Positions 1-29,085 of a stretch of DNA of 29,085 bases are shown here, piece by piece. The notes under the pieces are model-generated. The model searched no databases. It saw only the letters and a list, made by a program, of their open reading frames with translations, and was not told the origin of the DNA. A program made the position numbers and the translations under genes. Each line of letters begins with the position of its first letter. Position 1 is the stretch's first letter. Source of the DNA: a virus; IMG/VR virus record IMGVR_UViG_3300032116_001001, positions 1 to 29,085 of that record. One strand, written 5' to 3'.

Positions 1-248
1 AGTCAACATCATCTGAACTATCAGGTGGTAGCGCACTAGCAACAGCTAACGCTGTTATTGCACAGCAGTTCAATGCAACACCAGTTGCTGCACCAGTAGA
101 AGCACCAGCACAGCCTGGAGCAAAGGTTTGCAAACACGGAGTAATGGCCTATAAGACAGGCACATCAGCCAAGGGACCTTGGCAGGGTTATATGTGCGCC
201 TCACCAAAGGGTGCGCCAGATAAGTGCGAGACTATCTGGGTTCGTTAA
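1..248 (+). CDS. C-terminal end of a zinc-finger-like phage protein (5' partial)
   Basis: The frame is open from the window edge (first whole codon at 3) to the TAA at 246-248, giving about 81 residues. An Ala/Pro/Thr-rich linker is followed by a compact C-terminal module: Cys-x-His (VCKHG), then Gly-Pro-Trp, a Cys in YMCAS, a final Cys, and the end IWVR. The C-H-C-C spacing suggests one bound zinc. Such tails occur on phage single-stranded-DNA-binding or recombination proteins; its place beside helicase, primase and nuclease genes fits that, but the N-terminal domain is outside the window, so the function is not assigned. It stops 3 bp before the WhiB gene. Confidence 0.7.
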   Translation, partial: STSSELSGGSALATANAVIAQQFNATPVAAPVEAPAQPGAKVCKHGVMAYKTGTSAKGPWQGYMCASPKGAPDKCETIWVR

Positions 249-251
249 TGT

Positions 252-515
252 ATGCGAGGACCCTGGGAGTTTGAGGATCCGAGTTGTAAAGGCATAGATA
301 CAGAGATGTACTACCCAGTAGAACAGAGTACTTTTTTTCCTGAAAAGAAACTTATTGTTTCTATCTGCGGTAGTTGTGTACATCAAGCTGAGTGTGCAGA
401 CTGGGGCGTTCGAAACGAACGCTTTGGTATTTGGGGCGGTCTAACTGAAACTAAAAGAAAAGAAATCCGCCGACAAAAGAATATTAGCCTTCCGTTTGGA
501 GAGTTCTGTGCTTGA
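252..515 (+). CDS. WhiB-family iron-sulfur transcriptional regulator
   Basis: 87 residues, a normal length for a phage WhiB. The four cluster ligands are visible as Cys12, Cys39, Cys42 and Cys48 (C-x2-C-x5-C after the first Cys), followed by the family turn GIWGG at 59-63 and a basic C-terminal stretch (KRKEIRRQK) for DNA contact. The FFP motif before the Cys pair is also typical. WhiB proteins hold a 4Fe-4S cluster and bind region 4 of the host primary sigma factor; phage copies can alter host promoter choice. It opens the visible replication operon and its 3' end overlaps the next gene by 8 bp. Family assignment is secure; the target genes are unknown. Confidence 0.95.
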   Translation: MRGPWEFEDPSCKGIDTEMYYPVEQSTFFPEKKLIVSICGSCVHQAECADWGVRNERFGIWGGLTETKRKEIRRQKNISLPFGEFCA

Positions 516-1383
516 TTTACAGCGTGCGTGGGGAACTGTCCTTACCAAAGCGACACCACTTCCTGACGTATGGGATGCACTAGCTGTAAAGCAAATTAAG
601 TTTAGACGTGGACAAGTCTGTATGGTTGCAGCTGCACCCAATGCAGGCAAGTCTATGTTTGCTTTAATCTATGCAGTCAAGGCAGCAGTACCAACACTGT
701 TCTTCTCAGCAGATACAGATACAACAACTGTAATGATGAGAGCAGCAGCGCATACATCTGGTCATAACCAGGTGAACGTGGAGCAGAACTTATCTTCTGA
801 TTCCCACTACTACGACACACACTTTGATAAGTTAAAGCACATCAAGTGGGTCTTTGACTCCAGTCCGTCACTCGATGATATCGAGTTGGAGATTAAGGCT
901 TATGTCGAGTTGTACGGCCTAGCCCCTGAGTTGATCATCATAGATAACCTTATGAATGTAGCTGCTGAGACAGACAACGAATGGGCGGGGCTTCGTGCAA
1001 TTATGATGGAGTTACACGATATGGCTCGGAAGACTGAGGCTTGCGTACTTGTGCTACACCACGTCTCTGAACAGTCTGAGTATGGTAGTCCTACTGAACC
1101 ACCAGCACGCCGTGCAGTACACGGTAAGGTCAGTCAGTTACCTGCACTGATACTTACACTTGGGTATAACCCAACCAATGCTGAGTTAAAGATAGCTGCG
1201 GTAAAGAACCGCTTCGGTCCACACGCAGCAGACGGTAAGGATTTTGCAACCTTGTTAGTTAACTATGGTGCTTGCCAGATATCAGATAGAAACGCATACG
1301 GTGCGATGCTCGCCCGTGATGCACGCTATGGCTATACTGGTAACTACATCGTAGATGAATATGGAAATGAGATAGAACAATGA
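508..1383 (+). CDS. RecA-fold ATPase, DnaB-like replicative helicase
   Basis: 291 residues from GTG 508. That start is preferred because GGAG at 498-501 sits 6 nt upstream; a TTG at 496 is the alternative. Walker A lies near residues 41-49 (AAAPNAGKS, a variant whose first position is Ala instead of Gly). Walker B is near 142-146 (LIIID), and a LVLHHVSE strand follows near 182-189, as in DnaB/RepA/RadA-type RecA folds. The protein lacks an obvious DnaB N-terminal domain and is short for a full DnaB, so it resembles the single-domain SF4 helicases of small phages. It is likely the replication-fork helicase partnered with the split primase downstream. It overlaps WhiB at its start and ends in an ATGA overlap with the next small gene. 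Confidence 0.85.
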   Translation: MLDLQRAWGTVLTKATPLPDVWDALAVKQIKFRRGQVCMVAAAPNAGKSMFALIYAVKAAVPTLFFSADTDTTTVMMRAAAHTSGHNQVNVEQNLSSDSHYYDTHFDKLKHIKWVFDSSPSLDDIELEIKAYVELYGLAPELIIIDNLMNVAAETDNEWAGLRAIMMELHDMARKTEACVLVLHHVSEQSEYGSPTEPPARRAVHGKVSQLPALILTLGYNPTNAELKIAAVKNRFGPHAADGKDFATLLVNYGACQISDRNAYGAMLARDARYGYTGNYIVDEYGNEIEQ

Positions 1384-1547
1384 GTGATTTAGATAGAGAA
1401 GTAGCTATCCTTAAGGTTGATCTTGCTAACTTCTTCAACGCTTTGATTCAGTCAGGTGTTGTAGAGATAGTCAAAGATGAAGAAGGCCAGATGGTTTACA
1501 AGACTAACAAGGTAGTGCTCGTTGATGAGCAGCCCGAAGTACAATAA
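1380..1547 (+). CDS. Hypothetical 55-residue acidic protein
   Basis: The ATG at 1380 overlaps the TGA of the ATPase gene (ATGA), the usual sign of translational coupling in this operon. The product begins MSDLDREVAILKVDLAN, predicted helical, followed by a short strand-rich tail. No cysteines or known motif. It overlaps the following nuclease gene by 23 bp. Real by position and coupling; function unknown. Confidence 0.7.
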   Translation: MSDLDREVAILKVDLANFFNALIQSGVVEIVKDEEGQMVYKTNKVVLVDEQPEVQ

Positions 1548-1881
1548 GGCTAAGGGTGCAGCCTTCGAGATTGATGTAATGAAATGGTTTCGTGGTCTTG
1601 GTGTACTAGCTGAACGCTTGCGCTTGGCTGGTAAAGACGACGAAGGGGATCTGGTTGTAGTTGTCGCGGGACAGACCTACATACTAGAACTCAAGAACAC
1701 GGCGAGACTAGACTTGCCTCAGTTCTGGAGAGAAGCAGAAGTTGAGGCGCTTAACTACGCTAAGGCTCGTGGTATAGGAGAAGTGCCACTGCATTATGTT
1801 GTAGTTAAGCGTCGCAACGCTGGAATAGAGAAGGCTTGGGTGGTCCAAGACTTAGAGCAATGGTTAAAGGAGAAAGAATAA
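1525..1881 (+). CDS. PD-(D/E)XK nuclease, Holliday-junction-resolvase-like
   Basis: 118 residues from ATG 1525; a TTG lies one codon upstream. The nuclease core is clear: Glu15 in the first helix (KGAAFEID), Asp42 after GKDDEGD, then Glu55-Leu-Lys57 (ILELKN), which is the E...D...ExK pattern of the Hjc/RecB-like restriction-endonuclease fold. A helix with further conserved polar residues follows (EAEVEALNYAKARG). The family cuts branched or recombining DNA with Mg2+. Together with helicase and primase it would resolve replication intermediates before packaging. The exact substrate cannot be read from sequence. Confidence 0.8.
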   Translation: MSSPKYNKAKGAAFEIDVMKWFRGLGVLAERLRLAGKDDEGDLVVVVAGQTYILELKNTARLDLPQFWREAEVEALNYAKARGIGEVPLHYVVVKRRNAGIEKAWVVQDLEQWLKEKE

Positions 1882-1997
1882 TGGCAGTACCAGAAGGAAT
1901 CATCACAACATCAGACATCTTAGTACCTGAAGAAACAGTTGTTGAAGAGACTGTTACAGAAGAACTCACAGCAGAAGAAGAGCTAGACCAAGCGTGA
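1881..1997 (+). CDS. Hypothetical 38-residue acidic peptide
   Basis: TAATG overlap with the nuclease gene and a strong Shine-Dalgarno (AAAGGAG around 1866-1872). The product starts MAVPEGIITTSDILVP and then runs into a Glu/Thr-rich tail. No motif. The ribosome site and coupling support translation; function unknown. Confidence 0.6.
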   Translation: MAVPEGIITTSDILVPEETVVEETVTEELTAEEELDQA

Positions 1998-2167
1998 TTT
2001 GCCAGCCTTGTGCAGATGCAGGTGAATACAATCGTTTGAACCAAATTAAACTTAGCGAAGCACATCACGAACAATGCGAGGGGTGCGTATGCCAGCACAA
2101 GACTGGTCCAGGTTGGGTTCTAAGAAAAGGTTCAAAGGCTCCGTTGATGCAAACTCAATCCCCATAG
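1994..2167 (+). CDS. Small Cys/His zinc-knuckle protein
   Basis: A GTG at 1994 overlaps the preceding TGA (GTGA). 57 residues with an N-terminal CQPC pair and a second cluster HHEQCEGCVCQHK, giving C-x2-C plus H-x3-C-x2-C-x-C-x-H ligands, enough for one or two zincs. The H..C.GC.CQH block recurs in small actinophage proteins of unknown role. The 3' third overlaps the first primase gene in another frame. Probably a DNA- or protein-binding accessory factor; no function assigned. Confidence 0.65.
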   Translation: MICQPCADAGEYNRLNQIKLSEAHHEQCEGCVCQHKTGPGWVLRKGSKAPLMQTQSP

Positions 2168-2466
2168 CACCGATCATTCGGTACTTTGGTGGTGAGGTAA
2201 GAGAAGGTAAAGACGCTTCAGTGCGCTGTCTGATGCACAATGACAGCAGGCGCTCTGCTTCTATGAATACCTATGACAACCTGTACTTCTGCTTTACCTG
2301 TGGTAAGGGTGGGAACGCAGCTAATATTGTGTGCATACTAGAGAACTTGGAGTTTAACGATGGCCTCAAACGCGCAGTCGAAATTGCTACTGGAAGCGGC
2401 GCAGAGATACGCCCAACAAATAAGTCCAGAGGCAATCGTGGCGCTAGAAGAACGTGGGATATCTGA
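2089..2466 (+). CDS. DNA primase, CHC2 zinc-finger part (split gene)
   Basis: 125 residues from ATG 2089, chosen because GAGGGG at 2078-2083 is 5 nt upstream; an in-frame ATG at 2074 has no ribosome site. The DnaG-type zinc ribbon is explicit: Cys47-x2-His50 (RCLMH) and Cys68-x2-Cys71 (CFTCGKGG), counted from this start, with the usual aromatic strand LYFCFTC between. This domain reads template sites for primer start. The catalytic TOPRIM half is in the next, overlapping gene, so primase is expressed as two polypeptides. Its C-terminus is basic (KSRGNRGARR) and overlaps the next gene by 107 bp. Confidence 0.88.
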   Translation: MPAQDWSRLGSKKRFKGSVDANSIPIAPIIRYFGGEVREGKDASVRCLMHNDSRRSASMNTYDNLYFCFTCGKGGNAANIVCILENLEFNDGLKRAVEIATGSGAEIRPTNKSRGNRGARRTWDI

Positions 2467-3010
2467 AGAGGTAGCTGCGCTTTATTCTTTGGGGACCATC
2501 GTTGAACCAATGAACGGTCACGAGCTCTACGATGGGTGGATATCTATTCCATACATCACTGCCCTTGGTCACTGCGTTGGCTTTAAGTTCCGTAGATTAG
2601 ATGATGGTAAGCCCAAGTACGGTAGCCCTACAGGACAGAAGGCTCATCTCTATAACGTAGTTGATACTACGATCTTAAGTAAGCACATCATTGTATGTGA
2701 AGGTGAGTTAGATACAGTCATAGTCTCCGGTGTCCTTGGTATACCAGCAGTAGGTATCCCTGGAGTGCAAGCGTGGAAGCCACACTTTGCTAAGTTGTTA
2801 TCAGGTTATGACTCTGTTTATATTGTAGGTGACAATGATGTAAAGGAAGATGGCTCCAATCCTGGAGCTGACTTCTCTAAGCGCGTGTCACAGGAAGTAT
2901 TAAACGGGACGATAGTACACTTACCACCCAATATGGACATCAATGACTACTACTTAGCCTATGGAGCAGAAGCTACAAAGACTTTGTTAGTGGGTGAAGG
3001 AAATGGATAA
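2360..3010 (+). CDS. DNA primase, TOPRIM catalytic part (split gene)
   Basis: 216 residues. Its own ATG at 2360 has GGAG at 2348-2351, 8 nt upstream, so internal initiation is well supported. TOPRIM residues: Glu114 and Glu116 in VCEGELDT, then Asp158 and Asp160 in VYIVGDNDVKEDG, with a further acidic DINDYY near 193-198. A DnaG-like N-terminal basic segment precedes (YITALGHCVGFKFRR). This polypeptide makes RNA primers and needs the zinc-finger protein from the preceding gene. Both frames are open through the shared 107 bp, and no single frameshift is needed to make sense of them. Confidence 0.9.
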   Translation: MASNAQSKLLLEAAQRYAQQISPEAIVALEERGISEEVAALYSLGTIVEPMNGHELYDGWISIPYITALGHCVGFKFRRLDDGKPKYGSPTGQKAHLYNVVDTTILSKHIIVCEGELDTVIVSGVLGIPAVGIPGVQAWKPHFAKLLSGYDSVYIVGDNDVKEDGSNPGADFSKRVSQEVLNGTIVHLPPNMDINDYYLAYGAEATKTLLVGEGNG

Positions 3011-3119
3011 GAGTGAATGGGCACAGATGGTACAGATTTTGCATACTATGGGCTTTCACATCTTGGAAATCAACTACGAGAAGGAGACACTTCTAATATG
3101 TCCAACAGCAACCCGTTAG
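3003..3119 (+). CDS. Hypothetical 38-residue protein
   Basis: ATG 3003 overlaps the end of the primase gene, with AAGGA just upstream. The product starts MDKSEWAQMVQILHTMGFH and ends LLICPTATR. It looks like a small alpha/beta unit. The next gene starts inside it. Function unknown; it fits the compact coupling pattern of the operon. Confidence 0.5.
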   Translation: MDKSEWAQMVQILHTMGFHILEINYEKETLLICPTATR

Positions 3120-3406
3120 TAGATCATCTAGCGGTAGTTGGATACCGTGCAGGTGGTGTGTCCACCGAGGACTTAACATCTTTCATTGAATCATTTGCTT
3201 CACTGCGTGCTAACAGAGTCAAGGGCGTAGGCCACGACCAGTACGCTATAGCACAGGGGCAGAAGTTCGAGTCCTTTACTACCTCAGATACCATCAGAGA
3301 ATTGATTGAAGAGCTAGCAGATGCTAGTAATTACATAGACTTCCTCGCTATCAAGCTGCTGAACATACAGCACACTATAGATTTGGTGCTACCTGACTGT
3401 GACTGA
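3098..3406 (+). CDS. MazG-like all-alpha NTP pyrophosphohydrolase candidate
   Basis: 102 residues from ATG 3098, with AAGGAG at 3081-3086. An in-frame start at 3017 would only read the preceding gene out of frame. The middle has GHDQYAIAQGQKFESFT followed by the acidic helix ELIEELADASNYIDFLAIKLL, which carries the EExxD-type metal-binding spacing of MazG/dUTPase-like all-alpha pyrophosphatases. That family clears non-canonical or excess nucleotides in phage infection. The second acidic helix (ExxD) is not clearly present, so the catalytic role is tentative; it could also be a non-enzymatic helical protein. Confidence 0.55.
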   Translation: MSNSNPLVDHLAVVGYRAGGVSTEDLTSFIESFASLRANRVKGVGHDQYAIAQGQKFESFTTSDTIRELIEELADASNYIDFLAIKLLNIQHTIDLVLPDCD

Positions 3407-4031
3407 ACTGCACAAGAACATCTATGACATCGTATACACCGTAGCGCAGACCACTTACCGCAGGTTTGGTAACTTTGTAGAGCGTGATGATATCAAGCAG
3501 GAGTGTGTCAAGTGGGCGCTTACTCGCGTTGATTATATCAACGAGCAGTTATCAGAGCCGGAAACTAAGAAGCGCCAGCATAACGAGCACCGTGTAGCGT
3601 GGCAGATGCTGCGTGTAGCAGAGCGATACGCACGCAAGGAGAAGGCAGTCAAGTCTGGCTATCACATCACAGATGAGGCCTACTACGAGGGAGCTACGCT
3701 CACTCAGCTGTTGCCCTTCGTCATTGCATCAGTACTCGACGGTACTGTACTAGAGCAGGCACAAGAGATGATCCGTGACGGTCAACCTAAAGGCTCATCA
3801 TCTCCAGCAGAGGGTGGCAACCTGCTTGCAGTACTCATTGATATCAAGAAGGCTTACCTTGAGTTAGATGTTAACTCACAGCAGGTACTTACCCTGCGCT
3901 ATCACGAGAACTTTACCTTAGCTCAGATAGGTGGCGTACTTGGTTGTGCTACCAGTACAGCAGAGCGCAGGTGCTTAGGTGCAGTGCGTAAGCTACAAGA
4001 TGAACTCGGTGGGATAAGTCCATACCGGTGA
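3399..4031 (+). CDS. Sigma-70-like RNA polymerase sigma factor
   Basis: 210 residues from a GTG that overlaps the previous stop. The C-terminal part, about 145-205, is a region-4-like domain: a helix (DIKKAYLELDVNSQQVLTLRY), then the turn TLAQIGGVLGCATSTAERR as recognition helix, then AVRKLQDEL. The N-terminal part has a region-2-like stretch (DDIKQECVKWAL). The linker is long (about 85-140) and contains a flexible PKGSSSPAEGG. It most resembles an ECF-size factor. With WhiB in the same operon it may redirect host polymerase to phage promoters; region 2 is weak, so a DNA-binding role without full sigma activity is possible. Confidence 0.75.
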   Translation: MTELHKNIYDIVYTVAQTTYRRFGNFVERDDIKQECVKWALTRVDYINEQLSEPETKKRQHNEHRVAWQMLRVAERYARKEKAVKSGYHITDEAYYEGATLTQLLPFVIASVLDGTVLEQAQEMIRDGQPKGSSSPAEGGNLLAVLIDIKKAYLELDVNSQQVLTLRYHENFTLAQIGGVLGCATSTAERRCLGAVRKLQDELGGISPYR

Positions 4032-4411
4032 ACGAGATAATTCTGTATGACTTTCTTAAACTTAATCTTTACCCAGACTTACAGCGTGCGCCTGGAATCT
4101 ATGATGCCTTCGACTGCACCAGTGCCAAGGCCGGTCACTTCATTGAACTGAAGTGTCGCCAAACCCATTATTCTACGCTACTTATAGAGCAGATGAAGTA
4201 CCGCAAGCTCATCGAGCAGGCGTATCACCGTGACCTACTGCCCTTCTATATCAACAGCACACCGCTTGGCATCTACTCCTTTGATCTTACAGAAATAGAT
4301 GAACCTGAATGGTTTGTCCACCCTATGCCAGCAACAACAGAGTTTGAGAACAACAACAAGGTAGAGAAGGTAGTTGGATACCTAGACGTAGAGGAAGCGG
4401 TGAAGCTATGA
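4028..4411 (+). CDS. PD-(D/E)XK endonuclease-like protein
   Basis: 127 residues, with a GTGA overlap at the start and an ATGA overlap at the end. Asp26/Asp29 (YDAFDC) followed by Glu40-Leu-Lys42 (FIELKCR) give the restriction-endonuclease-fold core, then a helix with Gln and Lys (EQMKYRKL). The C-terminal third is acidic and may be regulatory. It differs in sequence from the nuclease at 1525-1881, so the phage encodes two. Family-level call only. Confidence 0.6.
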   Translation: MNEIILYDFLKLNLYPDLQRAPGIYDAFDCTSAKAGHFIELKCRQTHYSTLLIEQMKYRKLIEQAYHRDLLPFYINSTPLGIYSFDLTEIDEPEWFVHPMPATTEFENNNKVEKVVGYLDVEEAVKL

Positions 4412-4587
4412 CATACGATTACGAGTGTCCAGGGTGCGGTGAGATACGCACTGTTGAGCGAAAGATGATTGACCCAGAAGCTACATACATATGTACCAGT
4501 TGCAACCGCGTACTTGAACGCAAGTGGTCCTCTCCTTCTATTACCTTTAAGGGTAGTGGTTTTTATAGCACAGATAACAAGCACTAA
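4408..4587 (+). CDS. FmdB-type zinc-ribbon protein
   Basis: 59 residues. It opens MTYDYECPGCGEIRTVERK, continues to CTSCNR, and ends with SSPSITFKGSGFYSTDNKH. CxxC...CxxC with the FKGSG(F/W)Y.TD tail is the signature of the FmdB putative regulatory family. The role of this family in phages is unknown. It is the last gene of the plus-strand replication operon and is followed by a strong hairpin. Confidence 0.85.
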   Translation: MTYDYECPGCGEIRTVERKMIDPEATYICTSCNRVLERKWSSPSITFKGSGFYSTDNKH

Positions 4588-4620
4588 CCCCCACCGGAAA
4601 GAGGTAACGGTGAGGGTTAG
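4584..4620 (+). terminator. Stem-loop between convergent operons
   Basis: Two 13-nt arms (4584-4596 and 4608-4620) pair with a single C-A mismatch around an 11-nt loop. The left arm contains the FmdB stop codon. No T-run follows on either strand, so this is a candidate bidirectional pause or terminator, not a textbook intrinsic terminator. It sits exactly where the plus-strand operon meets the end of the leftward operon. Confidence 0.6.
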
Positions 4621-4651
4621 TTGGGCTGCTCAGAGTAGGTAAGCTATGCTC

Positions 4652-5278
4652 CTATACTATATCACAGATGTTTCCGATTACCCACTCTACGACAGGCACA
4701 GCAACGGCATTTCCCATCTGCTTATATCTACTACTATCTGATTGTCCAGCTGTCCAATCGTCAGGGAATCCCTGCAATCTTTCACATTCTACCGGCGTCA
4801 AGCGGCGCACAGTTCCCTTGTTCAACAAGGTCTGATCATTAGATGTTGCTATCGTCAATGACTTATCCTCACTAATCAAAGGGCCTTTGCCCCCACCTGG
4901 TTTACCTTCTCGCATACGCATAAGCGTTGCCACACCGTGACCACTTACTGAATCTAATGTATACATAGGATCTCCGTCCTCTCCATATCCTTTGCCCTGT
5001 GGCCCAGCTGTGTCGCTTCTTCCGATAATAGTTCCTTGTATGGGAATTGTTGCAACCATAGATACATTGTTTCCACCTGTACCCATACGTGATGTAAGAG
5101 TGTTCATCGTATCTCCCTGTATCCTAGCTCCATCGTGGTAGTGGGGGTGAAAGACAATGATAGTAGTACGCACATCTCCATTATCAAATGCGTTCATAGT
5201 AGGCATCACTCCCCCTTCAATCCACGTTTCATAGTCTTCATCATTCTGCGCCCGCCTACTCTTCGTGAACCACAACAT
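4652..5278 (-). CDS. C5 cytosine methyltransferase, C-terminal part (split)
   Basis: 208 residues. It holds the C-terminal motifs of the enzyme: motif IX at 159-172 (RLTPVECERLQGFP) and motif X at 185-196 (YKQMGNAVAVPV). The earlier part is the variable target-recognition region, with a long Gly-rich section. It lacks motifs I-VIII, which are in the adjacent gene. The two frames overlap by 23 bp, and a +1 shift after the His codon in the overlap would join NVVVH to KSRRAQ, the continuity expected in an intact enzyme. The ATG at 5278 has no convincing ribosome site, which favours a broken or frameshifted gene over a genuine separate subunit. Confidence 0.85.
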   Translation of the reverse strand: MLWFTKSRRAQNDEDYETWIEGGVMPTMNAFDNGDVRTTIIVFHPHYHDGARIQGDTMNTLTSRMGTGGNNVSMVATIPIQGTIIGRSDTAGPQGKGYGEDGDPMYTLDSVSGHGVATLMRMREGKPGGGKGPLISEDKSLTIATSNDQTLLNKGTVRRLTPVECERLQGFPDDWTAGQSDSSRYKQMGNAVAVPVVEWVIGNICDIV

Positions 5279-5981
5279 TGTCTTCAGGCCTTTTGTATGT
5301 AGTAGCTGTGAGGGTTGTTACTCCTGGGCTGTACTTAGCGAACCCTGTTTGACCAAAGCTTCTTGCAGTGCTTCCGGCAAGGTCTTGCCTCTGCGGTTGG
5401 CTCGTCTCAAGATCCCGTCGCACGCCTTGCTGCTTAAATAGTATTTCTCCGGCGCTTCCGCTTGAAGCACGTCGGCAAGCGATGAAGACACGCTTGCGCC
5501 GTTGGGGTACTCCGAAGTACTGAGCATCAAGCACGCGCCAGGCGACACTATACCCGAGGTCTGCCATCGTCCCGAGTACGACAGCAAAGTCTGCTCCGTT
5601 GTTAGAGGAAAGCAAACCAGGTACATTTTCGAGGATTGCGTACTCGCTTTGCGTTTCTTCCACAATTCTTGCAATCTCCCAGAATAACCCGCTTCGTTCG
5701 CCAGCAAGACCAGCTCTTTTGCCAGCGACGCTAAGGTCTTGGCAGGGAAATCCTCCTGTAATAATTCCTTTGCTTGGTTCAAATCCTGCTCCAATTAAAT
5801 CACTCCCCTTTACTGTAGTTACATCATCAAAGATCTTGCTATTAGGAAACCGGTGTGCCAGTACCTCTTGGCACTTCTTATCTATCTCAACTGAAGCTAC
5901 AACATCTACACCGTTGCGCTCCATCGCTAGGTCAAAGCCACCTACACCAGCGAATAGTGATACTCCTGTTAGGTTACTCAT
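5256..5981 (-). CDS. C5 cytosine DNA methyltransferase, N-terminal catalytic part (split)
   Basis: 241 residues from ATG 5981, which forms TGATG with the stop of the lytic gene upstream. Motif I FAGVGGFD (10-17) binds S-adenosylmethionine; motif IV GGFPCQDLS carries the catalytic Cys80; motif VI ENVPG is at 118-122; motif VIII QRRKRVF is at 160-166. It ends VVVHEE and stops just where the rest of the target-recognition region should start. As written it cannot bind its target alone without the partner frame (4652-5278). An intact enzyme would protect phage DNA from host restriction. A sequencing or assembly indel, a recent mutation and programmed shifting are all possible. Confidence 0.9.
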   Translation of the reverse strand: MSNLTGVSLFAGVGGFDLAMERNGVDVVASVEIDKKCQEVLAHRFPNSKIFDDVTTVKGSDLIGAGFEPSKGIITGGFPCQDLSVAGKRAGLAGERSGLFWEIARIVEETQSEYAILENVPGLLSSNNGADFAVVLGTMADLGYSVAWRVLDAQYFGVPQRRKRVFIACRRASSGSAGEILFKQQGVRRDLETSQPQRQDLAGSTARSFGQTGFAKYSPGVTTLTATTYKRPEDNVVVHEE

Positions 5982-6255
5982 CAGTACCAGCCTTTGGCGT
6001 GATGCCGCAAAGCGCGGCACGCACTCCCTCGATAGCGGTGTTCAAGGTATCGTAGACCGTGAAGGATTTGAAGTTCAGGGTCTCCACTACGCTCTCTAAG
6101 GAGTTGAGCAATTCCATAAGCCGAACTTCCTCGCTGGTTCTTTGCGAGGTGGTCAAACCTGCTCTCACGGGTCCATAGGGTGACAAGGCACGCTCTCTCT
6201 CTTGGCGAATATCCGAGAGCTTTACTAAATTTGATAGCGGTTTGTCGGTTCTCAC
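5974..6255 (-). CDS. Alternative 93-residue ORF inside the lysin gene
   Basis: It begins with a GTG overlapping the stop of the 96-residue gene (GTGA) with a purine-rich GGGGGAGAAGC in front, the same junction used by real genes here. It ends with TAA embedded in the methyltransferase start (ATGAGTAA). The product is helical and soluble-looking (SEEVRLMELLNSLESVVETL). However, it lies almost wholly within the lysin catalytic domain in another frame, and the lysin match is strong. It may be a true overprinted gene or a by-product of the coupling signals. Confidence 0.3.
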   Translation of the reverse strand: MRTDKPLSNLVKLSDIRQERERALSPYGPVRAGLTTSQRTSEEVRLMELLNSLESVVETLNFKSFTVYDTLNTAIEGVRAALCGITPKAGTDE

Positions 6256-6397
6256 GCTTCTCCCCCATTGTCGCCTTCGTTCTCTCCTTCATTACCGGCT
6301 TTGTTTGTAGGTGCAGAGCTGGAATCGGATCGTGTATCCACGAGGCTAGCAGCAGTAGTGCCGTTAATATCAAGCCACTTCTTACCCATTTGTTCAT
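5981..6397 (-). CDS. Membrane-anchored lytic transglycosylase-like lysin
   Basis: 138 residues from ATG 6397, with AAGGAG about 10 nt upstream. A single hydrophobic segment (about 7-20, GLILTALLLLASW) looks like a signal-anchor. The SLT/lysozyme-like domain follows: Cys70, catalytic-candidate Glu78 (LWTRESRF), GSSAYGIAQ at 90-98, QILHGLRYLEHRYRGSAC (Cys127), and the end HHAKGWY, the order seen in phage transglycosylases that act on short glycan turns. It would cleave peptidoglycan for lysis or DNA entry. Its first 146 bp overlap the preceding gene, whose C-terminus there is low-complexity and can tolerate overlap. Confidence 0.85.
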   Translation of the reverse strand: MNKWVRSGLILTALLLLASWIHDPIPALHLQTKPVMKERTKATMGEKRENRQTAIKFSKALGYSPRERACLVTLWTRESRFDHLAKNQRGSSAYGIAQLLRERSGDPELQILHGLRYLEHRYRGSACRALRHHAKGWY

Positions 6398-6542
6398 CAA
6401 AGGCTTTCTCCTTCTCTAACAATTCTTTGTATTGTTCAAAGTGGGCGGTAGCCAACTTAGTTAGGGCGCGATCTCTCGCTCGTCTGTAGTTTCTGTAACT
6501 GACAGCCTGACTTGCGGCAGACTTGATTCTCTTTTCGTTCAT
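6252..6542 (-). CDS. Hypothetical 96-residue basic/helical protein
   Basis: ATGA overlap with the 23-residue membrane peptide gene upstream, and an AGAGAGG ribosome site. The N-terminal half is strongly basic and helical (KRIKSAASQAVSYRNYRRARDRALTKLA), then EQYKELLEKEKAFDEQMGKKWLDING, and finally a Gly/Glu/Asn-rich tail. The basic N-terminus suggests nucleic-acid contact; no known family recognised. It overlaps the lysin gene by 146 bp. Confidence 0.75.
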   Translation of the reverse strand: MNEKRIKSAASQAVSYRNYRRARDRALTKLATAHFEQYKELLEKEKAFDEQMGKKWLDINGTTAASLVDTRSDSSSAPTNKAGNEGENEGDNGGEA

Positions 6543-6610
6543 TCTCTTCCTCTCTTAATCATAAGGTAGCCTACCAGTAGGACAGCTCCCATTACCAGCC
6601 AGTAGCTCAT
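6539..6610 (-). CDS. 23-residue single-pass membrane peptide
   Basis: ATG 6610 overlaps the TGA of the gene before it, and its own TGA overlaps the ATG of the gene after it (ATGA at both ends). GAGAGG lies upstream. The product begins MSYWLVMGAVLLVGYLM and ends IKRGRE: a 16-residue hydrophobic span with a basic C-terminus, so a single membrane segment with a cytosolic tail. Position two genes upstream of the lysin makes a very small holin or antiholin-like role worth testing, but length alone cannot show it. Confidence 0.6.
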   Translation of the reverse strand: MSYWLVMGAVLLVGYLMIKRGRE

Positions 6611-6849
6611 CTACTAGCCTCTCTCACGATTGCCGTAATATCCAACGGCTGACCTACTAGGTAGGCGTCATCATCATCTGTTGTCCAGCCCGATACCAGT
6701 ATCCTTACAGCTGTCGGTGAGGTTGCTATCCAGGCAAGAGCCTCTCTCTCGCTGTTGCCACCCCACTCGGCGTTCCCGCTCTCGTCTACTACCTCATATA
6801 ACAGGATAAGTTCCTGCTTGGGTGGGTGAAAGCTAATCACTTCTCCCAT
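6607..6849 (-). CDS. Hypothetical 80-residue protein
   Basis: TAATG overlap with the preceding gene and a GAGGTGG ribosome site. It begins MGEVISFHPPKQELILLYEVVDESGNAEWGG and continues as an alternating strand/helix pattern with an acidic DDDDAY turn. It resembles a small alpha/beta fold; no motif recognised. Part of the leftward small-gene operon. Confidence 0.75.
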   Translation of the reverse strand: MGEVISFHPPKQELILLYEVVDESGNAEWGGNSEREALAWIATSPTAVRILVSGWTTDDDDAYLVGQPLDITAIVREASR

Positions 6850-6974
6850 TACGCCACCTCATCTAGTTTATTTTGGCACTTAGAGCAGTAAACATCGTCG
6901 CCTTCCCAATAACCAGCTCGACCGCAATGCCACCACGATATATCTTGATCCTCTTTCAGCTCCCACTTACTCAT
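6849..6974 (-). CDS. 41-residue zinc-knuckle protein
   Basis: Start ATG 6974 lies within the end of the preceding gene (8-bp overlap); the stop forms TAATG with the next. HCGR at 16-17 and YCSKC at 30-33 give four possible zinc ligands (His16, Cys17, Cys30, Cys33). Trp-rich in between (SWWHCGRAGYWEGDDVY). One of several unrelated-looking zinc microproteins on this strand. Function unknown. Confidence 0.65.
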   Translation of the reverse strand: MSKWELKEDQDISWWHCGRAGYWEGDDVYCSKCQNKLDEVA

Positions 6975-7188
6975 TGTCGCCCTCTTCCTCTCCAAATAAT
7001 TTAGTCCAGCACGCAGGGTGCGTACCGGATATCAACAGTTCTCGATCCTCTGCCGACATATCAGGGAAGGCATTTTGAATATACTCTCCCCCTTGCCAGC
7101 TCTCTACCGCTTGGCGATCCAAGCTCCATACCTCGTACTGGTCACAGACACAGCAAGGTTTAGTTTTAACTACAATAGTGTCACTCAT
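6967..7188 (-). CDS. 73-residue conserved actinophage zinc protein
   Basis: ATG 7188 is preferred over a start 14 codons upstream because GAGGGAGAGGGC precedes it directly. Cys12/Cys13 and Cys15 form a CxxC, and His57/Cys60 (THPACW) the second half. The core WQGGEYIQNAFPDMSAEDRELLISGTHPACW matches a widespread actinobacterial and actinophage hypothetical-protein pattern (helix, then S.EDRELLI.G..P.CW). Role unknown. Confidence 0.8.
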   Translation of the reverse strand: MSDTIVVKTKPCCVCDQYEVWSLDRQAVESWQGGEYIQNAFPDMSAEDRELLISGTHPACWTKLFGEEEGDNE

Positions 7189-7303
7189 TGCCCTCTCCCT
7201 CTGTCGTATTAAATAGCCTGTCCAAGGCACGGTTTGCCTTGTTCAGCGTGGCGATAGCTTCCGCTATCTCCCTCTCCATTAGTTGCTCCATTGACTCGCT
7301 CAT
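7181..7303 (-). CDS. Hypothetical 40-residue helical protein
   Basis: ATGA overlap with the gene before it and an 8-bp overlap with the gene after it. The product begins MSESMEQLMEREIAEAIATL and continues with LNKANRALDRLFN: one continuous amphipathic helix, likely a small coiled-coil or partner peptide. The C-terminal EGEGNE is encoded by the ribosome site of the next gene. Confidence 0.6.
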   Translation of the reverse strand: MSESMEQLMEREIAEAIATLNKANRALDRLFNTTEGEGNE

Positions 7304-7443
7304 ACCTTTACTCTCTTTCCGTATCGTCTATCGTGATAGCTTTTATATTCTTTTATCCACGCTGTTACGCACTTAGGGCAGGTGTTCAGCCCACTTAATT
7401 GCTCCGTTGGTATAGCAATACCGCACTTCTCGCACTCGCTCAT
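7300..7443 (-). CDS. 47-residue zinc-ribbon protein
   Basis: Cys4-x2-Cys7 (CEKC) and Cys22-x2-Cys25 (CPKC) make a classical four-cysteine ribbon, followed by a basic helix (AWIKEYKSYHDRRYGKRVKV) suited to nucleic-acid binding. The start is 2 bp after the upstream stop, with GAAAGAGAG in front. It ends in ATGA coupling to the next gene. Confidence 0.7.
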   Translation of the reverse strand: MSECEKCGIAIPTEQLSGLNTCPKCVTAWIKEYKSYHDRRYGKRVKV

Positions 7444-7445
7444 AG

Positions 7446-7589
7446 TTATATCTCTCTTTCATAGTTTGGTTGGTTGGGAGCGCAAGCTACGCAATAGGGG
7501 CGAGTATCGCCCTCTAGCTCTCCCGTAGGCGTAGCCCATAGAATATCGTCAGCTTCATAATCCTTCAAGCATTGAGCGCAGGTAGTCAT
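7446..7589 (-). CDS. 47-residue zinc-ribbon protein
   Basis: ATG 7589 overlaps the stop of an 18-residue ORF (ATGA), so it is chosen over an upstream in-frame ATG at 7604. Cys4-x2-Cys7 (CAQC) and Cys33-x2-Cys36 (CVAC) are the ligands; the loop LKDYEADDILWATPTGELEGDTRPY is acidic, unlike the basic neighbouring ribbon. More likely protein-binding than DNA-binding; inference only. Confidence 0.7.
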   Translation of the reverse strand: MTTCAQCLKDYEADDILWATPTGELEGDTRPYCVACAPNQPNYEREI

Positions 7590-7642
7590 ATCTTGCACCC
7601 GCATTCTTTCACCGGCACTAGGTGATCCCCGCATATAGTCAT
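7586..7642 (-). CDS. 18-residue Cys-containing minigene
   Basis: A complete ATG...TGA frame whose start overlaps the upstream stop and whose stop overlaps the downstream start (ATGA at both ends). The peptide starts MTICGDHLVPV and ends KECGCKI, with Cys4, His7, Cys14 and Cys16 as possible metal ligands. Such a frame could serve only to carry ribosomes between genes. The double coupling argues it is translated; whether the peptide has a function is unknown. Confidence 0.4.
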   Translation of the reverse strand: MTICGDHLVPVKECGCKI

Positions 7643-7791
7643 ATTTTTACCTTTCCATAAGCTAATAGCTCTCCCTCTTTGGAGAATTCTGCGTCACAAT
7701 TACCGCAATAAACAGCACCACACTTACAATCGTGGTCGTCCGTATCCATAGAATAAAGCTCCTCGCTCTCGCACTCTTTACATATAGTCAT
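7639..7791 (-). CDS. 50-residue multi-cysteine zinc protein
   Basis: Six cysteines, Cys4, Cys7, Cys22, Cys24, Cys29 and Cys32 (CKEC, CKC, CGNC), with HDCKCGAVYCGNC resembling a compact zinc ribbon or half of a two-zinc domain. ATGA coupling on both sides. Acidic centre and a short basic end. Function unknown. Confidence 0.65.
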   Translation of the reverse strand: MTICKECESEELYSMDTDDHDCKCGAVYCGNCDAEFSKEGELLAYGKVKI

Positions 7792-7997
7792 TCGCTCTCT
7801 CCCTCTTTCTGTAATTTATCGTGCCACTCTGTGCTGTACAGGGTGATAGATAATCCTCGCTCTCTTGCGTACCTTATAGCTTCATATACATTCTCCATAT
7901 CAGCAATAAAAGTATCCTGCTCTTGCCCTAGCACCCACTTAAACACTTGCCAGTATGTGCCGTGTCCCCCTGTCTCCGTCTCGTATGCCTTAATCAT
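7788..7997 (-). CDS. Hypothetical 69-residue protein
   Basis: ATG 7997 with the strong site AAGGAGAGAGC. Begins MIKAYETETGGHGTYWQVFKW and continues with a helix (ADMENVYEAIRYARERG) and a strand (LSITLYSTEWHD): a small beta-alpha-beta unit. The tail EGESE is encoded by the next gene's ribosome site. No family recognised. Confidence 0.75.
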   Translation of the reverse strand: MIKAYETETGGHGTYWQVFKWVLGQEQDTFIADMENVYEAIRYARERGLSITLYSTEWHDKLQKEGESE

Positions 7998-8176
7998 TCG
8001 CTCTCTCCTTCTATTGTTACGTCAATGCAGGGATAAAGGTCATTGGTCTTTACCATTTCATAGACCCATTCCATAAATTGTTCTGCTGCATACTCTTGTG
8101 GGTCGGATATGAGATAACCCATCTCCCGCTCTTGAGATATATCTATATGTAGTTTAAGTGTTGCTATCGCCTTCAT
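7994..8176 (-). CDS. Hypothetical 60-residue protein
   Basis: AAGGAGGAAGAGG precedes ATG 8176. It begins MKAIATLKLHIDISQEREMG, has a helix with AAEQFMEWVYEMVKTND, and ends CIDVTIEGESE: a beta-alpha-beta pattern resembling a compact strand-swapped dimer. Coupled by ATGA to both neighbours. Function unknown. Confidence 0.75.
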   Translation of the reverse strand: MKAIATLKLHIDISQEREMGYLISDPQEYAAEQFMEWVYEMVKTNDLYPCIDVTIEGESE

Positions 8177-8313
8177 TCCTCTTCCTCCTTATCTATACAA
8201 GCGGGACAGATATTGCCCTCGCCCTCTTGCTCGTCATACTCTCTCTCACACTCTCCGCATTTGATCTCGTTGAGCTGGTGATTGCTCCAGGGGTCGCCGT
8301 CGTAGTAACTCAC
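8173..8313 (-). CDS. 46-residue acidic zinc-ribbon protein
   Basis: GTG 8313 overlaps the stop of the gene before it (GTGA). Cys19-x2-Cys22 (CGEC) and Cys36-x2-Cys39 (CPAC) form the ribbon; the N-terminus YYDGDPWSNHQ and the Glu-rich end are acidic. A zinc-ribbon microprotein likely to bind protein. It ends in ATGA coupling. Confidence 0.7.
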   Translation of the reverse strand: MSYYDGDPWSNHQLNEIKCGECEREYDEQEGEGNICPACIDKEEEE

Positions 8314-8618
8314 TCGTTGCCCTCTGCCTCTAACATCTCCGCGATTGCGTCGCTAACTGTCTGCGGATTGCTCGCGTACTCTTTCAATGCGTCGGCCAGG
8401 TAATCAAGCTCCAAGTATCCAAGGGCTACGCCCTGCGGAATCTGTACGGCCTCGCCGTACTCTTCCTCTCCGTATCCGATAAGACCAAGGAAGACCGTCG
8501 CCGGTGTTGGATAGTTGTAATTACGAGACCACTCAAAAAGCGCGGTGGTGTGTTCAGCTCCTTTTCGTGGATCCTCATAGATAGCCCAAGTGTTGCGTGT
8601 TGCTGTCTCTGTGTTCAT
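8310..8618 (-). CDS. Hypothetical 102-residue protein
   Basis: ATG 8618 is preferred over far-upstream in-frame starts because GGAGAGCGAAAG precedes it and it overlaps the previous stop. The sequence has TWAIYEDPRKGAEHTTALFEWSRNYNYPTPATVFLGLIGYGEEEYGE, then the helix LGYLELDYLADALKEYASNP and an acidic helix to the end. A mixed alpha/beta fold; no known family recognised. Confidence 0.75.
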   Translation of the reverse strand: MNTETATRNTWAIYEDPRKGAEHTTALFEWSRNYNYPTPATVFLGLIGYGEEEYGEAVQIPQGVALGYLELDYLADALKEYASNPQTVSDAIAEMLEAEGNE

Positions 8619-8827
8619 CTTTCGCTCTCCTTCTCTTTCTGTAGTTGTTTCTCGATTTCTCTCACAGCTTCGTTTAATGTAGAGGCTAGAATCCTCACGC
8701 CTTCCACGCGGAAGTCGTACGGCGTGGAATACTTTCCCGATCCTTTTGTTATGTGAATCCCCTGATAGAAGTAGGAAGTGCCCCACTCTCCTTTGTACTT
8801 TGTAACGCCTTGTGGAATTCTTGCCAC
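8615..8827 (-). CDS. Hypothetical 70-residue protein, strand-rich N-terminus
   Basis: GTG 8827, with AGAGGGCGAC directly upstream, is chosen over a start 17 codons earlier that lies in a hairpin. It begins MARIPQGVTKYKGEWGTSYFYQG, then RVEGVRILASTLNEAVREIEKQLQ. The Tyr/Gly strand pattern followed by a helix resembles the small three-stranded domains at the N-terminus of phage integrases and AP2-like DNA binders; this is a loose resemblance only. Confidence 0.7.
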   Translation of the reverse strand: MARIPQGVTKYKGEWGTSYFYQGIHITKGSGKYSTPYDFRVEGVRILASTLNEAVREIEKQLQKEKESER

Positions 8828-8854
8828 TTCGTCGCCCTCTTTCTCTTTCTCTTG

Positions 8855-8900
8855 TCTGCTAGTTGCAGAATACCACACTCTACCGGATAAGCAGAGTGTG
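8855..8900 (-). promoter_or_regulatory. Two tandem perfect stem-loops in the 84-bp gap
   Basis: In the leftward transcript the first stem-loop pairs 8 bp (arms 8893-8900 and 8874-8881, 11-nt loop). The second pairs 5 bp (arms 8865-8869 and 8855-8859, 5-nt loop). They fill one of the few gaps in the small-gene operon. No U-run follows, so they are more likely RNA-stability or processing elements than terminators. I see no ribozyme core here. Confidence 0.45.
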
Positions 8901-8911
8901 ATATTACGCCT

Positions 8912-9043
8912 CTAGTATTCTCGCCCCGTTGCCTTGGTAAAGAGCCACCAAGCGCCCTCTACCACAGCCCACAGCACCAGCGCTCCCACAATCAAGACCG
9001 CAAAGCTCAGCAAGATCGATCCTAAATAAATGAGCTCGCTCAT
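8912..9043 (-). CDS. 43-residue single-pass membrane protein
   Basis: ATG 9043 overlaps the upstream TGA, with AGAGAGGGCGAGCG in front. The product starts MSELIYLGSILLSFAVLIVG and continues ALVLWAVVEGAWWLFTKATGREY: a long hydrophobic span of about 25 residues with an aromatic belt and a short basic tail. Likely a small inner-membrane protein; a holin-like or superinfection-exclusion role is possible but unproven. Confidence 0.7.
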   Translation of the reverse strand: MSELIYLGSILLSFAVLIVGALVLWAVVEGAWWLFTKATGREY

Positions 9044-9225
9044 CGCTCGCCCTCTCTCTCGACTGTAATCTCTCGTGCTGTCCAGGCTTCATCGTTGCCG
9101 TCTAAATCTTGCGGCTCTTGAACCTGCAACACGATCATCGAGATGAGGTTATTCATCTGATCGTCGGTAAGTGGTGAATCGGTGGTGAACTTTACGGTGA
9201 TCGAGTGCTTCATTAGCTCGCTCAT
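9040..9225 (-). CDS. Hypothetical 61-residue protein
   Basis: ATG 9225, with AGAGGGGGCG upstream, forms TAATG with the previous gene; ATG 9213 is an alternative. It begins MSELMKHSITVKFTTDSPLTDDQMNNLISMIV and ends with an acidic, basic-capped helix. A strand followed by a helix with Asp/Asn at the cap; function unknown. Confidence 0.7.
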   Translation of the reverse strand: MSELMKHSITVKFTTDSPLTDDQMNNLISMIVLQVQEPQDLDGNDEAWTAREITVEREGER

Positions 9226-9380
9226 TAGTTCGCCCCCTCTAGTGTCCAAATGTCTTCAATGTATTGACGGTGATAATCTGCGTATTTTATAAAATCGGCT
9301 AGGCTGTCGAACTCTTTCTCGCCTTCAAATTTGGGAGAGTGTCCGGCTTCTTCTCTCTTCACGATGTAGAACTTTAGCAT
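9225..9380 (-). CDS. Hypothetical 51-residue protein
   Basis: ATG 9380 has AGAGGAAAATAAA upstream. The sequence begins MLKFYIVKREEAGHSPKFEG, then EFDSLADFIKYADYHRQYIEDIWTLEGAN: a strand and a helix, resembling small phage proteins annotated only as hypothetical. Coupled by TAATG to the next gene. Confidence 0.65.
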   Translation of the reverse strand: MLKFYIVKREEAGHSPKFEGEKEFDSLADFIKYADYHRQYIEDIWTLEGAN

Positions 9381-9410
9381 TTTATTTTCCTCTTTCTGTT
9401 AGGTCGAGCT

Positions 9411-9423
9411 CTATACGGTATAG
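9411..9423. promoter_or_regulatory. Perfect 6-1-6 palindrome, possible operator or stem-loop
   Basis: CTATAC-G-GTATAG is perfectly symmetric and is itself flanked by TCGA on both sides (9404-9407 and 9425-9428). It lies in the 50-bp gap between two small genes, 8 bp beyond the stop of the 87-residue gene. It could be an operator for an internal promoter or a short stem-loop; no promoter is evident beside it. Confidence 0.4.
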
Positions 9424-9430
9424 ATCGAAT

Positions 9431-9694
9431 TTACTTGTCTGTGTTATGTGAATTTATAAGTGAGACGAACTGATCGTGACTTAGGCTTTCAAAGAGAATC
9501 TGAGCGACAATGTCATTGAGCTCATTTTGCACTTCGGTCTCATCATCACGCAGAGAATTATCAAAGCCGACCGCTTTAGTGATTACACGATCGAGGCATT
9601 TCATCATTTCTGTCGAGGCTTCGACCACGATATCGGTGAAGGCTTGGTGCTGTGTCGCCTCGATCCATTCTTTCTCATTCTTGATTATGTCCAT
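9431..9694 (-). CDS. Hypothetical 87-residue helical protein downstream of the hammerhead
   Basis: ATG 9694 has AAGGAG at 9701-9706, which directly touches the 3' strand of the hammerhead ribozyme. Product: MDIIKNEKEWIEATQHQAF, then VVEASTEMMKCLDRVITKA and an acidic region NSLRDDETEVQNELNDIVAQILFESL: all-alpha, acidic, coiled-coil-like. No motif. It is the first gene on the 3' fragment left by ribozyme cleavage. Confidence 0.75.
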   Translation of the reverse strand: MDIIKNEKEWIEATQHQAFTDIVVEASTEMMKCLDRVITKAVGFDNSLRDDETEVQNELNDIVAQILFESLSHDQFVSLINSHNTDK

Positions 9695-9706
9695 TTTTTT
9701 CTCCTT

Positions 9707-9758
9707 GGTCTCATCAGTAGCCGATTTACGGCTAGACCGCCCGAAGGCGGTTTCGACC
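9707..9758 (-). ncRNA. Type II hammerhead self-cleaving ribozyme
   Basis: Read leftward as RNA, every element of the hammerhead consensus is present in order. Stem II strand GGUC (9758-9755); core GAAA (9754-9751). Stem III: A9751 pairs U9736 and CCGCC (9750-9746) pairs GGCGG (9741-9737), closed by UUCG. Cleavage triplet GUC ends at C9735. Stem I UAGCCG (9734-9729) pairs CGGCUA (9723-9718) around UAAAU; core CUGAUGA (9717-9711); stem II strand GACC (9710-9707). Stems I and III are closed and stem II is open, so this is type II. Predicted cut: between 9735 and 9734. The first G of stem II is the last base of the upstream gene's UAG stop (9760-9758), and the ribosome site AAGGAG follows GACC immediately. 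Type II hammerheads are known in bacteria and phages; this placement is the point of interest. Confidence 0.93.
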
Positions 9759-10078
9759 TATTCGTTGCTGAGTCGGATAACTTTCTCGGTGGCTTCACCG
9801 AGCTCGCTATCTGCATTTTCCCATTCTGCAAAGAGAGAGCGAAGGCGATTGAATCGGATCGAATTGATTGACTCTTCAACTGTCCAACCGATGATTTTCA
9901 GAATCTCATTCTCGACTTCGTCTCGCTTTGCTTCGGCTTTCGCCTCTTTGACTTGCGCTCTGTACATTGCGAAGTCGGATCGAGCGGCGCTTTGCTTGCA
10001 AGGGTGGAAGCGGAATTCGGTTTCGTCGCTGGTGGTGAAACCGCAGTTAATGCAACCCATATCGGTCTTGATAGTCAT
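9758..10078 (-). CDS. 106-residue protein with N-terminal zinc knuckle
   Basis: ATG 10078 has AAGGGG 7 nt upstream and is preferred over a start 21 codons earlier. Cys9-x2-Cys12 (CINC) and His25/Cys27 (FHPC) form a zinc knuckle; a long basic-acidic helix follows (RAQVKEAKAEAKRDEVENEILKIIG) and then two further helices. A C2HC finger with a coiled coil suggests a small nucleic-acid-associated protein. Its UAG stop starts the hammerhead stem, so ribosome termination here may affect ribozyme folding. Confidence 0.75.
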   Translation of the reverse strand: MTIKTDMGCINCGFTTSDETEFRFHPCKQSAARSDFAMYRAQVKEAKAEAKRDEVENEILKIIGWTVEESINSIRFNRLRSLFAEWENADSELGEATEKVIRLSNE

Positions 10079-10088
10079 TTTTATCCCC

Positions 10089-10307
10089 TTATCTTTCTGA
10101 CTTAATCTGATCGTATAAATCGCCAAGTTGGCTTTGAACAAGTTGCTCGGTCACGCTTTCCAAAATGCGGTGACGGTTGAAACTGAGAAGCCCATTTGAA
10201 TCTTTGGCTTCTCTTAATGCGATTGATTGCTGATTGTGCAGAAACATCAAGAGCGTTTCTAAATCACGATCAGAGAGTTCGATTACGATTTTTTTACGAT
10301 CGTTCAT
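10089..10307 (-). CDS. Hypothetical 72-residue protein, first gene of the leftward operon
   Basis: ATG 10307, with AGAGGC upstream. MNDRKKIVIELSDRDLETLLMFLHNQQS followed by two helices (REAKDSN, ILESVTEQLVQSQLGDLYDQIK). The product is small, acidic and strand-helix-helix; the first strand with SDRDLETLL resembles ribbon-helix-helix or small regulator starts, but this is only a resemblance. It is the first gene after the control region. Confidence 0.75.
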   Translation of the reverse strand: MNDRKKIVIELSDRDLETLLMFLHNQQSIALREAKDSNGLLSFNRHRILESVTEQLVQSQLGDLYDQIKSER

Positions 10308-10321
10308 TGTTGCCTCTTTTC

Positions 10322-10338
10322 TAGTGGCTTTTCCACTA
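10322..10338 (-). promoter_or_regulatory. Leader hairpin before the first leftward gene
   Basis: TAGTGG (10322-10327) pairs perfectly with CCACTA (10333-10338) around a 5-nt loop, 15 bp upstream of the first leftward gene start at 10307. It may protect the message 5' end or affect access to the ribosome site AGAGGC. Confidence 0.4.
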
Positions 10339-10401
10339 AGAGAAAAGTACCGGACTCTGCCCTATATCGGAAGCATTTAAGAGAAAAATCTTTATAACAG
10401 T

Positions 10402-10461
10402 TTGGTAACGGAATGCTGTGAACTTTCTGAGCTTTAAGTTACCAGCGAGTATTGTTACCAG
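10402..10461. promoter_or_regulatory. Three GTTACCA-type repeats (operator or iteron candidate)
   Basis: GTTACCAG occurs at 10438-10445 and 10454-10461 (16 bp apart), and a reverse copy TTGGTAAC at 10402-10409. The units flank TATAAA-like hexamers for leftward transcription (minus strand at 10391-10396 and 10488-10493). This is a possible site for a phage regulator; three copies only, so tentative. Confidence 0.4.
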
Positions 10462-10487
10462 GTCTGGCTACTCAGTAACTTACGAGC

Positions 10488-10517
10488 TTTATACGATCGT
10501 CGAGTCTGATCGATTAA
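10488..10517 (-). promoter_or_regulatory. Weak candidate promoter for the leftward operon
   Basis: On the minus strand, TATAAA (10493-10488) follows TTAATC (10517-10512) at 18-bp spacing. The first LexA-like dyad lies just upstream of the -35 position. The -35 hexamer is poor, and a second TATAAA at 10396-10391 is an alternative, so the start site is uncertain. Confidence 0.25.
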
Positions 10518-10521
10518 CTGC

Positions 10522-10535
10522 CGAACACCTGTTCG
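10522..10535. promoter_or_regulatory. LexA/SOS-box-like dyad 1
   Basis: CGAAC-ACCT-GTTCG is a perfect dyad matching the actinobacterial LexA core (TCGAAC-N4-GTTCGA), extended outward by GCCG/CGGC. It lies 215 bp upstream of the leftward operon. Host LexA could repress the early genes until DNA damage; a phage repressor of similar specificity is an alternative. Confidence 0.6.
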
Positions 10536-10557
10536 ACGGCTAGAGATATTGACGGGG

Positions 10558-10571
10558 CGAACACTTGTTCG
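10558..10571. promoter_or_regulatory. LexA/SOS-box-like dyad 2
   Basis: CGAAC-ACTT-GTTCG, again a perfect core dyad, exactly 36 bp from dyad 1. A TTGACG -35-like hexamer (10549-10554, plus strand) adjoins it, but no good -10 follows at normal spacing. Two such sites close together make chance unlikely. Confidence 0.6.
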
Positions 10572-10614
10572 GGTCTGCCGGATACAGAGAAAGCCCTGCG
10601 ATTCTTTCCAATAC

Positions 10615-10659
10615 TTATCCACAGCCTTGTCCACAGCCTGTGCATAACCCTGTGGACAG
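10615..10659. other. Array of four DnaA-box-like 9-mers at 12-bp spacing (origin candidate)
   Basis: TTATCCACA (10615-10623) and TTGTCCACA (10627-10635) on the plus strand, then TGTGCATAA (10639-10647) and TGTGGACAG (10651-10659), which read TTATGCACA and CTGTCCACA on the other strand. Two match TTATNCACA perfectly and one matches the actinobacterial TTGTCCACA form. Each 9-mer is followed by a 3-bp spacer (GCC, GCC, CCC), so all starts are 12 bp apart. The outer part also forms a 9-bp inverted repeat. This suggests host DnaA binding and a replication origin, with an A/T-rich stretch about 80 bp to the right. Confidence 0.7.
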
Positions 10660-10799
10660 CTCACAGCGCGGTCGGGCGTGTCGCTGACGGTGACCCCCCC
10701 TTGTTTAATGCCGGAGTGGGTAGTGTTATGTACCCTACAAAAAAATATTTGCTAAAGTGAAATCCCCGTAATATGGCTCTGACCTGCGGTTATGTACTG

Positions 10800-10815
10800 T
10801 GTGACTAACGTCACA
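10800..10815. promoter_or_regulatory. CRP/GlxR-type binding site
   Basis: TGTGA-CTAACG-TCACA matches TGTGA-N6-TCACA, the CRP-family site used by actinobacterial GlxR/Crp proteins, with an additional C/G pair inside. Its centre is about 60 bp upstream of the start predicted from the promoter at 10831-10860, the classical class I activator position. Confidence 0.55.
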
Positions 10816-10830
10816 TTATCAAAACGGGAA

Positions 10831-10860
10831 TTGGTCTAAATTTCCTGCCTTATATATAGT
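10831..10860 (+). promoter_or_regulatory. Candidate late promoter for the packaging/structural operon
   Basis: TTGGTC (10831-10836), 18-bp spacer, TATAGT (10855-10860). Both hexamers fit a sigma-70-type promoter reasonably. Transcription would begin near 10867, giving a structured leader of about 330 nt before the terminase start. The CRP-like site just upstream supports regulated activity. Confidence 0.5.
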
Positions 10861-10900
10861 AGGGAGTAAAGCGGGAGATAGTCCGGTTTACGAGCTGTAC

Positions 10901-11176
10901 GCTACGGGTGAAACCCTTCGCGTAGCCCCCTAGGGCGAAGCGATCAGTACCACTAAATACGGGATAATTCTATTCAGTATTGAATCTCATTATGTGAGAC
11001 AATCAGCTTGGTATAAAACTTATACTGGGTACATTAGAAATGTACCTGTAGATGAATCTTCATAACCTACTGGGTAGGTTCTTAAATTCATCCTCAACTT
11101 GGTATAAGGAATCTGTGATTCCGGCCCGTCTATTCCGGCGGATGAACACAGTTCATCTAGCAGACGCTACCGCGTC
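10901..11176 (+). ncRNA. Hairpin-rich structured leader RNA upstream of terminase
   Basis: Successive stem-loops, mostly perfect with 3-nt loops. 10906-10916: 4 bp, loop GAA. 10985-10999: 5 bp. 11011-11025: 6 bp, loop AAC. 11028-11046: 8 bp, loop AGA. 11064-11080: 7 bp, loop TGG, inside an outer 7-bp stem 11051-11057/11086-11092. 11108-11122: 6 bp, loop TGT. 11141-11157: 7 bp, loop ACA. 11163-11176: 5 bp, loop TACC. Two stems around 10901-10940 are mutually exclusive (GCTACG/CGTAGC against CTTCGC/GCGAAG). CTTGGTATAA repeats at 11007-11016 and 11098-11107. The 3' end reaches 14 bp from the ribosome site AGGAG. Arms differ in sequence, so this is structure rather than a repeat array. It may be a leader, a packaging-related RNA, or a DNA packaging site. 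Confidence 0.6.
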
Positions 11177-11199
11177 AGCCCTTTATTTTAGGAGATTAC

Positions 11200-13062
11200 G
11201 TGGCTGATAACTCAGCAGATATAGCCAAGCGTATTATCCTTGGATGTGTAGCAGAAGGTATGACTATCGATGCGGCCTGTGGCAGCGCCGGTAAGTCCAT
11301 CAAGACCTACGAGTACTACCGTCGCACCGATAAGGTATTTGCAGACAAGATAGATCGAACCCGCCTTGGTTTAAAGGAGAAGTCCTTTGCATCCGGCGAC
11401 GTTCACGATATCGACTTCGTGGAGTTCCGCCAGAAGTTTCTGCACAGCCAGACCTTCCCGCACCAGAAGAACCTCATAGATGTTATCGAAGGCCGTGAAC
11501 CTTCGTGGTTCCACCCCAGTATGAAATATGAGCCAGGACTTGCCTCAAACCGCGTCCTGATAAATATTCCGCCAAACCACGCCAAGTCGATTACGGTCAC
11601 CGTCGACTACGTTACCTGGCAGGTAGCACGTAACCCTAACTTCCGAGTACTGATAGTCTCACAGACACAGCAACTTGCAGCAGACTTTCTCTACGCCATC
11701 AAGCAGCGACTAACGCATCCGATGTATGCAGAACTCCAGAGCGCTTATGCAGCTGGCGTAGGGTTTAACTCTAAGACGGCCTCTTGGCAGGCAACCCGCG
11801 TCACCTTCGGTGATGAACTTCGTGAGTCTTCCGAAAAAGACCCGAACATTGAAGCCGTCGGTATTGGCGGTCAGATTTACGGTAAGCGTGCCGATATGAT
11901 TATTGTCGATGACGCCGTTACTCTCAAGAACGCTAATGAGTTTGAGAAGCAAATCCGGTGGTTAACCCAAGACGTGCGTTCCCGTCTTAACCCTACCGGT
12001 AAGTTAATTATTATTGGTACACGAGTAGCCTCGGTAGACCTATACCGCGAACTTCGCTCTGAGGATAGATACCCAGGCGGCCTTGTCCCTTGGAAGTATC
12101 TAGCGATGCCAGCCCTGTTAGACGCAGATGAAGACCCCGACAAGTGGGTTACTCTTTGGCCCGCCTCAGATGCACCATTTGATGGACAGGCAGAATCTGA
12201 TAAGAACGATGACGGTCTATACCCACGTTGGTCTGGTCGTAACCTTTACAACGAACGTCAAGCGATGGATGCTAGTACCTGGGCTTTGGTCTACCAGCAG
12301 CAGGATGTATCTGAGAACGCTGCCTTTGACCCCGTATGTGTAAAAGGCTCCATTGATGGAATGCGTAAGGCGGGCAACTTAGTTGCAGGCCACCCAGGAC
12401 ATCCACGAGACTTAAACGGCTTTACCTACATCTGTGGGCTAGACCCTGCGATGATTGGCGATACCGCAGCTATCTGTTACGCCATTGATAGATCAACGAG
12501 CAAGAGGTACATAGTAGATGCTATCAAGATTAGCCGTCCGTCTCCAGCCGATATACGTAATCTTATTTTTGATTGGACATCCCTATACTCACCGTCCGAA
12601 TGGATTGTCGAAAAGAACGCCTTCCAATCCTTCTTAACGCAGGACGAAGGCATCCGTATGCACCTAGCATCACGCGGCGTGCAGTTTAAGGAACACCATA
12701 CCGGCTCTAATAAATGGGATGCCGGTTTCGGTGTGGCATCTATGTCTACCCTCTTTGGTACTAAGCAGTTTGATGGTAAGCACCATAGAGATAACCTGAT
12801 ACACCTTCCATCAGATCAGACCGAGAACATTAAGGCTCTGATAGAGCAGTTGATTACCTGGACTCCAACGACTAAGGGTAAGACCGATATGGTGATGGCA
12901 CTATGGTTCTGTGAAATCCGAGCACGTGAGATGCTCAACTACGGCAAGTATGCCACCCACCATATGAAAAACCCTTTCCTCTCTCGTCAAGAGATAGGCA
13001 AAAGAACAGTGATTAACCTAGAAGAAGCATTCGCAGAGCAAAACAAAATCAGAGTCATATAG
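11200..13062 (+). CDS. terL: Terminase large subunit (DNA-packaging ATPase/nuclease)
   Basis: 620 residues from GTG 11200, with AGGAG 7 nt upstream. Variant Walker A near 121-131 (NIPPNHAKS), Walker B near 232-238 (DMIIVDDA). The RNase-H-like nuclease follows: Asp415 in CGLDPAMIGDTAA, an acidic WIVEKNAF near 466-473, and Asp563 in KGKTDMVMA. It drives DNA into the prohead and cuts the concatemer. The N-terminal 60 residues (IAKRIILGCVAEGMTIDAACGSAGKSIKTYEYYRR) look like a helix-turn-helix, as in a small terminase; no separate small-terminase gene is seen beside it. First gene of the late operon. Confidence 0.95.
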   Translation: MADNSADIAKRIILGCVAEGMTIDAACGSAGKSIKTYEYYRRTDKVFADKIDRTRLGLKEKSFASGDVHDIDFVEFRQKFLHSQTFPHQKNLIDVIEGREPSWFHPSMKYEPGLASNRVLINIPPNHAKSITVTVDYVTWQVARNPNFRVLIVSQTQQLAADFLYAIKQRLTHPMYAELQSAYAAGVGFNSKTASWQATRVTFGDELRESSEKDPNIEAVGIGGQIYGKRADMIIVDDAVTLKNANEFEKQIRWLTQDVRSRLNPTGKLIIIGTRVASVDLYRELRSEDRYPGGLVPWKYLAMPALLDADEDPDKWVTLWPASDAPFDGQAESDKNDDGLYPRWSGRNLYNERQAMDASTWALVYQQQDVSENAAFDPVCVKGSIDGMRKAGNLVAGHPGHPRDLNGFTYICGLDPAMIGDTAAICYAIDRSTSKRYIVDAIKISRPSPADIRNLIFDWTSLYSPSEWIVEKNAFQSFLTQDEGIRMHLASRGVQFKEHHTGSNKWDAGFGVASMSTLFGTKQFDGKHHRDNLIHLPSDQTENIKALIEQLITWTPTTKGKTDMVMALWFCEIRAREMLNYGKYATHHMKNPFLSRQEIGKRTVINLEEAFAEQNKIRVI

Positions 13063-13070
13063 GAGACATA

Positions 13071-13364
13071 ATGAAGATACGCGGAGAATCAGGCGCTGTT
13101 CCAGCCAGAGGTAGCGGTGTATCTGGAGGCAAGGTGAATACTCCTAAAGTTTCAACTAAAAAAACAGATCCTACTGCTGCCTTAAAAAAATCTGGAATTG
13201 AAAAACTTACTAAACTTAATAAGACAACAAGTGAAGCCCATATTCTTTCTGCTGTAAGACAAGGAAAAATAACAGCAAAAGAAGCAGCTGCTATTGATCC
13301 TAAAAAATTTGGTATCTTAGTAAATCCAAAAATTGTTTCATCAAAAACTATAAAGTTAAATTAA
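13071..13364 (+). CDS. Hypothetical 97-residue Lys-rich protein
   Basis: GGAG ahead of ATG 13071. Gly/Ser/Lys-rich N-terminus, then a helical region TAALKKSGIEKLTKLNKTTSEAHILSAVRQGKITAKEAAAIDPKKFG. Codon use is clearly more A/T-rich and Lys-AAA-rich than in the flanking terminase and portal genes, so it may have been acquired separately. Between terminase and portal it could be a head-assembly factor. Function unknown. Confidence 0.7.
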   Translation: MKIRGESGAVPARGSGVSGGKVNTPKVSTKKTDPTAALKKSGIEKLTKLNKTTSEAHILSAVRQGKITAKEAAAIDPKKFGILVNPKIVSSKTIKLN

Positions 13365-13374
13365 GGACCCCACA

Positions 13375-15132
13375 TTGTTATCAGTCAAAGAAGTTGACGC
13401 GAAACTATCGCGGCTACGCCAGCGGTCAGCATCACGCGACCAGCGTATGCGCGACGTGCTTTCGGTACGTCAAGGAGATATTTCAAAAGTATTTCCATCT
13501 ATGTTCTCCGAGGACTATCCTAAGCCTCTCGTTGCCAACTTCATTGACGTAGCAGCACGCGATCTAGCAGAAGCGATGGCGCCACTGCCATCCTTTAACT
13601 GTTCAGCAACTAATATGGTTTCCGATACGGCCCGTAAAGCTGCAGATACTCGCACCCGTATTGCCAACTTCTATGTATCAAACTCTGACCTACAGCTCCA
13701 GATGTACACTGCAGCCGATTGGTATAACACCTACGGTATGTGCGTTGGTATGGTTGAGATGGATTACGACGACAACAACCCACGTATCCGTATGCTCAAC
13801 CCATTTGGTATCTACCCAGAATTAGACCGATACGGCAGAACACTATCTGTCACTCAGGTTATTATTACCGATGCAGAGTCTTTGGCAGCGCAGTACCCAG
13901 AGTTTTATGACCAGATTCTAGGTCGTAACCAGTACCAACTATCTTCACCTTATGTGTCAATGGTTCGCTACCACGACAAGGATCAGGACCTACTCTACTT
14001 ACCAGAGCGTAAGAACCTAGTCTTATCTTCAACACCTAACATTCTTGGTAAGTGTATGGCACGTACCGTAATGCGTTCATCCTTAGACGGAGAAGCACGC
14101 GGTCAGTTTGATGATGTACTCTCAGTACAACTCGCTCGTGCTCGCTTTGCTATCTTGCAGATTCAAGCAGCTGAGAAGTCTATCCAAGCACCTATTGCTA
14201 TCCCACAGGATGTGCAGGAACTTGCTCTCGGACCAGATGCAATTATGCGTTCTGCTAACCCACAAGGTATTCGTCGTGTACCACTTGAATTACCACCTGG
14301 AGTCTTTACTGAATCCGGCGTACTAGAGCGTGAACTTCGTATGGGTGCTCGTTACCCAGAGTCTCGTTCAGGCAACATCGACGCATCTGTTGTTACTGGT
14401 CGTGGCGTGCAAGCACTACAGGCTGGATTTGATACACAGATTAAGGCAGCACAGGCGCAGTTTGCTCGCCTCTTTACAGAACTTGCAGCACTTTGCTTTG
14501 AAGCAGATGAGAAAGTATTTGGCGGTATCCCTAAGACTATTAAGGGATCTGACGATGGAACACCGTATGTACTCAAGTACATCCCATCACGTGACATTAA
14601 GGGCGAATACGGCGTAGATGTCCGTTACGGCATTATGTCTGGTATGGATCCTAACCGCGCCATCATTGCTTTACTACAAATGCGTTCAGATAAGCTCGTC
14701 TCACGTGACTATGTACGCCGTGAGATTCCAATGGACCTTAACGTTACACAAGAGGAACAACGTGTTGATATTGAAGAGATGCGCGACTCTTTGCGTGTTG
14801 CTGTTGCTCAGTACGCTCAGGCGATACCGGCACTCGCGGCGCAAGGCCAAGACCCTTCACAGATTATCGGGCGTATCGCAGCTGTTATCCAAGGTCGCCA
14901 AAAGGGACAAGCGCTAGAGAACATTATCGAAAAGGCATTTATGCCAGAACCAGCCCCAACCCCAGAGATGCCACCTATGGCACCAGGTATGGAGCAACAG
15001 ATTCCAGCAGCAGGTGTGGCCCCCGCTCCTGCCTCGCAGCAACCTCCACAAGAACAAGCTGGTCAGGCCCCTGCTGCTGGTCAACGTCCAGATATAGCCC
15101 AACTACTCGCTGGTATATCCGGCGCAGCTTAA
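13375..15132 (+). CDS. Portal protein
   Basis: 585 residues from TTG 13375 (AAGGA upstream), a normal portal length. Position directly after terminase, the N-terminal stem pattern (KVFPSMFSEDYPKPLVANFIDVAARDLAEAMAPLPSF), the wing-like middle (FGIYPELDRYGR, RNQYQLSSPYVSMVRYHDKDQ), the later long helix (GRGVQALQAGFDTQIKAAQAQFARLFTELAALCFEADEKVFGG) and the Pro/Gln/Ala-rich tail all fit. The portal forms the 12-mer through which DNA enters. I assign it by context and architecture; no diagnostic residue is readable. Confidence 0.85.
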   Translation: MLSVKEVDAKLSRLRQRSASRDQRMRDVLSVRQGDISKVFPSMFSEDYPKPLVANFIDVAARDLAEAMAPLPSFNCSATNMVSDTARKAADTRTRIANFYVSNSDLQLQMYTAADWYNTYGMCVGMVEMDYDDNNPRIRMLNPFGIYPELDRYGRTLSVTQVIITDAESLAAQYPEFYDQILGRNQYQLSSPYVSMVRYHDKDQDLLYLPERKNLVLSSTPNILGKCMARTVMRSSLDGEARGQFDDVLSVQLARARFAILQIQAAEKSIQAPIAIPQDVQELALGPDAIMRSANPQGIRRVPLELPPGVFTESGVLERELRMGARYPESRSGNIDASVVTGRGVQALQAGFDTQIKAAQAQFARLFTELAALCFEADEKVFGGIPKTIKGSDDGTPYVLKYIPSRDIKGEYGVDVRYGIMSGMDPNRAIIALLQMRSDKLVSRDYVRREIPMDLNVTQEEQRVDIEEMRDSLRVAVAQYAQAIPALAAQGQDPSQIIGRIAAVIQGRQKGQALENIIEKAFMPEPAPTPEMPPMAPGMEQQIPAAGVAPAPASQQPPQEQAGQAPAAGQRPDIAQLLAGISGAA

Positions 15133-15149
15133 GCAGAGGAGGTGTAAAT

Positions 15150-15293
15150 ATGAACAAAGGATCACGTGCAGCAGCACCTATGTCAAAGCCAGTTGAAGGC
15201 AAGAAGGATACCTCTAAGCCAGCAGGACCAGGCAAGGTTGTACCATCAATGATGCCAGCAGGCCGTCGCGGAACAGCAGTAAAAAAAGGCTAA
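15150..15293 (+). CDS. 47-residue basic Pro/Ala/Lys peptide
   Basis: ATG 15150 with a strong AGGAGG. MNKGSRAAAPMSKPVEGKK, then SKPAGPGKVVPSMMPAGRRG and a terminal AVKKG. Intrinsically disordered and basic, similar in style to the basic microproteins at 25.5-26.4 kb. Perhaps packaged or head-associated; function unknown. Confidence 0.65.
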   Translation: MNKGSRAAAPMSKPVEGKKDTSKPAGPGKVVPSMMPAGRRGTAVKKG

Positions 15294-15320
15294 CAAATTT
15301 AGTAGAAGGTGTATGGGACG

Positions 15321-15530
15321 ATGGACAATAACAGAATTCGTCGTCCTATACGCCCTTCTGACTTTGTTGTAGTACTTGCAGAAACTGCATATAATTTATC
15401 GCAGGTAGCAACAGGATTTTTTGAATCATTATTAGAATTAAGTATTTACCATTCTAACCATAAAACTGAAACTAATCAGGCGTGGGAAGAGATGGCACAA
15501 GACCTAGAGACTTTAGAGGAGGACCGATGA
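15321..15530 (+). CDS. Hypothetical 69-residue helical protein
   Basis: ATG 15321 is taken; a GTG at 15309 is the alternative and neither ribosome site is strong. MDNNRIRRPIRPSDFVVVLAETAYNLSQVATGFFESLLELSIYH and an acidic C-terminus. Mostly helical with one hydrophobic face. ATGA coupling to the next gene. Structural accessory protein or unknown. Confidence 0.65.
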   Translation: MDNNRIRRPIRPSDFVVVLAETAYNLSQVATGFFESLLELSIYHSNHKTETNQAWEEMAQDLETLEEDR

Positions 15531-15937
15531 CAACAGCACCAATGAATCCATTGGCAGGCGTAGCAGGTCCTGGTAAATATTCAGTACGTACAGATAACCT
15601 TGATATGGGTTCAACTGCATACGGAGAAGGTGTAGAGACAGCCGCTATTAAAGCAGGCGCTCCACTTGCTAAAACAGCAAATATCCGTCCAGAACAAGCA
15701 GCGGTAATTCGTGAGGCTGCAGTATCAGAACCTATTACTCCATTATTTGCTCCAACACAACGCCCTCAAGAAGAAATCACAGCTGGCGTTGACATTGGAC
15801 CAGGCGTTGGATCATCAGCATTGATGATGGGTAAGTCAGTAGAAAAACTTTCAGATACTTTGGCAAAACTTTTGCCTTACGATACAACTGGTGAAATAAC
15901 AATACTTTATCAGCAAGCTGCTTCAAGAGGACTTTAA
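15527..15937 (+). CDS. Hypothetical 136-residue protein
   Basis: ATG 15527 (GAGGAGG 7 nt upstream, ATGA coupling) is preferred over an in-frame start at 15482 that reads the previous gene out of frame. A disordered Pro/Ala-rich start, then IRPEQAAVIREAAVSEP and a C-terminal helix KSVEKLSDTLAKLLPYDTTGEITILYQQAASRG. Lies directly before the giant protein gene, with a TAATG overlap. Candidate virion component. Confidence 0.65.
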   Translation: MTTAPMNPLAGVAGPGKYSVRTDNLDMGSTAYGEGVETAAIKAGAPLAKTANIRPEQAAVIREAAVSEPITPLFAPTQRPQEEITAGVDIGPGVGSSALMMGKSVEKLSDTLAKLLPYDTTGEITILYQQAASRGL

Positions 15938-18900
15938 TGGCTAGCACAAATTTAAAACTTGCTGCCACCCAAGCTCAATTAAATCCTAACGAAAAAAAAC
16001 AAGTTGATGCTTTATCTAGTTTGCTAGATACTCACAAAAATCTTTTAGATTTACCTCCTGCTCAGGCTAAACAAAAGTTTAATCAGTTACCTGCAGATCA
16101 GCAGAATGCTCTTGTAGAATTTAATGGAGATAAGCCTGAAGAAAATCGTGGCGCTTGGGGTACAGCTTGGCACTATACAGGTGGAAGACTTGTAGACGCT
16201 GGCAAAGTTGCATTAAATGCCGCTACAGCAGCGTCAGATTTTATGACACGTTTATATCGTTTTTCTAAAGTTGCAGAACAATTAGAAGAAGCGAAACCAG
16301 GTAACCAATTAAGAGGCCTATCAGGTCTTCAAACAGCTTGGGATGCCACAGGTAAAAGCGGAGAACTTGTCTTTGACCCAAACCGTATTAACAAGGCTAA
16401 AGCAAAATACACTCAAGACCGAGTTAATGTTGCCATTAAAGCATCTTCTGGTGTTCCGCTAGATGAGATTATTGCCAACGGTACAGAAGAAGAAAAACAG
16501 ATTGCTGCTAGAGCAAGCAAGAATCAAGACCCATTATATCAAGATGCTTACGATGCAGTAGTTGCTGCTAAATATTCACCTGGTCGTGATGTTGCTAATG
16601 CTGTATTACCAGAAGGACTAGAAGGTACAGGATTTCTTTACAAAGGAATTTCAGGCAGCGTTGATGCTTTATATAGATTTAGAACAGATCCATTACTAAT
16701 TCTTGGTAAGGCAAAGCAGGCATATGATGCTGCTAGTTATTCTTTAATGAAAATTATTGGAAGTCCACAAAAACTAGATGCAGCATTTACTAATCCTAAA
16801 GTTGTCGGTTTTTTTGATACATACGGAAAAGAACTTGACAACTTAAAGGTTGCTCGCTCATCTAAAGATATCAAGGCCGCAACAGAAGCGTCAACTAAAC
16901 TTAAGCGCATTGCTCCTGAATTTGGTCCAGCCGCTATTGATGAGTTTATTAGAGCTGGTGTTAAAGATGCACCTACAGCAAAAAACTACTTTGCTAACTT
17001 TGTTGATGTAAAAACAATTATTTCTGGACAGCCTGCTCGACAGACTCCACTTATTCCGCGTCTTGATGCAGCACGTAAAGCACGCATTGCCATCTATACG
17101 CAGGCAGATAAAGTTATTGATATTGATAAATCAGGTCGTAAGATTATTGCAGCACTTTATGGTTCAGAGCCACAATATGCAGATATTGCTACAGGTTTGA
17201 TAGATGATCCTGCACGCATCGCACAGTATGAATCATTTATATCCAAAACAAAGGGTCCTTCTGGGGCAATACGTATGCCACTTGAAGTTATCCAAGGACG
17301 CATTGACCGTTTTGCAGCAAAGTTCACAACTATTCCGTACTTTAAAGATGGCTTCTTTGATGTAATGTCAGATAACGCCTCTACTCAGGTATATCGAGTT
17401 GCTCGCCTTGCTAACTCTCGTTATCACAGCAAGATGATTGCTGAAGCATTTGAAGCTGGTACTGAAGGTCAACGCAAGCAGATATTTGTTGGTCTTTGGA
17501 ATACAGTCGCAGAAATTCGCGGTGTATCTAAGTCAGCTGTAGGCAAATCTTATATGGACCAGTTTGCAGGTAAAGGTCTTGAAAAGAGATATGCCGCAGA
17601 TATCGTAGTTGATAATGTTAATAGAGGAAATCCTGCACAATTTGGTGACCAGCAACTTGCGCTATTCCCATATCAGTTGTCATCTGGCATTGCAGTTCCG
17701 TCTGTGGTAGACCTTGATAGATTGGCTGTACGTTCAGGAATTGTTAACAAACTACTTGGTCTATCACACAAGCGTTCAGTAGATAAGATTTTATCTTATT
17801 GGGTTATTGGAACTCTAGCAGGACCGCGTTTTGCTATACGTAATGCTACTGAAGATTTGATGATGCACCTTGCTATCGGTGATTCTACTTTTGGAATTGG
17901 AACAGGTCGTGCTTTTTCTACTCGTTTACGCCTTGCTAAAGGTATTACTGGAGACGAATCCCTTAAGACTGTAGGAAAGAAAACACTTACCCTTGATCTT
18001 GAAGCAGGTGAAGTCGGTGTGCTTAACAAACTTATACGCCGTAAAGAATTAAAGACCTATGCTGCTAAGATTAAAGAAGCGCAGACCCCAGAAGATGTAC
18101 GTAAAATTATGGCTGATGCAGTCCTTAAAGACGGCCTAGGTCGAGTAGTCGATAAAAAGGGTGCTGAGTACCTTGCAGAAATTGCACAGTACGGAAACCT
18201 TGATGACACACTTCGTGCTATCGCAGAAGGTGGAAAGAACGGCCTTCGTGGTGCTGACCAATTCCTACAAGTAAGTGATGATGTTGCTAAGTATGGCAAG
18301 ATGGCAGCGATTGAGATTGACGGCGTTGCATACAAGCAGGCTGGTGGTGACTCTGCATTTACTCAGTTCAACCCAGTAGCAAATCAGCAAAATAGAGTAT
18401 CTTGGCTTGTACAACTAGGAGTTTCATCAACAGATGACCTAGCAAAGATTGCAGTTAAGCATCTTGATGATGAGCCAAAGGCTCTCCAGGCAATGCGTGA
18501 ATACCTTGAAAAACTTACACCCGCAGAACGTGGACGCTTCCAGCTATACGATGAGTCAGTTGGCGGTAATATTAACGTACACGCTAAGAAGGCATACGAC
18601 GCAGTTCGTAACTTATACTCAAAGCGTAATGGTCAGATTAACGATGACCTATTAAATAAAGTTCGTACTTTAGGTGATGATGGAGAGTATGCAGTCTCTA
18701 CCAAAAATCTTAGTCTTGAAGACCTACCAGATCGTATGAATCCAGACTTAACGCCAGAGTTTGTATCTGGACCTACACTTGTGCCAGTATCTGATACAGG
18801 CAACTACGCTGTAAGTCTTACAGATAAGGCTTGGGATGCGATGGGTGAAGCTAATGCACGCTTCTCACGTGAACCTATTGTCATCAATGAAATGATTCGC

Positions 18901-20652
18901 ATTCGTAAAGAAATGGCAGAATCAGGTCTTGAAAGTTATCTTATGAAAAGATACACAAGTGGACTTGAAGGAGATGCTCTTAAAGCTGCAACTGTTACAG
19001 CAAAGAAAGAAATTGTTGCTCTTACAGAAGAACTCGCTAAGAATAGAGTCCTTGCGTTTGTAGATAACCCTGCAGTTCGTAGCCAGTTGGCTATGGCAAG
19101 CCGTAACTTTGCGCGTTTCTACCGTGCAACAGAGGACTTCTATCGTCGCGTTTATCGCACAGTCCGTTACAACCCAGAATCTATTCGTCGTTTATCCCTC
19201 ACCTACGAAGGTGTGACACATTCTGGCTTTGTACAACAGGATGATAACGGAGATTCCTACTTCTTCTATCCTGGCGTAAATGCAGTATACGAAGTAATGA
19301 ACGATGTAGCTCAATTCTTTGGTTCACCTGAATCCTTTAAGGCTCCAATGCCTGTGGAATTTGGTGGTAAGTTGAATATGCTTACCCCTTCAATGAATCC
19401 AGATTCACTATTCCCTACATTTGCTGGTCCAGTAGCAGCAGTTCCACTAAAGTTTGTGTTTAATGCAGTACCTGCTCTTGATAAGTTTGAGAAAGTTCTT
19501 CTTGGAGCGTATGCTGAAGATCAACCAATGATTAACGCTATATTTCCAGCGCACCTTGCAAGATTTATAGCAACTCTTGATAAAAATGAGCGTCAATCCC
19601 AGTATGCTTCAGCTTTCCGTAAAGCTGCTACATATCTTGAGGCTACAGGTCACGGAGTAAAGCCAACATTTGACCCAGAAACAGGGCAGTGGATTCCACC
19701 ATCACCTGGAGAATTGGGCGCATATAAAGAAAAAATTGGCGCAGCTACAGTTAGCGTACTTGCAATGCGCTTTATCTTTGGATTCTTTGCTCCTGCATCA
19801 CCACAAGTAATCCTTAAGTCAGAGATGGCTGACTGGGCTAGAGCAAATGATCGAGTAAACTTTAAGCAGGTATTCAACAACCTCATCAACCAGTATAACG
19901 GTAGTCTTGATAAAGCAATGAAAGAATGGCTACGCCTATATCCAGATCAGATGCCATATACAGTATCTGAATCTGATGATAATGTAGTTTCAGTAGTGCG
20001 TGCCGTTGATGATACAGTAAAGTGGCTTGACAAAAATAATGCTTTACTTAAAACTCACCCACAAGGTGCAGCATTCTTGATGCCAAAAGTTGGCGAATTT
20101 GACTTTGATGCCTACCGCTTGCTATTTAAGTCTGGTGTTAAATACAGCAAGAGTATTGATGACTTCTTGCAGGATAGCCAAGCTGCTCGTGACAGACAGT
20201 TCTATTACAGCCAGCAAAATTTATATGAAGAAGAACTTGCTAACACCTATGGTGATAGTGCAAAAGTTAAGTTAAGAGAGCAATGGCAAACTTGGGCTAC
20301 ACAATTCAAGGGCGCACGACCTGCTCTTCAGGCTGAACTAGGTGGCGGTTCTGAGCGTCAAAGAATGCGTCAGGTTGCATACCAAGATTTACAAAATATG
20401 ATAAATGGACCTAGTGCATCAGTTGCTCGTAAGGCTGATACTGCAGCATTTGATGCACTTAAGAAAATGTCAGAGTTATATGATAACTATATCTACACTC
20501 GTGACCTTGTTACAGGTTCAAGCGCAACTGCAATAGCATATAAAGAATTGCTCAAGCAGAACGTTAAGACAGCACTAGAAGAAGTAGCGTCTCAAAACGC
20601 TAATGCTGAAGATGCTTACAACGTTCTATTTTCGACACTAATTGGAGACTAA
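15937..20652 (+). CDS. Giant 1571-residue protein, probable internal virion/ejection protein
   Basis: A single uninterrupted frame of 4716 bp, the largest gene in the window. Predominantly helical and soluble, with no signal peptide. A hydrophobic stretch near 620-650 (SYWVIGTLAGPRFAIRNATEDLMM) and another near 1275-1290 (VLAMRFIFGFFAPASP) could insert in membranes. Its position between portal and scaffold is where podovirus-like phages carry internal/ejection proteins; a tail tape measure would normally lie after the capsid genes. I see no protease, polymerase or lysozyme signature. Function by position only; alternatives are a tape-measure-like or head-decoration protein. Confidence 0.75.
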   Translation: MASTNLKLAATQAQLNPNEKKQVDALSSLLDTHKNLLDLPPAQAKQKFNQLPADQQNALVEFNGDKPEENRGAWGTAWHYTGGRLVDAGKVALNAATAASDFMTRLYRFSKVAEQLEEAKPGNQLRGLSGLQTAWDATGKSGELVFDPNRINKAKAKYTQDRVNVAIKASSGVPLDEIIANGTEEEKQIAARASKNQDPLYQDAYDAVVAAKYSPGRDVANAVLPEGLEGTGFLYKGISGSVDALYRFRTDPLLILGKAKQAYDAASYSLMKIIGSPQKLDAAFTNPKVVGFFDTYGKELDNLKVARSSKDIKAATEASTKLKRIAPEFGPAAIDEFIRAGVKDAPTAKNYFANFVDVKTIISGQPARQTPLIPRLDAARKARIAIYTQADKVIDIDKSGRKIIAALYGSEPQYADIATGLIDDPARIAQYESFISKTKGPSGAIRMPLEVIQGRIDRFAAKFTTIPYFKDGFFDVMSDNASTQVYRVARLANSRYHSKMIAEAFEAGTEGQRKQIFVGLWNTVAEIRGVSKSAVGKSYMDQFAGKGLEKRYAADIVVDNVNRGNPAQFGDQQLALFPYQLSSGIAVPSVVDLDRLAVRSGIVNKLLGLSHKRSVDKILSYWVIGTLAGPRFAIRNATEDLMMHLAIGDSTFGIGTGRAFSTRLRLAKGITGDESLKTVGKKTLTLDLEAGEVGVLNKLIRRKELKTYAAKIKEAQTPEDVRKIMADAVLKDGLGRVVDKKGAEYLAEIAQYGNLDDTLRAIAEGGKNGLRGADQFLQVSDDVAKYGKMAAIEIDGVAYKQAGGDSAFTQFNPVANQQNRVSWLVQLGVSSTDDLAKIAVKHLDDEPKALQAMREYLEKLTPAERGRFQLYDESVGGNINVHAKKAYDAVRNLYSKRNGQINDDLLNKVRTLGDDGEYAVSTKNLSLEDLPDRMNPDLTPEFVSGPTLVPVSDTGNYAVSLTDKAWDAMGEANARFSREPIVINEMIRIRKEMAESGLESYLMKRYTSGLEGDALKAATVTAKKEIVALTEELAKNRVLAFVDNPAVRSQLAMASRNFARFYRATEDFYRRVYRTVRYNPESIRRLSLTYEGVTHSGFVQQDDNGDSYFFYPGVNAVYEVMNDVAQFFGSPESFKAPMPVEFGGKLNMLTPSMNPDSLFPTFAGPVAAVPLKFVFNAVPALDKFEKVLLGAYAEDQPMINAIFPAHLARFIATLDKNERQSQYASAFRKAATYLEATGHGVKPTFDPETGQWIPPSPGELGAYKEKIGAATVSVLAMRFIFGFFAPASPQVILKSEMADWARANDRVNFKQVFNNLINQYNGSLDKAMKEWLRLYPDQMPYTVSESDDNVVSVVRAVDDTVKWLDKNNALLKTHPQGAAFLMPKVGEFDFDAYRLLFKSGVKYSKSIDDFLQDSQAARDRQFYYSQQNLYEEELANTYGDSAKVKLREQWQTWATQFKGARPALQAELGGGSERQRMRQVAYQDLQNMINGPSASVARKADTAAFDALKKMSELYDNYIYTRDLVTGSSATAIAYKELLKQNVKTALEEVASQNANAEDAYNVLFSTLIGD

Positions 20653-20653
20653 A

Positions 20654-21778
20654 TTGGCAGAAACACCAGCATTCTATAACAACTGGAAGAGTGGTTCCGT
20701 ACCCAATACTTCAACTATGTCTGGACAAACCCCAAATCCATACGCAGGTTTTAGCGGATCGCAAGGCGTACAGGCAAATGCAAGCCCAACAGCTTTGTTG
20801 ATTTATGAAATGCCTTTATCAGAGCGCAAAGAACTTGCTGTTTTACTTAAGAAGGCAGGATACAAGGTACCTACTAGCGGTAAGTACTCTGATAGTTTAT
20901 TAACTTCTTACCTTGATGCTGACCAAAAAAGATTATTACAGTCACAAAATTTAGGTAGAGAGTTTACTGTCCGTGAATACCTTCTACAAGAAATGCCAGA
21001 AGATGGCACAGGAGCAACAGGAAAGCCTTCCATCCGTGAGGATATCCAGATTTGGAATCCAACCAAAATTGCAGGAACAGTTCAAGACCTATCAGTTAAA
21101 CTGTTAGGACGCGAAGCAACTGCTGAAGAAATAGATTATCTTGGGAAGAAACTTACAAAGGCTCAAGAGAAGCAAGCCACTAGAACCCAGTATGTAACAA
21201 AAGATGGAAAAGTAACTGCTAGGGTTACAGGTGGCCTTGATGAAGAGCAGTTCTTAATTGATATATTTCAAAAAGACAAGAAGTTTGCTCCTGAGATTGC
21301 TGCTGCTAAGAAAAAGAAAGAAACAACCGAAGCAAGTGCAGCTGAACTAACACGTCAAGATTTCTTACAGACTGCTATAGCTAACGGCATTACTCTTAAT
21401 CAGGACCAGATTGCAAGCTTTGAGGAACGCCTTAAGGCTGGTGAAAAGGTAGATGCTATCAAGAATACAATAAGAGAGACAGCAGTTCTTGGACTACCGG
21501 ATCAGGTAAAAAAACTTGCATCTTCTGGTGTAGACTTGGCAACAATTTACTCTCCGTATAAGAGTATTCTTGCAAGTACTTTAGAAGTAAACCCAAATAG
21601 TATTACTCTTGACGACCCTACTCTTCGTATGGCTATTGGACCGGATAAAGAAATGTCTTTATTTGAATATAAAAAAGCGTTACGTAAGGATCCTCGTTGG
21701 CAGTACACAGAAAATGCTAGAGAAACAGTTTCCACTGGGCTAACACAAGTCCTCCGAGACTTTGGATTTATGGGGTAA
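20654..21778 (+). CDS. 374-residue structural candidate
   Basis: TTG 20654 with GGAG 6 nt upstream, chosen over TTG 20642 inside the ribosome site region. An N-terminal disordered Asn/Ser/Gly region precedes a folded part: LLIYEMPLSERKELAVLLKKAGYKVPTSGKYSDSL, the charged stretch AAAKKKKETTEASAAEL, and a C-terminal pattern ALRKDPRWQYTENARETVSTGLTQVLRDFGF. The helical LLxxAGY motif resembles peptidoglycan-binding-like helical repeats but is not convincing. Probably a virion protein associated with its giant neighbour. Confidence 0.7.
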   Translation: MAETPAFYNNWKSGSVPNTSTMSGQTPNPYAGFSGSQGVQANASPTALLIYEMPLSERKELAVLLKKAGYKVPTSGKYSDSLLTSYLDADQKRLLQSQNLGREFTVREYLLQEMPEDGTGATGKPSIREDIQIWNPTKIAGTVQDLSVKLLGREATAEEIDYLGKKLTKAQEKQATRTQYVTKDGKVTARVTGGLDEEQFLIDIFQKDKKFAPEIAAAKKKKETTEASAAELTRQDFLQTAIANGITLNQDQIASFEERLKAGEKVDAIKNTIRETAVLGLPDQVKKLASSGVDLATIYSPYKSILASTLEVNPNSITLDDPTLRMAIGPDKEMSLFEYKKALRKDPRWQYTENARETVSTGLTQVLRDFGFMG

Positions 21779-23053
21779 ATGATGGCAACTAAAAAAGCAG
21801 TTTCACCTAAAACTACTCCTCCTAAGAAAACTGATAATGCAACAGCACGTGCAGCAACAGAGGTGTACGCTAGTCCATTTTCTACAGCATTTGGTGGCAC
21901 AGCACCATCTACTGAGTTAGATGCGGCACGTCAATATGCATCGCCTTTCTCTACTGCCTTTGGCGGCACCGCTCCAACTACCGAACTAGAAGCTACACGT
22001 CAGTACGCGTCTCCATTTTCTACAGCCTTTGGTGGAACTGCTCCAACTATGTCAAGCGAAGTTCCAGCAGGTTCAACCGGTGGAACTGGTGGCGGTGGAA
22101 CTAAGACTGTTACAGATGTAACAGACAATGCTGATGGAAGCGTGACTATTACATACTCTGATGGTAGTAAGGTAAATAGAGGTGGACCAAATTCACTTCC
22201 TAAAACAAAGAATAAGTCTGCGTTTGATTTAATTACTCTTGAACTTAAAAACAACGGTCTAGAGAGTCTTATTGTGCCTCTTACTAAATTATTTGAAGAT
22301 GGCATAGAAGATGGAGACTCTCTTCGCCTTGCCCTTGCTGGAACAACTCAATATCAAGACAGGTTTAAGGCAAATGAAGCACGCAAGTTAGCAGGACTGA
22401 GAGCGTTAAGCCCTGCAGAATACATTAGACTTGAAGACCAGTACCAAGAAATTATGCGTAACTATGGATTGCCAGCTTCATACTACACAAAAGACGCTAC
22501 CGGCAAGCAGGTAGGTTTTGAGAAGTTTATTGCTGGAGATGTATCTGCAGTAGAATTAGAAGACCGCATTGCTACAGCACAGAATCGTGTACTTAAGGCT
22601 AACCCAGAAGTATCTACAGCACTTAAGCAGTTCTATCCTGATATTACTAATGGCGATATCTTGGCTTACACACTTGATCCAGCAAAGGGTCTTGAGGATA
22701 TTAAGCGTAAGGTTACTGCTGCTGAGATTGGTGGAGCTGCACTTCAGGCTGGACTTACAACAGGAATGACTCGTGCCGAAGAACTTCGCAACGCTGGTAT
22801 TGATAAGGCCGCAGCCACTGCAGGTTATTCTACAATCGGTGCTGGACTACAACGTGGTTCAGAACTTGCATCCATTTATGGAGAAAATCCATACACACAG
22901 ACTACTGCAGAGTCAGAGATATTTAAACTTTCAGGACAACAAGAAGCACGCAAACAGCGCCAGAAAGTTACTGGACTTGAGAAGGCTACCTTTGGTGGTC
23001 AATCAGGACTTACTGCTGGAGCACTAGCAAGAGACCGCGCAGGCGGTATATAA
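21779..23053 (+). CDS. 424-residue structural candidate with three N-terminal repeats
   Basis: Two adjacent ATGs (21779 and 21782) with GGGG upstream. The N-terminal part has three copies of a 23-residue unit starting YASPFSTAFGGTAP. A Gly-rich linker follows, then a strand segment (SVTITYSDGSKVNRGG), then a large helical domain. The C-terminal half shares the DPRxx.../xxAGY style of its upstream neighbour (EYIRLEDQYQEIMRNYGLPASYY, IATAQNRVLKANPEV). Probably virion-associated; the repeats may be a flexible binding arm. Confidence 0.7.
   Translation: MMATKKAVSPKTTPPKKTDNATARAATEVYASPFSTAFGGTAPSTELDAARQYASPFSTAFGGTAPTTELEATRQYASPFSTAFGGTAPTMSSEVPAGSTGGTGGGGTKTVTDVTDNADGSVTITYSDGSKVNRGGPNSLPKTKNKSAFDLITLELKNNGLESLIVPLTKLFEDGIEDGDSLRLALAGTTQYQDRFKANEARKLAGLRALSPAEYIRLEDQYQEIMRNYGLPASYYTKDATGKQVGFEKFIAGDVSAVELEDRIATAQNRVLKANPEVSTALKQFYPDITNGDILAYTLDPAKGLEDIKRKVTAAEIGGAALQAGLTTGMTRAEELRNAGIDKAAATAGYSTIGAGLQRGSELASIYGENPYTQTTAESEIFKLSGQQEARKQRQKVTGLEKATFGGQSGLTAGALARDRAGGI
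21866..22048 (+). repeat. Three in-frame 69-bp tandem repeats
   Basis: Units start at 21866, 21935 and 22004; the first two are complete and the third covers 15 residues. The protein units are nearly identical (SPFSTAFGGTAP, then (S/T)TEL(D/E)A(A/T)RQ). The DNA differs at third positions, so the unit is under protein-level selection and not a very recent duplication. Confidence 0.85.
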
Positions 23054-23176
23054 CAGACCTGCCACTAGAACGACTGGCCTAGTGGAGTGATAACAATTAC
23101 CAGGAGTTAGAGCCATACCGAATCCCCATTCGAGTATGAGGCTAGCGCAATCAACTAATGATAGGGAGAAGGACAT
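23054..23176 (+). promoter_or_regulatory. 123-bp gap with two stem-loops before the scaffold gene
   Basis: A perfect 7-bp inverted repeat (CCACTAG 23062-23068 and CTAGTGG 23079-23085) is followed by a longer hairpin at 23111-23144 built on CGAAT/ATTCG and CATAC/GTATG stems with single bulges. No T-run. A strong ribosome site AGGGAGAAGG follows for the scaffold gene. The gap could end one transcript and start or protect the capsid message; no clear promoter seen. Confidence 0.5.
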
Positions 23177-23653
23177 ATGTCCAATTACGAGTACGAGGAT
23201 GACGACGACGATTTCACTACGGAATCTCCGCAGTCTAATGACCTTGTAAAGCAACTACGCAAGGCTGCAAAGCAAAAGGATAAAGAACTACAGGAGCTTC
23301 GCTCTCAGTTTGAAAACCTAAGCAAAGGCCAGCGCGAACGAGCAATTAAGGATGTCCTCGCAACTCGCGGGGTAAATAGCAAAATTGCTTCATTTATTCC
23401 GCAGGACATTGACCCAACTGAAGAGTCTTTGTCTAAATGGCTAGACGACTATGCCGATGTATTCGGCTTTGAAGCTAGCCAACCCCAGGCAACACCTAAT
23501 GTAGATCCAGCACAAGCGGCTGCGTATAAGAGAATGACTAATACTGCAGACTCTGGCTCAGCGCCAGAACACAATGCAGATATTATGCAAAAACTTCTTA
23601 ATACAAATAGCCGTGAAGAGTTGGATGAAGTCATTAGATTGTCTGGACTCTAA
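23177..23653 (+). CDS. Capsid scaffolding-like protein
   Basis: 158 residues. An acidic start (YEYEDDDDDF), a coiled-coil stretch LVKQLRKAAKQKDKELQELRSQFENLSKGQRERAIKD, then a helical C-terminus ending EELDEVIRLSGL. Acidic coiled-coil proteins encoded directly before the major capsid gene are typical scaffolds that guide prohead assembly and are lost. Assigned by architecture and position. Confidence 0.75.
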   Translation: MSNYEYEDDDDDFTTESPQSNDLVKQLRKAAKQKDKELQELRSQFENLSKGQRERAIKDVLATRGVNSKIASFIPQDIDPTEESLSKWLDDYADVFGFEASQPQATPNVDPAQAAAYKRMTNTADSGSAPEHNADIMQKLLNTNSREELDEVIRLSGL

Positions 23654-23684
23654 TCCGATCCTAAACAAGAAAGGCTAGACCCTA

Positions 23685-24863
23685 ATGGCAATTCCAACAG
23701 GTACCCCCACTACTACGTCTAGCATCAGCAACCTAGTACAAGCAGCATACGACCAGTATGTTAGAATGGCGCTTCGCTCCATTCCTGTTATGCGCTCACT
23801 TGCAGATGTTAAGCCAGTACAGCAGGCAATGCCAGGATCATCAGTTGTATTCTCAATCTATTCAGATTTAGCACAAGCTACATCTACATTGACAGAATCT
23901 TCAGATGTATCAAGCATCGCACTCGGTAACCCTTCACAGGTTACAGTAACACTGAACGAATACGGTTCAGCAGTTACAACAACAAAGAAGCTAAACCTAA
24001 CTTCTTTCAACGACGTTGATTCAGCACTTGCTGACATCATCGCGTACAACGCAGCAGACTCAATCGACAACGTAGTAGGACAGGTCCTCTCAGCAGGAAC
24101 TAACGCAATCTACGCAAACGGTCCTTCAGGTACTGCTCCAACTTCATCTGCAACAGTTCTACCAGTAGACACAATGTCAGTAGCGGATATCCGCAACGCT
24201 GTTGTATCACTACGCACAAACAAGGCATTGCCTCGTATGGGTGAACTCTATGCAGCATACCTCCACCCACGTCAGTCAGCAGACCTCCGCGCTGAGACTG
24301 GTACAGGCGGATTCCAGGAACTCTCGAAGTACGTAGATCGTACTCCGTTCGTTGCTGGTGCAGTAGGCGTAATCGAAGGAGCTTTCGTTGTTGAGACACC
24401 ACGTGTTCTTAACGGACTTAAGCTCTCTACAGGTATCACACCTACAGTATCAATCACCAACGTTGCTTTGACATCTAACGTAGTAACAATTACTACTGCA
24501 GTTGCTCACGGCCTCGGAACAGGTCAGGTTGTAACAGTTGCTGCTACAACTAACACAGGTGTTAACGGCACATATACCATCACAGGTACAACATCAACAA
24601 CATTTACCTATGCACTTACAGCATCTAACATCACATCAGTTGCTGACACAGGTACTGTTACATTTACCAACAACTACCGCGCAATCGTCGCAGGTCGTGA
24701 AGCATTGGCTGAAGCACAGGCTGCAGACATCTCAACCGTTATCGGTCCAGAGATTGACGCACTCCGTCGTTTCCGCACAATCGGTTGGTACTACTTCGGA
24801 GGCTTTGCACGCCTTCGTGAAGCAGCGCTCTATCGCATTGAGTCTGCTGCAACAAACGGATAA
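23685..24863 (+). CDS. Major capsid protein, N4-gp56-like, with inserted domain
   Basis: 392 residues. Family landmarks: N-terminal QYVRMALRSIPVM, TTKKLNLTSFNDVDSA near 99-113, YLHPRQSADLRAETGTGGFQELSKYV near 192-217, EGAFVVETPR near 231-240, and the C-terminal IDALRRFRTIGWYYFGGFARLREAALYRIES. Residues about 245-330 form an extra strand-rich, Thr-rich block (HGLGTGQVVTV, NGTYTI, FTYALT) that interrupts the family fold and looks like an immunoglobulin-like surface domain. Builds the icosahedral head. Confidence 0.92.
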   Translation: MAIPTGTPTTTSSISNLVQAAYDQYVRMALRSIPVMRSLADVKPVQQAMPGSSVVFSIYSDLAQATSTLTESSDVSSIALGNPSQVTVTLNEYGSAVTTTKKLNLTSFNDVDSALADIIAYNAADSIDNVVGQVLSAGTNAIYANGPSGTAPTSSATVLPVDTMSVADIRNAVVSLRTNKALPRMGELYAAYLHPRQSADLRAETGTGGFQELSKYVDRTPFVAGAVGVIEGAFVVETPRVLNGLKLSTGITPTVSITNVALTSNVVTITTAVAHGLGTGQVVTVAATTNTGVNGTYTITGTTSTTFTYALTASNITSVADTGTVTFTNNYRAIVAGREALAEAQAADISTVIGPEIDALRRFRTIGWYYFGGFARLREAALYRIESAATNG

Positions 24864-24879
24864 TTCCGCTAGTGCAACG

Positions 24880-24907
24880 GCAGGGGTGGGGTCAAACCCA
24901 CCTCTGC
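24880..24907 (+). terminator. Strong stem-loop just after the major capsid gene
   Basis: 11 bp including one G-U pair (24880-24890 with 24897-24907) around a 6-nt loop. The stem lies 16 bp after the capsid stop. No T-run follows, so partial termination or 3'-end protection of the abundant capsid message is likelier than full termination. Confidence 0.55.
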
Positions 24908-24926
24908 TACTTATGAAAGGTTGGAT

Positions 24927-25250
24927 ATGACATACACATTGACAACTCCCTACCAGTGGCAAACTTGGGGAGCAGGCTATGACCAGTTCACTCCGTACTC
25001 ACGCCTTGCTGGTCGCCGTCTCAACGGTGGAACCATTGATGGAGCTATCGCTCCTAGCCTGACAGATATCCCACGAGGCCAGACACTTATTGTTAATGGC
25101 ACTAACGTTGTAGCAACCTTGACTCCAAGCCAAGATGACTTGGCTGCAGCTAGTTACTACTTCCTTGGTGGACACGAGTACACACTCAGTGATTACCAAG
25201 CACAGGTCCTTATTGATGCCGGATATGGAAGTTGGTTAACTCAAGTATGA
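24927..25250 (+). CDS. Hypothetical 107-residue late protein
   Basis: ATG 24927 with GAAAGG 6 nt upstream. MTYTLTTPYQWQTWGAGYDQFTPYSRLAGRRLNGGTIDGA, then a strand-rich middle (GQTLIVNGTNVVATLTPSQDD) and GYGSWLTQV. A beta-rich small protein directly after the capsid gene; a head-decoration or connector protein is plausible. ATGA overlap to the next gene. Confidence 0.7.
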   Translation: MTYTLTTPYQWQTWGAGYDQFTPYSRLAGRRLNGGTIDGAIAPSLTDIPRGQTLIVNGTNVVATLTPSQDDLAAASYYFLGGHEYTLSDYQAQVLIDAGYGSWLTQV

Positions 25251-25513
25251 AGCATTGGGAAGATCATCCAGAACCAGTAGATACCTGCTTTGGGTGCAAG
25301 GTTCTAGGGCTACAGGTTAACGAAGTATCTCTACGAGGTAACGGTATCCCTACCGCCAAGCAGCACGATAGAGAACTAGGTTCTTATTATGATGCTACAC
25401 GTCAAGGTATTGAACCACGTTCTACTAAGCAAAAAGATATAGATGCAGCAGTTAAACTTTCCAACGAGGCTGGTAAGGCTTTCGATGGGATTGCAATGAC
25501 CTTCAAGAACTAA
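25247..25513 (+). CDS. 88-residue CxxC protein
   Basis: ATG 25247 overlaps the previous stop. Cys-x2-Cys near 14-17 (CFGC), then PTAKQHDRELGSYYDATRQGIEPRSTKQKDIDAAVKLSNEAGKAF: a pattern of CxxC then PT.K..D.EL..Y..AR.QGI.P..T that recurs in small phage proteins. Only one CxxC, so it may pair with another protein to bind zinc. Function unknown. Confidence 0.7.
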   Translation: MKHWEDHPEPVDTCFGCKVLGLQVNEVSLRGNGIPTAKQHDRELGSYYDATRQGIEPRSTKQKDIDAAVKLSNEAGKAFDGIAMTFKN

Positions 25514-25523
25514 GGAGAATAGA

Positions 25524-25655
25524 ATGCCAAACGTAGACGGAAAGAAGTTTCCATACACAGCAGCAGGAAAGATGGCAGCCAAGATGGAAGCCAAGAAGAC
25601 TGGCAAGAAGATGGTAGCTAAGAAAGTTATGAAGAAGATGGGGAAGAAGAAGTAA
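25524..25655 (+). CDS. 43-residue very basic Lys-rich protein
   Basis: TAAGGAG upstream. Begins MPNVDGKKFPYTAAGKMAAKM and ends with repeated K/M/A units (KKMVAKKVMKKMGKKK). Histone-tail-like composition with a folded-looking FPYTAAGK start. Such short basic proteins are found beside capsid genes and may be packaged with DNA. Overlaps the next start (TAATG). Confidence 0.7.
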   Translation: MPNVDGKKFPYTAAGKMAAKMEAKKTGKKMVAKKVMKKMGKKK

Positions 25656-25780
25656 TGGAAAACTACAAAGAAGAAGAGATTACAAAGTACCCAACACCTG
25701 ATAAGCAATACGACGGTGCTAAGAAGTACGAAACTTATGAATCAGTCCAGACTGGTGCAATGGGAAAGTCTGCTAAGTAA
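25655..25780 (+). CDS. Hypothetical 41-residue protein
   Basis: TAATG at both ends. MENYKEEEITKYPTPDKQYDG, then AKKYETYESVQTGAMGKSAK. Tyr/Lys/Glu-rich and disordered. Function unknown; coupled in the basic microprotein set. Confidence 0.6.
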   Translation: MENYKEEEITKYPTPDKQYDGAKKYETYESVQTGAMGKSAK

Positions 25781-25953
25781 TGAACAAGGCAGCTAAAAAA
25801 GCAAAGATTTCCAAAGTTATGAAAGAGTTCAAGGCAGGAACGTTGAACTCTGGTTCTAGCAAGGGACCAATCGTTAAGGGCAAGAAGCAAGCGATTGCTA
25901 TTGCACTATCTTCAGCAAAGATGACCAAGAAGAAAATGGGTAAGAAGAAGTAA
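25780..25953 (+). CDS. DUF6496-type basic protein
   Basis: 57 residues: KVMKEFKAGTLNSGSSKGP and KGKKQAIAIALSSAK match the DUF6496 pattern (VM.EFK.GTL.SGS...KQAIAIALSEA). The family is widespread in phages and of unknown function. Very basic; TAATG at the start and adjoins the next gene with no gap. Confidence 0.8.
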   Translation: MNKAAKKAKISKVMKEFKAGTLNSGSSKGPIVKGKKQAIAIALSSAKMTKKKMGKKK

Positions 25954-26232
25954 ATGGCTAAGTCTCCAGCGTGGCAAAGAGCAGAGGGCAAGAACCCAAA
26001 GGGTGGCCTCAATGCAAAGGGTCGTGCCTCTGCTAAAGCGCAGGGGATGAACCTTAAGCCTCCAGTTAAAAAGGCTGAGGCTGCCAAGTCACCCAAGGCT
26101 GCAGGACGGCGCAAGTCTTTCTGTGGTCGTATGTGTGGAATGAAGGCAAAGAATACTTCAGCAAAGACTGCTAAAGATCCGAACTCAAGAATAAACAAGT
26201 CACTTCGTGCTTGGGATTGTAGTTGCAAATGA
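25954..26232 (+). CDS. DUF6321-type protein
   Basis: 92 residues. SPAWQRAEGKNPKGGLNAKGRASAK, then KSFCGRMCGMKAKNTSAKTAKDPNSRINKSLRAWDC: this is the DUF6321 signature (SPAWQR.EGKNP.GGLNAKGRAS ... SFC.RM.GM ... D..SRINKSLR.W.C). Role unknown; found in phages and marine or freshwater metagenomes. Encoded without gap after the previous gene and with ATGA to the next. Confidence 0.85.
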   Translation: MAKSPAWQRAEGKNPKGGLNAKGRASAKAQGMNLKPPVKKAEAAKSPKAAGRRKSFCGRMCGMKAKNTSAKTAKDPNSRINKSLRAWDCSCK

Positions 26233-26390
26233 AAAAGAAAGTAGCATTCTGGGATAAGAAGAATCCCAAGAAAACATCAAAGACATTAACGCCTGCACAA
26301 AAAGCAGCAGCAAAAGCAAAGGCTAAGGCAGCAGGACGACCTTATCCAAACTTGATAGATAACGCTGCAGCAGCTCGCAAAAAGAAGTAA
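26229..26390 (+). CDS. 53-residue basic protein
   Basis: MKKKVAFWDKKNPKKTSKTLT, then PAQKAAAKAKAKAAGRPYPNLIDNAAAARKKK. The AKAKAAGRPYPNLIDN block recurs in basic microproteins of aquatic phages. Basic and Ala-rich, probably one helix plus a disordered tail. Role unknown. Completes a run of five small late proteins. Confidence 0.7.
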   Translation: MKKKVAFWDKKNPKKTSKTLTPAQKAAAKAKAKAAGRPYPNLIDNAAAARKKK

Positions 26391-26400
26391 GGAGATATAG

Positions 26401-26681
26401 GTGGCACTAGGAACATACGGCACAACGCTATTAGATGAACTCAATCGTCTCGCTAATGGTGGCACCTATAGAGAACCAGGTGCAATGGTAGGTGAAGCAC
26501 TTGCTGCCCGTCAATGGGCGGTAGCACGTTCAGTAAGTACAAACTTAACAGATACAGTAGGAGTATTAAATGCGATTGCGGGGACGACAGACAGTAATCG
26601 TCTTGACTATAGCGGCGTATGTAACCTCATCGCTGGTACTTTTCAACTACCTGCAGCGCAGGCTCTCAGAGGAGTCTCTAC

Positions 26682-26685
<4 letters not shown>
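26401..26685 (+). CDS. Hypothetical 94-residue late protein
   Basis: GTG 26401 with AAGGAG upstream. MALGTYGTTLLDELNRLANGGTYREPGAMVGEALAARQWAVARSV, then GVLNAIAGTTDSNRLDYSGVCNLIAGTFQLPAAQALRGVST. Helical with Gly-rich turns. It lies before strand-rich tail-type proteins; neck or connector function possible. GTGA overlap to the next gene. Confidence 0.7.
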
Positions 26686-28100
<1,415 letters not shown>

Positions 28101-28108
28101 CTCGCACT

Positions 28109-29085
28109 ATGAGATTCCACGTTATCAGCCTGCCCCATACACAGACAACTAAAGATTACGTCAACTGCGCCTATACCGAAAAGGTAAGACGCTTTTGTAT
28201 GATGATGAAAGGTCTAGGCCATACGGTCTACCTTTATGCCGGTGACCAGAACGAAGCACCGTGTGATGAGTTAATTACCTGCATCACTAAAGAACAGCAG
28301 GACGAAGCGCTAGACGGTAAGCACTTTACCGAAGCTGCTTTTGATAATGCACTACCTCATTGGCAGATATTTAACGGCAACGCTATTAAAGAACTAGGCA
28401 AGCGCCTGCAACAGAAAGACTTCATCTGTCTTATTGGTGGTTACTCACAGAAGCCTATCGCAGATGCTTACCCAGAGTATATGAGCGTAGAGTTTGGTAT
28501 TGGCTACGGTGGAGTATTTAGCAAGTACAAGGTCTTTGAGTCTTACGCTTGGATGCACAGTATCTATGCGATGTACAAGGATCCGACATCGGTAGATGGT
28601 AACTTCTATGATGCGGTAATTCCTGGTTACCTAGAACCAGAGATGTTCCCGTTGCAGGAGAAGAAAGAAGATTACTACCTATACGTAGGTCGTATGGTAG
28701 ACCGCAAAGGTTTAGTTGTAGCACAGCACGTCTGTAAGGAACTAGGACTTAAGCTGATTATGGCAGGTCCTGGTAATAATCCGAAGATTGAATATGGCGA
28801 ATGGATAGGGCCAGTTAAGGCTGAAGAACGTGCAAAGTTGATGGGTGGTGCTATTGCCCTATTTGCCCCAACACTTTACATAGAACCTTTTGGAAATGTA
28901 GTTATCGAAGCACAAGCCTGTGGTACTCCAACGATTACTACAGACTGGGGAGCGTTCACAGAAACTAATCCTAATGGAGTTACTGGATACCGTTGCAGAA
29001 ATGCAATGGAGTTTGCAGTAGCAACAGAATGGGTTAAGGACTTAGACCCAGTAGCAATACATAAGAGGGCAGTAGGGCTGTATTC
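28109..29085 (+). CDS. GT-B (GT4-like) glycosyltransferase, 3' partial
   Basis: Open from ATG 28109 to the window end (325 codons visible). YVGRMVDRKGL near residue 191 is the hinge-following strand of the nucleotide-sugar domain, and EPFGNVVIEAQACGTPTITTDWGAFTE near 257-283 carries the E-x7-E type donor-binding motif of GT4 enzymes. The N-terminal half is a Rossmann-like domain (KVRRFCMMMKGLGHTVYLYAG). It transfers sugar from a nucleotide donor; the acceptor could be the fibre, capsid or modified DNA. Start set by the TATAAT/ATG arrangement. Confidence 0.85.
   Translation, partial: MRFHVISLPHTQTTKDYVNCAYTEKVRRFCMMMKGLGHTVYLYAGDQNEAPCDELITCITKEQQDEALDGKHFTEAAFDNALPHWQIFNGNAIKELGKRLQQKDFICLIGGYSQKPIADAYPEYMSVEFGIGYGGVFSKYKVFESYAWMHSIYAMYKDPTSVDGNFYDAVIPGYLEPEMFPLQEKKEDYYLYVGRMVDRKGLVVAQHVCKELGLKLIMAGPGNNPKIEYGEWIGPVKAEERAKLMGGAIALFAPTLYIEPFGNVVIEAQACGTPTITTDWGAFTETNPNGVTGYRCRNAMEFAVATEWVKDLDPVAIHKRAVGLY

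Follow-up and report, generated by a model that had tools for sequence, protein, structure and literature searches.

A palindrome of the CRP/GlxR type that precedes the late genes of the virus studied here, apparently one of freshwater actinobacteria, probably belongs to a late promoter driven jointly by the host Crp/GlxR regulator and a phage sigma-like factor, a reading to which we assign a probability of about 60% from sequence comparison. The window, that is, the whole stretch of DNA analysed, is a virus record of 29,085 bases that encodes a WhiB protein (PF02467), a sigma-70-like protein and replication genes, and its rightward, late block opens with the gene of the large terminase, terL (11200-13062, plus strand). 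The palindrome, TGTGACTAACGTCACA (10800-10815, no strand assigned), lies in the gap between the divergent gene blocks (10308-11199; the closest leftward gene begins at 10307), and a further element, CTGACCTGCGGTTATG (10779-10794, plus strand), adjoins it on the left, is kept in variants, and is inverted in a group of relatives typified by L053 and L055. The exact match to TGTGA-N6-TCACA reported by the first-pass annotation is present at these positions, and the site also matches the strong form of the S. coelicolor Crp consensus, GTG(N)6GNCAC; this motif and GTG(N)8CAC are given for GlxR and actinobacterial Crp in an excerpt of PMC10033298. A scan of all 29,085 bases returned the TGTGACTAACGTCACA site as the sole match with up to one mismatch, against a chance mean of 1.03 such matches per dinucleotide-shuffled window and of 0.025 exact matches (200 single-base shuffles). 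Since about one near-match is expected by chance at 29 kb, a near-match in the window alone proves little; once the relatives are compared, the palindrome is, judged by their sequences, real and above chance.

The same gap carries two LexA-type boxes 36 bp apart, CGAACACCTGTTCG (10522-10535) and CGAACACTTGTTCG (10558-10571), with similar pairs in L003, L005 and L038 and single boxes in L040 and L080, which suggests that the leftward genes are tied to the SOS response. It also carries a cluster of DnaA-box-like repeats at 10614-10658 (TTATCCACA and inverted partners), to which short stretches in Microbacterium, Arthrobacter and Streptomyces phages are similar with weak E-values. No Rfam match of credible quality was found in the window.

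The comparison drew on at least 80 loci of IMG/VR that carry relatives of the terL gene, which together with the window make 81 sequences and 644,525 bases, overlaps included. Nine of the 81 had no anchor upstream of terL: seven with only 0-360 nt upstream (L004, L017, L020, L044, L052, L060 and L076), L008, where the module is inverted, and L050, which has a variant -10 element and an exact site; all nine stand outside the 70 sequences counted below. With L006 and L062 left out for having fewer than 70 nt before the anchor, 70 testable sequences (69 relatives and the window) remained, and all 70 had the palindrome with two mismatches or fewer (35 exact, 28 with one and 7 with two). The N6 spacer took 27 forms among these 70 sequences and the arms were near invariant. 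In a position profile built from the 36 distinct of 40 sequences of a single spacing class, G2, T3, G4, C13, A14 and C15 of the site (1-based) showed no variation, the remaining arm positions showed next to none, and the five positions on each side of the site dropped to 0.04-0.67 bits. That is, the arms and not the spacer are held constant, as selection on the arms of a Crp/GlxR site would have it. One spacer position was A in 36/36 sequences, and the GlxR consensus likewise has A there. Across the 81 sequences there were 39 exact sites, every one inside the promoter module (38 assigned by a script rule and the one in L050 by eye). A pattern scan of IMG/VR for the site together with CCTTATATATAGTA gave at least 119 stretches, with identical spacing in nearly all those listed; it was kept out of all rates as it selects for the motif itself.

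The position of the site relative to the predicted start is a further line of evidence. The -10 element, TATAGT within TATATATAGT (10855-10860, plus strand), belongs to a nearly invariant TA(T/C)AGT, and taking the start as 12 nt past the first base of that element places it near 10867 and the centre of the site at -59.5, so that the earlier figure of about 60 bp is correct. Class I CRP-activated promoters of the E. coli lac type have a CRP dimer near -61.5, an AT-rich gap and a -10 element. The centres in the 70 testable sequences fell at -59.5 (41), -60.5 (15), -72.5 (7), -74.5 (6) and -75.5 (1), all seven sequences at -72.5 bearing two mismatches, and a small extra group (L146, L161, L165 and L169) has the site 5 bp nearer. 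Strict class I geometry, as the first-pass annotation had it, thus finds partial support: it agrees with -59.5 or -60.5 in 56/70 sequences, measured from the inferred start, and not with the sites at -74.5/-75.5 or 5 bp nearer, which are off whole helical turns; the -72.5 group, also outside the main position, fits a whole turn and, like the main group, a class I position (near -61.5, or -72.5 and so forth). An earlier view of ours that all alternative spacings are half-turn shifts was withdrawn, the computed centre of -72.5 being in phase with the positions in Streptomyces phages (below). The near-fixed distance from site to predicted start suggests that late viral expression may be wired to a host control system.

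Between the site and the -10 element, the window has an A-tract, AAAA (10821-10824, plus strand; A in 34, 36, 36 and 33 of 36 sequences), which may serve as a contact for the C-terminal domain of the RNA polymerase alpha subunit, and then an inverted repeat whose 8-bp arms enclose 7 nt of loop, its left arm CGGGAATT at 10825-10832 (about -42 to -35) and its right arm ATTTCCTG at 10840-10847 (about -27 to -20), both on the plus strand. The hexamer TTGGTC, previously taken as the -35 element, does lie at 10831-10836 with an 18-bp spacer to TATAGT. As a -35 element it fails: its six positions agree in 3, 31, 28, 10, 7 and 14 of 36 relatives, and it runs from the inner end of the left arm into the loop of the conserved repeat. 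A sigma-70 promoter scan of 10200-11300 did not report TTGGTC and gave one chance-level sigma-70-like site on the opposite strand, and the profile of the relatives lacks the conserved -35 hexamer of a host sigma-A promoter (TTGACA/TATAAT).

This arrangement bears on an alternative that we regard as unlikely but worth keeping in view, namely that Crp/GlxR acts as a repressor at the palindrome and, pending a change of conditions, either holds back late transcription or shuts off an upstream promoter (the CTGACC..TTATATA element). Three promoters of phage T1 (pir, dam and recE) are repressed by cAMP-CRP (an excerpt of PMC6737242), the loose spacing described above is easier to reconcile with repression than with activation, and the upstream element resembles a stretch beside TTTTATATATATTAG in the cultured Planktophila phages E7 and F5; were it a promoter, its start would fall inside the site. 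A preferred position near -60, the intervening A-tract and the absent -35 element suit activation better. Phages E7 and F5 (OX376640 and OX376641, identified as such in an excerpt of PMC10202952) also limit the class I geometry: their terL upstream regions hold exact sites, one in E7 and two in F5, about 400-480 nt upstream of the likely -10 element (TTTTATATATATTAG, with GCCCTG..CAGGGC adjoining), i.e., distant from the likely promoter. By portal identity to the window these two phages (54%) are closer than the Streptomyces phages (43-45%), and either the arrangement was lost there or it arose twice; their spacing speaks against a universal rule.

As regards a protein that could bind the site, a cNMP-binding domain (PF00027) was found in none of the 18 phage records tested, a set that includes several fragments. 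A rhodopsin pattern scan, which served only to find genomes of host type, led to Planktophila versatilis, and a PF00027 protein is encoded in 50/61 genomes of the Planktophila family, the likely host family but maybe not that of the window, with genome completeness not given. The CRP homologue of P. versatilis has 227 residues, finds its best matches in M. tuberculosis CRP structures, and aligns with M. tuberculosis CRP over 223 residues with an almost identical recognition helix. Late-gene control by CRP/GlxR, as first proposed, is thus favored by a site near the class I position, upstream of terL and conserved over wide divergence, and by the presence, in the likely host family, of a close CRP homologue, while its TTGGTC component falls away. 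A search of the genome contigs for terL found no relative, and hosts could therefore not be read from prophages.

We consider it improbable that something other than Crp/GlxR occupies the palindrome, be it some other host regulator or a phage protein not recognised as such. Many proteins of these phages are without identification, and exact sites are scarce in genomes of the host family; against this, the arms and spacing fit actinobacterial Crp/GlxR, the recognition helix of the host-family CRP is nearly that of M. tuberculosis, and the CRP domain is missing from 18/18 phage records. As to the host genomes themselves, exact TGTGAN6TCACA occurs in 2/61 Planktophila-family genomes (G013-G073) versus 12/61 for the reversed control, and it is possible that the host avoids perfect sites. 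P. versatilis has no exact site, and 400 kb of its 1.33-Mb genome showed no clear intergenic excess (2 vs. 1 when one mismatch was allowed, 12 vs. 9 when two were). Use of this motif by the host protein itself is therefore putative, and the scarcity of sites counts against the joint reading.

The candidate for the phage partner is the sigma-70-like protein encoded at 3399-4031 (plus strand), predicted from domain matches and covariation to be the reader of the inverted repeat. It has a sub-threshold match to TIGR02937 over residues 6-203 (E 2.1e-9, 37.2 bits against a cut-off of 42.9) and a match to Pfam sigma-70 region 4 above the cut-off. Of 90 distinct segments, among them a few stray matches from outside the module, 79 have the best arms of the repeat at one common offset. 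We tabulated recognition helices for 41 records (a sigma-like gene in 14/15 and 26/45 records, plus the window; L134 and L121 are partial), with the arms for L040 taken from the repeat segments and those for L023 and L028 from the comparison of the loci. Thirty-four helices were C-A-x-S-T (A-type) and seven had H replacing A (H-type). In all 34 A-type cases the left arms are CGGGAAAT, CGAGAAAT, CAGGAAAT or minor variants of these, and the right arms end CCTG, TCTG, ACTG or CCCG; right arms end AGCG, CGCG or CTCG in all seven H-type cases, in which HF pairs with CGCT, HL with CGCA, HH with CGCG and HR with GAG. Helix type thus matches the repeat arms in 41/41 records with no crossing. Because the H type forms one clade in the sigma tree (first 150 residues), the A/H split is a single event and most of the agreement could be shared descent. 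Within the H clade, L034 and L041 both have the HH form (HHST helix) with CGCG arms on separate supported branches. Overall, these sequence comparisons suggest that the repeat is read by the sigma-like protein; for the H type, this is based on 7 sequences. An RNA hairpin reading of the repeat was set aside as less likely, with A-C mismatches between the arms in several phages and arms that follow the protein helix.

Downstream, the predicted late transcript would begin with a 5' leader (10867-11199, plus strand; start placed from the -10 element). The segment 10862-11199 folds better than its shuffles (z -4.2), leader length is 220-340 nt in most relatives, and 25 aligned leaders, hand-picked out of 72 with an anchor, end in AGGAG or similar ahead of terL. 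Between the -10 element and terL, the window and its relatives share blocks of strong conservation, GCGAGGCCCCTAGGCCGAG among them. No Rfam family matched the leaders searched at E up to 1, and a consensus leader structure was dropped with only 7 pairs kept across two dissimilar subtypes. A type II hammerhead ribozyme over the Rfam threshold lies about 1.1 kb upstream of terL in L036 (3808-3867, minus strand), with sub-threshold ones in L053 and L066 and none in the window.

We consider it very improbable that the module, palindrome included, is not a promoter but a DNA element that serves packaging, replication or recombination. Such an element would be at home close to terL in the gap between divergent blocks, where DnaA-box-like repeats and LexA-type boxes also lie, and the module is inverted at one contig end (L008); set against this are the TATATATAGT -10 element, a leader ending AGGAG-like before terL, the agreement between repeat and sigma-like protein, and the appearance of L008 as an assembly fold-back. 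The idea of an invertible promoter, which L008 would illustrate by reading away from terL, was dropped for the same reason: the contig turns back on itself within the leader and stops at that point, likely an assembly fault.

Searches with the portal and terL proteins led further out, to Streptomyces phages, mostly classed in Beephvirinae, with 42% terL and 43-45% portal identity to the window. We sampled 14 of 29 records, some of which are near-copies; because records within one genus are near-copies, the independent Streptomyces cases are few. Two sites lie upstream of terL in 14/14 records: a near site with one mismatch in each, centered at -60.5 (2), -61.5 (9) or -62.5 (3), and a far site at -107.5 (2), -116.5 (6) or -117.5 (6). 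Between the site and TATATATA these phages carry a differing repeat (CCTGTCC..GGACRGG-like in several), and DnaB, primase, the sigma-like protein, terL, portal and capsid have counterparts in all three Streptomyces phages compared. The primase of the window (2074-3010) is split over two overlapping frames, one for the zinc ribbon and one for Toprim, a layout shared with Streptomyces phages Immanuel3 and Manuel. A chance palindrome kept by shared ancestry alone is hardly credible: the at least 80 terL loci are indeed related (terL 86-100% identical), yet flanks and spacer vary freely around constant arms and the site is kept in Streptomyces phages at 42% terL identity. One phage, Abafar, is virulent on S. 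albidoflavus according to part of PMC11536984, the main text of which mentions no promoter, sigma factor or Crp. The first-pass annotation had suggested that the late genes may respond to the nutritional (cAMP-type) state of the host; streptomycetes are without Crp-cAMP-dependent catabolite repression (an excerpt of PMC10033298), and for this reason such a link is not to be assumed.

The joint reading, in which host Crp/GlxR and the phage sigma-like factor drive the late promoter together, would work as follows. From left to right the module would consist of the Crp/GlxR dimer on its predicted site, centered near -60, the A-tract, the repeat, which takes the position of a -35 hexamer (about -42 to -20), the TATATATAGT -10 element, the leader and terL. 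Host Crp bound upstream would contact the polymerase, perhaps via the alpha C-terminal domain on the A-tract, and help to recruit or stabilise it; the phage sigma-like protein would most likely contact the repeat and help to open TATATATAGT, and the late genes would be turned on when both factors are present, giving a transcript with the leader first and then terL. A bolder version, to which we give a little less than even odds, is that both keys are needed, that helix and repeat co-evolve across a large group of freshwater actinophages, and that the Crp key is common to the Streptomyces phages. If true, host state would have a concrete route for timing the late genes in a freshwater virus group, and the agreement between repeat and helix would offer a handle on promoter choice by phage sigma-like proteins. 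With the cultured Streptomyces phages, which share the arrangement, the reading can be tested now.

Our search of the open-access literature (subscription papers and preprints lay outside its scope) turned up no paper that deals with Crp/GlxR at the late promoters of actinophages, and the nearest known systems each share some elements of the model. The regulons of GlxR and actinobacterial Crp, as described in part of PMC10033298, have motifs in common with the phage site, with host genes as targets there and a phage promoter here. The lac-type class I promoters of E. coli are alike in the upstream CRP position, the AT-rich gap and the -10 element; the phages differ in having an inverted repeat, no conserved -35 hexamer, some other spacings and an actinobacterial Crp. 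Host CRP acts on phage promoters in T1 (pir, dam and recE; excerpt of PMC6737242), as proposed here, but by repression, in E. coli and at other genes, as opposed to late genes, actinobacteria and, probably, activation. At the Pm promoter of phage Mu, an inverted repeat bound by the phage activator Mor replaces the -35 element, with the repeat centered at -43.5 versus about -31 here, where the candidate reader is sigma-like; the abstract of that paper (PMC4390567) names no CRP site. Finally, the late promoter P3 of phage GIL01 (part of PMC6182141) combines host LexA with a phage DNA-binding protein that sits over the -35 region, i.e., a host and a phage protein together, the host protein there being of the LexA family and repressing.
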